IMG/VR virus record: IMGVR_UViG_3300032223_001928
Coordinates: 1 to 48,451 of that record
From: a virus
Strand: one strand, 5' to 3'
DNA length: 48,451 nt
In this document: positions 1-48,451 of the stretch, piece by piece
How the letters are laid out: every line of letters begins with the position of its first letter
How positions within the stretch are numbered: position 1 is the first letter of the stretch
Made by a program: the position numbers and the translations under genes
Notes under the pieces: model-generated
Database searches by the model: none
What the model saw: only the letters and a program-made list of their open reading frames with translations
Told to the model about the DNA's origin: nothing

Positions 1-260
1 GCCGGGAGATTTTCTTACCACTATAGCTTTCGCTACCATCTTTTGATGTTTGTGGTCTGGACTATGCCTTAACCTTTTAATCTTTCGATCAGTCAGGTTG
101 GTGCCGTCTAGTCTCTACACCTTCAAAAATATTTCTATTCTTGCTTGGCTCGGCGTTGCCAGTTAAGGGTTCACCGAATTTGACACCATTCAGATAGAGG
201 ATTTCGCCTCTACTGCTCAATTAAATAAGTCTCCTGTGTTTACCATTTCACCACATCCCC
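1..260 (-). tRNA. tRNA-Leu(UAA), split by a group I intron, 3' end beyond window
   Basis: The 5' exon (260 down to 227) reads as a tRNA 5' half: acceptor strand GGGGATG, D-arm GTG/CAC, then anticodon stem GGAGA and CTT. The 3' exon (13 down to 1) begins AAAATCTCC. Joined, the exons give stem GGAGA/TCTCC and loop CTTAAAA, so anticodon UAA. The interruption lies between U34 and A35. The variable arm, T-arm and 3' acceptor strand lie past the left edge. A leucine tRNA for UUA codons suits an AT-rich phage. The gene is probably co-transcribed with the second tRNA (334-424) from the promoter at 439-467. Confidence 0.9.
14..226 (-). ncRNA. group I self-splicing intron in the tRNA-Leu(UAA) anticodon loop
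   Basis: The 213-nt intron starts after exon U (position 227) and ends with G at position 14, as group I introns require. It shows the conserved core: an R-like segment AGAGACTAGACGG (116 down to 104) and an S-like segment GGCATAGTCC (68 down to 59), plus a terminal hairpin around GTAGCGAAAGCTA. Sequence, insertion site (U34/A35) and size match the cyanobacterial/plastid tRNA-Leu(UAA) intron family (IC3-like) as I remember it. There is no ORF inside, so it is a compact ribozyme. Homing, if any, would need an endonuclease supplied in trans. Confidence 0.9.
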
Positions 261-303
261 ATAAAAACAGTGTTTTGATTCAAAGGATCACACCAAACCT
301 GCT

Positions 304-328
304 TTGTATGTTTAAGGTTAACATACAA
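304..328 (-). other. hairpin between the two tRNAs
   Basis: A 9-bp perfect inverted repeat (304-312 with 320-328, 7-nt loop) lies between the 3' end of the class II tRNA and the 5' end of tRNA-Leu. There is no T-tract, so it is more likely a processing or spacer structure than a terminator. Confidence 0.5.
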
Positions 329-333
329 CCAAT

Positions 334-424
334 TGGTCGGCCTGCTAGGAGTCGAACCTAGTCTAGACGGTCATCTACCGCAAAACGATTATAAGTCGTT
401 CTCGCATTGCCGATGCACAGGCCG
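334..424 (-). tRNA. class II (long variable arm) tRNA with anticodon UAU
   Basis: The reverse strand folds with a 7-bp acceptor (CGGCCTG/CAGGCCG), discriminator A and encoded CCA. The anticodon stem is AACGA/TCGTT with loop CTTATAA, so anticodon UAU. There is a 22-nt variable region with a CGGT/ACCG stem and a perfect T-arm (CTAGG/CCTAG around TTCGACT). The D-arm is short and irregular (about CAT/ATG). UAU would read AUA (Ile), but a long variable arm is normal only for Leu, Ser and bacterial Tyr. It may be a diverged Leu tRNA (UAA loop with one change), a recoding tRNA or a decaying gene. Confidence 0.75.
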
Positions 425-438
425 TCATTCATATAAGT

Positions 439-467
439 ACTATACCACAGCTAAATCTGCGTGTAAA
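439..467 (-). promoter_or_regulatory. sigma-70-like promoter for the tRNA pair
   Basis: TTTACA (467-462), 17-bp spacer, TATAGT (444-439), starting 15 bp upstream of the class II tRNA and oriented toward both tRNAs. Confidence 0.7.
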
Positions 468-485
468 GCACTTTTTTATTTTTTA

Positions 486-929
486 TTAAATACCTTGAAG
501 ATTCTTCTTCTTCTTTTTCTTCTTCTTGCCAAGAGAGGGAATCTTTACGCTTAGAACTTCATTACTCTTTTCAGGTTCTGGGGCTGTTGCCTTTTCAGGA
601 GCGGTTACAAGCTCAGGATCAGGCAACAGATTACTCAGAAGTGAATCCTTACTTGTCCAAACTTGCTTTTTATCAAACTGATCTAGTGAAAGATAATTCT
701 TAGTTGCCTCAGTAGGATTAATAACAAGAATGTGCTTTACGATAGTAAGTTCAGTTTCTGGACTTACATACTCTAGGTATCCGTCCTCAATATCTACAAG
801 ACAAGCATTGCCATTATCATCTTGATGTTGAATCACTAGGAAGTGACAATCTTGCATTAGTACAATCTCACCACCGTTCGCATCACCAGCAAGGATTACT
901 TCCCCGCTATTTTGCTTTTTGACCAGCAT
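486..929 (-). CDS. hypothetical protein with Lys-rich C-terminus
   Basis: 147 aa from the ATG at 929, which follows AAGAAAGAAG at good spacing. A TTG eight codons further upstream (953) is less likely. The first ~80 residues look like a small beta-rich domain. The rest is a Pro/Glu/Ala linker ending in a run of nine lysines, suggesting nucleic-acid or acidic-partner binding. The start lies inside the end of the 49-aa ORF at 907-1056. The family was not recognised. Confidence 0.7.
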   Translation of the reverse strand: MLVKKQNSGEVILAGDANGGEIVLMQDCHFLVIQHQDDNGNACLVDIEDGYLEYVSPETELTIVKHILVINPTEATKNYLSLDQFDKKQVWTSKDSLLSNLLPDPELVTAPEKATAPEPEKSNEVLSVKIPSLGKKKKKKKKNLQGI

Positions 930-1056
930 TTTTTTCTTCTTTCTTGTCGGCAATACTTGTTACCGGCTGAATGTTGCTTTTGTCTTGAATCTTCTTGTTT
1001 TGATAGAAATCGAATAGCGTCCAGAGTCGTTCGTAATATTGGTTAACTGAGGTCAT
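907..1056 (-). CDS. small hypothetical protein (49 aa)
   Basis: Short ORF beginning MTSVNQYYER and ending in a Lys/Glu/Ala-rich tail. Its ATG overlaps the last 14 bases of the gene at 1043-1366 and its end overlaps the next gene by 23 bases, an arrangement typical of phage operons. The ribosome binding site is weak (AGATAAG). No recognised family. Confidence 0.55.
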   Translation of the reverse strand: MTSVNQYYERLWTLFDFYQNKKIQDKSNIQPVTSIADKKEEKNAGQKAK

Positions 1057-1366
1057 GTGAACTTATCTGAGGCTTGTATAGCAAGCTCATTGTTTCTTGA
1101 ATCTCACTTGAGATAAGCGGATGAATGTTTACTGCATTTTTGATATTCTTGACTGCAATAACGAGCCACAAATTCAAACGAGGTTCGTGTGGCATTTCTC
1201 GAAATACGTTTACAAAATTGCTAATTTCTGAATCAGCAAATCTTGCATTGAATCTATCAGAGTTACGAACATCGTCTATCAGAAGATTATAACTCTCAGC
1301 AGAGAGTGTCATTCCTTCATGAACTCCAAAATTACCATCAAGGATTGCATCAGCACTAAAACGCAT
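1043..1366 (-). CDS. detached homologue of the MoxR-like ATPase C-terminal domain
   Basis: 107 aa. Residues ~50-93 align by eye with the C-terminus of the AAA+ protein at 8518-9606. Both have an MP.E motif, then LW, then a near-identical NIKNAVN[IF]H segment, then a helix ending in M. There are no Walker motifs, so it is not an ATPase. The upstream DNA also carries a near-copy of the ATPase gene's tandem promoter cassette, which argues for partial duplication. It could act as a regulator or decoy subunit of the ATPase (inference). Confidence 0.75.
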   Translation of the reverse strand: MRFSADAILDGNFGVHEGMTLSAESYNLLIDDVRNSDRFNARFADSEISNFVNVFREMPHEPRLNLWLVIAVKNIKNAVNIHPLISSEIQETMSLLYKPQISSHDLS

Positions 1367-1409
1367 TTTTCACTCCAAGGTAGTTTGCCCTCGTCAACCT
1401 TACCAGCAC

Positions 1410-1438
1410 AGTCTATCACGCCTGAAAGAGCGCGTCAA
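1410..1438 (-). promoter_or_regulatory. sigma-70 promoter (downstream of a tandem pair)
   Basis: TTGACG (1438-1433), 17-bp spacer, TAGACT (1415-1410), about 45 bp upstream of the gene at 1043-1366. It is preceded by a T7 tract and by the 37-bp sequence repeated at 9705-9741. Confidence 0.75.
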
Positions 1439-1468
1439 CAGCAAAAAAACTGCACCGTTAGAGTAGCG
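1432..1468. repeat. 37-bp promoter-cassette repeat, copy 1
   Basis: Identical over 37 bp to 9705-9741. It contains the -35 box TTGACG, the T7 tract and the CTAACGG motif. The two copies precede the ATPase C-terminal relative and the full ATPase gene respectively. Confidence 0.9.
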
Positions 1469-1502
1469 ATCCTGCCGAATGTGTAAACCGTCAACTTCGG
1501 AC

Positions 1503-1531
1503 AGTATGCCACGGCTCCCTGTGAAGTGCAA
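1503..1531 (-). promoter_or_regulatory. sigma-70-like promoter (upstream of a tandem pair)
   Basis: TTGCAC (1531-1526), 17-bp spacer, CATACT (1508-1503). Just upstream is CTCTA-TCGG-TAGAG followed by a T-rich tract, which could be a small terminator for the gene at 1576-1788. The stretch 1367-1575 holds these two promoters and no gene. Confidence 0.6.
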
Positions 1532-1575
1532 CCACAAAGAAACTCTACCGATAGAGTAGCATCTGCTGCAAATAC

Positions 1576-1788
1576 TTAATCGTTGTCCACGATGTTTTCA
1601 TCATCATCGCCAAAGAATTCAGTATTTGGAAACTTGTTTGGATCGGATATAAGCTCGCATTTTTGACTTGAGCAATACGCATCTCCAGTACAAGCCTCAG
1701 CTGCCAAAGTATCAATAGATACATTGTCTGTTGGATATTCAGTCCAAATAACAATAGTTGTTTTGTACAACGCTTGTGGTTTACTCAT
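1576..1788 (-). CDS. hypothetical protein (70 aa)
   Basis: Start ATG at 1788 has a near-perfect AGGAGG ribosome binding site. The protein begins MSKPQALYKTT, has four cysteines in its middle (three of them in ACTGDAYCSSQKC), and ends in an acidic tail. The cysteines could bind metal. Family not recognised. Confidence 0.8.
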   Translation of the reverse strand: MSKPQALYKTTIVIWTEYPTDNVSIDTLAAEACTGDAYCSSQKCELISDPNKFPNTEFFGDDDENIVDND

Positions 1789-1798
1789 GATGTTCCTC

Positions 1799-1936
1799 CT
1801 AAAGTTTTTCTACTAGATCTTCAACAAATCTATAGATAACTCCACAAATAGCCACAACAACACTTCCTATAAAATGGATTGCGGCTAATAGTAGGAGGCA
1901 ACCCGCTGTAGCTATTGATATTTCGTTTAATGTCAA
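1799..1936 (-). CDS. small membrane protein (45 aa), TTG start
   Basis: TTG start overlapping the TGA stop of the upstream gene. The product is almost entirely one hydrophobic helix (about residues 10-35: AGCLLLLAAIHF then GSVVVAICGVIYRF) with a short charged tail, and ends at the ribosome binding site of the next gene. It fits the interval exactly. Function unknown; it resembles small phage inner-membrane peptides. Confidence 0.6.
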   Translation of the reverse strand: MTLNEISIATAGCLLLLAAIHFIGSVVVAICGVIYRFVEDLVEKL

Positions 1937-2811
1937 GTTTCACCAGTTGCGGCGGCTGGTATCTCTGAAACTTCTTCAAGTTTCAAACATTTTTCCATGA
2001 CTGCCGTTTCTTCTCCTGTGGCAAACCACATAACCTTTACTGTTCTCGAACCTTCACCATAAGAACCATTACCCAGTTCACCATTTCTATCTACAATGGT
2101 TCCAACCCGTTCAGACTTTCGAGTCTCTGGGTTGTAGTTCCAATAGAACGGATCTTTACCCCTCTTATCTAGGTACTCTTCCTTTAGTCGGACTACCATA
2201 CCGTGGTAGAACTTATGAGGTCTACTCTTCTCTAGAACAGCTCTAAAGTTTTTAGTCTGTTTCGTGCTTGCATAGTTTTTTAAGTCAAGTTCCAATGGAA
2301 GCGGTTGAGTGTTGTATGCTGTCCAATGATTCCTTTGGATTCTTCCATTATGCTCTTCTGCATAAACTTTCCATGCAGCAGCTACACCTTCACGACGCTT
2401 TAGCCACTTACTAAATGCTGTTTCAGCGGCTTTGTATTCTGGTGTCTTTACTGCTGCTTTCTTTGCAAGATGGTCTACAAAGCGAATCTCGTAAGGGATG
2501 TGTCTTTCAGACAAACTTTTACCTTCAAGTGTTTGCTGATTAAGATATTCAATTGTATTTTTAGCTACCTCAGATACATTCGTCTGTAGGGAAATCTCTT
2601 GATTAAGATCAATACAAGCCCAGAAGTCCGTTTCCTTCTTCTCTTGGATATATGATTCGTGAATGTCTCTCAGGAATGAATTATCAGCTATCCTCCAGCT
2701 AATACTGTACTTAATAAGATTATCTGCTCGATATCTACGTTCACCTAGTGTTGGAAAGTCATGCTTATATGTGAAGTCTACTTTATACGAACTGTTTTTT
2801 TCAATAGCCAT
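1933..2811 (-). CDS. hypothetical protein with C-terminal SH3/KOW-like segment
   Basis: 292 aa from ATG 2811, behind AGGAGG. The body is charged and helical. The last ~90 residues contain a pattern (GMVVRLKEEY, then VGTIVDRNG, then RTVKVMWFATGEE, then EKCLKLEE) that recurs in the protein at 3143-3790, suggesting a small beta-barrel used in both. Start and stop overlap the neighbouring small genes. The domain assignment is by eye; no enzyme motif is visible. Confidence 0.8.
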   Translation of the reverse strand: MAIEKNSSYKVDFTYKHDFPTLGERRYRADNLIKYSISWRIADNSFLRDIHESYIQEKKETDFWACIDLNQEISLQTNVSEVAKNTIEYLNQQTLEGKSLSERHIPYEIRFVDHLAKKAAVKTPEYKAAETAFSKWLKRREGVAAAWKVYAEEHNGRIQRNHWTAYNTQPLPLELDLKNYASTKQTKNFRAVLEKSRPHKFYHGMVVRLKEEYLDKRGKDPFYWNYNPETRKSERVGTIVDRNGELGNGSYGEGSRTVKVMWFATGEETAVMEKCLKLEEVSEIPAAATGET

Positions 2812-2978
2812 CAATCCTCCTGATTATTATATTTCCAGCGTCTACAGCTTTCTTTGTTTCTTTTCTTTTTTTCATCCTCATAAATACCTGATTTAGTCGT
2901 ACCAGTAATGATAGCGACTATCAGATAATCACGAGTCTTAATATCGTTTGGGTTAATGGAGTGATTCGCCTTCTTCAT
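2811..2978 (-). CDS. small basic hypothetical protein (55 aa)
   Basis: Begins MKKANHSINP; ATG at 2978 lies within the end of the upstream gene and has AGGAAATTGATT before it. The TGA stop overlaps the ATG of the next gene (TGATG). The C-terminal half is strongly charged (EDEKKKRNKESCRRWKY). Overlaps on both sides support translation. Function unknown. Confidence 0.65.
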   Translation of the reverse strand: MKKANHSINPNDIKTRDYLIVAIITGTTKSGIYEDEKKKRNKESCRRWKYNNQED

Positions 2979-3141
2979 AATCAATTTCCTGGAAGATCAT
3001 TGTCTCTGCCTGAATTCGCTCATAGGATTCTCTATCCCAACCATGCTTCTTTTGCATTTCATCGCTAAATAGTGCGTTCATAGCAATTTCAATTGAGGAA
3101 TCAACAATATCTTCCATTTCACTAAATGAAATTTTGCTCAT
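2953..3141 (-). CDS. hypothetical protein (62 aa)
   Basis: Begins MSKISFSEMEDIVD; acidic, mainly helical, ends EEGESLH. One base separates it from the upstream gene at 3143-3790, and the ORF at 2811-2978 starts inside its end. No recognised family. Confidence 0.75.
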   Translation of the reverse strand: MSKISFSEMEDIVDSSIEIAMNALFSDEMQKKHGWDRESYERIQAETMIFQEIDYEEGESLH

Positions 3142-3142
3142 T

Positions 3143-3790
3143 TTAATTACCTGCTCCCATACGATAGATTTTTAGATTCTTCTCTTGGACGTAATCTTCC
3201 ATTCCGTCATTCATCCAGATTACTTTATACTCTCTTACACCAACATTAGCTGAGAAGCGAGTAATGGTATCTAGAACCTCAATAACGCTTCCAACAGTTG
3301 GTGTGCTGTTTCTGGAAGAGCGTAGTTGAATAACAGTTCCGACTGGATACCTAATTGTCGTCATGTTTTGAACGAGGCGCTTTGCGTAATTATTTTCACA
3401 CATTGCTCGATATTGCTTCTCGGTTGGAATAAAAGTACTGTCATTCAAACCCTTACGAGCAATATCGTTAAAATATTGAGTAACCGAGTAATACTTGCAA
3501 CACAGAGTAAAAACCTTACGCTTCTCTTCATCGAAATTTTTAACCCACTCATCATTCAGGGCAATTCGCTGTGGACTGTACTTATCTTCTGACCTTTGAA
3601 GAGAATCATACTGCTTGTTAGTAAGTCTCTTGTACTTCATGTAATAGTCTCTAAGACTATTCAAGAATTTCTTATCGTACTCAGATGCGTTTTCTCTTGA
3701 AGTGATGGAACTAATACGGTTAGGAATAGTTGGATCTTCCACATAAGAAGGAATTGCAACAGCATTTTCCGTATTTGTATCCATATCCAT
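3143..3790 (-). CDS. hypothetical protein with C-terminal SH3/KOW-like segment
   Basis: 215 aa; start ATG 3790 behind GGAG. The N-terminal two thirds is helical and charged. The C-terminal ~70 residues (PVGTVIQLRSS, VGSVIEVLDT, REYKVIWMNDG, EKNLKIY) match the end of the protein at 1933-2811, so both probably carry the same small beta-barrel. Possibly nucleic-acid or nucleoprotein associated; not established. Confidence 0.8.
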   Translation of the reverse strand: MDMDTNTENAVAIPSYVEDPTIPNRISSITSRENASEYDKKFLNSLRDYYMKYKRLTNKQYDSLQRSEDKYSPQRIALNDEWVKNFDEEKRKVFTLCCKYYSVTQYFNDIARKGLNDSTFIPTEKQYRAMCENNYAKRLVQNMTTIRYPVGTVIQLRSSRNSTPTVGSVIEVLDTITRFSANVGVREYKVIWMNDGMEDYVQEKNLKIYRMGAGN

Positions 3791-3792
3791 TT

Positions 3793-4002
3793 TTATTCTC
3801 CACTATTAAAGCTATTCGTTAGCCAATCGTTCAACTTATACCTAACTAAAAGGTTATGACGTATAATGCATTCTCTACAATGAATAAGATGGTCGATGAA
3901 TGTGCCATTATCGCTCTTGACGCTGTTATAAAATTCATCATTTGTCAAACTCAAATTATAGCAAGGAGCTTCACCAGTAAAGATCGAAACAACATTTTCC
4001 AT
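3793..4002 (-). CDS. hypothetical protein (69 aa) with HxxCxxC
   Basis: Begins MENVVSIFTGEAP with GAGG before the ATG. Contains HLIHCRECIIRH, a possible metal site. First gene after the promoter at 4032-4060, so it may lead the operon running down to about 1.6 kb. No recognised family. Confidence 0.75.
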   Translation of the reverse strand: MENVVSIFTGEAPCYNLSLTNDEFYNSVKSDNGTFIDHLIHCRECIIRHNLLVRYKLNDWLTNSFNSGE

Positions 4003-4031
4003 GTAACCTCAAGCGCCGAGCCGATGATGCG

Positions 4032-4060
4032 AACTTAGCACAACGGCCCGGCTGCGTCAA
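4032..4060 (-). promoter_or_regulatory. sigma-70 promoter
   Basis: TTGACG (4060-4055), 17-bp spacer, TAAGTT (4037-4032), 30 bp upstream of the gene ending its 5' side at 4002. A GTAGAG plus T7 tract precedes the -35, as in the repeated cassettes at 1.4, 9.7 and 10.4 kb. Confidence 0.7.
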
Positions 4061-4091
4061 CTAGAAAAAAACTCTACGGAAAGAATATGCA

Positions 4092-4271
4092 CTAGATTCG
4101 TTCTGGTACAACAATATAGTGAATACCGCTATTTTTTTCATTCATCTTACGCATAGCTGCTTCGTCATTCGCAGCAGATTCAGATTTAAACCTAAGCGTC
4201 ATTCCGCTTTTATCGGTCAACAAATGACCGCCAGATGGATATATAGCTTTAACATTCCAAATATTAATCAT
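4092..4271 (-). CDS. small hypothetical protein (59 aa)
   Basis: Begins MINIWNVKAIYPSGG and ends YIVVPERI; ATG 4271 has GAGG six bases upstream. The compact beta-alpha-beta look (AIYPSGGHLLTDKSG ... AMRKMNEKNSG ... HYIVVP) suggests a folded small domain. Just downstream of the RNA ligase gene. Function unknown. Confidence 0.7.
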   Translation of the reverse strand: MINIWNVKAIYPSGGHLLTDKSGMTLRFKSESAANDEAAMRKMNEKNSGIHYIVVPERI

Positions 4272-4283
4272 TATTTGCCTCAG

Positions 4284-5168
4284 TTATTTTTTTGCAACCT
4301 TATCGGCCAAGTATCGTTTAAAGAGCATAGCAGTCTTGCTGCCAATAGCTCTTTCAGCATCTTTCGAACGAACAATCTCGCCCTTAGATTCAGCAAAGAT
4401 ATCATCAGTCATCGCGACGATAACATCTTTTGTCTTTTCAATTCCTGGATCTTCCCCATTTACTTTCATCTTATCTAGAACATGGGCAAGACGCATTGGA
4501 ACACACCACTCATCAGCAATAGCTTCTGCTTGCTTTAGAACGGCAAGTTTCTCTGGTGGAATGTTTGCATCTCTTGGGCTTTTAGTTTCACGGAATTCGG
4601 CTCGTTTATGCTTACTAATCATCCGCGAACCGTTATTCATTTTTACTTCAGCGGTTGGACGAAGTACAACACCTTCTCGTATGTGTCCTTCTCCCATTCC
4701 ACGACGGATAGCCACAATGCTATCAAGATCCCTTTGAACATTCATAGCCTCGATTGTTGCTGGAATCTTCTCATAAGGTATGAATTCAATTCCAAATTTA
4801 GTACAGAAATCTTCTGCTTTTGGCACATCTAGCCAGTTATCGCCAATACGAACATCAAAAGCGATAAAGTGTAGCTTTGGTCCATAGCTCTTGCTCATGC
4901 CTTGCTGCTTTCCACCGTATGCTTCACCGTGGATACGAACAACTAGATCTTCTGGATATTCCAGACTTTTGAATTGTTCAGTCAGTTTAACTTCATCGAA
5001 CAACGATACAAAGTTTTCATGCTTTTCTCCACCAGAGAAGAAAGAAACATGACCCTTTGACCATTGAATATGTGCGGAAGTACCATGAACTTTCTCAAGA
5101 GCATAACATTCCTTCCATTGTAGAATGTCATTATCTTGATACAAATTAGGTATTTTTATATACCCCAT
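4284..5168 (-). CDS. RNA ligase, Rnl2 family
   Basis: 294 aa. ATP-dependent ligases join RNA ends through a covalent lysyl-AMP intermediate. The motif I lysine is K26 in EKVHGTS (KxHG form typical of RNA ligases). Motif III is seen as HGEAYGG, motif IV as REGVVLRP, and a motif V-like ISKHKRAEF follows. The C-terminal ~100 residues are helical and lysine-rich, like the Rnl2 C-terminal domain. T4-type phages use such ligases with a kinase/phosphatase to mend host-nicked tRNAs; a HAD phosphatase (11953-12660) and phage tRNAs are in this window. The exact RNA substrate cannot be told. Confidence 0.88.
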   Translation of the reverse strand: MGYIKIPNLYQDNDILQWKECYALEKVHGTSAHIQWSKGHVSFFSGGEKHENFVSLFDEVKLTEQFKSLEYPEDLVVRIHGEAYGGKQQGMSKSYGPKLHFIAFDVRIGDNWLDVPKAEDFCTKFGIEFIPYEKIPATIEAMNVQRDLDSIVAIRRGMGEGHIREGVVLRPTAEVKMNNGSRMISKHKRAEFRETKSPRDANIPPEKLAVLKQAEAIADEWCVPMRLAHVLDKMKVNGEDPGIEKTKDVIVAMTDDIFAESKGEIVRSKDAERAIGSKTAMLFKRYLADKVAKK

Positions 5169-5176
5169 TTTATCTC

Positions 5177-5341
5177 CTAATAGCCGTAAACGGTATCGCC
5201 TTCAACTACTTCATAGTCTTCAATTTCAGTTTCGATAATGCCGTCATGCTTAAAGTTATAATCCATCTCATTGATAATCTCTTGAACATCGTAGTTATCA
5301 TCAACTACCATCTCTACACTAACTCGAATAACTTTTGACAT
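5177..5341 (-). CDS. small acidic hypothetical protein (54 aa)
   Basis: Begins MSKVIRVSVEMVVDD and ends EGDTVYGY; GAGG lies eight bases before ATG 5341. Net negative, with alternating hydrophobic strand, helix and strand. Sits tightly between the Zn-ribbon ORF and the RNA ligase gene. No recognised family. Confidence 0.7.
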   Translation of the reverse strand: MSKVIRVSVEMVVDDNYDVQEIINEMDYNFKHDGIIETEIEDYEVVEGDTVYGY

Positions 5342-5344
5342 TTA

Positions 5345-5494
5345 TTAATCCTCGTCGCTTTCAAGCGAATTATATGAATCTTCCGGCGCACAACTTACAC
5401 AATAGGAAGCATCGTGCGTATCATCAACAGGCACTAAAACAACTTCAGACGCATCAATATAAGTTCCACAGCTTACACATTTAACAACGCCCAT
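5345..5494 (-). CDS. small zinc-ribbon protein (49 aa)
   Basis: Begins MGVVKCVSCGTYIDA; a second CxxC (YCVSCAPE) 26 residues later makes a four-cysteine zinc ribbon, followed by an acidic tail. The spacing to GGAG is long (12 bases), so the start is less certain. A similar CVSCGKTV knuckle occurs in the ORF at 6345-6515. Role unknown; such ribbons often bind nucleic acid or polymerase. Confidence 0.65.
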   Translation of the reverse strand: MGVVKCVSCGTYIDASEVVLVPVDDTHDASYCVSCAPEDSYNSLESDED

Positions 5495-5510
5495 GATTAT
5501 TATAACTCCA

Positions 5511-5756
5511 TTAAATTTTGCTGCTGTAATGTCTCCATAAATTTAAATGCCCAGCATATGCTGTATCTTCTGATTTATACCGTTTTGTTTCAACGCTCCT
5601 ATCTACATTTGCAGAACCATCTCTATTTGACAGGAATACGATTGACTCGTACAGGCAGTTATCGTCGTATAAATAATTGTTTTCATACCTGTCTGTCAAT
5701 TTTCTTGTATGAATAACATACATTCCATTCTCTGTTAAATTGATTAGTCTCTGCAT
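5511..5756 (-). CDS. hypothetical protein (81 aa)
   Basis: Begins MQRLINLTENGMYV with GAGAGAAC upstream. Mixed beta/alpha with many Tyr and Asp; no motif recognised. Preceded by the strong hairpin at 5774-5808. Confidence 0.7.
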   Translation of the reverse strand: MQRLINLTENGMYVIHTRKLTDRYENNYLYDDNCLYESIVFLSNRDGSANVDRSVETKRYKSEDTAYAGHLNLWRHYSSKI

Positions 5757-5773
5757 TGTTCTCTCAAACTAGT

Positions 5774-5808
5774 GCAGGGAACCAGTCATTAAAAAACTGG
5801 TTCCCTGC
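5774..5808 (-). terminator. 12-bp hairpin, terminator-like without a clear T-tract
   Basis: Perfect inverted repeat GCAGGGAACCAG (5774-5785 with 5797-5808, 11-nt loop) in the gap between two genes. The downstream side is ACTAGTTTGAG, so intrinsic termination would be weak; it may instead protect or process mRNA. Confidence 0.55.
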
Positions 5809-5816
5809 TGATTTAA

Positions 5817-6317
5817 TTAAAATGGCGCACTTTCTGATTCGAGTTCATCAATATCATCCTCTGATACTGAATTTTCCTCTTCTGTCCAAGCATCGGGCCA
5901 GTTAGTCTTAATCCATTGCTCATCGGTTTCAATGTTACCAGAAACCATATCCATCAGCTTGTTGTATGATTCATCGCTCTGATCTGGCTTTGGCGGATCA
6001 TTGCCGATTTCAGAATCAACTTCTACTGGCGAGGCTTCAATAACCGTATCGGTACTATCTTCTTCAACGATTTCAGCCTCAACGACCTTGGTATTCGTTA
6101 CACCATCGGCTAGATACAAACCACCGCCACGACCCTTTTTCGAAAGAAGCTCGCCATTATCCTTTAGAGTCTTGATAAGAGATTCAAGACCCTTTCGCTC
6201 AATAATAGTTAGCTTGCCAAACATCTTCACAAGTTCCTTTGCTGGACACTTACGCTCGTTCGTCTCATTGTACTCACGGATCTTTTCGAAGATTTCAGTC
6301 TTAGTTACCATAGCCAT
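5817..6317 (-). CDS. hypothetical protein, winged-helix-like N-terminus and acidic tail
   Basis: 166 aa from ATG 6317 behind AAGGAAAAAC. Residues 1-72 look like a winged-helix DNA-binding unit (helix ERKGLESLIKTLKDNG followed by a Gly-rich wing GRGGGLYLADG). The remaining ~95 residues are very acidic (DDIDELESES at the end). Could be a small transcription factor or a DNA-mimicking partner protein; the family was not identified. Confidence 0.75.
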   Translation of the reverse strand: MAMVTKTEIFEKIREYNETNERKCPAKELVKMFGKLTIIERKGLESLIKTLKDNGELLSKKGRGGGLYLADGVTNTKVVEAEIVEEDSTDTVIEASPVEVDSEIGNDPPKPDQSDESYNKLMDMVSGNIETDEQWIKTNWPDAWTEEENSVSEDDIDELESESAPF

Positions 6318-6344
6318 TTTAGTTTTTCCTTGTTTCAGTTAAAA

Positions 6345-6515
6345 TTAGTAGTTAAATGGATTCTCGCAAACTTCTTCCGTCGCATCAATCGTAACAGTCT
6401 TTCCGCAACTTACACATTCATAGTCTTTCATCAAAGAAAAAACTGGAATGTCCTCTTCCCATTCGATTTGTTCAAAAGCATTTACAAACTTCATTAAGGT
6501 ACATTCGCAATTCAT
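6345..6515 (-). CDS. small Cys-containing protein (56 aa)
   Basis: Begins MNCECTLMKFVNAF; has an N-terminal CxC pair and a later CVSCGK knuckle like that of the zinc-ribbon ORF at 5345-5494. AAGGAACC precedes ATG 6515. Probable small zinc protein, function unknown. Confidence 0.65.
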   Translation of the reverse strand: MNCECTLMKFVNAFEQIEWEEDIPVFSLMKDYECVSCGKTVTIDATEEVCENPFNY

Positions 6516-6524
6516 CTTGGTTCC

Positions 6525-7193
6525 TTAGCCGAAGTATTTTTTCTGTCCTTCGGTTAGATTTTTATTTCCGTGGTAAACTAAACCAATATTAATCTCACCT
6601 TCGATTGCTGGTGTATCGTTTACGTTCCCATCAATATATCCAGCTTTTACTCTAGCTTCATCAGAGCTAAAGATTCTAGAATGAGGGAGATTTAGATTAA
6701 TCAAATGATCTTGTTTACCGCCTAGCGATTGGGTAATCTTGAGGTTATCTGGTTTAGCACTAAACAGATCAAAGTCTAGTGATTTTGTGTATGCATAAAA
6801 GATCTTTTCAGGGAACGCTTTGGCGATCTGACACCACTTATCATAATAATTTACGGAGTAGAAATCTCCTGAGTCATGAATTCTGATTGTGTTTGCCTTT
6901 TTCATTCTCTTAAGATCAGCAATTGCTTTTACTACAAAAGTATCCTCCTGGCTTTCTTTCAGATTAAACTCTCTAGCTTCGTGAACTGTTCTCCAAAGAT
7001 ATGCACCCTGTTGTGCATAACAAATATCTACACAAGCTAGGGCAGATGGACAAGTATTTCTTTTTACGCCATCTTTATCTACGAAGTTCATGTTAGCTGG
7101 GATTCCAAAACCAACGATGTTATAAACCCCACCATTATCTTTGTTTAACTTAGAATTGCCCTTAGACCACTTTAGATTGTAATTCTTGCTCAT
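6525..7193 (-). CDS. GP88-like protein
   Basis: 222 aa. It shows the signature I associate with the phage gene-product-88 family: CPSALACVDICYAQQG near residue 50, IRIHDSGDFYS near residue 103, and a W..I.KAFP..F.AYTKS segment after it. The clustered cysteines suggest a metal or Fe-S site; the family has no established function. It follows the metallopeptidase/VWA gene after a terminator-like hairpin. Confidence 0.8.
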   Translation of the reverse strand: MSKNYNLKWSKGNSKLNKDNGGVYNIVGFGIPANMNFVDKDGVKRNTCPSALACVDICYAQQGAYLWRTVHEAREFNLKESQEDTFVVKAIADLKRMKKANTIRIHDSGDFYSVNYYDKWCQIAKAFPEKIFYAYTKSLDFDLFSAKPDNLKITQSLGGKQDHLINLNLPHSRIFSSDEARVKAGYIDGNVNDTPAIEGEINIGLVYHGNKNLTEGQKKYFG

Positions 7194-7206
7194 AGCTCAC
7201 CAGAAG

Positions 7207-7245
7207 GAAAGGGAGCGGCGAATTTTATTATTAGTTCGCCGCTCC
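7207..7245 (-). terminator. strong GC-rich hairpin after the VWA gene
   Basis: 11-bp perfect stem GGAGCGGCGAA (7212-7222 with 7235-7245), 12-nt loop, followed on the minus strand by CCTTTCCTT. Lies 10 bp beyond the stop of the gene at 7256-8446. The T-tract is poor, so termination may be partial. Confidence 0.65.
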
Positions 7246-7255
7246 TTGTTAGCGC

Positions 7256-8446
7256 TTAGTCAACGGAAATAACCCGTTCGTTTGTAGTAAAATACGGATT
7301 ATTTGCTCCATCCTTATCTGTCATCCACATTCGCTGACAGACAGAAGCAATAGGCTTTGGGGCGCACATATCGGTTAGAATAATGTGACCATCAAAGTTC
7401 TTACCGTTGACATACTTTGTCGGTGCATCAAAGTCAGTTCCACCGCAAAGAACCCGCTCTGCTTTCCGAGTTTGGCCCTTTTTCCATACAAAGATCTTTG
7501 ACTCTCCAACTTCGCTGTCAAACGGAATAACAGTAAAAGTTGCCAAGTCAGCTAGATTGTTAAGCTCTGCAAAGAACTTTTCTAGCATAATATCGTCAAC
7601 CGATCCAGACTGGTCGATTGAGATTGCGATATTTGCATGACGGCGAACCTTCTTGCCGGGATGGATATATGGGAAACGCTTGTTTAGACGCTTCACAGTA
7701 GACGACTTATCCGCCCGTCGAGAAGTCTTGATGAAGTAACGAAGAACAGAGCGCCAATTTACCTTTGCCATAATACGCGCCATAATCTCTTTACGCATTT
7801 CAGAAGAGATCGTACCCCATGAACTGCTCTTTCGATTTGCCTCTTCAGCAGCTTCCTTCATCATTTCCTTAAGGCGCTGCTTTGCAAGTTCCTTAACGCC
7901 TTCATCCATAGGCTGGTTTTCATCACCCCAACCATCGTGATTATCGAATCCATCACCCGGATCTTGCTCTTCTTGGCAGAGCTTGGCAAAATAGTTCTCA
8001 GCGATAAGACCCGGCTTCAATTCCTGAAACATTCCTTCGCCGGGAATACAACCACCATCAGGCAATTCACGACGAGGGATATGGGAATTAATTGCTAGAT
8101 CGCAAGCAATATTCCAGCGTCGAAACAACTCTCGATCATCTGGCTTTCGAGTTGTAACGTGCTCAAAGATGAGATGGTAAAACTCATGCTTGAGAATTCC
8201 GCGCTGTTGTTCCTTTGTTAGCGCACTAAACCACTTAAGGTTATAATGAAGCTCGTAGCGACCCTCTTCATTTACAGTAACGCCAGCAGTACCAACAGAA
8301 TCTACTCGCTTTTTATCAATATGACGGGACAATGCAGCAAAGAAAGGCTCGTCCTTCAATAGCGCATAAATGCTAATATTCAGATCAAACTCATGTTCTT
8401 GTGCTGCGGTGTTGACTGCATTATCAGTTTCGGTTGCAGTATCCAT
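7256..8446 (-). CDS. metallopeptidase-like/VWA-like protein, partner of MoxR-type ATPase
   Basis: 396 aa with two modules. Residues ~20-130 hold a putative Zn-peptidase motif HEFYHLIFEH (H87, E88, H91) and a second conserved stretch RWNIACDLAINSHI. Residues ~265-390 form a von Willebrand A-type domain with the MIDAS motif DQSGS (278-282), a later GGTDF and TD. A helical, acidic linker joins them. This two-module architecture is known in proteins encoded beside MoxR AAA+ ATPases, which is the case here (ATPase at 8518-9606). Such pairs are thought to remodel or insert metal into protein targets; the phage target is unknown. Confidence 0.85.
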   Translation of the reverse strand: MDTATETDNAVNTAAQEHEFDLNISIYALLKDEPFFAALSRHIDKKRVDSVGTAGVTVNEEGRYELHYNLKWFSALTKEQQRGILKHEFYHLIFEHVTTRKPDDRELFRRWNIACDLAINSHIPRRELPDGGCIPGEGMFQELKPGLIAENYFAKLCQEEQDPGDGFDNHDGWGDENQPMDEGVKELAKQRLKEMMKEAAEEANRKSSSWGTISSEMRKEIMARIMAKVNWRSVLRYFIKTSRRADKSSTVKRLNKRFPYIHPGKKVRRHANIAISIDQSGSVDDIMLEKFFAELNNLADLATFTVIPFDSEVGESKIFVWKKGQTRKAERVLCGGTDFDAPTKYVNGKNFDGHIILTDMCAPKPIASVCQRMWMTDKDGANNPYFTTNERVISVD

Positions 8447-8484
8447 TATTACTCCTTTGCAGGAAGTTTCTAGATTAAAGTCAA

Positions 8485-8503
8485 GATCAATACCATATTG
8501 ATC
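8485..8503. promoter_or_regulatory. 8-bp perfect palindrome between the ATPase and VWA genes
   Basis: GATCAATA-CCA-TATTGATC lies in the 71-bp gap upstream of the VWA gene. Shape and position suit an operator for a dimeric repressor or a small mRNA hairpin; nothing in the sequence proves either. Confidence 0.35.
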
Positions 8504-8517
8504 CTGCTTGGCTTGTA

Positions 8518-9606
8518 CTACTTGGTTGAAGTAGTCGCAGGGTTAACCTGCGTTTCAGCATCACCCGTCATAACGCGAACCATGTGCGAACCCATAAGGC
8601 TATGGAAGTTCACAGCGTTCTTGATGTTCTGCGGACCAATTGACTTCCACAGCTTCATAACGGCTTCGCCAGGCATCTTCTTACCCCAAGCGGTAAGATT
8701 GTTCATCGTCTTGCTATCAAGAAGCGTCTTTAGACGCTCAGAGGCAACAACCTTATCAATCATCGCAACGTGATCGTTGATTGACCAGCTATCAGTCAGA
8801 TGGTGACGACCCTCAAAGATATCGTCAACAGTAACCTGTGACTCATACTTCTCTGCAAAGTCACGGAAAGCAACAGCAGCCTCGAAACCAATGAAACCAC
8901 AAGCTAGATCGTAAACAACAGGCAGATTAGGCTTAAACTCTGCCGGACGACCTTCGACTAGCTTGCTCTCGCTCAAACACTCATTGTAACGGAACCAGCT
9001 ACGGCGAGAAGGATAAACCTTGTTAGGCTCATTCTCACCCTTATGCTCAAGGTGAGCGCGATTCTGGTTTACGAAATCCCAAACAATGGGAGTAACCTTG
9101 CCCTTCGCATGGTCGAGCCAATCCTCAATCGAAGGCTCAAGATCAAAAGTGGTCCAGCGATCAAGCTCGGCAGGATCCATTTCGCCAACCTGATACTGTG
9201 AACCATGATTGCCACCGTTAACGGCAGCAAAGATCAGCGTTTCAGGATGCAGCTTCCAACCATTCAGCTTACGGCTATCGGTAAGCTCGAAAAGACCCTG
9301 ACGAACTTCCTGCGTTGCACGGTCAATCTCGTCAAAGAAAAGAACCACAGAATTCTCGCAAGCAGACTTGAGCCAATCCGGCGCGTTCCAGCGAGTGGAG
9401 TTACCTTCAATCGAAGGCAAACCCATAAGATCACCCTCGGTCATCTGTGAAGCACGACGCTCGACAACATTCAGCGAACGCATCGCTGCATACTGATAAA
9501 CAAGCTCAGACTTGCCGATGCCGTGACGACCACGAAGCAGAACAGGCTTCTTGATGTTCGCAACGTGAGGGATAACCTTGAGAGCAGCCTTGAAGTCGAT
9601 AGCCAT
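8518..9606 (-). CDS. MoxR-type AAA+ ATPase
   Basis: 362 aa. Walker A is GRHGIGKS (26-33), Walker B VVLFFDE (87-93), sensor 1 LIFAAVNGG near residue 125, followed by an all-helical C-terminal region. AAA+ proteins of the MoxR branch use ATP to remodel client proteins with a VWA-domain partner, which is the next gene downstream (7256-8446). The C-terminal NIKNAVNFHSLMG segment is shared with the small protein at 1043-1366. GC content looks higher than that of surrounding genes. Driven by the tandem promoters at 9683-9807. Confidence 0.9.
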   Translation of the reverse strand: MAIDFKAALKVIPHVANIKKPVLLRGRHGIGKSELVYQYAAMRSLNVVERRASQMTEGDLMGLPSIEGNSTRWNAPDWLKSACENSVVLFFDEIDRATQEVRQGLFELTDSRKLNGWKLHPETLIFAAVNGGNHGSQYQVGEMDPAELDRWTTFDLEPSIEDWLDHAKGKVTPIVWDFVNQNRAHLEHKGENEPNKVYPSRRSWFRYNECLSESKLVEGRPAEFKPNLPVVYDLACGFIGFEAAVAFRDFAEKYESQVTVDDIFEGRHHLTDSWSINDHVAMIDKVVASERLKTLLDSKTMNNLTAWGKKMPGEAVMKLWKSIGPQNIKNAVNFHSLMGSHMVRVMTGDAETQVNPATTSTK

Positions 9607-9682
9607 TTTGTTTCACCTTTTATTACGCAGACAGTTAATAGATTGAACAGCACCACGCTGCTCAACCGTCGAACATGGGCAG

Positions 9683-9711
9683 ACTGTAGCACGCGGCAGA
9701 GGCAGCGTCAA
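9683..9711 (-). promoter_or_regulatory. sigma-70 promoter (downstream of tandem pair)
   Basis: TTGACG (9711-9706), 17-bp spacer, TACAGT (9688-9683), 77 bp upstream of the AAA+ start. Confidence 0.8.
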
Positions 9712-9741
9712 CAGCAAAAAAACTGCACCGTTAGAGTAGCG
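9705..9741. repeat. 37-bp promoter-cassette repeat, copy 2
   Basis: Exact match to 1432-1468, including the -35 box and T7 tract. Related but diverged versions lie at about 4055-4080, 9802-9830 and 10398-10430. Confidence 0.9.
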
Positions 9742-9778
9742 ACTCGCTGCAAAGGCGCAATCGCCAACCAACAGATGC

Positions 9779-9807
9779 AGTCTACACGGTGCCGCTGTGA
9801 AGTGCAA
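9779..9807 (-). promoter_or_regulatory. sigma-70-like promoter (upstream of tandem pair)
   Basis: TTGCAC (9807-9802), 17-bp spacer, TAGACT (9784-9779). The TTGCACTTCACAG core is shared with the upstream promoter at 1503-1531. The 232-bp stretch 9607-9838 contains these two promoters and no convincing gene. Confidence 0.65.
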
Positions 9808-9838
9808 CCGCAAAAAAACTCTGCGCTTAGAAGCAGCG

Positions 9839-10327
9839 TCAGCTCTTTTTAGTGGTTCTGCGAACCGTGTCTTTCAGGTTATGCGGGATTCCATACGTTC
9901 CAGTTTCCCAATCGGGAGGAAACTGCCTACCAACAATCTCTGGATCTACTGGAGAAAGTATTTCTACTTTTTCAATTCCAGGAAAATCCTCTGTTGGATA
10001 TGCAACGTGCAAAGTATACCACCAAGCATCACGATCATCAATTTTATCTAGTGGCAAAACTGCATATGCCCTAAGCGAATCTTTAGATATATGTTCGAAG
10101 GTAACACTTTGAATTACATATGGCATATCTGAATTTTCAAACGATATAATCGCTCCAATCCCATATCCAATCTTCTTCATATTCTTTTTAAACTGAATCG
10201 CCCATTCTTTGTTTTCTTTGATCCAAAGATCCTTGTCGTACTTTCTTACCTTGCAGGATGCTCTGTTGTGGGTTCTATCAACTATCTTTTTATAGTGATA
10301 GCAATACGAACATTTTCCATTCGCCAT
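9839..10327 (-). CDS. hypothetical protein with N-terminal Cys cluster
   Basis: 162 aa from ATG 10327 (AAGGCTTAAA before it; an in-frame extension upstream crosses the promoter and is unlikely). Begins MANGKCSYCYHYKK, with CxxC and a further Cys at about residue 25, so a possible zinc knuckle. The rest is a mixed fold with many aromatics and a basic C-terminus. Family not recognised. Confidence 0.75.
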   Translation of the reverse strand: MANGKCSYCYHYKKIVDRTHNRASCKVRKYDKDLWIKENKEWAIQFKKNMKKIGYGIGAIISFENSDMPYVIQSVTFEHISKDSLRAYAVLPLDKIDDRDAWWYTLHVAYPTEDFPGIEKVEILSPVDPEIVGRQFPPDWETGTYGIPHNLKDTVRRTTKKS

Positions 10328-10374
10328 TTTAAGCCTTATTAAAACAAGCAAGGTGCATCCCTGCGAGTTCGGAG

Positions 10375-10403
10375 ACATTAACACGGCATGGCGAGGTAGT
10401 CAA
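10375..10403 (-). promoter_or_regulatory. sigma-70 promoter (downstream of tandem pair)
   Basis: TTGACT (10403-10398), 17-bp spacer, TAATGT (10380-10375), 48 bp upstream of the gene starting at 10327. Preceded by CTATCGACAGAG and a T6 tract, as in the other cassettes. Confidence 0.75.
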
Positions 10404-10510
10404 GCAGGAAAAAACTCTGTCGATAGAGCAACGGGCGGTATTAGGGGCATCTAGATAATTATATAATGCCAATAGCGGCGGCTGGTTTTTGCATGGACGC
10501 CCCGTTTGCG

Positions 10511-10539
10511 AGGTTATCATGCCCCGACTGTGAAGTCCA
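10511..10539 (-). promoter_or_regulatory. sigma-70-like promoter (upstream of tandem pair)
   Basis: TGGACT (10539-10534), 17-bp spacer, TAACCT (10516-10511). Lies directly after the terminator at 10546-10576, giving a terminator-then-promoter module. Confidence 0.55.
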
Positions 10540-10545
10540 CCACAC

Positions 10546-10576
10546 AAAAACAGCGCCGTTAGAACAACACGGCGCT
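10546..10576 (-). terminator. intrinsic terminator
   Basis: 8-bp perfect stem AGCGCCGT/ACGGCGCT (10569-10576 with 10552-10559), 9-nt loop, followed by GTTTTTGTG on the minus strand. Probably ends transcription coming from the gene at 10753-11298 and the structured region below it. Confidence 0.75.
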
Positions 10577-10612
10577 TTCTAAGCGAGACTCTAAAAAGTT
10601 TGCATTTGCAGT

Positions 10613-10757
10613 CAAAAAAAACTTGTGTTACTGTACAGGACAATTTCAGTTAGGAAGCTTTCTAGCAACTTGTGTAAGTTTAAACTAGGTGTTTTCTACT
10701 AAAAAGCTGTTTTCTGCTCCGAGTCTCCCTGACTTGTCCTCTCCAGAGCTTCCTACG
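10613..10757 (-). ncRNA. candidate structured RNA downstream of the gene at 10753-11298
   Basis: This gene-free stretch is rich in pairing. TAGGAAGCT (overlapping the stop codon) can pair perfectly with AGCTTCCTA about 95 nt later. This closes a multi-branch region that includes AGTC/GACT, AGC/GCT and a CTAG...AACTT-ACAC-AAGTT...CTAG hairpin. It ends with a T8 tract (10613-10620). It could be an mRNA 3' structure or a small RNA; no known class was recognised. Confidence 0.35.
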
Positions 10758-11298
10758 GTTCAAACGAACAATTAACATTAAGATGATGAATTACTTCTTC
10801 TGGCTCAATCAGTTTTGTTGATTTTGACAATAAAAAGTTATGATCTAGAACTGGAACTGTTTTTGAACCTATCTTAATTCCCTCCCAAATATAGTCATCT
10901 TGCTCAATGATTGCTGAATCAAATTTAGCATTATCTTCTGCGTACTCTGATTTTGTAATTATTGGATCTACTGTTAGAACTGACGAACATGCATATCCCT
11001 TAATGTATCCGATAGTAGACTTATCTATAAAGAAAATATTTTGACAATCTCTTTCTGATACTGCTAATTGATGATGTTTTGGCATATATCTAAACAGGGT
11101 TATAAGTACCTCTTCTATTGTAACGTGACCAAGTACTCCTAAAGCCAACTTTAATTTTCCTTTTTGGTGCCTATCCCTTATGAAGAGTGCTAGGTCCATA
11201 TTATTAGGTTTTGGATTCAATACCCCCTCCCAGGGAGGTAGTGGGGTACTACTAGGGGACTCAAATAAATATTTTTTCTTGTATCTTATTTTTTCCAT
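10753..11298 (-). CDS. hypothetical protein (181 aa)
   Basis: Begins MEKIRYKKKYLFESP and continues through a Pro-rich stretch (SSTPLPPWEG) into a mixed alpha/beta domain. No clear ribosome binding site precedes the ATG. A GC-rich palindrome (11226-11238) sits within codons ~20-25, so translation may start later, for example at the ATG for residue 34. No family recognised. The only gene between a terminator upstream and a structured region downstream. Confidence 0.7.
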   Translation of the reverse strand: MEKIRYKKKYLFESPSSTPLPPWEGVLNPKPNNMDLALFIRDRHQKGKLKLALGVLGHVTIEEVLITLFRYMPKHHQLAVSERDCQNIFFIDKSTIGYIKGYACSSVLTVDPIITKSEYAEDNAKFDSAIIEQDDYIWEGIKIGSKTVPVLDHNFLLSKSTKLIEPEEVIHHLNVNCSFEP

Positions 11299-11302
11299 AT
11301 TT

Positions 11303-11339
11303 TAAATGAAGAAGCCACCCTTCTTTCGTTGGGTGGCTT
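11303..11339 (-). terminator. hairpin after the gene at 11344-11565
   Basis: 9-bp perfect stem AAGCCACCC/GGGTGGCTT (11331-11339 with 11312-11320), 10-nt loop, then CTTCATTTAAAA. Four bases beyond the stop of the upstream gene. Confidence 0.65.
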
Positions 11340-11343
11340 GAGA

Positions 11344-11565
11344 TTATCTAGCTTTTAGTTGTAGTTCTCTATCTAGAAAAGCTTTTAGTGACCTAGCTTC
11401 TGATAGACTTAGTTTTAGTTTTCTATTCTTCCCAATTGTTACGTAGCTTGTTTCACCATGACGAGTATCACCTCGCTTAATTGACATTGTCATTGTCTTT
11501 GTTGAGTGTTCTCTTTGATAAGTTCCATCTTCGTAATCTGCTGGGTTGAAAATATTGTCTGACAT
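11344..11565 (-). CDS. hypothetical protein (73 aa)
   Basis: Begins MSDNIFNPADYEDG with GGAGAT upstream. Basic, with an S-L-S-E-A-R-S-L helix near the C-terminus. Has its own promoter (11604-11632) and terminator (11303-11339), so it is a monocistronic unit. Function unknown. Confidence 0.8.
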   Translation of the reverse strand: MSDNIFNPADYEDGTYQREHSTKTMTMSIKRGDTRHGETSYVTIGKNRKLKLSLSEARSLKAFLDRELQLKAR

Positions 11566-11603
11566 TTTATCTCCTTGCTCGCTTGAGCTATCATGATGTA
11601 GAG

Positions 11604-11632
11604 ACTATATCATGTCTGGCTCGCTTTGTAAA
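11604..11632 (-). promoter_or_regulatory. sigma-70 promoter
   Basis: TTTACA (11632-11627), 17-bp spacer, TATAGT (11609-11604), 38 bp upstream of the gene at 11344-11565. Confidence 0.75.
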
Positions 11633-11681
11633 GAGAAAGTTTGTTTTTGCTGTATTTTCAGCACTTTTCTGTTTATTCTGG

Positions 11682-11948
11682 CTATTCGTCAGAATCTTCG
11701 TCTTCGTACACTTCGGTTAATGATTCTTCAATGGCTTCTTCTTCATCCATATAATCATCATTTTCCATCTTGAAGTAATCTCTTGTTGCATCAGTCCAAT
11801 AGTCTTGTTCGTCCTGAACTTCTGCCAACAGCTCTTCAATCTCTTCTTGATGATCTTCATCGATTAAATCAAGCATGTCTTCATATTTTTCGGTTGCTTC
11901 TTTAACTGACAATTTACCTGTTTGCAGGCCACGACAAATCATACACAT
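11682..11948 (-). CDS. acidic hypothetical protein (88 aa)
   Basis: Begins MCMICRGLQTGKLS (CxxC) and is otherwise helical and extremely acidic (ending EVYEDEDSDE). Lies four bases downstream of the HAD phosphatase gene, so probably co-transcribed. No recognised family. Confidence 0.75.
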   Translation of the reverse strand: MCMICRGLQTGKLSVKEATEKYEDMLDLIDEDHQEEIEELLAEVQDEQDYWTDATRDYFKMENDDYMDEEEAIEESLTEVYEDEDSDE

Positions 11949-11952
11949 CTTG

Positions 11953-12660
11953 CTATGCTCCTAGTTTTACGTTTAATAATACTTTTCTTCTTTTGCCACA
12001 TCCAGCGCCTTCGCATTTCTTAGTCTTAATTTCAGCTACTTTTTTATAAGATTCTGGTTCATGTAGTCTTGCTGGATCTTCTACTGTTACAGTTACTCCG
12101 TGCATTTCTACATTTCCATTAAGTGCCTCTACTGCTTCTCTATTTTTCTTAGCATCATCAATGAATTTAACTGTTTTAACATTTCCGTAATCTTTAACTC
12201 TTTCAAGAATCCAATCTGCTTTTGATTGTGCCGAACTGCTACCCAGACCAACTATTGGCATCCAATCTATATCAGCACTTTTTCCTAAAGTAGCTCTTAA
12301 ATATTTTCTAATATTTGGAGCAGAATTTGGTCCTCTTGCAGTTAGAATAGAAACTTCTTTACCTCTATTGTTTTTATCTTTTAAATGATGTTTAAATAAC
12401 TTTATTGTATCTGGTAATTCTTTTGGATTAGTTACAAGATCAAATTCTCTAAAATCATATTCTCTACCTGGTTTTAGTTTGTGACCTGGAAATTCATGAG
12501 ATGGAATTACTTCTACTTCCTCTCCAGTTTCTTTGTCTTTAACTATAACATTTGATTCAGTTTTAGCTACAGTGTCATCAAAATCAAATACAATTAATTC
12601 CGTTACTTTTGATCTTTCAGCTTCATCAAGATATTTTAAACTTTCTAATTTAACTTGCAT
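11953..12660 (-). CDS. HAD-superfamily phosphatase
   Basis: 235 aa from ATG 12660 (GAGGAAAC upstream; TTG one codon earlier is possible). Motif I is FDFDDT near residue 26 (nucleophile Asp plus second Asp), motif II is ILTARG, and the Lys and motif IV acids appear in KADWILE and FIDDAKKN. The layout resembles the 3'-phosphatase half of phage polynucleotide kinase/phosphatase. No kinase P-loop is present. It may trim RNA ends for the Rnl2-type ligase at 4284-5168 (inference). The C-terminus has CEGAGCGKRRK, a possible metal knuckle. Confidence 0.8.
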   Translation of the reverse strand: MQVKLESLKYLDEAERSKVTELIVFDFDDTVAKTESNVIVKDKETGEEVEVIPSHEFPGHKLKPGREYDFREFDLVTNPKELPDTIKLFKHHLKDKNNRGKEVSILTARGPNSAPNIRKYLRATLGKSADIDWMPIVGLGSSSAQSKADWILERVKDYGNVKTVKFIDDAKKNREAVEALNGNVEMHGVTVTVEDPARLHEPESYKKVAEIKTKKCEGAGCGKRRKVLLNVKLGA

Positions 12661-12664
12661 CAAG

Positions 12665-13018
12665 TTAGTTTCCTCTCACCTTTTCATATTCCATGTATTC
12701 TGCAACGGTTTCCATCGCATCAGTAGCAACCGCAATTTTTTCTTCCACCCAAGGTTCTACGTTTTCGTTGTCTTGAAGAATATCATGGAGCATCATAGCA
12801 TGTTTTGCCATGTTGTAAAGGTTACTTTTTGTCATACGACCAGCATATTCATAATCTCCACCACTTTTTGCTGGTGCTTTGCCTAGTTTAAATGTCTTTA
12901 CTCCGCTCTCTCCACCTTCATAACCCATTGGCATTTCAGGAGCCATCATAGCATCATTCATGCACTCTTGCAACTCTTCTTTTATGATCTTATGAAGATA
13001 TGATTTACTTATTTTCAT
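12665..13018 (-). CDS. leader-bearing small protein (117 aa), probable virion-associated
   Basis: Start ATG 13018 has GAGGAAAAAAG before it; the longer ORF has no site. The N-terminus MKISKSYLHKIIKEELQE is the leader shared with genes at 13005, 15629, 24920 and 44272. After a Gly/Met-rich linker comes a helical domain (about residues 60-112: HAMMLHDILQDNENVEPW, then EEKIAVATDAMETVAEYM), a type I associate with hypothetical proteins of marine phages. Function unknown; the leader contains [IL]xE sites like T4 prohead-protease targets. Confidence 0.75.
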   Translation of the reverse strand: MKISKSYLHKIIKEELQECMNDAMMAPEMPMGYEGGESGVKTFKLGKAPAKSGGDYEYAGRMTKSNLYNMAKHAMMLHDILQDNENVEPWVEEKIAVATDAMETVAEYMEYEKVRGN

Positions 13019-14612
13019 CTTTTTTCCTCGATTTAACAACTTTTTTTGGTTGTGCTATCTTCTGACTTTCTTCCATCGCAGCACTTCCACCACCATAAGC
13101 TGCACCCATTGGTAAAGCATAACCGCCAGCCTTTTTAATTCTCTTATTTAATGTTTTTTGAAATCCATTTCTGCTTCCTTCATATGGATACTTTTTACCA
13201 GGCTTCTTTTCACCAGCATAAGGATTTTTAGCTTTCTTTTTACTTAATTTTTTGGGACTTTCTAGTGGAGGAATAGCATTTGCTTTTTTCTTTTCTAGCA
13301 TTTTAAGTTTCTTTCTTCTTTTTTCTTTTTTCATCTTCTTTAAAAAAGAAGTAACTTCATCACTAGTTTCGTTTGTACTGGCTAGTTCTTTTTCGAACAG
13401 TTTAAAGATTTTTTTATTTAGTTTAGTCGAAAGATCCTGCTGACCTTTTGCCCAATCTTTATCTTGTTTATTTCCCTCTTCTCTTTTTGCTCTCTTAGCT
13501 TTGCGAACTGCTCTATCTTTCCAGTATTTAGATAGTTTTCCTTCGTTTTGTGGAGCAGGAGCTGCGGGTTCTGATTCAGATGCTGCTGCTTGTTGAGCTA
13601 ATGAATCAGCTTTTGCTTTAGCTTCTTTAGCATAGCTCATAGATTTTGACATCACTTCATTATAATCAGCAGTAATTTCCATATCTGCATTCTTTTTAAG
13701 AATTGATACCATCTTATCAAAAACTTTTAATAACATTTCAACGTCTGCAATAGCTGTATGCCAGCGAGTTGCATCAACAGCCAAGGCTTTTGCTAACAAG
13801 CCTAATCTTGAAGATAGTTTTTTATTTATAACTTCTTCTTGTTTACCGGTGACTTTATTAAGTTTAGAGCCTTTGCTTAATTCTAGCTTAACATGAGCTA
13901 GCTCATCGCTTAGTGTAACAACTGGGCAGAATACAGCTCTAGATATTTGTAGCGTATCTGTGCTTCTATAAGAAGTAGTATCTACATTTGCTCCTGTAGC
14001 TTTTGCTCTACCATCAATAAATTTTCTATCAAAAGACTCATTATGAATAACTAAAATTGGATTTGGAAAAGATTTTATAAATTTATCTAATTCTTCTAGT
14101 GATTCTTTTTCTGAGACAACCTCAGCCGTTTTATTATGAACATTTTTAAAATAGTTAGTCATATCTAATATATGACCAGTTGACATTCTTTTTGGTTCAA
14201 GATAGCCTCTTTTACCACGAACTTGACCAGTAACTTTTGGATATTTAGGGTCATAAATTCCTAATTTAACAACCGTTTTGTCTTTCTCTATCTTTCTTTT
14301 GGTTTTATCTGTTAAATGACATAATTTATTAAATTCACCAATAATTTTTGAATTATTGGTATCCATGTCTAATTCAACAGCAATTGCAGCTACTTCTGTT
14401 AATTGCTCCCATTCAGGCATAAATCCAGTTGTTTCTGTATCAAAGAAAATCCAAGTAGCTTTTTCAGCTTCTTTCTTAATTTTTTCTAAGACATCTCTAA
14501 CGTGAACTTTTCCTTCCTCGCTGGTTTCAAGATCATCAAGGATGCTTTCTTCCATGCTTTCTTGAAGACGTTTTCTCCAAGCAAGAACTAAATCTTCTGC
14601 TGTAATTTTCAT
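13005..14612 (-). CDS. DnaQ-like 3'-5' exonuclease with leader and basic tail
   Basis: 535 aa. Residues ~50-320 form a DEDDh exonuclease: motif I FFDTETTG (D58, E60), motif II HNESFD, and motif III HTAIADVEML with the catalytic His five residues before Asp. The first 20 residues (MKITAEDLVLAWRKRLQES) resemble the leader family, with LQE as a possible cleavage site. The last ~200 residues are Lys/Ala-rich and disordered, ending KKVVKSRKKDE. It could proofread for the phage DnaE, or be packaged and injected; the leader favours the second idea (inference). Confidence 0.85.
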   Translation of the reverse strand: MKITAEDLVLAWRKRLQESMEESILDDLETSEEGKVHVRDVLEKIKKEAEKATWIFFDTETTGFMPEWEQLTEVAAIAVELDMDTNNSKIIGEFNKLCHLTDKTKRKIEKDKTVVKLGIYDPKYPKVTGQVRGKRGYLEPKRMSTGHILDMTNYFKNVHNKTAEVVSEKESLEELDKFIKSFPNPILVIHNESFDRKFIDGRAKATGANVDTTSYRSTDTLQISRAVFCPVVTLSDELAHVKLELSKGSKLNKVTGKQEEVINKKLSSRLGLLAKALAVDATRWHTAIADVEMLLKVFDKMVSILKKNADMEITADYNEVMSKSMSYAKEAKAKADSLAQQAAASESEPAAPAPQNEGKLSKYWKDRAVRKAKRAKREEGNKQDKDWAKGQQDLSTKLNKKIFKLFEKELASTNETSDEVTSFLKKMKKEKRRKKLKMLEKKKANAIPPLESPKKLSKKKAKNPYAGEKKPGKKYPYEGSRNGFQKTLNKRIKKAGGYALPMGAAYGGGSAAMEESQKIAQPKKVVKSRKKDENK

Positions 14613-14621
14613 AATAATTTC

Positions 14622-14981
14622 CTATTGTAGTGTTAATAGATACTTTAGCTTATTTAATTCAGCGAGCATCTCGTCTTTAATATTTAATAAATCGCCGTCT
14701 TTGTCGGTTAAGGCTTCACTTAGCTCTGTTAGCGTAGAAACAGCGGCATTTACAAATTCAGAAGTACTCGCTTCTGAAAGGTTTACCAGTTCTATTCCGC
14801 CATGACGTAAGGTGAATCTACCATTCTTTCCCATATAAACCTCTACAAAACGATCTATAAGGTCTCCTAATGCATCATAAGCATCACCAAACGCTTTATG
14901 TCTGGCATATGACTTAGTTTGCCAATGAAAGATTCTTAATTGTTGTTCTATCTGTAATAAGTTATTTATAATTTGTTCCAT
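14622..14981 (-). CDS. Dps/ferritin-like protein
   Basis: 119 aa, all helical. The LRIFHWQTKSYARHKAFGD segment followed by YDALGDLIDRFVEVYMGK resembles the first ferroxidase helix pair of Dps-like four-helix proteins (H-W in helix A, D-x-x-D/E in helix B). At this length it could form a short four-helix unit. It may bind iron or DNA; the assignment rests on motif resemblance only. Confidence 0.6.
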   Translation of the reverse strand: MEQIINNLLQIEQQLRIFHWQTKSYARHKAFGDAYDALGDLIDRFVEVYMGKNGRFTLRHGGIELVNLSEASTSEFVNAAVSTLTELSEALTDKDGDLLNIKDEMLAELNKLKYLLTLQ

Positions 14982-14994
14982 AATAATTCCTATT

Positions 14995-15627
14995 CTACCA
15001 ATCTTTTAAGCTCCATTTTTTTACTAAATCATATTTTATCGATAAAATAATTGATATTTCTTTTTTAGTATAATTTTCCAAAATAAGATTTTTAATTTGT
15101 AAATATTGTTCTTTTGTTATAGATCTTCTTTTTTTTGAAGCTTTTAATTGTTTTTCTCTCATTCTTTGTTTAAATTTTTCTGTTCTATAATTAGTTTTAT
15201 CTAATTTTGGTTTTTTCATTTTTTCTATTGTTTCTTTTTTATGTTTTTTGCCATGCATTCTATTGTAATTTTTTGGTATACCTTTTAAAGCCATACTTCT
15301 TTTTAAATTACTTTCTTCTGACATTTTGATATTATTATTTCCATCGCCACCGCATGTTGAATTATACCCATCATTATAAGAATTATATTCTTTTATTAAT
15401 TCTATTTCTTTTATTTTTGCATCTTGCTTATTAATGCATTCACATAAAATTATTCTATCCCAACAATCGATACCATATTTTTTAATGGCATTATAAAATT
15501 TATTATTATTTTTATTTTTAAAAGCTCGATTTAAATGCTGCTTCCATCTAGATTCTAAACTTTTTATGGTATATCCTATATAAATTTTATTTGTTATATT
15601 ATTTTTAATACAATATACAATAGGCAT
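14995..15627 (-). CDS. GIY-YIG homing endonuclease, free-standing
   Basis: 210 aa. GIY-YIG catalytic domain at residues 1-90: VYCIKN at the start, KIYIGYT at 15-21, catalytic-type Arg in SLESRWKQH, Glu in IKEIELI. A Lys-rich DNA-binding region with SMALKGIPKN-type repeats follows, then a C-terminal helix-turn-helix (KKEISIILSIKYDLVKKW). Much more AT-rich and Lys/Asn-rich than its neighbours, and inserted cleanly between two genes with 1-13 bp gaps, as mobile Seg-type endonucleases are in T4. Target site unknown. Confidence 0.9.
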   Translation of the reverse strand: MPIVYCIKNNITNKIYIGYTIKSLESRWKQHLNRAFKNKNNNKFYNAIKKYGIDCWDRIILCECINKQDAKIKEIELIKEYNSYNDGYNSTCGGDGNNNIKMSEESNLKRSMALKGIPKNYNRMHGKKHKKETIEKMKKPKLDKTNYRTEKFKQRMREKQLKASKKRRSITKEQYLQIKNLILENYTKKEISIILSIKYDLVKKWSLKDW

Positions 15628-15628
15628 T

Positions 15629-16069
15629 TTATTTTACTATTTTTGATACAGGTTTTTTACTCCACATTCTACAAGACCAGTATTTTGGAGAGGTTCTGTC
15701 TTTTGCTTGGCTACATTTATGTCTTGCTCTAAACGATTTACGTCTTTTTGGATTATTACGTTTTATTTTCATATTTCTATCTCCAAAATTAACTTTTTTT
15801 ACATTGCCAGTTCCTGGATCTCTTACAAATACACGATATTTCTTTACATCTCCACGCATTGGTTTTCCAAGTGGAACTGTTTTGCCGTGATATTTACCTT
15901 CTTCTAATTTATCTGGGCATCCACAAGTTAAATCTTCATATAGACATGCTTCACAAACTAGTGTACCATCGTCTAATGTAGCAGAATCATCTCCGATTTG
16001 TTCAACAATTAATTCTTCTTGAAAACTTTCTTTTATTATTTGCTTTAGTTCTTCTTTTAGAATTTTCAT
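15629..16069 (-). CDS. leader-bearing basic protein (146 aa), probable virion-associated
   Basis: Begins with the shared leader (MKILKEELKQIIKESFQEE). A Cys cluster follows (CEACLYEDLTCGCP, residues ~39-52), then a basic domain with FVRDPGTGNVKKVNFGD, NPKRRKSFRARH and KYWSCRMW. I recall this basic domain from hypothetical proteins of marine phages. Probably binds zinc and nucleic acid. The start overlaps the end of the gene at 16066 by four bases. Confidence 0.8.
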   Translation of the reverse strand: MKILKEELKQIIKESFQEELIVEQIGDDSATLDDGTLVCEACLYEDLTCGCPDKLEEGKYHGKTVPLGKPMRGDVKKYRVFVRDPGTGNVKKVNFGDRNMKIKRNNPKRRKSFRARHKCSQAKDRTSPKYWSCRMWSKKPVSKIVK

Positions 16070-16644
16070 TCACTTTCCTCTTTTTTTGGCTTCCAAGAAA
16101 CTCTTTTTGAGCTTTTCTTCTTTCGTGTACCTACTTTATTGCAGGCACTTGGAGTTGGTCTACAAGCCGGATATTTACTACGTTTCTCGCCATCTTGTCT
16201 ACCGCAGCTTTTACAGGTTTTACGGCCTGTTTCTGGATTTGCTCTGCAAGTGTTGCAATCAACCCAGCCTTTGCTTTTTCCTTTTGCGCCTTGACGAGCG
16301 AACCAACCATGAAGACCTTGAGATTTCTCTTTGTCAAAGGTTCCTTCATCTATCGATTCATTTTTCTTTTTTTTCTTTCCAACTTTACCTTTGCGACAAC
16401 GAACAATAAAGCCAGAAGCGTATGCACTAGGAAATACATCAAATTTTCTTTTAGCTAGATGATAACATCTATCTTTTTTTTCGTAGAGTGTTGATTCGTC
16501 TAACTCTAATTCCTCTTCCATTCCAGCAAAGCCACCAACTCCCATTTCTACTGGTTCGCCTGCTGACGGAATTGTACTATATTCCGTACCTCTACCAATT
16601 CCATCTTGTCTTGTTTTTGTCTCAAATATCTTAACTGTTATCAT
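16066..16644 (-). CDS. Cys/Lys-rich protein (192 aa), probable virion-associated
   Basis: Two modules: residues ~50-85 (KKDRCYHLAKRKFDVFPSAY...VRCRKGK) and ~115-170 (GLHGWFARQGAKGKSKGWVD, CNTC, CKSCGRQDG, YPACRPTPSAC). The second is a Cys-rich module I have seen in phage and giant-virus hypotheticals. ATG 16644 has no clear ribosome binding site; a later ATG (residue 33, MGVGGFAGME) is possible. An ACTATTTA element lies just upstream (16650-16657). Confidence 0.75.
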   Translation of the reverse strand: MITVKIFETKTRQDGIGRGTEYSTIPSAGEPVEMGVGGFAGMEEELELDESTLYEKKDRCYHLAKRKFDVFPSAYASGFIVRCRKGKVGKKKKKNESIDEGTFDKEKSQGLHGWFARQGAKGKSKGWVDCNTCRANPETGRKTCKSCGRQDGEKRSKYPACRPTPSACNKVGTRKKKSSKRVSWKPKKEESE

Positions 16645-16649
16645 ACGAG

Positions 16650-16657
16650 TAAATAGT
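16650..16657 (-). promoter_or_regulatory. ACTATTTA element (candidate late promoter)
   Basis: One of five intergenic copies of ACTATTTA, all just upstream of probable virion or membrane genes (others at 18976, 26309, 44691, 45812). Here it is only six bases from the annotated ATG, so the true start may be later. Confidence 0.35.
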
Positions 16658-16662
16658 AGCTA

Positions 16663-16695
16663 CAAAGCAAAACGGGAGGCATTTCTGCCTCCCGT
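16663..16695 (-). terminator. intrinsic terminator of the Hsp20 gene
   Basis: 9-bp perfect stem ACGGGAGGC/GCCTCCCGT (16687-16695 with 16672-16680), 6-nt loop, followed by TTTTGCTTTG on the minus strand. Confidence 0.85.
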
Positions 16696-16716
16696 CATTA
16701 TAAATATTCTATTGTT

Positions 16717-17079
16717 TTAGGCTACAGAAACTGTAACTTTCTTTGAAGGTGGCTTGCTTTTTGATACTGAAACAGTTAGCAATCCATGCTCTAGTTTTGC
16801 CGTAACAGATTCTAGATCTACATTTGCTGGTACAACCCATTTGCGTTCAAATGAATGGGCGTATTTTGAATTAACACTTGGAGTAACTTTTACAACAAGG
16901 TTGTTATTTTCTACATCTACAGAAACATCTTCTTTCTTTGCGCCAACAGCAGGTACTTCAATAACGTGTCCATTATCTACTGTGTATTGAGAATATCCTT
17001 GTGGCTTATATGTTGGCATTGTTGCTAGTGCCTTAGTTACATCGTCAAAAATTACGTCTAGTGAATTACGGGGTGTCAT
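16717..17079 (-). CDS. small heat shock protein, Hsp20/alpha-crystallin family
   Basis: 120 aa. The alpha-crystallin domain spans ~25-110: VIEVPAVGAKKEDVSVDVEN, then LVVKVT, then the family hallmark LEHGLLTVSVSKS near residue 95. ATP-independent holdase that keeps unfolding proteins soluble. Own promoter with a 5' UTR hairpin (17100-17151) and own terminator. With GroEL, the GroES-like protein and ClpP in this window it forms a phage proteostasis set. Confidence 0.92.
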   Translation of the reverse strand: MTPRNSLDVIFDDVTKALATMPTYKPQGYSQYTVDNGHVIEVPAVGAKKEDVSVDVENNNLVVKVTPSVNSKYAHSFERKWVVPANVDLESVTAKLEHGLLTVSVSKSKPPSKKVTVSVA

Positions 17080-17099
17080 TTATTTTCTCCTTAAAATAA

Positions 17100-17151
17100 G
17101 TCGGTGCCGGAACCGACAACTACAATATAAAGCATACTTTTTTGTTGTCAA
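17100..17151 (-). promoter_or_regulatory. sigma-70 promoter and 5' UTR hairpin of hsp20
   Basis: TTGACA (17151-17146), 16-bp spacer, TATATT (17129-17124). The leader then forms GTCGGT-TCCGGC-ACCGAC (17117-17100) just before AAGGAG and the ATG. The hairpin sits close to the ribosome binding site, so temperature- or structure-dependent translation is conceivable but not shown. Confidence 0.7.
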
Positions 17152-17153
17152 GG

Positions 17154-17537
17154 CTAGTTGACTTGACAATTAAAATTATATTCAACTTGAAGCAATGCTT
17201 TCTGCTCTTCAAGTGTTATAACAAAACTCTGTAGGGTTCTTAGTTCTTCTTTTGTCATAAGAACATCTTTAATGTTATTCTTGGTAGTAAACTTAACTTC
17301 TTCCTCTGGCGGATTGTTTATCTTTTTATCAAGAAATTTTCTTAAAGAGTTAACAATAATATAGGTTTCTGTAAAGTCTGGAATAGGTGAATTTTCCCAA
17401 GCATCAATAGGCGATACTGTGACCATTTCCTTTATGCGATCAACGAGCATATAATAGAGCCTATCTGCATCTGTCATAATATCAATAAACTTTTCAAACA
17501 CTATTGTGTAATAGTCTGGTTGTTTCTTTGGAGGCAT
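17154..17537 (-). CDS. hypothetical protein (127 aa)
   Basis: Begins MPPKKQPDYYTIVFEKFIDI; helical, ending in a long helix (EELRTLQSFVITLEEQKALL). Its start overlaps the stop of the next upstream gene by one base. No family recognised. Confidence 0.75.
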   Translation of the reverse strand: MPPKKQPDYYTIVFEKFIDIMTDADRLYYMLVDRIKEMVTVSPIDAWENSPIPDFTETYIIVNSLRKFLDKKINNPPEEEVKFTTKNNIKDVLMTKEELRTLQSFVITLEEQKALLQVEYNFNCQVN

Positions 17538-18001
17538 TATCTGTTCCCCGTCCCCCAGAACTTATCGTTAGTTCTTGAATCTGTCACAAGCTCTATTGCA
17601 ATAATGTTTTTTCCAAATTTATTAATTATCTTATAATTGTATAACTGTAAATTTCCATATGGTTTCTTGCTTTCTTTTTTCTTCTTAGACTCTTCAGGGG
17701 ATTTATTTAAGAATTCCATACAACCTTTAACGATTTGTTCGTCCGAAATATTTTGTTCACGATACTTTTCAACATCAACATCGATATAGGCAACCACGAT
17801 ATAGGAATTTTTTCCAAACGAACTTAGTGAATAAGTTGATTGTGCGTATCTACCATATCTTTTCTCTTCAGTTGGTGCATGAGAATATTGATCAATTGGC
17901 ATAAGTGAACATTCAATCGGTCCACTAAATAAAGTCTTTGGTCTTGGCGGAATCTTTAATACTTTTTTCTTTACTGGTTTGCTAATCATCTTAATTGGCA
18001 T
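17537..18001 (-). CDS. hypothetical protein (154 aa)
   Basis: Start chosen at ATG 18001 because GGAGATTTTC precedes it; an upstream TTG is less likely. Basic N-terminus (KMISKPVKKKVLKIPPRPK), then a beta-rich region (SYIVVAYIDVDVEKY) and a Lys-rich loop. No recognised family. Confidence 0.75.
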   Translation of the reverse strand: MPIKMISKPVKKKVLKIPPRPKTLFSGPIECSLMPIDQYSHAPTEEKRYGRYAQSTYSLSSFGKNSYIVVAYIDVDVEKYREQNISDEQIVKGCMEFLNKSPEESKKKKESKKPYGNLQLYNYKIINKFGKNIIAIELVTDSRTNDKFWGTGNR

Positions 18002-18266
18002 GAAAATCTCCACGGGCAATATTCATTTTCTCTAACTCATCATCAAATAGATAATACTCACCACCATCAATGTTAACGTCGTGATATCTCTTAACGATTT
18101 TTTTACCCAAATAAACTCCAAGAGTTGGTTTCATAATTCTTTTTTCAAAGAAAAAAGTTGCATCTTCTCTAATAAAGAATGAACTTTTGCGATCTTGATC
18201 ATCTGTAAGAGTATAGAGAACAACTCCTTGCGGAATATGTAGCAAATCCCCTGTTCTAAACATCAT
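17991..18266 (-). CDS. hypothetical protein (91 aa), small beta protein
   Basis: Start at the first of two adjacent ATGs (18266) behind AGGAG. Short beta-strand pattern beginning MMFRTGDLLHIPQGV. Overlaps the gene upstream by 11 bases and the one downstream by 11 bases. Function unknown. Confidence 0.7.
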   Translation of the reverse strand: MMFRTGDLLHIPQGVVLYTLTDDQDRKSSFFIREDATFFFEKRIMKPTLGVYLGKKIVKRYHDVNIDGGEYYLFDDELEKMNIARGDFHAN

Positions 18267-18549
18267 TTTGTGGCTCCTGTACATCATACTTTCCAGCTTT
18301 AAAAGCCAGATACCCAGAGATAATATTATTTGATTCTGCAAGAATAGTGTCTAGATAAGATATATCTTCTCTAACAGAGAGAATAAGATTATTTGCACGC
18401 GAGCAATTTTCATCTGTGCAATTAGAAACTGCCTCTTTAATAGACAAAGCATTGTTTTTAAGAAGTACAGCAACTTCTTCTAGTCTACGCTTTACCTCTT
18501 CTGGTATAGTTTCTATTCTAACAGTATATTCTATTTTAGCGTTCTTCAT
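18256..18549 (-). CDS. hypothetical helical protein (97 aa)
   Basis: Start ATG 18549 follows GGAGAAAGA; begins MKNAKIEYTVRIETIPEEV. The rest is a long amphipathic helix pair with a CTDENC pair in the middle. First gene of an operon driven by the promoter at 18597-18625. Confidence 0.75.
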   Translation of the reverse strand: MKNAKIEYTVRIETIPEEVKRRLEEVAVLLKNNALSIKEAVSNCTDENCSRANNLILSVREDISYLDTILAESNNIISGYLAFKAGKYDVQEPQNDV

Positions 18550-18567
18550 TCTTTCTCCAAATAAAAA

Positions 18568-18625
18568 CAGGACAGTCATCTCTGACTGTCCTGCATAGTA
18601 TACAACACTTTTTTTATATTTTCAA
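18568..18625 (-). promoter_or_regulatory. sigma-70 promoter with hairpin/T-tract directly downstream
   Basis: TTGAAA (18625-18620), 17-bp spacer, TATACT (18602-18597). An 11-bp perfect hairpin CAGGACAGTCA/TGACTGTCCTG (18593-18568) follows immediately, then TTTTTATTTGGAG and the ATG. The predicted start of transcription falls at the foot of the hairpin. The element may terminate incoming transcripts, or cap and protect the new 5' end. Confidence 0.7.
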
Positions 18626-18630
18626 GTACT

Positions 18631-18957
18631 TTATTTTAGCATAATATCTGCGACTATTTTAGCTAAGGCTGTTAATGATGCACCTGCAAGTAACCACATA
18701 ATTTTTGCCTGTGTTTGCTGTGCATTCTTTATAAGAGTTAAATCTCTATAGAGATCTTCTGGAATAGCTTGATCAAGGATAATTAATTTCTTTTCTAGCT
18801 CTGAAACTTCCTTATCCATTCTATTGAATGAACCTTCTAGTCTGGCTATACTAGTTGATAATTGATCAAGTTTAGCATAAACTCTCTCAGTGCTTAATTT
18901 GATATCAATCATCATTGATTCTAGGTCTTTACCGCCAGAACTATTGCGCTCATCCAT
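18631..18957 (-). CDS. coiled-coil protein with C-terminal membrane helix (XhlA-like)
   Basis: 108 aa. Residues ~10-75 are heptad-rich coiled coil (LDQLSTSIARLEGSFNRMD, VSELEKKL). Residues ~86-107 (IMWLLAGASLTALAKIVADI) are a C-terminal transmembrane helix. This layout resembles hemolysin XhlA and some holin-associated proteins, so a lysis or membrane role is possible. Directly downstream of the ACTATTTA element at 18976 that follows the GroEL stop. Confidence 0.7.
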   Translation of the reverse strand: MDERNSSGGKDLESMMIDIKLSTERVYAKLDQLSTSIARLEGSFNRMDKEVSELEKKLIILDQAIPEDLYRDLTLIKNAQQTQAKIMWLLAGASLTALAKIVADIMLK

Positions 18958-18975
18958 TCGTTTTTCCTCGTCTTA

Positions 18976-18983
18976 TAAATAGT
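18976..18983 (-). promoter_or_regulatory. ACTATTTA element (candidate late promoter)
   Basis: GACTATTTATAAG begins directly at the GroEL stop codon and lies 19 bp before the coiled-coil/membrane gene. No sigma-70 -35 accompanies it. Confidence 0.4.
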
Positions 18984-20558
18984 CTAAACTTCTATAATAG
19001 CATGAGAGGTTGTTAATAAAGTAGACGCAGCAGATGCTGCATTTTGTAAGGCGCAACGAGTTACTTTTGCTGGATCTAAGATCCCTGCCTCATACATATT
19101 TACGTATTTACCGATTGCAAAGTTGTATCCCACTTTAGGATCATTTGCTAATTGAACTGTTAATTCATTGATAATAATATCGGCGCTATCACCGCAATTC
19201 TCTGCAAGCTTACGTATTGGCTCTACACATGCTCGCCTTATAATTTCAACGCCAAATTGTTGATCTTCGTTGTCGGTTTCAACTTCTAGATCTTCGACAC
19301 ATCTGAGTAAACCAACGCCACCGCCTGGTAAAATACCTTCTTGTTGCGCGCTCTTAACTGCTTCTAGAGCGTCTTCAATCCTGTGTTTACGCTCTAACAT
19401 ATCTACTTCTGTTAGACCACCAACGCGAATGATAGCAATACCAGAAGCTAGTCTTGTGATTCTGTCTTGGATAATTTCACAATCTCTAATATCTTCTGTT
19501 TGCTGGATTTCTGCTTTTAGAGCCTCAATTCTATCTTCGACCTCTTTATAATTTCCACCACCGCCAACAACAGTAGTCCAGTTTTTAAGAGCTTCAATTG
19601 TTTTACATGAACCTAGATTGCTTCTCTTTACTTCTTTTAGTTTCATCCCGCCTTCACGGGTAATGAATGTAGCTCCTGTTGCAAGTGCTAAATCTTTTAG
19701 GATATTTCTACGCTCTTCGCCATATTTAGGAGCCTTAATTGCAGCTACCTTCATACTACCACGTTTTAGATTTAGAATCATGGCAGCAAGTGATTGACCT
19801 TCTACATTTTCTGCAAAGATAATAAAAGGCTTATTCTCTCTTGCTGCAATTTCAAGAGCTGGCATAATTTCATCTAGGCTGTCGATATTGTAATCAGTGA
19901 CAAGGATGATTGCATTTTCGTATTTTAGAGCACCACGCCGTTCATCTGTAATAAACTGCGGAGAAACATAGCCAGCAGGAATCTGGAAGCCTTCTACGAT
20001 ATCTAGGCTTGTATCTACTGATTTAGCTTCTTCGATTGAAACTGCTCCATCTTTACCTACTTTATCTACAGCAAGTGCAATAAGCTTACCTATCTGCTTA
20101 TCTCCGTTTGCACTAACCGTCGCTACGTGTTCAACATCTTCAATACTCGTAACTGGCTTAGATAGCTCGGATATGCTTTGAGTGATCTTCGCTACAGCTT
20201 TATCCATGCCGCGCTTAAGTTCGACAGGGCTTGCTCCTGCCGTAATATACTTTTGAGCGCCTGATACGATTGCCCTAGCAAGAACCGTAGCTGTAGTAGT
20301 TCCATCTCCTGCTTCTGTTGCAGTAACCTCAGAAGCCTGCTTAACAATTTGCGCTCCTACGTTCTCGAATGGATCTTCGTAAGTAATAGCTTTTGCTACT
20401 GTTACGCCATCTTTGCTTATTATAGGATTTTTGCCTTTAGGATGAATAACAACATTCCTACCTTTTGGGCCTAACGTACAACTTACAGCATCAGCTAACT
20501 TATTTACACCTGTCAAAATTTTAGAATTTAAAGAACTTCCATTCTCATAAACAACCAT
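18984..20558 (-). CDS. groEL: GroEL-like chaperonin
   Basis: 524 aa, nearly full length for GroEL (~548). ATP-site residues are present: SKDGVTVAK (D50, like E. coli D52) and AGDGTTTATVLAR (D85, like D87). LKRGMDKAV, the DERRGALKYENA region, the apical domain and a closing LPGGGVGLLR with an intermediate-domain acid are also visible. The C-terminus lacks the Gly-Gly-Met tail. Chaperonins fold proteins in a double-ring cage with GroES; a GroES/gp31-like protein lies 15 kb away (35724-36023). Likely folds phage capsid or other abundant proteins. AAGGTATAT precedes ATG 20558. Confidence 0.95.
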   Translation of the reverse strand: MVVYENGSSLNSKILTGVNKLADAVSCTLGPKGRNVVIHPKGKNPIISKDGVTVAKAITYEDPFENVGAQIVKQASEVTATEAGDGTTTATVLARAIVSGAQKYITAGASPVELKRGMDKAVAKITQSISELSKPVTSIEDVEHVATVSANGDKQIGKLIALAVDKVGKDGAVSIEEAKSVDTSLDIVEGFQIPAGYVSPQFITDERRGALKYENAIILVTDYNIDSLDEIMPALEIAARENKPFIIFAENVEGQSLAAMILNLKRGSMKVAAIKAPKYGEERRNILKDLALATGATFITREGGMKLKEVKRSNLGSCKTIEALKNWTTVVGGGGNYKEVEDRIEALKAEIQQTEDIRDCEIIQDRITRLASGIAIIRVGGLTEVDMLERKHRIEDALEAVKSAQQEGILPGGGVGLLRCVEDLEVETDNEDQQFGVEIIRRACVEPIRKLAENCGDSADIIINELTVQLANDPKVGYNFAIGKYVNMYEAGILDPAKVTRCALQNAASAASTLLTTSHAIIEV

Positions 20559-20573
20559 ATATACCTTACCTTT

Positions 20574-21815
20574 CTATCTTGTTTTTACCATTAAGTTTTG
20601 TCTATCGTCGCTTAACATATTGCTATGAAATTTAACACCGTGAATAGTTAATTCATCCATTCCTGGAATGGCAATAATGATTTTAGCGCCTTCTGTTTTT
20701 ATTATATCATTCTTTGACATACTTTTTAATTGTTCTATGTCTGGTTTTGAACTCTTCAAGTATGTTAGTTTAACACCGTCAACGTCGGAAGTCAACTTAA
20801 AAAAGCCATCATATTCATTCCGCTCTTCATTTTTCCCTAAATGGGCTTCGTTCACCATCTCTACTAGTTCTTTAATTTTCATTCTACGAAGGTTGTGAAC
20901 AAGCACTTCTCTCATTTTTTCATAAACTTCTTCCATTGCTTCTTTATAAATATCTGGTTTATCTTCTTTGGCGTTCGTCATCCATGTTGGACACGAAATA
21001 TCATCGTCTTTTGGGTGATATTTTCTTTTGCCTAGTTTACTGGCAAATATTTGCCTGCCGACTAACCACCAAGGTTTTCCTGATGGATTATAGATTATTG
21101 TGTCTTTATCATCGCCATAGCCAAGATTCTTATTATATGTAAATCTGACTTCACGACCTTCTTCTGTCACTAATTTTACAGATAGTCCAAAGCTTCTATC
21201 ATCTGGAGTATATAAAACTAAATCAGCTTTGCTGTTCTGGCTTCCTATTGATTTTACTTTTGATATTTTGCCTAATTTTTTCTCTAGTTTCTTTTTAGAG
21301 ATTAAGGCAATTTTATAAACATCAATAAAATCACCCTTTAATTTACTCATAACCTCAGAGTCATCTGCGCTTGGCGAAAGGTCTATTCTATTTTTTAATT
21401 GATCATCTATCTCGCCAGACAATAGATATTTTATTATATGTTCTAACGCAAGGCCATCACGAATTGCAAGATCGGCTTTGTAGATAATATAAACCATGCC
21501 AGTTCCATCCTTGCGATCAATTTTTGTAACATCGACAGCAGAATAGAACTTTGGCATGTTTACGTTCGATAGAGATACTTCTTTATTTTTTAAAGCCTTT
21601 TTTATCTTAGCAACACCTTTTTTCAACTTTTCTGAATCTTCAAATCGTACAACGATTCCAAATTCAGTTTTATTTGAGGAAGTAACAGAAGCAATTCCTA
21701 TATCTTTAAGTGCATTAATTTTATCATAGACATGATTCATTAGCTTGTCTTGATTGACAAACTGTTGTCTAAGACGCTTTTTGACTTCAAATAATAAATA
21801 TGATGCAATATCCAT
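20574..21815 (-). CDS. hypothetical protein with a possible PD-(D/E)xK nuclease core
   Basis: 413 aa. Around residues 195-215, SKADLVLYTPDD then FGLSVKLV has the D-x(n)-[S/E]-x-K spacing of restriction-endonuclease-like folds. The gene is coupled to its upstream neighbour (TAATG overlap), which has a clearer version of the same motif. The C-terminal region is alpha/beta without known motifs. Possible virion-associated nuclease or DNA-binding protein; weak assignment. Confidence 0.6.
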   Translation of the reverse strand: MDIASYLLFEVKKRLRQQFVNQDKLMNHVYDKINALKDIGIASVTSSNKTEFGIVVRFEDSEKLKKGVAKIKKALKNKEVSLSNVNMPKFYSAVDVTKIDRKDGTGMVYIIYKADLAIRDGLALEHIIKYLLSGEIDDQLKNRIDLSPSADDSEVMSKLKGDFIDVYKIALISKKKLEKKLGKISKVKSIGSQNSKADLVLYTPDDRSFGLSVKLVTEEGREVRFTYNKNLGYGDDKDTIIYNPSGKPWWLVGRQIFASKLGKRKYHPKDDDISCPTWMTNAKEDKPDIYKEAMEEVYEKMREVLVHNLRRMKIKELVEMVNEAHLGKNEERNEYDGFFKLTSDVDGVKLTYLKSSKPDIEQLKSMSKNDIIKTEGAKIIIAIPGMDELTIHGVKFHSNMLSDDRQNLMVKTR

Positions 21816-23185
21816 TACTTTTTTTCCATAATTGAATCTATGTTGGTTTCTGACTCTTTTATATGTTTTTTAGATTGTTCAGCTTTGCTGTTATCTTTCA
21901 TGCCTTCTGCAAGGTATTCATTAAATAATTGATTTGCAGATGCTAAATTAGCTATTACAGAAAGCGTATTTCTAAAAATTTCATTTTTAAACGTATTAAC
22001 TATTTCAGCTATAGCTGTTTTTCCTATTGTAATATTAGCAAAATTTATTAATTTTTCTTTAGGTATATTATTTCTTAACATAACAAACTGCTCGGCCAAT
22101 AAATACCCTCTAGATTGCTGAACTGCTTTAGATTTTTCTTCTAATGATAAAGAATTAAAAAAAGCCAATGATTCTTCAAATGTTGCAAAATTACTTAATT
22201 CTTCTTCAGCCTCAGTTGATTCTTTTTCTTCTGCTACTTTTCTAATGGGTCCATCAGGTTCTATTGTATTTTTAATCTTTAATCTCTTTGGTATTTTTTC
22301 TACTGATGGAATTTCTTTACCATAAGTTTCAACATATCTTTTTAAGATACGAAAATTATCTTGAGTTACACTATTGCCGGCAACTTTAAAAAAATTATAT
22401 AAATCATCCATACTTAATGGAACTTTATAAAATGTAATAGTACCTTCTGATTCTAAAGGTTTTCTAGGCTCTAGATTTTTAATTGCAATTACATAATAAA
22501 TTATTTTACCATCTGATAATTCTTTTTGTAGATTTTTTATACTACCAGATGCAGACGTAGTGCTTTTTCCTAGTAACTTACAACTTAGGTACAGAGGCTT
22601 TCCTTTTTCTTCAGCCTCTATGTCTGTTATTCTTGTATTATCAGCTAATTGTTTTCCATTTAGCAATACAGCTAAAAATGCTTCAAAAGCAAAACCCGCC
22701 GATGATGAATTTATTTGAGATAATATCTTAGTAAGTGTTTTAATGAATACAAGATAAGACATTAGAAATGAAACGTATTCACCATTCGTAGATGCCTTAA
22801 ACCCAAATTTTGCTAAATCTTGTTTTGTTTTTACATTATAAAAGTTTTCTATATTTTTTATTTTTTCTTCTAATGTATTTCCGCCTATATTTTTCAAATA
22901 TGAGCTTAACATGCCTCTATTTTTATACATCCATTTTTCATCTTCGTCAAATGGTAATGGTCTTGGATTAGCAGACATATCAGCCCAAAACAATTCATCG
23001 ATTTCTATATTTGGTATAGATTTTAAGGCAAAGTCTTTAGAGATTAATGGCATTTGCCCAGTTGTTTTTTCTTGTTCTGATATAATTTTCTTAAACTGCT
23101 CTCTGATTAAACCCTCAATAAGATTATCAGAGAGCATGTTTTCTTTTTGATAAAAGAAAGATTCAATTAATTTATTTTTTTCCAT
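21815..23185 (-). CDS. putative PD-(D/E)xK-fold nuclease/structural protein
   Basis: 456 aa. The central segment (about residues 165-240) reads GFAFEAFLAVLL, then ITDIEAEEKG, then YLSCKLLGKS: the E...D...xxK order of the restriction-endonuclease fold, although the middle acid/Lys pair is atypical (SCK). Residues ~22-40 (LIEGLIREQFKKIISEQE) echo the leader motif of neighbouring genes. The C-terminal half is helical and charged. Position in the virion-like block suggests a head-associated nuclease (inference). Confidence 0.6.
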   Translation of the reverse strand: MEKNKLIESFFYQKENMLSDNLIEGLIREQFKKIISEQEKTTGQMPLISKDFALKSIPNIEIDELFWADMSANPRPLPFDEDEKWMYKNRGMLSSYLKNIGGNTLEEKIKNIENFYNVKTKQDLAKFGFKASTNGEYVSFLMSYLVFIKTLTKILSQINSSSAGFAFEAFLAVLLNGKQLADNTRITDIEAEEKGKPLYLSCKLLGKSTTSASGSIKNLQKELSDGKIIYYVIAIKNLEPRKPLESEGTITFYKVPLSMDDLYNFFKVAGNSVTQDNFRILKRYVETYGKEIPSVEKIPKRLKIKNTIEPDGPIRKVAEEKESTEAEEELSNFATFEESLAFFNSLSLEEKSKAVQQSRGYLLAEQFVMLRNNIPKEKLINFANITIGKTAIAEIVNTFKNEIFRNTLSVIANLASANQLFNEYLAEGMKDNSKAEQSKKHIKESETNIDSIMEKK

Positions 23186-23198
23186 TTAAATTTTTTTC

Positions 23199-23888
23199 CT
23201 AGATCACCTCATCAGCAATCCCATATTTAACAGCTTCCTCTGCTGATAAATAGATGTTAACATGCTTTTGAAGCAATTTATTCATTGTTTGTTGTGTCAA
23301 TTTTGTTTCTGCGATAAGCGCTTTAATGTAGCGATCCTGGGTCCATCTGATCTCTTCCATCTCGTTCTCAAGACTATGGATTGGACCCTCGCTACCAGCA
23401 AGAACAGAATGGATCATTACTCGGCAATGCTTACCAATTTTTCTTTTTCCTTTTGTGCCTGCGGCCAACAATAGAACACCGGCACTCATAACCTTTCCAA
23501 GACCAATCGTTGCGATATCTGAATCTTTCTTTACCATTCTCATAACATCGTAGATTGCAAACATGTCACTCGCTGAACCGCCATGCGTGCTTACGTAAAG
23601 TTCAATTGGGTCTGGGCGTTCTTTTGGATTCTCTGCTGGAGGTTCCCAGCTTTTCCACATTGATAGAAGAGCATAAATAACATCGCCTGCACGTTCTTCA
23701 TTTACATCACCGATAAGACCAATACTTCTAGAAGGGGTTTCAGTACCCAAACCTGGTAGCATAATGATGTTACTTCCCGGCACTTGTTCTTCTTCTACTT
23801 TTTCTTCAACTTCCTTCTTTACTGGGGTTTTTGTTGGGGTTTTTACTGGCTTCTTAGCTGTTTTCTTGTTTCCGATAATGATACTCAT
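23199..23888 (-). CDS. ClpP-like serine protease
   Basis: 229 aa. After a Lys/Pro-rich N-terminal tail of ~40 residues comes a ClpP fold: IGLIGDVNEE, the oxyanion strand THGGSASD, nucleophile S135 in KVMSAGVLLLAAG, H160 in VMIHSVLAG, then YLSAEEAVKYGIADEV. The usual acid (Asp just before the FLSAxEA strand) aligns with N211, so the catalytic triad may be altered. May degrade proteins with a host ATPase, or act as a prohead-type maturation protease. Starts inside the end of the previous gene. Confidence 0.88.
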   Translation of the reverse strand: MSIIIGNKKTAKKPVKTPTKTPVKKEVEEKVEEEQVPGSNIIMLPGLGTETPSRSIGLIGDVNEERAGDVIYALLSMWKSWEPPAENPKERPDPIELYVSTHGGSASDMFAIYDVMRMVKKDSDIATIGLGKVMSAGVLLLAAGTKGKRKIGKHCRVMIHSVLAGSEGPIHSLENEMEEIRWTQDRYIKALIAETKLTQQTMNKLLQKHVNIYLSAEEAVKYGIADEVI

Positions 23889-24193
23889 TTTTTAGCTCTT
23901 TTCTTTTTGGTTTTAAAGTTCAGTTCTACGTACTCATCTTTATTGGCTTTTGCTCTTACTTCGGTTAGCTTTATTGGACATTCTTTTGCCCAAGACAACC
24001 ATTCTTTTTGATCCTTAAATGGCTTACTAAAGAACATCATCTTGTCTCCGCTCTTTAGATTCCAGCCAATCCCAGATTCATTCCAGTCTTTAAATATTTT
24101 CTTTAAATCTGTTTTATCTTTTTGATTGATTTCATTAACCTGTACTGTATAGATATTTTCGTACTTTTTCCATCCAAATGCATACATTTTCAT
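23885..24193 (-). CDS. hypothetical protein (102 aa)
   Basis: Begins MKMYAFGWKKYENIY; basic C-terminus (KTKKKRAKK). Overlaps both neighbours by four bases, so it is translationally coupled to the ClpP gene. No recognised family. Confidence 0.75.
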   Translation of the reverse strand: MKMYAFGWKKYENIYTVQVNEINQKDKTDLKKIFKDWNESGIGWNLKSGDKMMFFSKPFKDQKEWLSWAKECPIKLTEVRAKANKDEYVELNFKTKKKRAKK

Positions 24194-24447
24194 GATTTGC
24201 CTTTTTTAATATTTGAAGCTACTTTTATTGTTCCTTCTGACCAGATTAAATTTATCTCCTCTTTTAAGTATCTTTCAACTTGAGAAAGATACCCTAATAT
24301 TTCATTAGTATCTTGTGTTTCTTGAAATGCCCATCTTATAACAGATGCAGCCACAAAGATTCTCTCACAGTTTATAATATTGTCTTGATGTTTAGCTTCG
24401 CGCTTTACAACGTCCCTTATAATATCAGAGGGAGATCTGAGCTTCAT
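24190..24447 (-). CDS. hypothetical protein (85 aa)
   Basis: Begins MKLRSPSDIIRDVVKREA; all-helical with a ...TNEILGYLSQVERYLKEEI segment. ATGA-type four-base overlaps on both sides. Function unknown. Confidence 0.75.
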   Translation of the reverse strand: MKLRSPSDIIRDVVKREAKHQDNIINCERIFVAASVIRWAFQETQDTNEILGYLSQVERYLKEEINLIWSEGTIKVASNIKKGKS

Positions 24448-24824
24448 TTTTTATGCCTTTCGATATAATTTATCACATCTTTAAAGTTTTTATATTTTGT
24501 CCTATATGGAAGGATTTCACTTATACCTTTTACGTATTGTTCTCCAATTCTATCATATTTTTCTTCCATCTTATTTTTTATTGCTTTATATTCTTCAATT
24601 TTTTCTGGTTCTTCCTCGTTTCTGTATTCATAAGCAAGATCCATAATTGCCAGTGAATGAGACTTCCATTCTATGAAATTAATAGTAAGCAATAGAAACT
24701 TTTTTTCTAAATCCTGCATGTATTCGATATATTTTCCCAGCATAATCATTCTAGTAAAAAGACCCCTTACCAGAAAACCACCAAGGAAAGATAAGAAAAA
24801 AAGAATCGTTTCGTTGTTTGTCAT
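24444..24824 (-). CDS. membrane-anchored helical protein (126 aa)
   Basis: N-terminal hydrophobic segment (ILFFLSFLGGFLVRGLF, residues ~7-23) followed by a ~100-residue helical, charged domain. First gene after the terminator/promoter junction at 24843-24894. Function unknown. Confidence 0.75.
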   Translation of the reverse strand: MTNNETILFFLSFLGGFLVRGLFTRMIMLGKYIEYMQDLEKKFLLLTINFIEWKSHSLAIMDLAYEYRNEEEPEKIEEYKAIKNKMEEKYDRIGEQYVKGISEILPYRTKYKNFKDVINYIERHKK

Positions 24825-24842
24825 TTTTCACCTCAGAAGAGT

Positions 24843-24894
24843 ACTATAGCATACTTCCTAAAAAAAGAAAACCCACCTTTTTATGGGTGGGTTT
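24843..24894 (-). terminator. intrinsic terminator fused to a downstream promoter
   Basis: Stem AAACCCACC/GGTGGGTTT (24886-24894 with 24869-24877) then TCTTTTTTT terminates the gene at 24920-25192. Immediately beyond lies TGCTATAGT (extended -10; hexamer 24848-24843), whose -35 region would fall in the terminator's T-tract. One 50-bp element thus seems to end one operon and start the next. Confidence 0.75.
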
Positions 24895-24919
24895 CTTATA
24901 TTAGGAGGTTTTTACTACT

Positions 24920-25192
24920 CTAATCTTCTAGCACGTCCTTTAGTACATTTGTTACTAAATCTTCTGGCATGTTCTGCATGAAGGCTTCTAATGCTTGTCT
25001 TGGAATTTGATTTTCCTCAATGACCTCTAGAAAGTCAACTAGAGCATCTTTTGAAACAAATTCTCCATCGGCATCTTCAGCGTATCCATGAACATAGCCT
25101 TCGACCAAAGTTTCAACTTCATCTTTCTCTTCAGCTACGCGCTGTACTTCTTCAGCTATAATTTTTTTTAGCTCGCCTCTGGTAATTTGCAT
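24920..25192 (-). CDS. leader-bearing small protein (90 aa), probable virion-associated
   Basis: Begins MQITRGELKKIIAEEVQR, the clearest match to the shared leader, with IAE as a possible processing site. The remainder is an acidic helical domain (FVSKDALVDFLEVIEENQIP, ALEAFMQNMP). Located just downstream of the Glu-rich protein gene. Confidence 0.75.
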   Translation of the reverse strand: MQITRGELKKIIAEEVQRVAEEKDEVETLVEGYVHGYAEDADGEFVSKDALVDFLEVIEENQIPRQALEAFMQNMPEDLVTNVLKDVLED

Positions 25193-25209
25193 TTTGATTT
25201 CCTTCAGTA

Positions 25210-26271
25210 TTAGCCAGTCTTTTTCTTGTTTTTACCTTTGTTGGTAACGCTGCTTTTCTTGCCGTGAGTTACAACATGGTCTCCATTTGGAGCTAGTTCA
25301 GATGTTTTGTGTCCACCTGGGGCTTTTGTCTTTGGACCCTTTGAATCTACCCACTTCATATCTTTGTGACCAGACCAAACATCCTTTACACTACCTTTTT
25401 TTTTATGTAGTACTGGATTTTCGCCTTTTTTATGGGTTACTTTGTGGCCTTTTCCGTGATGGCTTTTTTTCTCTTCTAGCTTTTTCTTTTTTTCTTGCAT
25501 TTTTTTCTTAACGGAAGCTTTCTTGCTTTCTTTCTTTACAGGAGCTTTTTTGCCAGCTTTCTTGCTTCTGGCTTCTGATATAAGACGAGCAGTTACTCTT
25601 CTTAGAACGTTTTCAACTAGTTCATCTTCAGATAAGGCTGATTCATCGAGTTCTTCTTCCTCTTCTTCTTCCTCTTCTTCTTCCTCTTCTTCATCGTGCA
25701 TTGATTCGTCTAGTTCTTCCTCTTCTTCTTCCTCTTCCTCGTGATAACTCTCGTCTAGCTCCTCTTCTTCTTCCTCTTCTTCCTCTTCTTCCTCTTCTTC
25801 TTCGTGATAACGTTCGTCTAGTTCTTCTTCTTCCTCTTCTTCGTCTTCTTCGTCTTCTTCGTCGTCCATCTCTAGATCGTCGTCATCCATGTCCATTTCT
25901 GGCTCTTCATCACTATCGACATCCATATCACCTCCTTCGCTGTCGTCTGTGACGGTGCCTTTTAGACCGAATACATTTAATAGGGCTTCAATGGCTTCTT
26001 TAGCTAGGGCTGGGTCAATTTTTCCTTCGCCTTCACCTTCATCGTCCATACCTACATCAAGAGCTTCATCCTCTTCATGTGCGCCTAATTTCATACCACC
26101 ACCATGTACGGCTGAACCGCCCATAGCAGATCCGGTTTCATCAAGCTCTTCCTCTTCTTCGGCATAACCTGGTGCGCTTTCATTGATAAAGCGATCAGTT
26201 AATGGCTCTAAGTTAGCAAGTTTCATAAACTTGCGTACTGTTGATTCTTCTAACAATTGTTTTTTGCTCAT
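25210..26271 (-). CDS. Glu-rich repeat protein, possible scaffold/prohead core component
   Basis: 353 aa. The N-terminus (MSKKQLLEESTVRKFMKLAN) resembles a segment I recall from marine phage proteins. Residues ~130-212 are poly-acidic with a unit EELDE-[RS]-[YM]-HEEEE repeated several times. A helix DELVENVLRRVTARLISEAR follows, then a Lys-rich basic tail of ~110 residues. Acidic/helical/basic composition is typical of phage scaffold or internal head proteins, but no homology can be claimed. Preceded by an ACTATTTA element. Confidence 0.75.
   Translation of the reverse strand: MSKKQLLEESTVRKFMKLANLEPLTDRFINESAPGYAEEEEELDETGSAMGGSAVHGGGMKLGAHEEDEALDVGMDDEGEGEGKIDPALAKEAIEALLNVFGLKGTVTDDSEGGDMDVDSDEEPEMDMDDDDLEMDDEEDEEDEEEEEEELDERYHEEEEEEEEEEEEEEELDESYHEEEEEEEEELDESMHDEEEEEEEEEEEEEELDESALSEDELVENVLRRVTARLISEARSKKAGKKAPVKKESKKASVKKKMQEKKKKLEEKKSHHGKGHKVTHKKGENPVLHKKKGSVKDVWSGHKDMKWVDSKGPKTKAPGGHKTSELAPNGDHVVTHGKKSSVTNKGKNKKKTG
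25648..25862. repeat. GAA/GAG-rich low-complexity coding repeats
   Basis: Tandem GAA/GAG codons encoding the poly-Glu blocks of the protein above, with an imperfect longer unit containing GAACTAGACGAA-type sequence (ELDE). Such arrays change length easily by slippage, so strain variation is expected here. Confidence 0.85.
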
Positions 26272-26308
26272 ATATCATATCTCCTAATATAATAAGGTTC
26301 TTAACATT

Positions 26309-26316
26309 TAAATAGT
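26309..26316 (-). promoter_or_regulatory. ACTATTTA element (candidate late promoter)
   Basis: GTACTATTTAAATG, 38 bp before the Glu-rich protein gene. Just upstream is a small AT-rich hairpin (AATCC/GGATT). No -35 box. Confidence 0.4.
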
Positions 26317-26351
26317 ACAATAAATCCTAAAAAGGATTATTTTTAATATAA

Positions 26352-26603
26352 TTAGTACGTATTCTGCAAATACGCTTTAATTTTTTCTCTAGCCGAATCT
26401 TCTAATTGCTTTACTCTAACAAAAGATAAGCCTATTCTTTTAGAAACTTCTCTTAAAGTTAATTCTCCGTGCTTATCTGCTGCTAAAACAGCGCAGTTTA
26501 AATCTTCTTCGTAATTCATCCAATTCCTACATTCAGAATTTGGACAAGGTTCCTCTAGTTTTTCACATGCTTCTGTACATGTTTTAAAGTTAAACAGACT
26601 CAT
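26352..26603 (-). CDS. sigma factor region 4-like protein with N-terminal Cys cluster
   Basis: 83 aa. Residues ~45-78 (GELTLREVSKRIGLSFVRVK, then QLEDSAREKIK) match the sigma-70 region 4 helix-turn-helix that reads -35 elements. The N-terminal half has CTEACEKLEEPCPNSEC and a later Cys, a likely zinc site. No region 2 is present, so it may act with host sigma or as an anti-sigma/late-transcription adaptor. Overlaps the upstream gene by four bases, so both are probably made together. Confidence 0.75.
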   Translation of the reverse strand: MSLFNFKTCTEACEKLEEPCPNSECRNWMNYEEDLNCAVLAADKHGELTLREVSKRIGLSFVRVKQLEDSAREKIKAYLQNTY

Positions 26604-26920
26604 AGATCTGGGTTCTCCGTTTCGATTATTGAAAATATATTCTCAATTTCTTCTTGATTTAAAGCAAAATCATTTTGACATGCTGCGCTTTCTTTCTCGT
26701 CTTTCTTGGTCATTTTTTTTCTTCTGTGTGATCTCTTACTTTCTAAGGCTTTATTTACATATGCTACAAGCGTAGGATCACGATCTACATAAGATTCTAT
26801 AACCATACGAAGAAAATCCCAAAACTTTAGACTATCATACTTTAATTGTAGATAGAAGCGCATCTGCATCATTTCATCTATATAAAATGTTAGATTTCTC
26901 CTATCAGTTCTTTTTTCCAT
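26600..26920 (-). CDS. hypothetical protein (106 aa), ribbon-helix-helix-like start
   Basis: Begins MEKRTDRRNLTFYIDEMMQM: a beta strand then helices, as in small RHH-type regulators, followed by a basic patch (RSHRRKKMTKK) and an acidic tail. Coupled to the sigma-like gene, so perhaps a transcription cofactor. Low certainty. Confidence 0.65.
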   Translation of the reverse strand: MEKRTDRRNLTFYIDEMMQMRFYLQLKYDSLKFWDFLRMVIESYVDRDPTLVAYVNKALESKRSHRRKKMTKKDEKESAACQNDFALNQEEIENIFSIIETENPDL

Positions 26921-27140
26921 TTTGTTGTTTTTCCGTGAAACATTCAGGGCAATATAAATCTACCTTTTTTTGAGAATAAAAAATTTCAACTGACCAAGTT
27001 TTTACCATTTCTTTATTCATTTTATCATAAGGCTTTTTGCATGTCAAGCATTCATCTGATAAACTAAGCATTAAATCTATTGTAGAAGTAGCCTCCTTAC
27101 CCATTTGTTTCTGGAGAGTTCTTCGTTCTTTTCGGTTCAT
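26904..27140 (-). CDS. small zinc-ribbon protein (78 aa)
   Basis: Begins MNRKERRTLQKQMGKEA; zinc ribbon from CLTCKKPYDK and LYCPECFTEK (two CxxC, ~30 apart). I recall similar short proteins in T4-like marine phages near transcription genes. Overlaps both neighbours. Function unknown, plausibly transcription-related. Confidence 0.75.
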   Translation of the reverse strand: MNRKERRTLQKQMGKEATSTIDLMLSLSDECLTCKKPYDKMNKEMVKTWSVEIFYSQKKVDLYCPECFTEKQQNGKKN

Positions 27141-27580
27141 TTAACACCTGAACTGCCAAAGCTACCAGAACCGCGCTTATCGCCGCTTACATCAAAATCT
27201 TGAACCTCTACAAGCCTTGATTCATAAACTTTTTGAACAGTGAATTGTGCAATTTTATCATGATGCGAAATTTTTACTGCTTTATTTGTACCATTGTGCA
27301 TCACAATTCCCCAAGGGCCAGTATAATATGAATCAACAAGTCCAAGAATAACAAACTTGCCTTTGCTGTTCATTCCACTTCGGCCACGAATATCACAAGC
27401 CCAACCTTCGGGTGGCATAATAGAAACACCAGTTGGCACAATTCTAGTTTCTCCTGGCTCTATGTCAAACCCGTTTTCACAATCGGCATATAGATCCCAT
27501 GCAGCATCTTCCTGATGCGCCTTTTGCGGACCTTTTGCTGTTTCAGTTAGTTTTTTCCATTGTAGTGTTACTTCTGACAT
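27137..27580 (-). CDS. dut: dUTPase (trimeric type)
   Basis: 147 aa from ATG 27580 (AAAGGATTAAAA before it; a longer frame overlaps the upstream gene). All five family motifs are visible in order: DAAWDLYA, RGRSGMNSKG, GLVDSYYTGPWG, KISHHDKIAQF and the C-terminal RGSGSFGSSG. Hydrolyses dUTP to dUMP, keeping uracil out of phage DNA and supplying substrate to ThyX (34858-35595). Confidence 0.93.
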   Translation of the reverse strand: MSEVTLQWKKLTETAKGPQKAHQEDAAWDLYADCENGFDIEPGETRIVPTGVSIMPPEGWACDIRGRSGMNSKGKFVILGLVDSYYTGPWGIVMHNGTNKAVKISHHDKIAQFTVQKVYESRLVEVQDFDVSGDKRGSGSFGSSGVK

Positions 27581-27582
27581 TT

Positions 27583-27984
27583 TTAATCCTTTCGGCCTAA
27601 TAGCCATGATGAGCTTTGAACTTTCGCACCTAATCCATCAACAATAGCAATCCCAAGATCTCTACAAATTTTAGATTCTGGGATTTCATATGTAAATCTA
27701 TCTCCGCCTTTTGCAAAAATATGCGGCCTTATAACTTCAAGCGTCTTACAGACAGTTGGATCTCTATCTACTGCTAAAATTGCCATATCTACATATCGGA
27801 GCGACCTAATAATCATCAGTCTCTCTTGTTCATCCATGAATTCTTTAGAGCCTTTAAGTTTAACTTGAAAATCGTTATTAACGATAACAATTAACTTATC
27901 TCCAAGATTTTTTGCTCTTTCGAGATATTCAATGTGACCTTTGTGTAATGGATTAAAATAACCACTTGTTGCTACTATTTTCAT
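27583..27984 (-). CDS. cytidylyltransferase-like nucleotidyltransferase
   Basis: 133 aa. HIGH-type motif GYFNPLHKGHIEYLERAK (residues ~8-25) and a C-terminal QSSSWLLG in place of the ISSTxIR signature put it with glycerol-3-phosphate/ADP-heptose nucleotidyltransferases. It would join CMP or AMP to a phosphorylated substrate. With the cupin at 28213 and the possible GT-A enzyme at 32866 it hints at activated-sugar chemistry. Substrate unknown. Confidence 0.85.
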   Translation of the reverse strand: MKIVATSGYFNPLHKGHIEYLERAKNLGDKLIVIVNNDFQVKLKGSKEFMDEQERLMIIRSLRYVDMAILAVDRDPTVCKTLEVIRPHIFAKGGDRFTYEIPESKICRDLGIAIVDGLGAKVQSSSWLLGRKD

Positions 27985-27985
27985 T

Positions 27986-28210
27986 TTAAAACTTTCTGTA
28001 GTAAAAATAAACTACTTTTTCCCTATTAGGGTTTCTTTCTAATGCTTCCGTTATTTGTCTTTTTATACCTTGATTTGAACAATAGATATTTGTTTCAGAA
28101 ATGTTCTTGATATAAAAATCAAAATCGACCTCTGGGATTGGATTCCCTTTTTCGTAAATGCCAGACTCTAAATATATTTGTTCCCAGATTTCACTATCGC
28201 TATCATACAT
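27986..28210 (-). CDS. hypothetical protein (74 aa)
   Basis: Begins MYDSDSEIWEQIYLESG; acidic N-terminus and a basic C-terminal YFYYRKF. Two-base gap to the gene upstream and one to that downstream. Function unknown. Confidence 0.75.
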   Translation of the reverse strand: MYDSDSEIWEQIYLESGIYEKGNPIPEVDFDFYIKNISETNIYCSNQGIKRQITEALERNPNREKVVYFYYRKF

Positions 28211-28212
28211 TA

Positions 28213-28563
28213 TTATGATCTCCCGTAATCGTCTTCGTATCTTACAATATCGTCTTCTCCGTAGTATTCACCAATTTGTACTTCAGTAAAGACTAGCGGA
28301 ACAAGATCATGATCATTTATAATTCTATGTTTTCTTCCCGCTTCAATAACAATAACAGCACCAGGCATTACTTGTACTTCGTGACCATCACGAATAGCTA
28401 TTCCTGTACCTTGTTGCACAACCCAGACTTCACTTCTTTTTTCATGCGATTGGTAACTAAGTTTTTGTTTAGGTTTTACATGAATACGTTTTACTTTTCC
28501 GTAACCTTCATCGTCTAAAACAATAAAATGTCCCCAAGGTCGTTCTTCGTATTTTTCACTCAT
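28213..28563 (-). CDS. mannose-6-phosphate isomerase-like cupin
   Basis: 116 aa single cupin. RPWG near the N-terminus, then the signature LSYQSHEKRSEVWVV, GAVIVIEAGRKHRI and EVQIGEYYGEDDIVRYEDDY match the type II phosphomannose isomerase domain (C-terminal half of ManC/AlgA). The metal ligands (His, His, Glu) are in place. Would interconvert mannose-6-P and fructose-6-P, probably for sugar nucleotide supply. Stand-alone form, without the GMP-transferase half. Confidence 0.85.
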   Translation of the reverse strand: MSEKYEERPWGHFIVLDDEGYGKVKRIHVKPKQKLSYQSHEKRSEVWVVQQGTGIAIRDGHEVQVMPGAVIVIEAGRKHRIINDHDLVPLVFTEVQIGEYYGEDDIVRYEDDYGRS

Positions 28564-28566
28564 TTT

Positions 28567-31500
28567 TTATCCCAATAGTTTAAAGTTATGCTTTAGGCTT
28601 CTTGAACTGAAGCCCCAGCTATCTTTTTGCAGTTTAGCAAGATATGGTCTATTCATCCATAATTTGTCCTTTGCTTTATCTACGCCCCAACACTTAATAG
28701 TGACAATTTTATTAGTTTCGTCTGTAACAGATAAGATCCAATAAAACTTGCCATTTTTAGTCTGTTTCTCTTCTACTGATCTAGTGATAAACCAGACTGC
28801 TTCGCTAATCTCTGGATCATAATCATTGATCTGTGGAATGTTCTTTTCTTCTAATCTCTTTAGAACTGATGGCTCTACAACCAGACTAATAGGATAAACA
28901 CCAGACAATGATACTAAGTTTTCAATTTTTTCATCATCTGTGAATTCACCTTCTGGTTTATATTTTTCAATATTTTCATCTAGTTTCTTTTTAGTTTTTG
29001 GACGATCAACAACGCAGGCAGACCAAAAATGCTTTAATCCAGTAAAACGTTTATCAACGAGATCATTCATGGCTTCTGTTCTTGTAAGAACGTCAAGAGC
29101 CTTCTTGTTGAATTTGTTGTACTTTATGTTCTCGTTAAATAGTACATCTTCAACAGTTTTGAATGGTCTATTGTCTAGAATTTCTTTAATAGCTGTTTCT
29201 CCAAGACCTTTGATAGAAGTAAGTGGCTGGATTAACACTTTTTGATTATTTGGATCTACCTCCCAATCAACACCAGATGAGTTAATGTCTAGTTTTTTAA
29301 TAGTATACCCGAAACCTTTTGCCGTTGCAATAGCATTCTCTTTCTTGGCTTCTGGTTCTTTATCTAGAAATGCAGCTAGCCATTCAGCAGGATGATAATA
29401 AAAAAGATAGGCACACTGATAAGATATAATGGAATAGCAGATAGCGTGAGAGAGGTTAAAGCCGTAGCCAGAGAAAAATTCCATATTCTTCCAAAGATTT
29501 TCTGCATCGACGGTCTTAATAGTTTTTTCTCTGCAACCATCAATAAATTTTCCATACAATTTCTCCTTTACTTGTGCTTCTTTGCCAGTACCTTTTTTAG
29601 TAAGAACTTTACGTAACTCATTGCCTTCATCTAGAGAAATATCTTTACCAAGCTTATGAGCCAATAGGCTAAGTTGTTCCTGAAAGACAAGGAATCCATA
29701 TGTCTGCTCGGTTACTTCTTTAATTAAATCATGCGCATATTCAATATCTCCTGGGTTGTTTTTAGCCTCAATGTATTTCTTATCGACATTTGCAGATAGT
29801 GGACCAGGACGATAAATAGAAGTAATGGCTGAAATGTCTACAATGCTTTTTGGCTTTGCTTCCATACAGAATCTCTGCGCTCCATTGTTTGTAAATTGGA
29901 ATGTTCCACAGAAATTTCCTTGACAGAATACATAATCATATACATTTTGATCATCTAGATCAATAGTAGAAGGATGTAACTTTTCGTCATAATACTTTTT
30001 AATATCTTCAAATGTTGGATTTTTATTGCCTTTTCCTTTTAGGATATTGCGAATACAAGTCTCAATAACATCAAGAGTAGTTAATCCAAGAATATCAAAC
30101 TTAATAAACCCAAGTGGTTCAAGATGGCGAACAGTTTGTCCTTCTGTCCAAGGAGTCTGAACAACTCCTCCACTGTTAATAAGTGGCATTTTTTCATCTA
30201 GATTGTCTGCAAACAATACACCGCCAGCATGTCGAGAAATACTACGAATTTGTTTCTGTAGAGATTCAACGTGAGTGGCAATATCTGGATATTTCTGTAG
30301 ATATTTATTTAGAGATACTGAGTGTTCTTTTAACTCTTCCCAAGTTGGGTCATAAGCACCGGCAGTAATTCCATGAATCTTTTTACAGATAGGAATAGCT
30401 TCATCTAACATTTTTGAAGTTACATCATTTACTTCTTGAAACTCAATACTATAAAGCTTACTGATATCTTTAATCAGCGACCGAGCCTTTAGAGTATTGT
30501 AGTTAGAAATTGGAACTACAGTATTTTCTCCATATTCTTTAATAAACATCTCTTTTGCATCCATAGCATGGGCGCAATCATAATCGATATCTGGGAAGTC
30601 TTTAGCGTTTTTGCGGATAAAACGTGAAAACTGTAGCTTATACTTAATTGGATCAATTTGTGTAATACCAAGCAAATAAGAGACCAAAGATCCAGCACCT
30701 GATCCACGGCCAGCTCCAACCAATTGATTAGCTGATACCTTATCGCTAATCTTTTTCATCGTTAGAAAATACTTTGAAAAACCACGATCTTTGATCGTGT
30801 ATAGTTCTTCCTTTAAGCGTGAAACATATTCTGTATCCTTATAAAGCCCAGACTTCTTTAGGTTCTCTACGGCAATTTTAGCAAGAGCGTAATCAGCAGT
30901 TTCGCCTTCTGGAATAACAAATGAAGGCAGCTTGATTTCTGTGTTTGGCATATAATTTTCAATACGATTCTTCAGAATCTCGCTGGTTCTCTCGATGCTT
31001 TCAAGAATCAAATTATCGTCATACTCGAATCCAAGCTTTTTTGAAGTCAGCTTATAGAAATTAAAAAGCTCATCGCCATTTTTTGGATAAAGCTGATACG
31101 ACATTTCATCTAATGATTGTGGTAGGTTTTTTAAAGAGAGTTCTTCCTTATTTTTTCCTAGCCAACCAAGCATCTTATAAATTTCACGATCTTTCCAGGC
31201 ATCTGGATTTGGAAAGTGTGCATCGCAAGTAGTTACAAGCTTGAACCCATACTGCTTTGAGAGCGCAATGATATACTGATTAATAATATGCTGCTCTGGT
31301 AGCATTGCCCATTGGAGTTCGCCATAAAAACGATCTCCAAAGATATTCATCATCGCTTCAATAGTTTTCTCCATAGCACTATACACAGCGGCATCGCCCA
31401 TATCCCGATTACGCCAGTAATCATTCCCAAGAATGCCACCGATACAAGCGGATGAGGCGATAATTCCTTCATTATATTGCTTGAGTAAACTGTAATCAAT

Positions 31501-31998
31501 ACGGGGGAAACGATAAAAGTTATCACCACGATAGCTGGTGGAAACCAGCTTAAAAAGGTTATTGAGGCCGATTTGATTTTGTGCATTAAGTACGAGGTGG
31601 CTTCTTTGATTGAGAACATTTTTAATACCTTTCTTTGTTTCGCTTTCATCCTCTACAACTAGACCAATATCATCATCTATTTGTTTTGCAAGTTTGGCAT
31701 CTTCTTGAATTTTTTCTTTATCAATCTTCCATTGTGGAATATCTGGATGGATATAGGCTTCAATACCATACACGACTTTAAAATCATTCTTGCCTTCATC
31801 CTTCATCTTCTTGGCTTTTTGAAAAGCATATGAAAAACTGTTCATTGAGCCATGTTCCGTAAAAGCCATACCCTCAAGGCCATTACCATAAGCAAAATCA
31901 ATATGTTCTTCAGGATAGCCGAAGCCGTCCCAGATCGAAAATGTTGTGTGATTATGGAGCGATGCAAAAGGAATAGATACTTTCTTCTTATCTGTCAT
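28567..31998 (-). CDS. dnaE: DNA polymerase III alpha subunit (family C, DnaE-like)
   Basis: 1143 aa. N-terminal PHP domain with SLHNHTTFS (H15, H17). Palm motif GRGSGAGS (430-437), catalytic pair PDIDYD (469-474) and third acid IKFDILGL (D635). RHAGGVL, the helix-hairpin-helix region KGLGETAIKEI, and a C-terminal OB fold near residue 1050-1110 (WFITRSVEEKQTKNGKFYW) follow. Replicative polymerase. T4-type phages normally use family B, so this is a mixed replisome with gp41/gp32/UvsX-like partners. A separate DnaQ-like exonuclease is at 13005-14612. A promoter and hairpin lie just upstream. Confidence 0.95.
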   Translation of the reverse strand: MTDKKKVSIPFASLHNHTTFSIWDGFGYPEEHIDFAYGNGLEGMAFTEHGSMNSFSYAFQKAKKMKDEGKNDFKVVYGIEAYIHPDIPQWKIDKEKIQEDAKLAKQIDDDIGLVVEDESETKKGIKNVLNQRSHLVLNAQNQIGLNNLFKLVSTSYRGDNFYRFPRIDYSLLKQYNEGIIASSACIGGILGNDYWRNRDMGDAAVYSAMEKTIEAMMNIFGDRFYGELQWAMLPEQHIINQYIIALSKQYGFKLVTTCDAHFPNPDAWKDREIYKMLGWLGKNKEELSLKNLPQSLDEMSYQLYPKNGDELFNFYKLTSKKLGFEYDDNLILESIERTSEILKNRIENYMPNTEIKLPSFVIPEGETADYALAKIAVENLKKSGLYKDTEYVSRLKEELYTIKDRGFSKYFLTMKKISDKVSANQLVGAGRGSGAGSLVSYLLGITQIDPIKYKLQFSRFIRKNAKDFPDIDYDCAHAMDAKEMFIKEYGENTVVPISNYNTLKARSLIKDISKLYSIEFQEVNDVTSKMLDEAIPICKKIHGITAGAYDPTWEELKEHSVSLNKYLQKYPDIATHVESLQKQIRSISRHAGGVLFADNLDEKMPLINSGGVVQTPWTEGQTVRHLEPLGFIKFDILGLTTLDVIETCIRNILKGKGNKNPTFEDIKKYYDEKLHPSTIDLDDQNVYDYVFCQGNFCGTFQFTNNGAQRFCMEAKPKSIVDISAITSIYRPGPLSANVDKKYIEAKNNPGDIEYAHDLIKEVTEQTYGFLVFQEQLSLLAHKLGKDISLDEGNELRKVLTKKGTGKEAQVKEKLYGKFIDGCREKTIKTVDAENLWKNMEFFSGYGFNLSHAICYSIISYQCAYLFYYHPAEWLAAFLDKEPEAKKENAIATAKGFGYTIKKLDINSSGVDWEVDPNNQKVLIQPLTSIKGLGETAIKEILDNRPFKTVEDVLFNENIKYNKFNKKALDVLTRTEAMNDLVDKRFTGLKHFWSACVVDRPKTKKKLDENIEKYKPEGEFTDDEKIENLVSLSGVYPISLVVEPSVLKRLEEKNIPQINDYDPEISEAVWFITRSVEEKQTKNGKFYWILSVTDETNKIVTIKCWGVDKAKDKLWMNRPYLAKLQKDSWGFSSRSLKHNFKLLG

Positions 31999-32017
31999 TA
32001 TTTACCTTCCCATTTCC

Positions 32018-32083
32018 AAAAAAAATGCTGCTGTTAGCAGTAACTAACAACAGCATAGTACATCATTTTTTTTGTGCGGTCAA
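32018..32083 (-). promoter_or_regulatory. sigma-70 promoter followed at once by a terminator-like hairpin (possible attenuator) for dnaE
   Basis: TTGACC (32083-32078), 17-bp spacer, TACTAT (32060-32055). A 12-bp stem (32055-32044 with 32037-32026, one G-U) and a T8 tract follow, then AAGGTAAATA and the DnaE ATG. Transcripts entering from upstream would form the whole hairpin. Transcripts begun here start within its 5' arm. The element can therefore separate DnaE expression from upstream readthrough. Confidence 0.75.
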
Positions 32084-32346
32084 GAATTATCTGATGCTTT
32101 TTTTACGGCACAATCAATTAAATTGTCGTGCATTTCTGCAATATGATCTTTATGAATATTTTTTTCAATTACTGACGGTGCATATCTTCTGTTGATTGGC
32201 TTTTTCCAAAAAGCAAAAAGATTTGTTAGATTTATAAAAAATTGTCTCCAATTAACTCTATATTTTCTTCGATATTCTTTTTTAACTACAACAACTTCTT
32301 CTTTCTTAAATAAGTCTTTTAAACTAGGTCTCTCAAAATTAAACAT
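32080..32346 (-). CDS. basic hypothetical protein (88 aa)
   Basis: Begins MFNFERPSLKDLFKKEE; highly basic middle (KKEYRRKYRVNWRQFF) and a hydrophobic stretch FFINLTNLFAFW. AGAAAGGAATAAC before the ATG. Its end overlaps the -35 of the dnaE promoter. Function unknown. Confidence 0.75.
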   Translation of the reverse strand: MFNFERPSLKDLFKKEEVVVVKKEYRRKYRVNWRQFFINLTNLFAFWKKPINRRYAPSVIEKNIHKDHIAEMHDNLIDCAVKKASDNS

Positions 32347-32369
32347 TGTTATTCCTTTCTATAGGTATT

Positions 32370-32540
32370 TTACTTGACCTCCTCAATCCATGCTAGATCT
32401 AAGTTTTTTAGAATCTTGACCCAATTAAACTCTCGCATCTCTTTAGCAGCAGCTTCATAATCGCCCTGTTCAGCGTTTAGATTATAGCTATTTGTCATAT
32501 TACCAACTTTAATTGAAAATCTATATTTTGGTTTATCCAT
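32370..32540 (-). CDS. small hypothetical protein (56 aa)
   Basis: Begins MDKPKYRFSIKVGNM and ends DLAWIEEVK; overlaps the gene upstream by eight bases. Strand-helix-strand pattern. The ribosome binding site is weak. No recognised family. Confidence 0.6.
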   Translation of the reverse strand: MDKPKYRFSIKVGNMTNSYNLNAEQGDYEAAAKEMREFNWVKILKNLDLAWIEEVK

Positions 32541-32751
32541 TTTTTATTTTTGCTTTCTCCCAACAAGAAGTTGAGCAATATTGTTTTTCGTTATCAAGAC
32601 CTTCACCACACATAATGAATGTGCCGGTTACTATTTCTAAGCAAATATTGTTACTCTTTTTTTGATTACGTACTTCTTCTTCGAGATAACCACATGAACA
32701 ACTATGCCAATCTTTCCACCACAAACAAACATTATCATGTTGTGTTCTCAT
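32533..32751 (-). CDS. Cys-rich zinc-binding protein (72 aa)
   Basis: Start ATG 32751 with AGGAAAACC. Cysteines are arranged as CLWW, SCSCGYLEEE, NNICLEI, IMCGEG and YCSTSCWEK, likely one or two zinc sites ending in a treble-clef-like CSTSCW. Overlaps its neighbours on both sides. Function unknown. Confidence 0.7.
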   Translation of the reverse strand: MRTQHDNVCLWWKDWHSCSCGYLEEEVRNQKKSNNICLEIVTGTFIMCGEGLDNEKQYCSTSCWEKAKIKNG

Positions 32752-32951
32752 GGTTTTCCTGCTGCTTTCCACTTTTTATATTCTTGATGGGCATAAAATA
32801 AGCCTGTAGTGTCATCTCCACAATGCGAACAAGTATACCCGTTTTTTATTAGGTCGTCAAGTTCTTCAGCTATCACCATCAAAAGTTCGTTCTCCCTCTT
32901 CATAGTCTTCACTTTCAAGAGAATCAGCTCTTCTTCCTCTTCCTGGGTCAT
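32748..32951 (-). CDS. small CxxC protein (67 aa) overlapping the gene upstream by 86 bp
   Basis: Begins MTQEEEEELILLKVK; coiled-coil-like start, then CSHCGDD, then a basic tail. AAGGAAAG precedes ATG 32951, giving a credible start inside the coding sequence of the gene at 32866-33810, in another frame. A shorter start at MKRENELL is possible and would reduce the overlap. Confidence 0.65.
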   Translation of the reverse strand: MTQEEEEELILLKVKTMKRENELLMVIAEELDDLIKNGYTCSHCGDDTTGLFYAHQEYKKWKAAGKP

Positions 32952-33810
32952 TCATTCTTTCCTTATCTGTAAAGAAAATTTCTCTTTGACTTTGAATATT
33001 TCTGCCAGAAGCAATAAACTCTCTATATCCCTCCCATGTTGAAATATCATAAAACCACGGTAAGTCTATAATTTCTGCATCATCTAAACTATATTCAGCA
33101 TAGACTTGGTCTAAGCTAAGAAGGCGTAGCCTTTTAATGATTGAATGATCGCCAACTGTTCTAACATATTCTTCTTCCCATGTTTTCTTGGCGTATGCTT
33201 TTATATAATCTCTACAAGCTATAAAGTCTTTTGCATTAAATGTAAAACTTGTATGTATGCCATCTTTTATAGTTTTTCCATTATATCTGAACACACATTT
33301 TTTTGTGCTTCTCAGCAGTCTAAAATGATTTTTTCTTATGTAATCTTCTGGGGCTATACCATATGGAAAAGCACAATAGTATTTATCCGGCGCTACCCAT
33401 CTTGATAGATATGAACATACTCTATACGCCTTATCTGCACCATATAAAGCACTCCATCCTAAACTATCTCTTTTCTCTCTATCTTTAGGATGAATTGCCA
33501 CATAGAAGATACTAGAATATTTTCTTCTTTTCAGAACATCTGTTGAAGCAAGTCTCTCTCCAAGCCAGATATAATCGCCAATCCTTTTTCTCAATAATGG
33601 CTGCATACCTAGATGACAAACAATCCAGATCGTTGAACAGCCAGCCATCAAACACTCATAAACAGCTCTTTCAACAGCTAAATAATTTGGAGATATAGGC
33701 ATCATTGAATCATGCCAAGGCATATTAAATTCTAATGGCGGTGCTGCAACTGGTACTATTCCCGCTAAATGCCTAATTGTTTTTAGGCCGTCCCTATTAA
33801 ATTCTTCCAT
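32866..33810 (-). CDS. possible sugar nucleotidyltransferase-like protein (314 aa)
   Basis: The N-terminal region (IRHLAGIVPVAAPPLEF, residues 12-28; then YLAVERAVYECLMAGCSTIW) has the strand-loop-helix order of GT-A nucleotidyltransferases. The G-rich nucleotide loop is not clear, however. The middle is aromatic-rich; the C-terminus is acidic and disordered. I recall similar proteins in T4-like cyanophages, but cannot give a function with confidence. Confidence 0.6.
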   Translation of the reverse strand: MEEFNRDGLKTIRHLAGIVPVAAPPLEFNMPWHDSMMPISPNYLAVERAVYECLMAGCSTIWIVCHLGMQPLLRKRIGDYIWLGERLASTDVLKRRKYSSIFYVAIHPKDREKRDSLGWSALYGADKAYRVCSYLSRWVAPDKYYCAFPYGIAPEDYIRKNHFRLLRSTKKCVFRYNGKTIKDGIHTSFTFNAKDFIACRDYIKAYAKKTWEEEYVRTVGDHSIIKRLRLLSLDQVYAEYSLDDAEIIDLPWFYDISTWEGYREFIASGRNIQSQREIFFTDKERMNDPGRGRRADSLESEDYEEGERTFDGDS

Positions 33811-34553
33811 ATTAATCCTTCTATCAATGGCGTATCGCTTGGTTGATTTATCTCTTTTAATGTCTCCGTCAAGACTCTCATATTATCTGGGAGATCGTAT
33901 AGATTTTTACCCAAAGAATATGTCTCTCTTCGTATATGATTAAAAGTCGTTATTTCTGGGGCATACATTCTTATCAATCTTAATCTTACATAAGATCCAG
34001 AAAACTCTAAATCGTTTAATTCTTCATCAGTTAAAATAGAATTAATGACAAGCCATTTTCTATCATTATCCTTTGGTACTCTTTTTTTAGTATTAATTAT
34101 TCTTTTGATAACCCTCTGTCTTTTTTTTATTATATCTGGCAGCCTTACTCTTCTGTCGATAGTAAAATAATCTATTACTGAATTATCGTAAGATGTTTTA
34201 CCTATTTTTTCTGGGAGTCCTTCTAGCTTATAATCATCACTTATAATTAATTTATTAAATTTTATAGTTAAAGTGAAGTTTGAATGCGTAGAAGCTTTTA
34301 AAGTATTATTGTCTTCTAAGCGTAATGAATATATTTTATCACTAAATGGCATAAGACAGAGAAATCCAAGTTTATGTATTAGCTCTACATATTTTTTTGT
34401 AGCTTTTTCAAAATTATCTTCAAGATTATATTGGTGTGGCATAATCTTTCTTGTAAAGATAATTGGTATTTTTTTAGAATAAGCATAAGAGAGCGCACTT
34501 AAATCTGCGCCAATAACAAGTTCGTCATAGTTTAGATCTAAAGTGCGCTCCAT
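33783..34553 (-). CDS. hypothetical protein (256 aa)
   Basis: Begins MERTLDLNYDELVIGADLSA; the first 40 residues look like a Rossmann-type strand-turn-helix (ELVIGADLSALSYAYSKKIP), though without the GxGxxG pattern. The remainder is Lys/Arg-rich. Overlaps the next gene by 28 bases. Function not recognised; possibly partnered with that gene. Confidence 0.7.
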   Translation of the reverse strand: MERTLDLNYDELVIGADLSALSYAYSKKIPIIFTRKIMPHQYNLEDNFEKATKKYVELIHKLGFLCLMPFSDKIYSLRLEDNNTLKASTHSNFTLTIKFNKLIISDDYKLEGLPEKIGKTSYDNSVIDYFTIDRRVRLPDIIKKRQRVIKRIINTKKRVPKDNDRKWLVINSILTDEELNDLEFSGSYVRLRLIRMYAPEITTFNHIRRETYSLGKNLYDLPDNMRVLTETLKEINQPSDTPLIEGLIWKNLIGTA

Positions 34554-34672
34554 TTTTTATTTCGTACCTTTCATTTCATAATACGCTTTAATTGTTCTTG
34601 GCATTATTAATATCCAAAAGCTTTAAGGCTTTTTTAAAATCCATCTTTCATATTTTTCTATCTCGCCTTTTA

Positions 34673-34843
34673 TCATCCTATGTCTTTATATATTAATTTT
34701 CTAGCTATTCGGCTTATAGTATTTTCATTTACGCCGAATATCTCTGATAATTCTTTACATGTTGATCCTTCTGCTTTCTTCTTTCTTATATCAGAAATAT
34801 CTTGATCCGTCAACCTTCTCAAGATTTTTTTTGGCTTTGACAC
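34673..34843 (-). CDS. small helix-turn-helix protein (56 aa), possible homing-endonuclease remnant
   Basis: GTG-start ORF: SKPKKILRRLTDQDISDIRK, then CKELSEIFGVNENTISRIAR, a clear HTH. The LTDQDISDIRKKKAEGSTCK pattern is the one found at the C-termini of HNH and related homing endonucleases, with the nuclease part missing. There is no good ribosome binding site. Either a small regulator or the tail of a decayed mobile gene. The rest of the 34554-34857 gap holds only ORFs under 20 codons. Confidence 0.5.
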   Translation of the reverse strand: MSKPKKILRRLTDQDISDIRKKKAEGSTCKELSEIFGVNENTISRIARKLIYKDIG

Positions 34844-34857
34844 TGATTATTTTAATT

Positions 34858-35595
34858 TTACTGTCCAAGACCAGTAATTTCTTTGTAAGCTTTAATGGTT
34901 TCTGGATATAGATCTTCTAGTATTTTAAGCATAGCTTTAGCTACAACTTGTATTTCCCATTGAGCACCTTCATGCAGCCGTAGTCCAATAAATTTTAAAA
35001 TATTGGATAAACAACTTGAGGCATAATATTCTGTATATAGATTCTGTGGAAGTACGCCGCGAGCTTGTTCACGACATACGCCTTTTTCCATTAGATTGTT
35101 ATAAAGATTTACAGAATTTATATGATGCATCATAACCATCTCAGAAGCCTTCACACCTAGAACGTCTGTCCCTTCTGGAACCCATACTATTGGGTCAATT
35201 TGCTCGTCACCATTACTTGCTTGTCGGTTATTAGAATGCTGAGTTCTAAATGTTTTAGGGGAATAAAATTCAAGACTTTCTGCTGTATAACGACGGCTGA
35301 TTTCATTATAACTCCAAGTACGATGACGATGATGCTGTGATCTGATAAACAGTGGAACTACACATTTAAAAGTTACGTTACAGTGCTCTAATGTACTTGT
35401 GTGTCTATGTTTTATTAGATAACGAATTAATTTTTTATCTTTATCAGATAAAAGATCTCCGTTTTCGTCTTTTCCAAAACTAACTCTTGCTGCTCGCACT
35501 ATTGTAGCATCTGAGCCCATTGATTGTACAAGCTGCACTCTTCCGATGCCATCACCATATAAATCTATACTAATATTTTTATCTTCGTGATTCAC
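34858..35595 (-). CDS. thyX: flavin-dependent thymidylate synthase ThyX
   Basis: 245 aa, GTG start behind GGAAGGAA. The ThyX signature RHRTWSYNEISRRY occupies residues 90-103, with flavin-binding EHCNVTFK and RSQHHR before it and REQARGVLPQ after. Converts dUMP to dTMP using FADH2 and methylene-folate. Works downstream of the ribonucleotide reductase and dUTPase in this window. A 26-codon ORF just upstream resembles its N-terminus. Confidence 0.95.
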   Translation of the reverse strand: MNHEDKNISIDLYGDGIGRVQLVQSMGSDATIVRAARVSFGKDENGDLLSDKDKKLIRYLIKHRHTSTLEHCNVTFKCVVPLFIRSQHHRHRTWSYNEISRRYTAESLEFYSPKTFRTQHSNNRQASNGDEQIDPIVWVPEGTDVLGVKASEMVMMHHINSVNLYNNLMEKGVCREQARGVLPQNLYTEYYASSCLSNILKFIGLRLHEGAQWEIQVVAKAMLKILEDLYPETIKAYKEITGLGQ

Positions 35596-35656
35596 TTTTA
35601 TTCCTTCCAGGTTTTACCTTTTATTATTTTTCTTATACACCCTACCCAAGCGTTAT

Positions 35657-35737
35657 TTAACAATAAAAATCACTTCCGACATGATCAACAAGTTCCACTT
35701 TTCCGATTCCGTCATCATAAATATTAATCGATTGCAT
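35657..35737 (-). pseudogene. truncated duplicate of the ThyX N-terminus
   Basis: 26-codon ORF: MQSINIYDDGIGKVELV then DHVGSDFYC. It aligns with ThyX residues ~8-34 (ISIDLYGDGIGRVQLV, QSMGSDATIV) with about half of the residues identical, then stops. Its ATG overlaps the end of the GroES-like gene. Likely a leftover of tandem duplication or of a recombination event at thyX, although a translated micro-peptide cannot be excluded. Confidence 0.65.
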
Positions 35738-36023
35738 AAGTTGGTCCTTCTCTAAAAACACCATAAACTACATGTTCAGGGATTACCGTTATTTTTTGAT
35801 CATTTATTGTAAATTCTTCCATCAAGAGATCTGAGAATATGATGTTACATCCAACATCAAAATAAAATTGCCCATCCCTATGTGCATCTAGGATTTTTGC
35901 TGTTTTATATTGTTTTTGTTTCTCTGCTACATAATCATCAGGTAAGTATACACCTGAATTTGTTTCTTTTTTATCTTCAATGACTTGAATAACTAAATAT
36001 TTATTCCTAGCATAGAATTTCAT
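35724..36023 (-). CDS. GroES/gp31-like co-chaperonin
   Basis: 99 aa, the size of GroES. Order of elements fits: RNKYLVIQVIED (first strand), a mobile-loop-like ETNSGVYLPDDY, then KTAKILDAHRDG, FDVGCNIIFSD and a final ITVIPEHVVYGVF strand like the GroES closing strand. Divergent, as phage co-chaperonins such as T4 gp31 are. Would cap the phage GroEL (18984-20558) or the host GroEL. Not in one operon with groEL, unlike bacteria. Confidence 0.8.
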   Translation of the reverse strand: MKFYARNKYLVIQVIEDKKETNSGVYLPDDYVAEKQKQYKTAKILDAHRDGQFYFDVGCNIIFSDLLMEEFTINDQKITVIPEHVVYGVFREGPTYAID

Positions 36024-36024
36024 T

Positions 36025-36297
36025 CTAGACCTTCCCTTTTGATACCTTATTATACATATCTTCTAGTTGAGCAAAATCGGTATCTGACTTCATCAGTCGA
36101 TATGCCTTTAGCGCTGACTTAACTTCATCTTTTGATAGCCAGACATTTGATACATAGCTCTTTTTAAGATCTTTCATCTGCTCACGAAATGGCTCAATAG
36201 CTTGCTCAAGCGCAGCAATTGACTTAATAAAGTCTTGAATCCGCTCTTCTTTGGTCTTCGTATCCTTGGCTCCACTTAGTGACATAACTGAACTCAT
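36025..36297 (-). CDS. coiled-coil hypothetical protein (90 aa)
   Basis: Start at ATG 36297 (MSSVMSLSGAKDT), because GGAGAATAAA lies right before it. Two long helices (ERIQDFIKSIAALEQAIEPF and beyond) and a basic end. First gene after the promoter at 36337-36365, in an operon with the GroES-like protein and ThyX. Function unknown. Confidence 0.75.
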   Translation of the reverse strand: MSSVMSLSGAKDTKTKEERIQDFIKSIAALEQAIEPFREQMKDLKKSYVSNVWLSKDEVKSALKAYRLMKSDTDFAQLEDMYNKVSKGKV

Positions 36298-36336
36298 TTT
36301 ATTCTCCATAATATTCGCTCTCTCAAGCGTTGCAGT

Positions 36337-36365
36337 ACTATAACACAACTTTTTGCAGTGTGCAA
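36337..36365 (-). promoter_or_regulatory. sigma-70 promoter
   Basis: TTGCAC (36365-36360), 17-bp spacer, TATAGT (36342-36337). Directly follows the terminator of the ribonucleotide reductase gene; drives the GroES-like/thyX operon. Confidence 0.75.
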
Positions 36366-36400
36366 ATAAAAAAACACCCTGCTAAATAAGCCAGGGTGTT
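36366..36400 (-). terminator. intrinsic terminator of the ribonucleotide reductase gene
   Basis: 9-bp perfect stem AACACCCTG/CAGGGTGTT (36392-36400 with 36373-36381), 10-nt loop, then a T7 tract. The -35 box of the next promoter begins at the far edge of the T-rich run. Confidence 0.88.
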
Positions 36401-36435
36401 TTTTGTTATTCATTATTTAACTGGGCAAATACTGT

Positions 36436-37449
36436 CTAGCGCACCGGACAGCTTCCGCCTTCACATTCCATCGAATCAGCTAAATTGCCTTCACCAACAT
36501 CTTCTTCACGAATTGGCTTAATCTTAGCTGATAGCTTCTCGTATTGCTCCTTGGTGATTGTTTCCTTTGGAGCTTGCTTAAAGCCGTGTTCGCTGTGACA
36601 CAGGAATGAAATCGTTTTTAGATATTTAAGATTTTGTCCTAGCCAAGCTTTTAGACCTTCTAGATCCTCTCGCTTGTAATAAACAGTGACGCTAACTGAC
36701 TGATCTGCCCAGTGCTTTTGGGCCATTTTAACAACATCTAATTGTTTCCAAGTAGTCCAATCTTCATCTGCGACTGGAGCATCTTCTGGCGCAGCAACAT
36801 AAAAATCTACAACAAGCGTGTTGTGATCTAAGCTACCGTCAAATCTTACTACAGGCTCCATATAATGTCCAGCTTCTTTTAGAAGTGGAATTAGTGCATC
36901 ATTAGCGGAGAAGCGTACACGTTGAATAATATAACGTGAATAGCCTGGATGGACTCCTTCATAACAATCAAATACTTTAGAAATTGTACCTGATGGTTTA
37001 ATTACGGTTGTACGAATACTCTCTGGAATTTTTAGTTCTGCTGAATATTTCTTATTCTCGTCCTGGATTGCAGCATAGGCACGATCAAGAACATCAGGTG
37101 CAAACAGCTGGCTTTGAAGACATCCCGTAATACCAGTTCCAATGCGACGATTACGCTTAACAACAGCATCACATTTTGGTTGATGATACTTTTCCATTGT
37201 TACACGCTTACCCCAGCGATGCATTAGACGTGAAGCTTCAATGAATTCTTCTTCATTATTAAGGTTTGGTAGTGCAATTTCTTGAAGGTTGCATGGCTCA
37301 CCATCTTCAAGTGTTGCTTCTGCACAGTTATGTACGCAAATTCCATTAGCAAAAAAATTATGTGTATCATCTACTGTTAAATCATATACGTCTGCTGTTT
37401 CTGTTAAAAATTCAATACTATCTATTTCTTCAAATTCTACTGTGTGCAT
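36436..37449 (-). CDS. ribonucleotide reductase C-terminal half with C-terminal split intein (IntC)
   Basis: 337 aa; ATG 37449 follows AGGAGATATGAG. Residues 1-41 are an intein C-part: VYDLTVDDTHNFFANGI, then CVHN. Splicing then joins at Cys42. The extein (296 aa) begins CAEATLEDGEPCNLQEI and ends CEGGSCPVR, as in adenosylcobalamin-dependent (class II, RTPR-type) reductases. KPSGTISKVF is also conserved. The first extein Cys aligns with the active-site thiyl-radical Cys of the NPCGE motif. The N-half is at 38299-39558. A terminator follows. Confidence 0.93.
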   Translation of the reverse strand: MHTVEFEEIDSIEFLTETADVYDLTVDDTHNFFANGICVHNCAEATLEDGEPCNLQEIALPNLNNEEEFIEASRLMHRWGKRVTMEKYHQPKCDAVVKRNRRIGTGITGCLQSQLFAPDVLDRAYAAIQDENKKYSAELKIPESIRTTVIKPSGTISKVFDCYEGVHPGYSRYIIQRVRFSANDALIPLLKEAGHYMEPVVRFDGSLDHNTLVVDFYVAAPEDAPVADEDWTTWKQLDVVKMAQKHWADQSVSVTVYYKREDLEGLKAWLGQNLKYLKTISFLCHSEHGFKQAPKETITKEQYEKLSAKIKPIREEDVGEGNLADSMECEGGSCPVR

Positions 37450-37450
37450 C

Positions 37451-38248
37451 TCATATCTCCTGATAATTTTTTCTAGTTTTTTTCCACTTCTTGGCAATTG
37501 CTGATTTTGTTTTCAGTTCTGTAAATTTAAGAATCTTTTGAAGATCACAAATTAATTCTATCTCAAGATCTTTTTCATAAATTTCCTTGAATGCATAATA
37601 TTTCTTCATGCGATCCTTGGAAGTATAGTAGAAACTTGATTTTATTTCAACTATCTTCTTTAGAATTCCTTTCTCGTAAATAAAGAAATCTGGAAGATAT
37701 TTTAGACCGTCGAGAACTTCATACTGTCTTACTTCTACGTCCCATTCAAAATTATTATTATCTAGCCATTCAGCGTAAACATACTCCCAAGAACTTCTAA
37801 GAAAGACATATTTCTGTTTTGATCTATTAAAATAATATCCGCCAATGAATCTTTTATTATTTTTTAATAGTTCTGGTCTTTTTATCGGCCAATCAGTAAA
37901 ATTGTTGTCTATCTTAGCATTTTCACTTCTTACTTTTTTTAGATGATCTGTTATTACGTGCGTTCCAACTCTTAGTTGAATGTCTAGATCTTTTAAAACC
38001 TTCCTACAGACGGTATATGTAAAATTTGGAAGGTTAATTTTCTTAACGATTAACTTAAATCCAATTCCATCCACATACATTTTTTCTAAAATAGATTTTA
38101 ATGCTTGTTTGGCTTCTGTATCATTAACCTTTTTATACAGTTTTTGTATAGATCCGTTTTTATTTTTTCTTTCTGCAAGAATTTCCGAAAAGTATATTTT
38201 GTTTATTAACTCTTTTGCTGTATCTAAATCATATGAATCCGTGTCCAT
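37451..38248 (-). CDS. free-standing homing endonuclease (Vsr/PD-(D/E)xK-like) in the split-intein gap
   Basis: 265 aa, one base from the IntC gene. Residues ~145-215 show a restriction-endonuclease fold: SSWEYVYAEWLDNNNFEW, then KYLPDFFIYEKG, then IVEIKSSF (E, PD, ExK). The N-terminal half is a helical, Lys-rich probable DNA-binding region. Endonucleases of this type between intein halves have been described for fractured phage genes. It is AT-rich with many Lys/Asn. Its ATG lies within a 19-bp inverted repeat, and AGGAG in the loop. Confidence 0.85.
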   Translation of the reverse strand: MDTDSYDLDTAKELINKIYFSEILAERKNKNGSIQKLYKKVNDTEAKQALKSILEKMYVDGIGFKLIVKKINLPNFTYTVCRKVLKDLDIQLRVGTHVITDHLKKVRSENAKIDNNFTDWPIKRPELLKNNKRFIGGYYFNRSKQKYVFLRSSWEYVYAEWLDNNNFEWDVEVRQYEVLDGLKYLPDFFIYEKGILKKIVEIKSSFYYTSKDRMKKYYAFKEIYEKDLEIELICDLQKILKFTELKTKSAIAKKWKKTRKNYQEI

Positions 38249-38290
38249 TAGGTTCTCCTAATATAAGTAGTCTAATGGACACGGATTCAT
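38233..38290 (-). promoter_or_regulatory. 19-bp perfect inverted repeat covering the endonuclease start codon
   Basis: Arms 38233-38251 and 38272-38290 are exact reverse complements, with a 20-nt loop. On the mRNA the endonuclease ATG (38248-38246) is inside the 3' arm and AGGAG is in the loop. Readthrough mRNA from the IntN gene would hide the start codon. A transcript starting inside the loop or 5' arm would not. Inferred role: keep the endonuclease low or timed, as hairpins do for some T4 intron endonucleases. Confidence 0.85.
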
Positions 38291-38298
38291 CATTTTAT

Positions 38299-39558
38299 TT
38301 ATGAAATTTTATATAGCTTATCTTCAAGAGTCAGATTTTGTGCTTCTACCCAGCCTCTTTGAGTTAAGACTCTGTGGTCTGGTGTGAGTTTAATCTCTTT
38401 ACCAGATTTTGTCTTAAGTTTCATAATTTGAGCATCTTCCTTTGTCTTGAACGCAATAGCGTTTTTAATAACTACTTCTTGTTTTTCTTCATCGTAGCTG
38501 TAGACCTCAAAATTAGCATTCATTTCGGCTAATTCTTGAATTGTTTTTTCACCTACTGTGGTCATAACAAGAGAATCGCCTGTTAAGCATGGATTTACGC
38601 CAATTGCTGGGTCATATTTCTCTTCACCCATACGACCATATTTTTGCATATTGGTTCGATTTACGATACCAAATGGTTCACCTTCTTCGTATGTTTTCCA
38701 GAATAATGGATGTAGATCGTCAACATCATCTACAACAACTGAGAAGTTCGCCATAGCACGTTGAGTTGGAATATTACCAAGATCCCAGCGTTTAGCCTTT
38801 AGGTACTCTTTATCCCAAGGATCGCCAAGAATAATAATAGCTGAACGACGAACATTACCGGCAACAACCATTTCAGCAATTGAACATAGGATATCTGCCG
38901 CGTCAAGAGGCTTAACGTGTTTGCCGCCTCTGGCGTTGAGGATTGTGCATAGCTTTTCGACAAATGCGATAAGAGGTTTTGGACCGCTTGAAGAACCTCC
39001 AAAGCCACTAATAGGCTCGCCAGCAGGACGAATGCATACAGTAGAATAGCTAAAAGATTTACCAGTATCAAAATATGACTCCAAAATACGACGGGTTAGT
39101 TCATTCCATCCTTCACGACTATCTGGGACGATAAAGTCTGCGTCTTTGCTATCACGATTTACAATATGTACATCGCGTTTAACTTTTGGTAGTTTGCTGA
39201 CAAAGCGGTGTTCAACTGACATACCAACACCACCGCCTAACATTAGCAGATCCTGAGCAAGTACGAAATTTGACCAGTCATCACCCGCTGTAAACCAGCA
39301 GTTATTAAGAGCAACACCGCCAAGTTTTTTATGGCTTGGAGCACCTGAATACCACCAACCACGACCAGCAGGACCAGCTTTACGTTCAGTTAGATAATAA
39401 CGTAGGCGCTCAATCTCTTGTGGACTAACTTCATGACCAGTTACGTTACCATAAATAACACGCTCGACTGTATCACTCCAATTCTCTAATGCACCATAAT
39501 CTTTACGGGCATAGGTTCTTTTGTATACAACTTTAGCTAGATTAGACCAATTTGACAT
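38299..39558 (-). CDS. ribonucleotide reductase N-terminal half with N-terminal split intein (IntN)
   Basis: 419 aa. The extein is residues 1-323: VVYKRTYARKDYG, ALNNCWF, GGGVGMSV, GNVRRSA and GIVNRTN are class II (NrdJ/RTPR-type) hallmarks, ending IGVNP. From Cys324 on, 96 residues are an intein N-part: CLTGDSLVMTTVGEKTIQEL (block A) and KLTPDHRVLTQRGWVEA (block B, TxxH), ending at a normal stop. Needs protein trans-splicing with the product of 36436-37449 to make an active ~619-aa reductase of dNTP synthesis. Confidence 0.94.
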   Translation of the reverse strand: MSNWSNLAKVVYKRTYARKDYGALENWSDTVERVIYGNVTGHEVSPQEIERLRYYLTERKAGPAGRGWWYSGAPSHKKLGGVALNNCWFTAGDDWSNFVLAQDLLMLGGGVGMSVEHRFVSKLPKVKRDVHIVNRDSKDADFIVPDSREGWNELTRRILESYFDTGKSFSYSTVCIRPAGEPISGFGGSSSGPKPLIAFVEKLCTILNARGGKHVKPLDAADILCSIAEMVVAGNVRRSAIIILGDPWDKEYLKAKRWDLGNIPTQRAMANFSVVVDDVDDLHPLFWKTYEEGEPFGIVNRTNMQKYGRMGEEKYDPAIGVNPCLTGDSLVMTTVGEKTIQELAEMNANFEVYSYDEEKQEVVIKNAIAFKTKEDAQIMKLKTKSGKEIKLTPDHRVLTQRGWVEAQNLTLEDKLYKIS

Positions 39559-39570
39559 AATATATTCCTC

Positions 39571-39819
39571 TTATAGAATTTCTTTTAGTTTACTTACATT
39601 TGCAGCGCCAACAAGTCGTTCAGCTTCTACGCCTTCTTCCAAGACAATAAAAGTTGGAACACCAGCAATATTATATTGCACTGCTCGTTCGTGATTTTCA
39701 TCAATATCTACAACTTCAAATTCAACATCTGGCTTGCTATCTTTTAGTTCATTAAAAACTGGCTTCGCTTGACGGCACGGCCCACACCATGTCGCACTAA
39801 ACATTAATACTTTTTTCAT
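39571..39819 (-). CDS. thioredoxin
   Basis: 82 aa, short thioredoxin/glutaredoxin-type fold. Active site ATWCGPC (C12, C15); cis-Pro loop GVPTFIVLEEG. Likely the electron donor for the ribonucleotide reductase encoded immediately downstream in the same operon. Confidence 0.95.
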   Translation of the reverse strand: MKKVLMFSATWCGPCRQAKPVFNELKDSKPDVEFEVVDIDENHERAVQYNIAGVPTFIVLEEGVEAERLVGAANVSKLKEIL

Positions 39820-39828
39820 TTTATTCTC

Positions 39829-41211
39829 CTATGATGCTTTTTGTTCCTTACGAAAACTTTTATACTTTTGCTTTAGATTCTCTTCTTGCTTTTTGGTTGC
39901 ACTTTCAATAATTTCACTTGCTGTTTCGGTGCTTTGAGATAGCACTTTGATCTTCACGTTGCTTGTATCCATGAAAATTGGGAATACTAATCCATCGGGT
40001 CCGTTGCGGTTCTTTGCAACAAAGATCCGACCTTCATTAGTATTCTTATCTTTTATTGTTCTGGAGACTGTGAAGATGAGATCTGCGACGAAACACTTGT
40101 TGAAGGCTTCGCTAATTGACTCCATTGTAATGACTTCTGCATTAAGTCCGCTACGGTTAGTCTGAGAGGCGGTCCAGAGTGTACATCCGTAGATTTGTGC
40201 GAGTCCTCTAAGTTCTTCATAAATGCTCTCCAATTCGTTTCTTTTTTCTCTTTGAGTAGAGACAGGTTTAAGTAGATCGCCGTAGTCCACAATGACCATA
40301 TCAATGCGAAAATCTTTTCTTTTTAATTTCTCAAGATGATTTTTTAATGTATTGGTCGATGCGCTCTTGGTTGGATATTCCTTAACAATAAGTTTTCCAG
40401 GAACATCTTTTACTAGTTCCCATACTTGCTCTTTCTGTTCTTGAACTTGAGCAATTGGGATGCCAGTAATACATGAATCGTAGCGGAGAGCTACAACTTT
40501 ATCTTGTAGTTCAAGCGTGTAATGTACCACGTTTAAACCTTGCTGTAAAGCCATAGCTCCAAGATGTGCGAGAGCCATAGATTTACCTGCTCCAGTCGGA
40601 GCAACAACTACACCAAGCTCTCCACGACCTAAACCGCCTTTTGTAATATTGTCGATAAGATCCCATCCTGTACTAATTGGATTACGCGCCATAATTTGAA
40701 ATCTTTTTTCAAAGTCCAACAAGAAATCATAACCATGATCGTTATCTGTACCGAGTTTTAGAGCGTCATTGATAATTTTACTAATCTCATCGTAGGATGA
40801 ATTTTGAATCAAACCTACGCTTTTAATCATTGCCTCTTTTAGCTTCTGCTTTTTACAAAAATCTAGTGAAATATCTTTAATATGCATTTCACCATCTAGT
40901 GAAAATTCATTAGATTCAATACGAGCATAAAATTCACGTACCTGTTTTTGTAGTAATTCATTCTCTTTATCTAGATCTGATCTAAGAATTGTAGTAATTG
41001 TGTTTCTAGATGGATGCGTTCCATACTTTTTACGATATGCAAACATTTTTTCTACAAAAACACGAAGATATTTCAATTCTAGAAAGTTAATATCTAGAAC
41101 TTCACTGATCTGATCGCAAAACATACGATCATCTAGCATGATTTGTACTAAATTTTCTTGAAATACTTTTCCAAACTTTTCAAACGAAGCTTTCTCATTA
41201 ACAAACGACAT
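39829..41211 (-). CDS. replicative DNA helicase, DnaB/gp41-like
   Basis: 460 aa from the second of two ATGs (41211; GAGG five bases before). RecA-type motor: Walker A APTGAGKS (205-212), Walker B DMVIVDYGDLL, then QTNRSG with the arginine finger region and FTVSRTIKDKNTNEGRIFVA. The N-terminal ~160 residues are the helical dimerisation domain. Hexameric 5'-3' helicase, loaded at the fork; no primase was recognised in the window. Confidence 0.93.
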   Translation of the reverse strand: MSFVNEKASFEKFGKVFQENLVQIMLDDRMFCDQISEVLDINFLELKYLRVFVEKMFAYRKKYGTHPSRNTITTILRSDLDKENELLQKQVREFYARIESNEFSLDGEMHIKDISLDFCKKQKLKEAMIKSVGLIQNSSYDEISKIINDALKLGTDNDHGYDFLLDFEKRFQIMARNPISTGWDLIDNITKGGLGRGELGVVVAPTGAGKSMALAHLGAMALQQGLNVVHYTLELQDKVVALRYDSCITGIPIAQVQEQKEQVWELVKDVPGKLIVKEYPTKSASTNTLKNHLEKLKRKDFRIDMVIVDYGDLLKPVSTQREKRNELESIYEELRGLAQIYGCTLWTASQTNRSGLNAEVITMESISEAFNKCFVADLIFTVSRTIKDKNTNEGRIFVAKNRNGPDGLVFPIFMDTSNVKIKVLSQSTETASEIIESATKKQEENLKQKYKSFRKEQKAS

Positions 41212-41231
41212 CATGACCTCAACTTTTCAAC

Positions 41232-41260
41232 AATATAGCACAGACCTTAACAGTTCTCAA
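41232..41260 (-). promoter_or_regulatory. sigma-70 promoter for the helicase gene
   Basis: TTGAGA (41260-41255), 17-bp spacer, TATATT (41237-41232). The -35 overlaps the last codons of the 5' exonuclease gene. Confidence 0.7.
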
Positions 41261-42212
41261 CTACTATCTTTTTCATGTGAACAAAAAGTTCTTCTAGATT
41301 TAGCGATGGAAAACCATCATGGATCATCATTTTAACAATGTCCAGTTTGTTAAACATACATTCACTATTATGCATAGCATAGTCAATCTTCATGGAATCT
41401 TGAACTGATATATTTGGAATAGCTAACTGCATAATCTTATAATTTTCTACAACTTTATCTTTTTGCTCAAGAATATTACTATAGGCTTTTACCTTAGATT
41501 CTGCTTTTGTACAATAATCTAAAAGTTCATCTATTGTATAACTTTTCTCTTCTGAAAGAATAGGAAATCTCTTGGCAACAGTCGGTAAACCGATGCCATC
41601 TACTCCATCAATATTATCTGATTTATCACCAGATAGCGCCCTAGCAAGACAGAAATTTGCTGGATGTATTCCATACTCCTCAACTATTTTTTTCTTGTTA
41701 AGAATTTCATGCTGCACAGGACGATACAGAACAGTCGAATTATCACATAGCTGAATAAAATCTTTGTCACTTGAGACAATTACCTTATTATAATCCTTCA
41801 ATGACTTATGTTGAGCTATTGCGGATATAATGTCATCTGCTTCAACCCCATCTAATAGAAGTTGAATAACTGGCATATGATTAATATATTCTACTAATCT
41901 AGTCATCTGCCAGATCTTATTATCAATCTCTTCATTGTCTGAGAGATTCTGGATATTCCTATTAAGGCGGATAGGCTTCCTACCGTCTTTATAGTTTTTA
42001 TTCATTAATTTTCTTTTTGTTGATCCACCTTGACCATCCCAACAGATTATGATGCGACTTGGACCTATTTCTCTTGTTAATTTTTGTAATATCTTTAAAA
42101 AACCAGTAATTCCACCAATAGGCTGACCATTGGTGGAAACACTAGGATCTACGATATATGCTCTAAAATAATTATTATTTCCGTCAATGATAAGAACTTT
42201 CTTTTTATCCAC
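41247..42212 (-). CDS. 5'-3' exonuclease / RNase H (FEN-like)
   Basis: 321 aa from GTG 42212 (GAGG five bases before, matching a start right at the stop of the lipoprotein ORF). FEN-family acids: LIIDGNNNYFRAY, CWDGQGGSTKRK, GVEADDIISAI, SSDKDFIQL and the helix-hairpin-helix region SGDKSDNIDGVDGIG. Removes RNA primers and flaps during lagging-strand synthesis, like T4 RNase H. Confidence 0.93.
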   Translation of the reverse strand: MDKKKVLIIDGNNNYFRAYIVDPSVSTNGQPIGGITGFLKILQKLTREIGPSRIIICWDGQGGSTKRKLMNKNYKDGRKPIRLNRNIQNLSDNEEIDNKIWQMTRLVEYINHMPVIQLLLDGVEADDIISAIAQHKSLKDYNKVIVSSDKDFIQLCDNSTVLYRPVQHEILNKKKIVEEYGIHPANFCLARALSGDKSDNIDGVDGIGLPTVAKRFPILSEEKSYTIDELLDYCTKAESKVKAYSNILEQKDKVVENYKIMQLAIPNISVQDSMKIDYAMHNSECMFNKLDIVKMMIHDGFPSLNLEELFVHMKKIVVENC

Positions 42213-42358
42213 TAATACCTCATACAAGCATCTCTATGAATATCATATTGATGTGTGTTTTTACAGAAAGCAGAGTCTTTTATGTCTTCTTTACGATCTT
42301 TATAGTTTACCGTAGCACATGAAAATATAACACTCAAGAACAAAATATATTTAATCAC
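42212..42358 (-). CDS. small lipoprotein (48 aa), GTG start
   Basis: GTG at 42358 preceded by GAGGACAAAG. MIKYILFLSVIFSCATVNYK is a signal peptide with a lipobox-like IFSC, followed by a 34-residue mature part with two more Cys (AFCKNT, DACMRY). Overlaps both neighbours. Could be a spanin-like or superinfection-exclusion lipoprotein; too short to tell. Confidence 0.65.
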   Translation of the reverse strand: MIKYILFLSVIFSCATVNYKDRKEDIKDSAFCKNTHQYDIHRDACMRY

Positions 42359-42545
42359 CTTTGTCCTCAATTACTCGATATTGCATATCTTCGTTATCTC
42401 TCATTGATTCTGCGCTATTAAAATCATTTACTGCGGCTTCCGCATAACGGTAATCCGTAAATTTTAAAGGTCTGCCATCAAATCCTGTTACTCTAACAAT
42501 TGTCTTACCTAAGAGCTTTGAATACAATACAACATTATAAATCAT
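42351..42545 (-). CDS. hypothetical protein (64 aa)
   Basis: ATG 42545 behind AGGAG; begins MIYNVVLYSKLLGKTIV. Strand-rich start then a helix (YRYAEAAVNDFNSAES). Function unknown. Confidence 0.75.
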   Translation of the reverse strand: MIYNVVLYSKLLGKTIVRVTGFDGRPLKFTDYRYAEAAVNDFNSAESMRDNEDMQYRVIEDKGD

Positions 42546-42557
42546 CAATCTTTTCTC

Positions 42558-42806
42558 CTATGATACTGGTGTTACTTCGACAAACTCATATCCAGTCCAT
42601 TTAATAATTCTAAATGGTGCGTTTTCTGGATGCGTAAACTTAACTCTTTCAACTACAGCATCTAGCGTATTTGCTGGCATTCTTGCGGAACAAGCATCTA
42701 CAAAATCTCCATCTTTGTCAACAACAATATAACAACCATTCAAAACTTTTGTTTTCATTTGTTCATCCTTTTCATTAAAAACATTAAAAATCCACTTTAG
42801 AATCAT
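42558..42806 (-). CDS. hypothetical protein (82 aa)
   Basis: Start uncertain: ATG 42806 lies four bases after the previous stop but has a weak site. ATG 42758 (MKTKVLNGCYIVVD) has AAGGATG at good spacing and would give 66 aa. A longer reading into the previous gene is rejected. Beta-rich small protein ending VKFTHPENAPFRIIKWTGYE. No recognised family. Confidence 0.65.
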   Translation of the reverse strand: MILKWIFNVFNEKDEQMKTKVLNGCYIVVDKDGDFVDACSARMPANTLDAVVERVKFTHPENAPFRIIKWTGYEFVEVTPVS

Positions 42807-42810
42807 TATT

Positions 42811-43266
42811 TTATTTTCCCGCTTTTCGTTCCTCTTCATGCTGATCACATAGAGTTCGCACCCATCCACCTTTTCTAAGTTCACCTTTTGAACTACATAG
42901 TTCACAAGTATGATGCGATAAAGCTTCAGCCATAAATATTGCGCCACGACAAAATTCATCGCCCCCTGATACATAAAATCTGAGTCCGCCAAATTTTTCT
43001 TTCACTTGAACCGCTACGACTTGTGGAATGTAATCAGAATCTTTAACTTCTCCACCAGAATTCTTTTTATGGAAAAGATACGTTTCACGGCTATCTATGT
43101 GATTCTGGATGGTATAACATAGATTTTCTATTATATCATACCATCCATCTTCTACCTGAAAGCTAAAAAGTTCATATTCACTAATGTGTTGTTCGTCTTT
43201 GCTTACTGCATTAGGAAAGATTTTTGGATACGCTTTAAATAATTTTTCTGATAATTCTTGTTTCAT
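42811..43266 (-). CDS. conserved phage hypothetical protein with Cys cluster (151 aa)
   Basis: Recalls a common phage protein of unknown role: LFKAYPKIF near the start, EDGWYDIIENLCYTIQ, VKEKFGGLRFYVSGGD, MAEALSHHTCELCSSKGE and GGWVRTLCDQHEEE. The CxxC and C..H pairs form a probable zinc site. Confidence 0.8.
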   Translation of the reverse strand: MKQELSEKLFKAYPKIFPNAVSKDEQHISEYELFSFQVEDGWYDIIENLCYTIQNHIDSRETYLFHKKNSGGEVKDSDYIPQVVAVQVKEKFGGLRFYVSGGDEFCRGAIFMAEALSHHTCELCSSKGELRKGGWVRTLCDQHEEERKAGK

Positions 43267-43268
43267 TT

Positions 43269-44198
43269 TTACACCTCGATACTAAATTTTTCTCTCATGT
43301 CAAGAACAGCAATGTTCTTATTTTTTGCTTCTACGTCAACATCAATTAAGTTATTTCTCATCGCATATAATTGTACTGAATTAACCTTATGGATCATTTT
43401 TGAATGTGCTCGTTTTTGATTGAATGCCGCTGTCTCAGTGCCAATTTCACTATTAGAAATATGTTGTAGAGGCTTAACGCCATTCCAACTATCAATCGCC
43501 ATACTATATGCACTAGCCAAGTTAAGACCACCGTCATTAAAAACATGATGATGGCTATCAAAAACAATAGGTACATTACAAGCTGAAACAGCAGCATTTA
43601 AATCCTTTACAGAATAGCACTTTTCATCGTTTTCTAGAGTTAGTCTATTTTTTACTGATGGACTTAGTGACTTAATTACGTCAATCAATTGTTCTATACG
43701 ACCTGATTTGCCGCCATGAATATTAATTGCGTAATATGTAGTTTGATCAAAGCCCATCTGATCAAAAATCCAAGCGTGGTATTCAAGCTCTTTAATTGAA
43801 TTTTCTACCACAGAGCTTTTGTCGCTGGAGAGAACTGTGAACTGTCCCGGATGGGTTGTGACTCGGATTCCAGAGTCTTTAAACGCTTGTCCAAGAGTTC
43901 TGAGTTGTCCCAGAAGCTCTCCATCGTCCAATGCATAGTTTCCACAGAAGTCATAAAGCGGCAATAGGCTCGACGACATTCTGAAAGATTTGATGCGTGC
44001 TTTATTGAGGTAAGGTAAAATTCGCAAATGTTCTGCGACATTGTTTCGATATGTTTCAATAATTCTTTCTCTTGAGTATTTACCATCTTTATATGCCCCT
44101 AGTTGAAGACTTTTCTCGTTAATAATGTTTTCTAATACAACTTCACCATTTCGTTTAGTTCGCTCCTCTAGCCACTGACAACATACGCCTAAACTCAT
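43269..44198 (-). CDS. uvsE: UV damage endonuclease (UvdE/UVDE family)
   Basis: 309 aa from ATG 44198 (GGAGATTAC before it; a longer frame runs into the hairpin). Family marks: LGVCCQWLEE, FRMSSSLLPLYDF, THPGQFTVL, ELEYHAWI, INIHGGKSGR, LTLENDEKC, FDSHHHVFN. A metal-dependent TIM barrel that nicks DNA 5' of UV lesions, giving the phage light-independent repair. Confidence 0.9.
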   Translation of the reverse strand: MSLGVCCQWLEERTKRNGEVVLENIINEKSLQLGAYKDGKYSRERIIETYRNNVAEHLRILPYLNKARIKSFRMSSSLLPLYDFCGNYALDDGELLGQLRTLGQAFKDSGIRVTTHPGQFTVLSSDKSSVVENSIKELEYHAWIFDQMGFDQTTYYAINIHGGKSGRIEQLIDVIKSLSPSVKNRLTLENDEKCYSVKDLNAAVSACNVPIVFDSHHHVFNDGGLNLASAYSMAIDSWNGVKPLQHISNSEIGTETAAFNQKRAHSKMIHKVNSVQLYAMRNNLIDVDVEAKNKNIAVLDMREKFSIEV

Positions 44199-44203
44199 GT
44201 AAT

Positions 44204-44259
44204 CTCCAATAAAAAACCCACTGTGGAAGCATAGTACCACAGTGGGTTTAGACTGTCAA
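44204..44259 (-). terminator. terminator with a sigma-70 promoter embedded in it
   Basis: 13-bp perfect stem (44237-44249 with 44214-44226), 10-nt loop, T6 tract. The same DNA holds TTGACA (44259-44254), 17-bp spacer, TACTAT (44236-44231): the spacer is the 5' arm and the -10 is the loop. Incoming transcripts form the hairpin and stop. Transcripts begun here start past the 5' arm, so they cannot form it, and read into the UV endonuclease gene. Confidence 0.85.
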
Positions 44260-44271
44260 TGTCTATTTATT

Positions 44272-44664
44272 TTATTTTTGAGGATTAAGAATCTTTGCTA
44301 TTTGTTCATCGCTAAGTTCAATCTGTCCTGCTAATTCTAAAAATCTCATGTATGGAGCTGGATTTATCGTTTTTCCTTTTCCTCTCAAAGAGAGCTGTCG
44401 GATTTCTGTATCGCTAATTAGAGCACCATGATCATCTTTTAATTTTTGTATAGCTCCAATTATATCTACGTTTTGTTTCTGTAACTGTTGAACTTTTGCT
44501 TTAGCTTCTGTTTCAAATTTTCTATAACTTGTTACAAGTGCGCTAATCGCTGGTAGGCTTATCATTGTTGCTGCTACACCGGCTGCAACTCCTGTCTTAA
44601 TACCAGCTTCTTGTTCTAATTCTTCCATAATAACTTTTTTTAAGTATTCTTTTGAAATTTTCAT
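44272..44664 (-). CDS. leader-bearing membrane protein (130 aa), probable virion-associated
   Basis: Begins MKISKEYLKKVIMEELEQ, a strong match to the shared leader, with IME as a possible cleavage site. A hydrophobic Ala/Gly segment follows (residues ~22-45: GVAAGVAATMISLPAISALV), then a coiled-coil domain. AGGAG before the ATG, and an ACTATTTA element 27 bp upstream. Ends at the promoter-in-terminator element. Confidence 0.75.
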   Translation of the reverse strand: MKISKEYLKKVIMEELEQEAGIKTGVAAGVAATMISLPAISALVTSYRKFETEAKAKVQQLQKQNVDIIGAIQKLKDDHGALISDTEIRQLSLRGKGKTINPAPYMRFLELAGQIELSDEQIAKILNPQK

Positions 44665-44690
44665 CTATTTTCTCCTATAGAATTTAGAGA

Positions 44691-44698
44691 TAAATAGT
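44691..44698 (-). promoter_or_regulatory. ACTATTTA element (candidate late promoter)
   Basis: AAACTATTTATC, directly after the stop of the gene at 44700 and 27 bp before the leader-bearing membrane gene. Confidence 0.4.
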
Positions 44699-44699
44699 T

Positions 44700-45473
44700 T
44701 TAACTTTTCTTCTTAGCCAACATTTTCTCTAGCTTTTCTATTCTATCTTTAAAATCTTCAAAATCTTCTGCTCCAAAAGAGAAGCCTTCTTCTTCCTCTT
44801 CTGTTTTTACTGGGATATTTCCAATCTTTCCTTCAAGTGCTGTGATTCTTTTTGATATAGCCACAAGTTTTGCATTACTCTTAAGTTGATGTGTTTTACA
44901 ATCTGTTGGCTCATCTTGTTTCTCTTCTTCTTTTTGAGAAGAGTCTCCACCTTTCTTAAATTTATTCTTTAAGAAATTCTTTAAGAGATTCATCAACATT
45001 GGTCCACCAACAGATGATACAACTCCTGCAATAGCGCCACTTAACATTGGTAAAGCAGCTTCTAGGCTCATTGGTGGCTTTGGAGGAGGTTTTATATCTA
45101 CATGCGGATGTTCAACTACCGCAACTGTTTGAACCTCTATTGAAGTAGCTATCTCTGTATTTGTGTCCAATAATACTGGCTGTGTGTATTTTGTCATTTT
45201 ATGTTGTTTTAGGATTTTATCTTTTGCATGTTCAGCAATATACTCTGGAGTGTCTTTGTGATCACATTCATCTGACATTGGAACCCAGTCACCATGAGCG
45301 TCTTGTTTCCATTCTGCTTCAACTTCGTGTCCGTGTTTATCTACTATTGTTTCCTGTACTCCAAAACACGATCCAGGGGGAACAATACAATCTTTAACCT
45401 CTATAAGAGCCTGTATAGGTAAGCAAGTTCCATCAGTAGGAAAATTACATAAGGGTTTATTTTCGTTTTCCAT
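44700..45473 (-). CDS. hypothetical membrane-associated protein (257 aa)
   Basis: N-terminal ~100 residues are Cys-containing (LCNFPTDGTCLP, DCIVPPGSCFG), then a Pro-rich linker (KPPPKPP), a hydrophobic segment at ~140-163 (LSGAIAGVVSSVGGPMLMNL), a Lys patch, and a C-terminal coiled coil ending LEKMLAKKKS. Grouped with two other single-helix membrane proteins. Possibly virion or membrane-contact proteins. Confidence 0.75.
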   Translation of the reverse strand: MENENKPLCNFPTDGTCLPIQALIEVKDCIVPPGSCFGVQETIVDKHGHEVEAEWKQDAHGDWVPMSDECDHKDTPEYIAEHAKDKILKQHKMTKYTQPVLLDTNTEIATSIEVQTVAVVEHPHVDIKPPPKPPMSLEAALPMLSGAIAGVVSSVGGPMLMNLLKNFLKNKFKKGGDSSQKEEEKQDEPTDCKTHQLKSNAKLVAISKRITALEGKIGNIPVKTEEEEEGFSFGAEDFEDFKDRIEKLEKMLAKKKS

Positions 45474-45479
45474 ATCTGA

Positions 45480-45776
45480 TTATTCTTTTGATTTTTTTGT
45501 GCTTTTTACCTTTTCTTTAAAGGCTGCTGCTTTTGCTTTTGATCTAGCAACTTCAGCTTCGATTTCAAGTTTTTTCATTTCTTCTTCATGCTTTAATTTA
45601 GCACGTTGATTCCAAAACTTCCAACCGGCACCACCGCCGACAACTGCAATAAGAGCTAATACTACTGTTAATGTGCTATTACCGCCAGCAATATCCTTTA
45701 ACGCTGCTAGTTCACTTGCTGCACTTTCTGGTTGTACTACTGATGCTGTTGTTTGTGGTACTTCTTGGTTTTCCAT
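45480..45776 (-). CDS. single-pass membrane protein (98 aa)
   Basis: Residues ~35-53 (TLTVVLALIAVVGGGAGW) form one transmembrane helix. It is followed by KFWNQRAKLKHEEEMKKLE and a Lys/Ala-rich helical tail that should lie in the cytoplasm. Strong AGGAGAAAGGAG site. First gene after the UvsX terminator, with an ACTATTTA element in between. Confidence 0.75.
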   Translation of the reverse strand: MENQEVPQTTASVVQPESAASELAALKDIAGGNSTLTVVLALIAVVGGGAGWKFWNQRAKLKHEEEMKKLEIEAEVARSKAKAAAFKEKVKSTKKSKE

Positions 45777-45811
45777 GTCTCCTTTCTCCTGTGGGTTAAA
45801 AACATATAAAA

Positions 45812-45819
45812 TAAATAGT
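45812..45819 (-). promoter_or_regulatory. ACTATTTA element (candidate late promoter)
   Basis: AAACTATTTATTTT, right after the T-tract of the UvsX terminator and 36 bp before the membrane gene. No sigma-70 promoter was seen in this gap, so the downstream three-gene group needs some promoter and this is the best candidate. Confidence 0.45.
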
Positions 45820-45822
45820 TTC

Positions 45823-45864
45823 TAAAAAAAGATCCCACCTTAAATTTTTATCAAGGTGGGATCT
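45823..45864 (-). terminator. intrinsic terminator of the UvsX gene
   Basis: 12-bp perfect stem AGATCCCACCTT/AAGGTGGGATCT (45853-45864 with 45830-45841), 11-nt loop, T7 tract. Confidence 0.92.
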
Positions 45865-45867
45865 AAT

Positions 45868-47013
45868 TTAATCAGTTAAAAGTTCTTGTTCGCCAGTTGA
45901 TTCTACACCTTCTACGTTATAAAAATTCTTTGAATCGCCTTCTCTATTATCGAACTTAACAATCACTTCTTGATCCATTAAATCTGTGATTGCCTTCTTA
46001 AAGGCTTCATCTGTTTTTAGTAGATTCTCCCAGCCTGATTGCTGGAATTTCTTTGGTTTACCATCGACTTCAATTTCATACCATGCACCGCTTTGTTTTA
46101 GGAATGGTTTAACTGCTTCAAAGATACTCTCTTCATCTAGAACACCAACATGGTCTGCCCACATAATACGGAATAAGCATTCTCGACCCTGTGTTCCAAA
46201 GCGAGATTTTTCAAGTCTCGCTTTAACTTCTGAACCAATTCGATATCCGCGAGAGTCAGTTACGAAACTATCTTTGGCTCTACGACCAGTTAACCAAATA
46301 CGCAAACTATATGAATAGGTTAGCGCTTTTCCGCCTGGAGTTGTATATTTCTCGCTATCCGTGGCATATTTTGGATTTTGTACGTTTAGATTTGTTTTTA
46401 GCTGATTCAACACAAGAAGCGCACTTTGTTTATTTGCAATTGGTTGAATAAGTTTAGACAAACCTTTTGACAAAATACGAGGTTTAACTGCCATTGAAGA
46501 ATTGGGGTCATAATCTCCCTCTAGATCTGTCCTTGAAGGAGTCAATGCAACTGAGTCCCAGATAAATAAAAACTTATCATCTGTTGATTTAAGCAGATCT
46601 TCAATAGTTTGAAGAACAAACTCTACTGAGTCTGCTTGTAGATAAAGTAGGTTCTCTACGTCACAACCAGCTTTAGCAAGAAAGTCTGGATCGATTGCAC
46701 TTTCGCTGTCGAAGTAGGCTACTGAGATGCCCTGTTTCTGGGCGTTTGCTGCGATTTGTGCAGCCATGTAGCTTTTTCCACTAGAACTCTCACCAGCAAG
46801 CTCGCTGATCTTTCCAACAGGGATGCCAGCCAACTTGCCTCTGCATATAATGGAATCAAGCCAACGTGATCCTGTAGAAATCCATTCAGTGACTTCGGTA
46901 GGATTTTCTTCTTGTAGGTCAAACGCTACCTCTCTTCCTGCTTTTTTGTTAATCATCGCTCGCATATCTGCGATTGATATTTTACCCGCTGAACTTGTCG
47001 CTTTTTTAGCCAT
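45868..47013 (-). CDS. uvsX: UvsX/RecA-like recombinase
   Basis: 381 aa. Walker A GESSSGKS (74-81), FLFIWDSVALTPSRTD (Walker B region), a loop region AVKPRILSKGLSKLI, and VLNQLKTNLNV followed by the Gly-rich PGGKALTYSYSLRIWL (loop 2 and following strand). Forms filaments on single-stranded DNA for recombination-dependent replication and repair, with the SSB upstream. Overlaps the small gene upstream by eight bases. Confidence 0.95.
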   Translation of the reverse strand: MAKKATSSAGKISIADMRAMINKKAGREVAFDLQEENPTEVTEWISTGSRWLDSIICRGKLAGIPVGKISELAGESSSGKSYMAAQIAANAQKQGISVAYFDSESAIDPDFLAKAGCDVENLLYLQADSVEFVLQTIEDLLKSTDDKFLFIWDSVALTPSRTDLEGDYDPNSSMAVKPRILSKGLSKLIQPIANKQSALLVLNQLKTNLNVQNPKYATDSEKYTTPGGKALTYSYSLRIWLTGRRAKDSFVTDSRGYRIGSEVKARLEKSRFGTQGRECLFRIMWADHVGVLDEESIFEAVKPFLKQSGAWYEIEVDGKPKKFQQSGWENLLKTDEAFKKAITDLMDQEVIVKFDNREGDSKNFYNVEGVESTGEQELLTD

Positions 47014-47212
47014 TTTTTAATTCTCCTACTGCTTTTTTTATTTCTTTTTCTAGTATTTGTAATAGAGTTTCTTCTACTGGGTATGAAGAAGAATTCTCTC
47101 TTAGATCTATCTGTTCCCACGTAAATTTAAAATATTTACCTGATTTGTGTTTAATCTTAGTGCCTTCTAAAATACAATCGTATTTTTTGAGCATATTTAT
47201 TATTTTTTCCAT
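47006..47212 (-). CDS. hypothetical protein (68 aa)
   Basis: Begins MEKIINMLKKYDCILEGTKI; basic with a beta-hairpin-like KIKHKSGKYFKFTW. Between the SSB terminator and uvsX, overlapping uvsX. Might be a small recombination accessory; not recognised. Confidence 0.75.
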   Translation of the reverse strand: MEKIINMLKKYDCILEGTKIKHKSGKYFKFTWEQIDLRENSSSYPVEETLLQILEKEIKKAVGELKNG

Positions 47213-47219
47213 ATAAAAC

Positions 47220-47257
47220 CTTAAAAAAAAGGGAGTAGATTTTTCACCTACTCCCTT
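47220..47257 (-). terminator. intrinsic terminator of the SSB gene
   Basis: 10-bp perfect stem AAGGGAGTAG/CTACTCCCTT (47248-47257 with 47229-47238), 9-nt loop, T8 tract. Confidence 0.92.
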
Positions 47258-47283
47258 AGTTATACTACACTAATTTTTAGTTG

Positions 47284-48069
47284 TTAAGAATCAAGTCCAA
47301 GTTCTGCAAAGGCATCATCTACCGGATTTGACTTTTTAGCTGTAGTTTTTGCTACAGGCTTGGCACCAAACTTAACAGTCTCACTTGAATCTTTTTCAGT
47401 ATCTTCCTCTGAACGATCACCAGCTAGATATTGATCTAGAATCACCCCAGCCTCTTCAGAGGTCTTACGTGGATGTAGCTTATCAAAATCTGGAATAGAG
47501 TCTAGAAGATCTCTGCATTCGTCTGGAGTGCCATTACATAGTTTAGTGGTCTTAACCCTAGCAGTAATCTTTGTCATTGGGTATGACTGACCTGGCGCTT
47601 TGCTGGTTGAAAGAGTTAGATCTCGACCCTCTTCAGGATCAGTAATATCACCATAGTCAGGATTTAGGACTAGATTGATTAGATCTTGATACGCATTCTT
47701 GCCGTATCCCCAAACCTTAACGCCTTCGTTATCTTCACCTCTAACAACGATTGGTGAGAAGAAACGCTGACGAGGTAGGAACTTCTTTGCCATCTTGGCA
47801 CTTTCTTCATTCTTTTCACGATATAGCTTGCTTGCAAAATCACAAGCAGCGCAGGTATCTCCAAAGTTCTTCTTTGGACATAGGAAGCCGCCTTGAGTTC
47901 CTAGTTCATAATGAAACCAATATTCCTTGAATGGATCACCGTCTGGTGTAGGAACTACACGGACTGTGTATGTATTGCCTTCTTTTGGACTCCAGAAAGA
48001 AGTCTTGTTACCGCCCTTGTTGTTTAGTGCATCTAGCTTCGCCTTCATCTTTTTAACGTCAATACCCAT
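47284..48069 (-). CDS. single-stranded DNA-binding protein, T4 gp32-like
   Basis: 261 aa from ATG 48069 (CAGGAGAAATAAC before it; a longer open frame crosses the promoter). KMKAKLDALNN resembles the gp32 N-terminal cooperativity region. SFWSPKEGNTYTVRVVPTP opens the OB fold, and CPKKNFGDTCAACD (C64, C73, C76) with H53 gives the gp32-type zinc site. The acidic/Ala-rich tail ends DDAFAELGLDS, a typical protein-docking tip. Coats ssDNA for the polymerase, helicase and UvsX. Confidence 0.92.
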   Translation of the reverse strand: MGIDVKKMKAKLDALNNKGGNKTSFWSPKEGNTYTVRVVPTPDGDPFKEYWFHYELGTQGGFLCPKKNFGDTCAACDFASKLYREKNEESAKMAKKFLPRQRFFSPIVVRGEDNEGVKVWGYGKNAYQDLINLVLNPDYGDITDPEEGRDLTLSTSKAPGQSYPMTKITARVKTTKLCNGTPDECRDLLDSIPDFDKLHPRKTSEEAGVILDQYLAGDRSEEDTEKDSSETVKFGAKPVAKTTAKKSNPVDDAFAELGLDS

Positions 48070-48119
48070 GTTATTTCTCCTGTTTGTCGGTCGGTAAATA
48101 TCCCGCCGAACTGTTATGT

Positions 48120-48148
48120 ACTCTACCACACTTAAATGGAGAGTTAAA
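48120..48148 (-). promoter_or_regulatory. sigma-70-like promoter of the SSB gene
   Basis: TTTAAC (48148-48143), 17-bp spacer, TAGAGT (48125-48120), 51 bp before the SSB ATG and overlapping the end of the gene upstream. Moderate match. Confidence 0.6.
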
Positions 48149-48383
48149 GAACAAAATTCACTTCTTTTTCTTGGATTTCTCCAAGAGCAGTATTCCAATT
48201 GAATACTCTAAATTCTTGTGCATCTAGATCCCAAACCAATTCTGCACCTTCGTTTAGAACCGGTGGTTTCTTGCCCTTTACTTTAGCATCTAAAAAACCT
48301 GGTGGCAAGTCTTTTAATTTAGCAAAGTGCATATTTCTTAGCGATCCATCTTTTTTTCTAAAATTAGCAAGATAACTTTTCAT
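48144..48383 (-). CDS. conserved phage hypothetical protein (79 aa)
   Basis: Begins MKSYLANFRKKDGSLRNMHF; ends with a WDLDAQEFRVFNWNT segment that I recall from small proteins of T4-like cyanophages near gp32. Weak ribosome binding site. Function unknown. Confidence 0.75.
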   Translation of the reverse strand: MKSYLANFRKKDGSLRNMHFAKLKDLPPGFLDAKVKGKKPPVLNEGAELVWDLDAQEFRVFNWNTALGEIQEKEVNFVL

Positions 48384-48451
48384 TTATTCTTGAATCTTTC
48401 TGCTGTGAAGCGTTACATAGCAATAATCGTACAGCTCCGATGTTGGATGTA
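48384..48451 (-). CDS. C-terminal end of an upstream gene, cut by the window edge
   Basis: The frame ending at TAA (48386-48384), directly abutting the next ATG, stays open to the edge: HPTSELYDYCYVTLHSRKIQ, then E. Tight spacing supports a real gene end; identity cannot be told. Confidence 0.45.
   Translation of the reverse strand, partial: HPTSELYDYCYVTLHSRKIQE

Follow-up and report, generated by a model that had tools for sequence, protein, structure and literature searches.

A group I intron in the tRNA-Leu(UAA) gene of a phage tRNA array belongs to a family shared by phages and bacteria

The stretch of DNA analysed here (the window) comprises the whole of an IMG/VR virus record, 48,451 bases long and classed as linear and probably a fragment, and its first 260 positions carry a tRNA-Leu(UAA) gene that is split by a group I intron. 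We hold with high confidence that the gene is part of the tRNA array of a large tailed phage and that its intron is an ORF-less member of a phage and bacterial family, for which splicing and mobility are predicted from sequence comparison. This reading draws on direct observations: the anatomy of the gene, a conserved intron structure, an exact insertion site, intronless relatives and family members that encode HNH endonucleases.

The gene lies on the minus strand, with the 5′ exon at 260-227, the intron at 226-14 and the start of the 3′ exon at 13-1. From 260 to 1 it reads GGGGATG TG GTGAAATGGTAAACAC A GGAGA CTT, then 213 nt, then AAAA TCTCC CGGC. By exon reading, the 5′ exon comprises the acceptor 5′ strand, the D arm and the anticodon arm to U34, ending in GGAGACTT; the 3′ exon, AAAATCTCCCGGC, runs from A35 along the 3′ side of the anticodon stem to the point where the contig stops. 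Joining the exons without 226-14 yields a perfectly paired anticodon arm, GGAGA-CUUAAAA-UCUCC, whose anticodon is UAA, and the junction of GGAGACUU with AAAAUCUCC places the intron between U34 and A35 of tRNA-Leu(UAA), a gene that homologues show complete. The intron is exactly 213 nt long, starts after U, ends in G and has the end hairpin GUAGC-GAAA-GCUAU at 36-23; the coordinates and the 213-nt length given by the first-pass annotation were exact. The window is the whole record and includes only 13 nt of the 3′ exon, so the variable arm, the T arm and the 3′ strand of the acceptor lie outside the view.

The helices expected near both splice sites and in the core can be drawn on the minus strand of the window. 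P1 (216-229) pairs the exon CUU at 229-227 with an internal guide, GAG at 218-216, placing a U.G pair at the 5′ splice site; P1, including this pair, is invariant in all 22 aligned introns, and its loop in the window intron has only six bases. P3 (100-187) joins GGUGUC at 187-182 to GGCACC at 105-100, with compensatory changes at all six pairs and 100% of cells paired. P7 (60-113), the guanosine-binding pseudoknotted helix, joins GACUA at 113-109 to UAGUC at 64-60, with 99.1% of cells paired and two pairs covarying, and 99.2% of cells are paired in P4. A P9.0-like closing helix (56-52 with 21-17; 17-56 overall) encloses P9 at 48-37 and the hairpin at 36-23, and the terminal intron G at position 14 (the omega G, marking the 3′ splice site) is invariant in the alignment. 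In such a fold of the transcript, the exon end CUU would pair with the guide GAG, a guanosine bound in P7 would attack after U34 and the freed 5′ exon would attack after the terminal G, leaving ligated exons with a normal anticodon arm.

We then assessed this structure with covariance models, folding and covariation. At its gathering score, the Rfam group I model RF00028 gave no match anywhere in the window; a local search with the same model matched 236-34 over the full model (1-253) at 47.7 bits (gathering score 50, E = 3.8e-11), a score just under the curated cut-off. A family-specific covariance model, R1, for which 19 other tRNA-Leu introns were used and the window was held out, matched 229-14 at 178.4 bits (E = 1e-52); the runner-up in the window scored 8.8 bits. 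RNA folding gave z = -4.7, with none of 200 shuffles equally stable. We aligned 22 tRNA-Leu introns including that of the window and drew on the window sequence P1, P2, P3, P4, P5, P6, P6a, P7, P8, P9.0, P9, P9.2 and the anticodon stem. Pairing held in 93.2% of cells, compared to 31-44% when partners were slid by 1-3 columns; two-sided, compensatory changes occurred at 40 of 65 pairs compared to 26 in shuffles, and the covariation score was 0.427 compared to 0.130 in shuffles. Because the structure was drawn on the sequence of the window itself, these pair counts are biased in its favour; P5, P6a and parts of P8 and P9 are variable or badly aligned. The tail is nearly invariant among phage tRNA-Leu introns, a conservation that is partly by selection because the aligned sequences were gathered by an exact tail motif; that selection leaves P2, P3, P8 and the anticodon stem unaffected. 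We place the element in group I on the model match over the whole intron, the P3-P9 core with its P7 pseudoknot, the P1 U.G pair and the terminal G, while a putative assignment to subgroup IC3 rests on site, size and similarity. The earlier proposal, that a phage carries a group I intron at the textbook position in tRNA-Leu(UAA), is supported.

By DnaE-type DNA polymerase, the closest relatives of the window are G001 (111 kb) and G002 (174 kb), at 73% identity. G002 is collinear with window positions 3143-48198, and its tRNA array (80,251-82,814) lies just beyond the collinear part, at the end matching window position 1, opening with the same unusual tRNA-Ile(UAU) as the window. The window therefore ends inside a tRNA array, of which the split gene is the second visible tRNA. 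The first, called Ile(UAU) by ARAGORN and found at the same place in G002, is a 91-nt class II tRNA at 334-424 on the minus strand, with a long variable arm, a very short D loop and an extended D stem; its best Rfam resemblance is to tRNA-Sec (24.5 bits, below cut-off). AUA reassignment by this odd tRNA was considered and rejected: AUA sites in orthologues carry I, V or L, like AUU and AUC, and because AUA thus behaves as Ile no recoding is apparent. Upstream of both tRNAs, a consensus scan (10 of 12 positions) found a sigma-70-like promoter, TTTACA-17-TATAGT with an extended TG, at 439-467 on the minus strand; the evidence for it is weak because three such sites occur in the region compared to 1.7 expected. 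Elsewhere in the window, a ribonucleotide reductase at 36436-39558 (minus strand) is split into two ORFs that each bear an intein half matching Pfam Intein_splicing; a 265-aa ORF separates them. The arrangement resembles a split-intein 'fractured gene', and the counterpart in G001 (24955-26811) is uninterrupted. A GroEL-like chaperonin at 18984-20558 (minus strand) is kept in five of five relatives examined, at 53-73% identity.

With the contig end falling inside the tRNA and its 3′ part off the contig, the gene could in principle be a non-functional remnant of a tRNA and its intron, decayed or truncated. We consider this very improbable: no invariant base has been lost (the window retains each of the 84 alignment columns that do not vary among the other 21 introns), the anticodon-stem strands pair perfectly, an intact tRNA and a promoter-like site lie upstream, and the G002 array runs on beyond the equivalent place, which points to an assembly break. 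The gene is predicted to yield a functional tRNA once spliced.

Related phages also supply natural empty sites. In the more distantly related G010 and G011, tRNA-Leu(UAA) is intronless, and the G010 sequence, ACACAGGAGACTT followed directly by AAAATCTCCCG (ACACAGGAGACTTAAAATCTCCCG), is identical to the joined exons of the window over 24 nt; the window 5′ exon has a 28-nt match of 89% to this intact intronless gene. G002 too has a tRNA-Leu(UAA) with no intron, though the body of this tRNA is short and different. The window intron was found in none of 17 related records by DNA and RF00028 searches. The sole RF00028 match in the relatives, above cut-off (G002 50947-51248, L150), was rejected as a counterpart: it is a group I intron that lies between protein-like sequence, apparently within a coding region for a protein, and not in a tRNA.

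We found the same arrangement in many other phages. Viral contigs scanned for exact copies of the tail plus the tRNA-Leu 3′ exon gave at least 119 stretches, many of them chance matches, and a locus was accepted only if the exons paired and the tRNA was found. With additional scans included, at least 47 viral-contig loci carry an intron-bearing tRNA-Leu(UAA)-type gene, most of them with the whole tRNA. One is in a cultured virus, Agrobacterium phage Atu_ph07 (MF403008, 490 kb), with an intron of 278 nt; others are in a 735-kb phage (LR756501, 205 nt) and a 595-kb phage (LR756511, 700 nt). The Atu_ph07 and LR756501 introns share gene, site and tail with the window intron at about 69-70% identity and differ from it in length, in having the complete tRNA visible and in being unannotated in their records. 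At the Rfam gathering score for group I, the introns of Atu_ph07, LR756501 and LR756511 all go undetected. A Bradyrhizobium conjugative plasmid also carries a tRNA-Leu intron, group I-like introns occur in phage-contig tRNAs for Gln, Thr, Asn and Arg, and a relative lies between capsid ORFs in Pelagibacter phage HTVC120P. The Gln, Thr and Asn tRNA introns measure 218-773 nt (L207, L212, L222, L226, L239, L240, L242, L243, L246 and L250). The window intron is one of a widespread, barely annotated family of phage tRNA introns. Like the introns of phage protein genes (T4 td, Twort nrd and Pf-WMP3 DNA polymerase among them), some of which have HNH endonucleases, it is a phage-borne group I intron, but those lie in mRNA genes and this one in a tRNA.

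Several members of the family encode endonucleases. The exon-pairing search found introns longer than 300 nt at eight loci, of which five (L017, L022, L063, L102 and L117) encode HNH proteins, called by Pfam HNH_3 with some matches below the curated cut-off. The intron of L194, on a 4-kb contig from a Parcubacteria MAG, also encodes HNH, as does that of L181 (LR756511), judged by eye. The introns of L017, L102, L117, L181 and L194 share site and core with the window intron and are larger, at about 590-780 nt. Their HNH ORF sits in one of two places: within the P1 loop in L102, L017, L117 and L194, where exon GACTT precedes it and the guide follows (TTGAG in L102 and L017, CTTGAG in L194, CTTGGG in L117), and on the P6 side in L181. 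Wrongly paired exons, considered for L102, L194, L017 and L117 with their compact full model matches, were rejected, the 5′ half being in place and the ORF in the P1 loop. The 213 nt of the window intron contain no ORF and no homing endonuclease; HNH ORFs occur only in its sister introns. These HNH-bearing phage copies suggest homing, and the window intron is probably an ORF-less form of a homing family.

An alternative is that the intron is kept for a benefit to the phage, for example by delaying tRNA maturation or by shielding the anticodon loop against anticodon nucleases of the host. Its wide distribution in phages and a member of the RNA ligase family nearby (4284-5168) are consistent with such a role, but related phages hold tRNA-Leu(UAA) without the intron, the HNH-bearing forms suggest selfish spread and the spliced, mature tRNA would be exposed again; we regard this explanation as improbable. 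The intron probably came to the gene by homing or by transfer of a whole intron-bearing tRNA gene. Marine T7-like phage contigs and two Pelagibacteraceae contigs carry an intron-bearing tRNA gene that is about 87-96% identical (L191 6913-7190 and L192 4-251 and 454-491, versus L038, L089 and others), and the similarity spans almost exactly the gene, with dissimilar flanks. This pattern strongly hints at exchange between phage and host, either through recombination or through integration into the tRNA. In L192, one end of the tRNA is present a second time, as a 38-nt copy such as integration would leave. The earlier suggestion that phages act as vehicles for the intron therefore gains indirect support from other phages, in which the gene is shared without its flanks and some copies encode HNH. 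It is conceivable, and we offer it tentatively, that large phages are a main reservoir and vector, that HNH forms home into U34/A35 in phages and bacteria alike and leave ORF-less descendants such as the window intron, and that the scattered bacterial introns, perhaps even the 'ancient' cyanobacterial one, were sampled from the phage pool.

The tRNA-Leu(UAA) intron is a classic ancient intron of cyanobacteria that passed to plastids, and U34/A35 is its textbook site. The window intron resembles the cyanobacterial and plastid trnL intron in its tRNA, its insertion point, the CUU/GAG P1 with U.G, the GUAGCGAAAGCU hairpin, small size and lack of an ORF, and is unlike it in being carried by a phage; its closing helix and tail (..AUAGUGGUAAG) also differ from a provisional Anabaena tail. 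The first-pass annotation had suggested a cyanobacterial history, and an intron taken from cyanobacteria through a cyanophage ancestor would account for the shared site. The P5-P6 motif GGCAATCCTGAGCCAA in some phage group I introns, including the tRNA-Leu introns L230 and L017, and a Microcoleus phage with a tRNA-Arg(CCU) intron also favour that origin. However, the window intron is without the GGCAATCCTGAGCCAA motif, and its nearest introns are those of phages (76% identity for the nearest) and the tRNA-Leu introns of Chloroflexota and Acidobacteriota (70-74%), compared to about 63% for a provisional Anabaena intron sequence, the sole cyanobacterial comparison and a lead only. In two trees, built from short sequences and with mixed support, the window intron groups with phage introns L105 and L199 and with Chloroflexota, Acidobacteriota and Treponema tRNA-Leu(UAA) introns, which share its site but are on cellular contigs and mostly larger (211-248 nt), whereas the single provisional Anabaena sequence falls elsewhere, with L059. 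A scan of 84,980 species genomes found the tail motif in 16 contigs, from Chloroflexi, Acidobacteria, Treponema, Bacteroidales, Pelagibacteraceae, Parcubacteria and others; none of the 16 has a cyanobacterial label, and in several the neighbouring genes look chromosomal. Among Chloroflexota, 13 of 201 genomes match the model, most of the resolved ones in a tRNA-Met(CAU) gene. A guessed cyanobacterial-type tail was in no viral contig, and nothing indicating a cyanobacterial host was found within the window. Beyond cyanobacteria, tRNA-Leu(UAA) introns are also reported from the gammaproteobacteria BOGUAY and Thiomargarita (PMC4853749). We therefore judge descent from cyanobacteria unlikely; because the sequences are short, tree support is mixed and the Anabaena sequence is provisional, our claim is limited to a specifically cyanobacterial or plastid origin not being supported.

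A 2014 review describes phage group I introns as tending toward protein genes (PMC3984707), and the word 'intron' is absent from the main text of the huge-phage paper. Our search of open-licence PubMed Central, with its partial coverage, found no description of phage tRNA-Leu introns, which is weak evidence of absence because only open-licence articles are covered. The class of intron and its site are known, and the phage setting is underdescribed. There is also an annotation gap, in which split tRNAs are missed by default ARAGORN and the three phage copies named above by the Rfam gathering score. The same tRNA site is filled in many phages, one of them cultured, and some copies have HNH endonucleases; this phage-wide, partly HNH-bearing family is of more interest than the window feature alone. 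The HNH-bearing phage copies offer a concrete, testable route by which tRNA introns may move between lineages.

What the first reader, a model, noticed from the sequence alone, without database searches (positions are those of the whole stretch)
36436..39558. Fractured class II ribonucleotide reductase: split intein halves flanking a free-standing endonuclease
The N-half gene ends in a 96-aa intein N-part, the C-half gene begins with a 41-aa intein C-part (...VHN then Cys). Joined exteins restore an RTPR-type reductase across the NP/C bond of the NPCGE-type motif. The junction residue is therefore the catalytic radical cysteine itself, so no activity is possible without trans-splicing. The gene between encodes a PD-(D/E)xK/Vsr-like nuclease. 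Such fractured genes with split inteins and a related endonuclease family have been described from environmental phage data; this locus is a complete example in genomic context.
Basis: partly seen in the sequence, partly recalled or inferred. Interest (0 to 1): 0.88.

Follow-up and report, generated by a model that had tools for sequence, protein, structure and literature searches.

The report
Split-intein reductase with self-regulated homing nuclease
A phage ribonucleotide reductase gene is broken in two by a split intein with a DNA-cutting homing gene in between, and the switch region of that homing gene carries copies of half of the nuclease's own presumed target site, which suggests that the nuclease turns itself off.

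Summary
On the minus strand, a class II (RTPR-type) reductase is fractured into 323-aa and 296-aa exteins by a 96-aa IntN and a 41-aa IntC, with an 800-bp nuclease gene between them. The junction is NP|CAE, so the +1 Cys is the radical Cys408. All splicing and RNR catalytic residues are present, selection is purifying, and 55 of 61 related viral loci have the empty site. The nuclease is PD-(D/E)xK, not Vsr/EDxHD. Fractured RNR genes with split inteins were described in 2009, so the arrangement itself is known.

The new part is upstream of the nuclease. A perfect 19-bp inverted repeat covers its start codon, and each arm contains AATCCGTGT, the codons Asn-Pro-Cys of the homing site. In 36 usable non-redundant relatives, AAYCCNTG occurs here in 26 (shuffles 0.56; other gene starts 1/241; 0 of 13 relatives outside split inteins). 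It varies at codon wobble positions and never carries the downstream GAR half that every target has. Best reading: a half-site operator plus start-masking hairpin controls the homing nuclease, an analogue of T4 I-TevI autorepression in an unrelated nuclease family. Binding and repression are inferred, not shown.

The parts
38590..39558 (-). N-extein of the RTPR-type reductase (323 aa, ends GVNP)
   Evidence: TIGR02505 8.5e-51 for the half-protein; 1l1l alignment with Cys119
38299..38589 (-). IntN, 96 aa (CLTGD...LYKIS) plus stop; blocks A and B (TPDH) present
   Evidence: Pfam Intein_splicing 1.2e-10, intein_Nterm 7.7e-16
38272..38290 (-). 5' arm of the inverted repeat; contains AATCCGTGT (38279-38287), a copy of the Asn-Pro-Cys codons of the homing site
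   Evidence: 19 nt, 100% complementary, 20-nt loop; RNA fold z = -6.9; motif statistics
38252..38271 (-). Loop: promoter-like GACTACTTATA followed by Shine-Dalgarno AGGAG (38255-38259)
   Evidence: Sequence; one mismatch from ACTATTTAT, which lies upstream of other minus-strand genes of this phage
38233..38251 (-). 3' arm of the inverted repeat; covers the nuclease start codon (38246-38248) and holds AATCCGTGT on the + strand (38236-38244)
37451..38248 (-). Free-standing PD-(D/E)xK homing-type endonuclease, 265 aa, helical N-terminal region
   Evidence: Alignment A3; PHROG endonuclease/resolvase hits 138-250; AlphaFold pLDDT 81.9; restriction-endonuclease-like fold matches
37327..37449 (-). 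IntC, 41 aa (MHTVEF...GICVHN)
   Evidence: intein_Cterm 2.4e-10; Pfam 1.3e-9
36436..37326 (-). C-extein of the reductase (296 aa; +1 Cys = Cys408; Cys419, Cys731, Cys736)
   Evidence: TIGR02505 2.1e-55; 1l1l alignment
39571..39819 (-). Thioredoxin, possible reductant of the RNR (context)
   Evidence: Pfam Thioredoxin 1.6e-19
34858..35595 (-). ThyX, FAD-dependent thymidylate synthase (context)
   Evidence: TIGR02170 8.9e-50

Best explanation
This is a mobile 'fractured gene' cassette. The two reductase halves are translated separately and joined by trans-splicing of a split intein at NP|Cys408. The PD-(D/E)xK nuclease cuts intein-free reductase genes of related phages at the AAY-CCN-TGY-GNN-GAR site, and repair copies IntN-nuclease-IntC into them (homing). 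The nuclease gene is controlled by a roughly 58-bp inverted repeat at its start. On transcripts read through from the reductase, the repeat folds into a hairpin that ties up the start codon. Its arms also carry the Asn-Pro-Cys half of the homing site, so the nuclease can bind there without cutting (the downstream GAR half is absent) and repress itself. Shown here by sequence: the anatomy, the empty sites, the hairpin, the conserved half-site copies and their missing second half. Inferred: splicing, cleavage, binding, repression, and that the AT-rich loop is a promoter.
For: Split intein and RTPR halves with all catalytic residues. 55 of 61 related viral loci have an uninterrupted NPCxE site, including 83-92% identical alleles in the same helicase-thioredoxin-RNR-ThyX context. 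43 non-redundant loci carry this nuclease family between IntN and IntC at NP|C or NPC|. AAYCCNTG in the IntN-nuclease gap: 26/36 loci, shuffles mean 0.56 (maximum 4 of 300 rounds), other gene starts 1/241; counting TGY->TAY, 33/36 versus 1.18. AATCC is the most enriched of 421 5-mers, p = 1.2e-13. Perfect copies vary at wobble positions: CCN uses all four bases, AAN is T27 C10 A3, TGN is T27 C8 A3 G2. 0/37 copies have the downstream GAR, while 43/43 targets do; 43/43 occupied left junctions keep the core, so the core alone cannot be cut-competent. 13 relatives outside split inteins: 0/13. Hairpins: mean z -3.0 versus +0.1 at control starts, p = 2e-10. Window-L017 hairpin conserved with a C-G to G-C double change and G-U pairs. 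L137 has four tandem copies of the site. Precedent: I-TevI operator and hairpin (PMC2988022).
Against: No experiment. The motif was first noticed by eye; the unbiased 5-mer test came later on the same loci. 10 of 36 loci lack AAYCCNTG; seven of those have the TAY form and three neither. The loci are related: 16 clusters at 50% nuclease identity, 14 with the motif. Some NPC| loci overlap IntN with the nuclease and show no motif. Hairpins are absent or weak in about a third. The promoter-like element in the loop is not consistently oriented between loci. A Vsr-like relative pair did not reproduce a target copy at its start (L064 hint, L159 none).
Confidence: 0.68

Rival explanations
1. The target-like copies are a relic of how the nuclease gene invaded the intein: an ancestral nuclease cut a chance AATCC-TG site inside the intein gene and its gene was copied in there. 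They have no present function.
For: [quoted passage not shown] The copies lie exactly at the nuclease/IntN boundary.
Against: The window nuclease is only 32-41% identical to most of its aligned relatives, yet the codon-invariant bases stay fixed while wobble bases and flanks vary. Copies occur as inverted pairs over the start codon and as four tandem repeats in L137. A relic should have decayed.
Confidence: 0.14
2. Only the RNA hairpin matters: it masks the start codon or Shine-Dalgarno on read-through transcripts, and the AATCC/GGATT arms are kept for pairing, not for nuclease binding.
For: Strong hairpins. Start codon fully paired in the window. T4 I-TevI, segB and Aeh1 mobE use such hairpins (PMC2988022). 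G-U pairs in imperfect arms.
Against: Pairing alone does not explain why unrelated hairpins share the same Asn-Pro-Cys codons. The copy is kept in loci with weak or no hairpin (L070, L074, L096, L119) and as direct repeats in L137.
Confidence: 0.12
3. The two halves work without splicing, as a two-piece reductase, and the intein remnants are passengers.
For: Aeh1 nrdA split by mobE retains function as pieces (PMC3653736, PMC10448857).
Against: All intein catalytic residues are intact and under purifying selection. The break falls between Pro407 and Cys408 of the active site.
Confidence: 0.04
4. The locus is a degenerate or dead element, or an assembly artefact.
For: No second copy of this allele was found; the window is an uncultured viral record.
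Against: All three frames are open, selection is purifying, and L017, from an independent contig, has the same structure.
Confidence: 0.02

Closest known systems
Fractured genes with split inteins and free-standing endonucleases (Dassa et al. 2009, doi 10.1093/nar/gkp095; not held in the library, known here through citing papers)
   Same: Conserved phage enzyme gene broken by a split intein with an endonuclease gene between the halves; 7 nrdA and 2 nrdJ intein-interrupted cases were reported from ocean metagenomes (PMC3653736).
   Different: The nuclease here is PD-(D/E)xK. As I recall, the family described there is the Vsr-like/EDxHD one (not checked). The target-copy inverted repeat is not mentioned in any text I could read; the 2009 paper itself could not be read.
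NrdJ-1 split intein (PDB 8ubs/9omb)
   Same: Split class 1 intein in a class II RNR at the catalytic-Cys motif. L091, whose IntN matches NrdJ-1 over 104 of 104 residues, carries the same nuclease family.
   Different: The insertion is one residue later (NPC|SE instead of NP|CAE); the window IntN matches it only weakly (E 5.8e-4).
I-TevI of phage T4 (autorepressor, hairpin and late promoter; PMC2988022)
   Same: A homing-site-like operator at the endonuclease start that lacks the cleavage determinant, together with an RNA hairpin masking translation.
   Different: I-TevI is GIY-YIG and intron-encoded; here a PD-(D/E)xK enzyme lies in a split intein, the operator is an inverted pair of half-sites inside the hairpin arms, and function is not shown.
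I-Ssp6803I (PD-(D/E)xK homing endonuclease)
   Same: PD-(D/E)xK catalytic motif used for homing.
   Different: Intron-encoded, from cyanobacteria (my recollection); no sequence match was found in the PDB search.
mobE in Aeromonas phage Aeh1 nrdA
   Same: Homing endonuclease gene splitting a phage RNR gene, with an RNA hairpin at the endonuclease start (PMC2988022).
   Different: HNH enzyme, class I RNR, no intein.

Membership tests
RTPR (monomeric class II RNR) | RTPR profile over both halves; NPCxE motif; Cys119, 408, 419, 731, 736 | tested here: met
   TIGR02505 173 + 188 bits on the two halves (each alone is below the 340-bit cut-off for the whole protein); all residues aligned to 1l1l
Split intein, class 1 | Cys1, block B TxxH, block F, penultimate His, terminal Asn, +1 nucleophile, on two polypeptides | tested here: met
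Split intein, class 1 | Trans-splicing activity | not testable with these tools
   Needs co-expression of the halves
Fractured genes (Dassa 2009) | Enzyme gene interrupted by a split intein with an endonuclease gene between the halves, in phage/environmental DNA | tested here: met
EDxHD / Vsr-like homing endonuclease family | Vsr-like catalytic domain (EDxHD) | tested here: not met
   No Vsr Pfam hit for the window nuclease at E <= 1, whereas the second L064 nuclease hits Vsr at 3.9e-4; window enzyme has PD...ExK instead
PD-(D/E)xK homing endonuclease | PD...(D/E)xK motif in a restriction-endonuclease-like fold | tested here: met
   P186, D187, E201, K203 invariant in 14 sequences; fold matches to phage endonucleases, E 4e-7 to 1e-3; PDB matches TnsA/BstEII only weak
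PD-(D/E)xK homing endonuclease | Cleaves the intein-free allele at the insertion site | not testable with these tools
   Empty alleles exist; cleavage needs an assay
I-TevI-type autorepression | Operator resembling the homing site at the endonuclease start | tested here: met
I-TevI-type autorepression | Operator lacks what is needed for cleavage | tested here: inconclusive
   0/37 copies have GAR, 43/43 targets do; that GAR is needed for cleavage is only inferred from the retained left junction
I-TevI-type autorepression | Operator overlaps the endonuclease promoter | tested here: inconclusive
   TATAAAT/ATTTATA enriched 19/36 versus 17/241, but orientation is not constant and no promoter was mapped
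I-TevI-type autorepression | Endonuclease binds the operator and represses | not testable with these tools
   Needs a gel-shift and a reporter assay

The most novel reading that the evidence does not exclude
A whole family of PD-(D/E)xK split-intein homing nucleases, including the natural locus of the widely used NrdJ-1 intein (whose copy has the TAY form), regulates itself through noncoding copies of half its target that keep the codon-wobble degeneracy of the protein motif Asn-Pro-Cys. The operator would be a readout of what the nuclease recognises, and the same repeat serves as hairpin and operator, convergent with T4 I-TevI.
Probability: 0.5. Interest if true: 0.75.

Novelty: new variant of a known kind. 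Interest (0 to 1): 0.62.

Why it matters
Fractured genes gave biotechnology its fastest split inteins, but how the enclosed nuclease is kept in check and what it recognises were open in the sources I could read. If the operator reading is right, the recognition core of dozens of uncharacterised homing nucleases can be read directly from noncoding DNA next to their genes. The self-control logic of I-TevI would then have arisen independently in another nuclease fold. It also offers an explanation of how a nuclease can sit in an active-site codon of an essential enzyme without cutting its own carrier.

Tried and rejected
Vsr/EDxHD assignment of the window nuclease: rejected. DNA-level search for the locus in named phages: no match; protein matches to sequenced phages are below 60%. 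Genome collection: no relatives of the nuclease. Pattern search for the hairpin loop in viral contigs: none, because the pattern was too strict for L017. Intrinsic-terminator reading of the inverted repeat: not called as a terminator. Conserved T4 late promoter in the loop: TATAAAT/ATTTATA is enriched, but orientation differs between loci, so left open. Generalisation to Vsr-like nucleases: the start region of one (L064) reads HVNHPEIVE, like its target, but the 60% relative L159 does not, and too few relatives were found. Correlation of wobble bases between operator and own target: looked at by eye only, none seen. The 2009 fractured-gene paper is not held.

Full report
THE OBSERVATION. The window is itself an uncultured viral record of 48,451 bases. 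On its minus strand, in the order helicase, thioredoxin, RNR N-half, nuclease, RNR C-half..., ThyX, the reductase is in two genes. The N-half (38299-39558) is 323 aa of RNR ending GVNP plus a 96-aa intein N-part. The C-half starts at ATG 37449 (not at the TTG of the listed ORF) with a 41-aa intein C-part ending VHN, then CAEATL. Intein and RTPR profiles hit both halves. Aligned to the RTPR structure 1l1l, the +1 Cys is Cys408, and Cys119, Cys419, Cys731 and Cys736 are all there; that Cys408 carries the thiyl radical is established knowledge of RTPR. Joined by splicing, the enzyme would be complete; splicing itself was not tested.

EMPTY SITES AND RELATIVES. Of 61 viral loci found with the C-half, 55 have an unbroken NPCxE site, many of them 83-92% identical and in the same gene order. 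L017 has the same cassette (IntN 89%, nuclease 64%, IntC 90%). dN/dS between the two is low for all three parts (IntN about 0.06, nuclease 0.13, IntC 0.03), although dS is saturated. Other, unrelated inteins occupy the same NP|C point in L019, L021 and L047, so the site is a hot spot.

THE NUCLEASE. It has no Pfam family. Its C-terminal half matches phage endonuclease and resolvase PHROGs, with an invariant PD...ExK motif in 14 relatives. The AlphaFold model (pLDDT 81.9, pTM 0.53) resembles phage endonucleases and, weakly, TnsA and BstEII. It is therefore PD-(D/E)xK. A genuinely Vsr-like nuclease occurs at a different split intein in L064, upstream of a member of the present family.

A FAMILY OF FRACTURED REDUCTASES. 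Alignment-based scans gave 43 non-redundant loci with this nuclease between IntN and IntC (28 at NP|C, 15 one residue later at NPC|), in RNRs of several kinds. L091 carries an IntN identical over 104 residues to the laboratory intein NrdJ-1, so this family includes the natural setting of that tool.

THE CONTROL REGION. A perfect 19-bp inverted repeat with a 20-nt loop lies between IntN and the nuclease (38233-38290). As RNA it folds far better than shuffles (z = -6.9) and pairs the start codon. Both arms hold AATCCGTGT, which spells Asn-Pro-Cys, the codons of the insertion site. This was noticed by eye and then tested. In the 36 loci with a usable gap, AAYCCNTG is present in 26, against 0.56 expected from shuffles and 1 of 241 other gene starts; with TGY or TAY it is 33 of 36. 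Without any prior pattern, AATCC is the most enriched 5-mer (p = 1.2e-13). Relatives of the nuclease outside split inteins have none (0 of 13). By nuclease cluster at 50% identity, 14 of 16 clusters have it.

WHY IT LOOKS LIKE A BINDING SITE. The copies are noncoding, or out of frame and often on the opposite strand, yet they vary where codons may vary: all four bases at CCN, nearly always T or C after AA and TG. Empty sites in nature vary in the same way. No copy (0 of 37) has the downstream GAR half that all 43 targets have, and all 43 occupied left junctions still contain the core. The core must therefore be insufficient for cutting if the element is stable, and the copies are the uncuttable half. 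L137 has four tandem copies. Hairpins are stronger than at other starts (mean z -3.0 versus +0.1). The window/L017 pair shows a C-G to G-C double change and G-U pairs, with one mismatch.

MECHANISM AND PRECEDENT. T4 I-TevI binds an operator resembling its homing site that lacks a cleavage sequence, and its start is masked by a hairpin on early transcripts (PMC2988022). I propose the same logic here with different parts. Binding, repression and the promoter are inferred. The loop element GACTACTTATA resembles ACTATTTAT, found just upstream of five other minus-strand genes of this phage, but across loci the AT-rich element changes orientation, so I do not claim a promoter.

NOVELTY. Fractured RNR genes with split inteins are known (2009), so the arrangement is not new. 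What I could not find described is the PD-(D/E)xK family with target-derived inverted repeats; the 2009 paper could not be read, so this is a limited claim.

Noticed in passing
L091:3099-3413: IntN identical over 104 residues to the laboratory split intein NrdJ-1; the viral contig shows its natural locus with the PD-(D/E)xK nuclease and the NPC|SE junction.
   Followed up: partly
L017:1375-2362: The L017 reductase has a second, continuous intein directly before the residue corresponding to Cys419 (GEP|CNLQ), so two redox/radical cysteines are both +1 residues of inteins.
   Followed up: partly
L060:2300-6606 (and L066): One RNR gene fractured by three split inteins; between the first IntN and IntC there is what looks by eye like a C-terminal remnant of a TnpB/OrfB-type transposase.
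   Followed up: no
L074:3462-7086: RNR with two split inteins; the nuclease start directly abuts the IntN stop with no gap, yet the Asn-Pro-Cys copy is kept.
   Followed up: partly
L064:3220-4179: Vsr-like (EDxHD) nuclease at another split intein of the same RNR; its start region reads HVNHPEIVE in another frame, like its own target, but the relative L159 lacks this.
   Followed up: partly
L137:1380-1643: Four tandem copies of CTTYAAYCCNTGTRKTAY-like sites upstream of the nuclease gene.
   Followed up: partly
L019:4071-5021; L021:936-2375; L047:4089-5063: Other, unrelated continuous inteins inserted at the same NP|C point of related reductases.
   Followed up: partly
window minus strand, near 45818, 44697, 26315, 18982, 16656: Motif ACTATTTA(T) lies shortly upstream of gene starts (CTATTTA: 9 on minus strand, 1 on plus), a likely promoter element of this phage.
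   Followed up: partly
window:18984-20558: Phage-encoded GroEL-type chaperonin (PHROG 5725, 8.8e-143), preceded by the ACTATTTAT motif.
   Followed up: no
window:7256-8446: HNH endonuclease (PHROG 1314), possibly another selfish nuclease of this phage.
   Followed up: no
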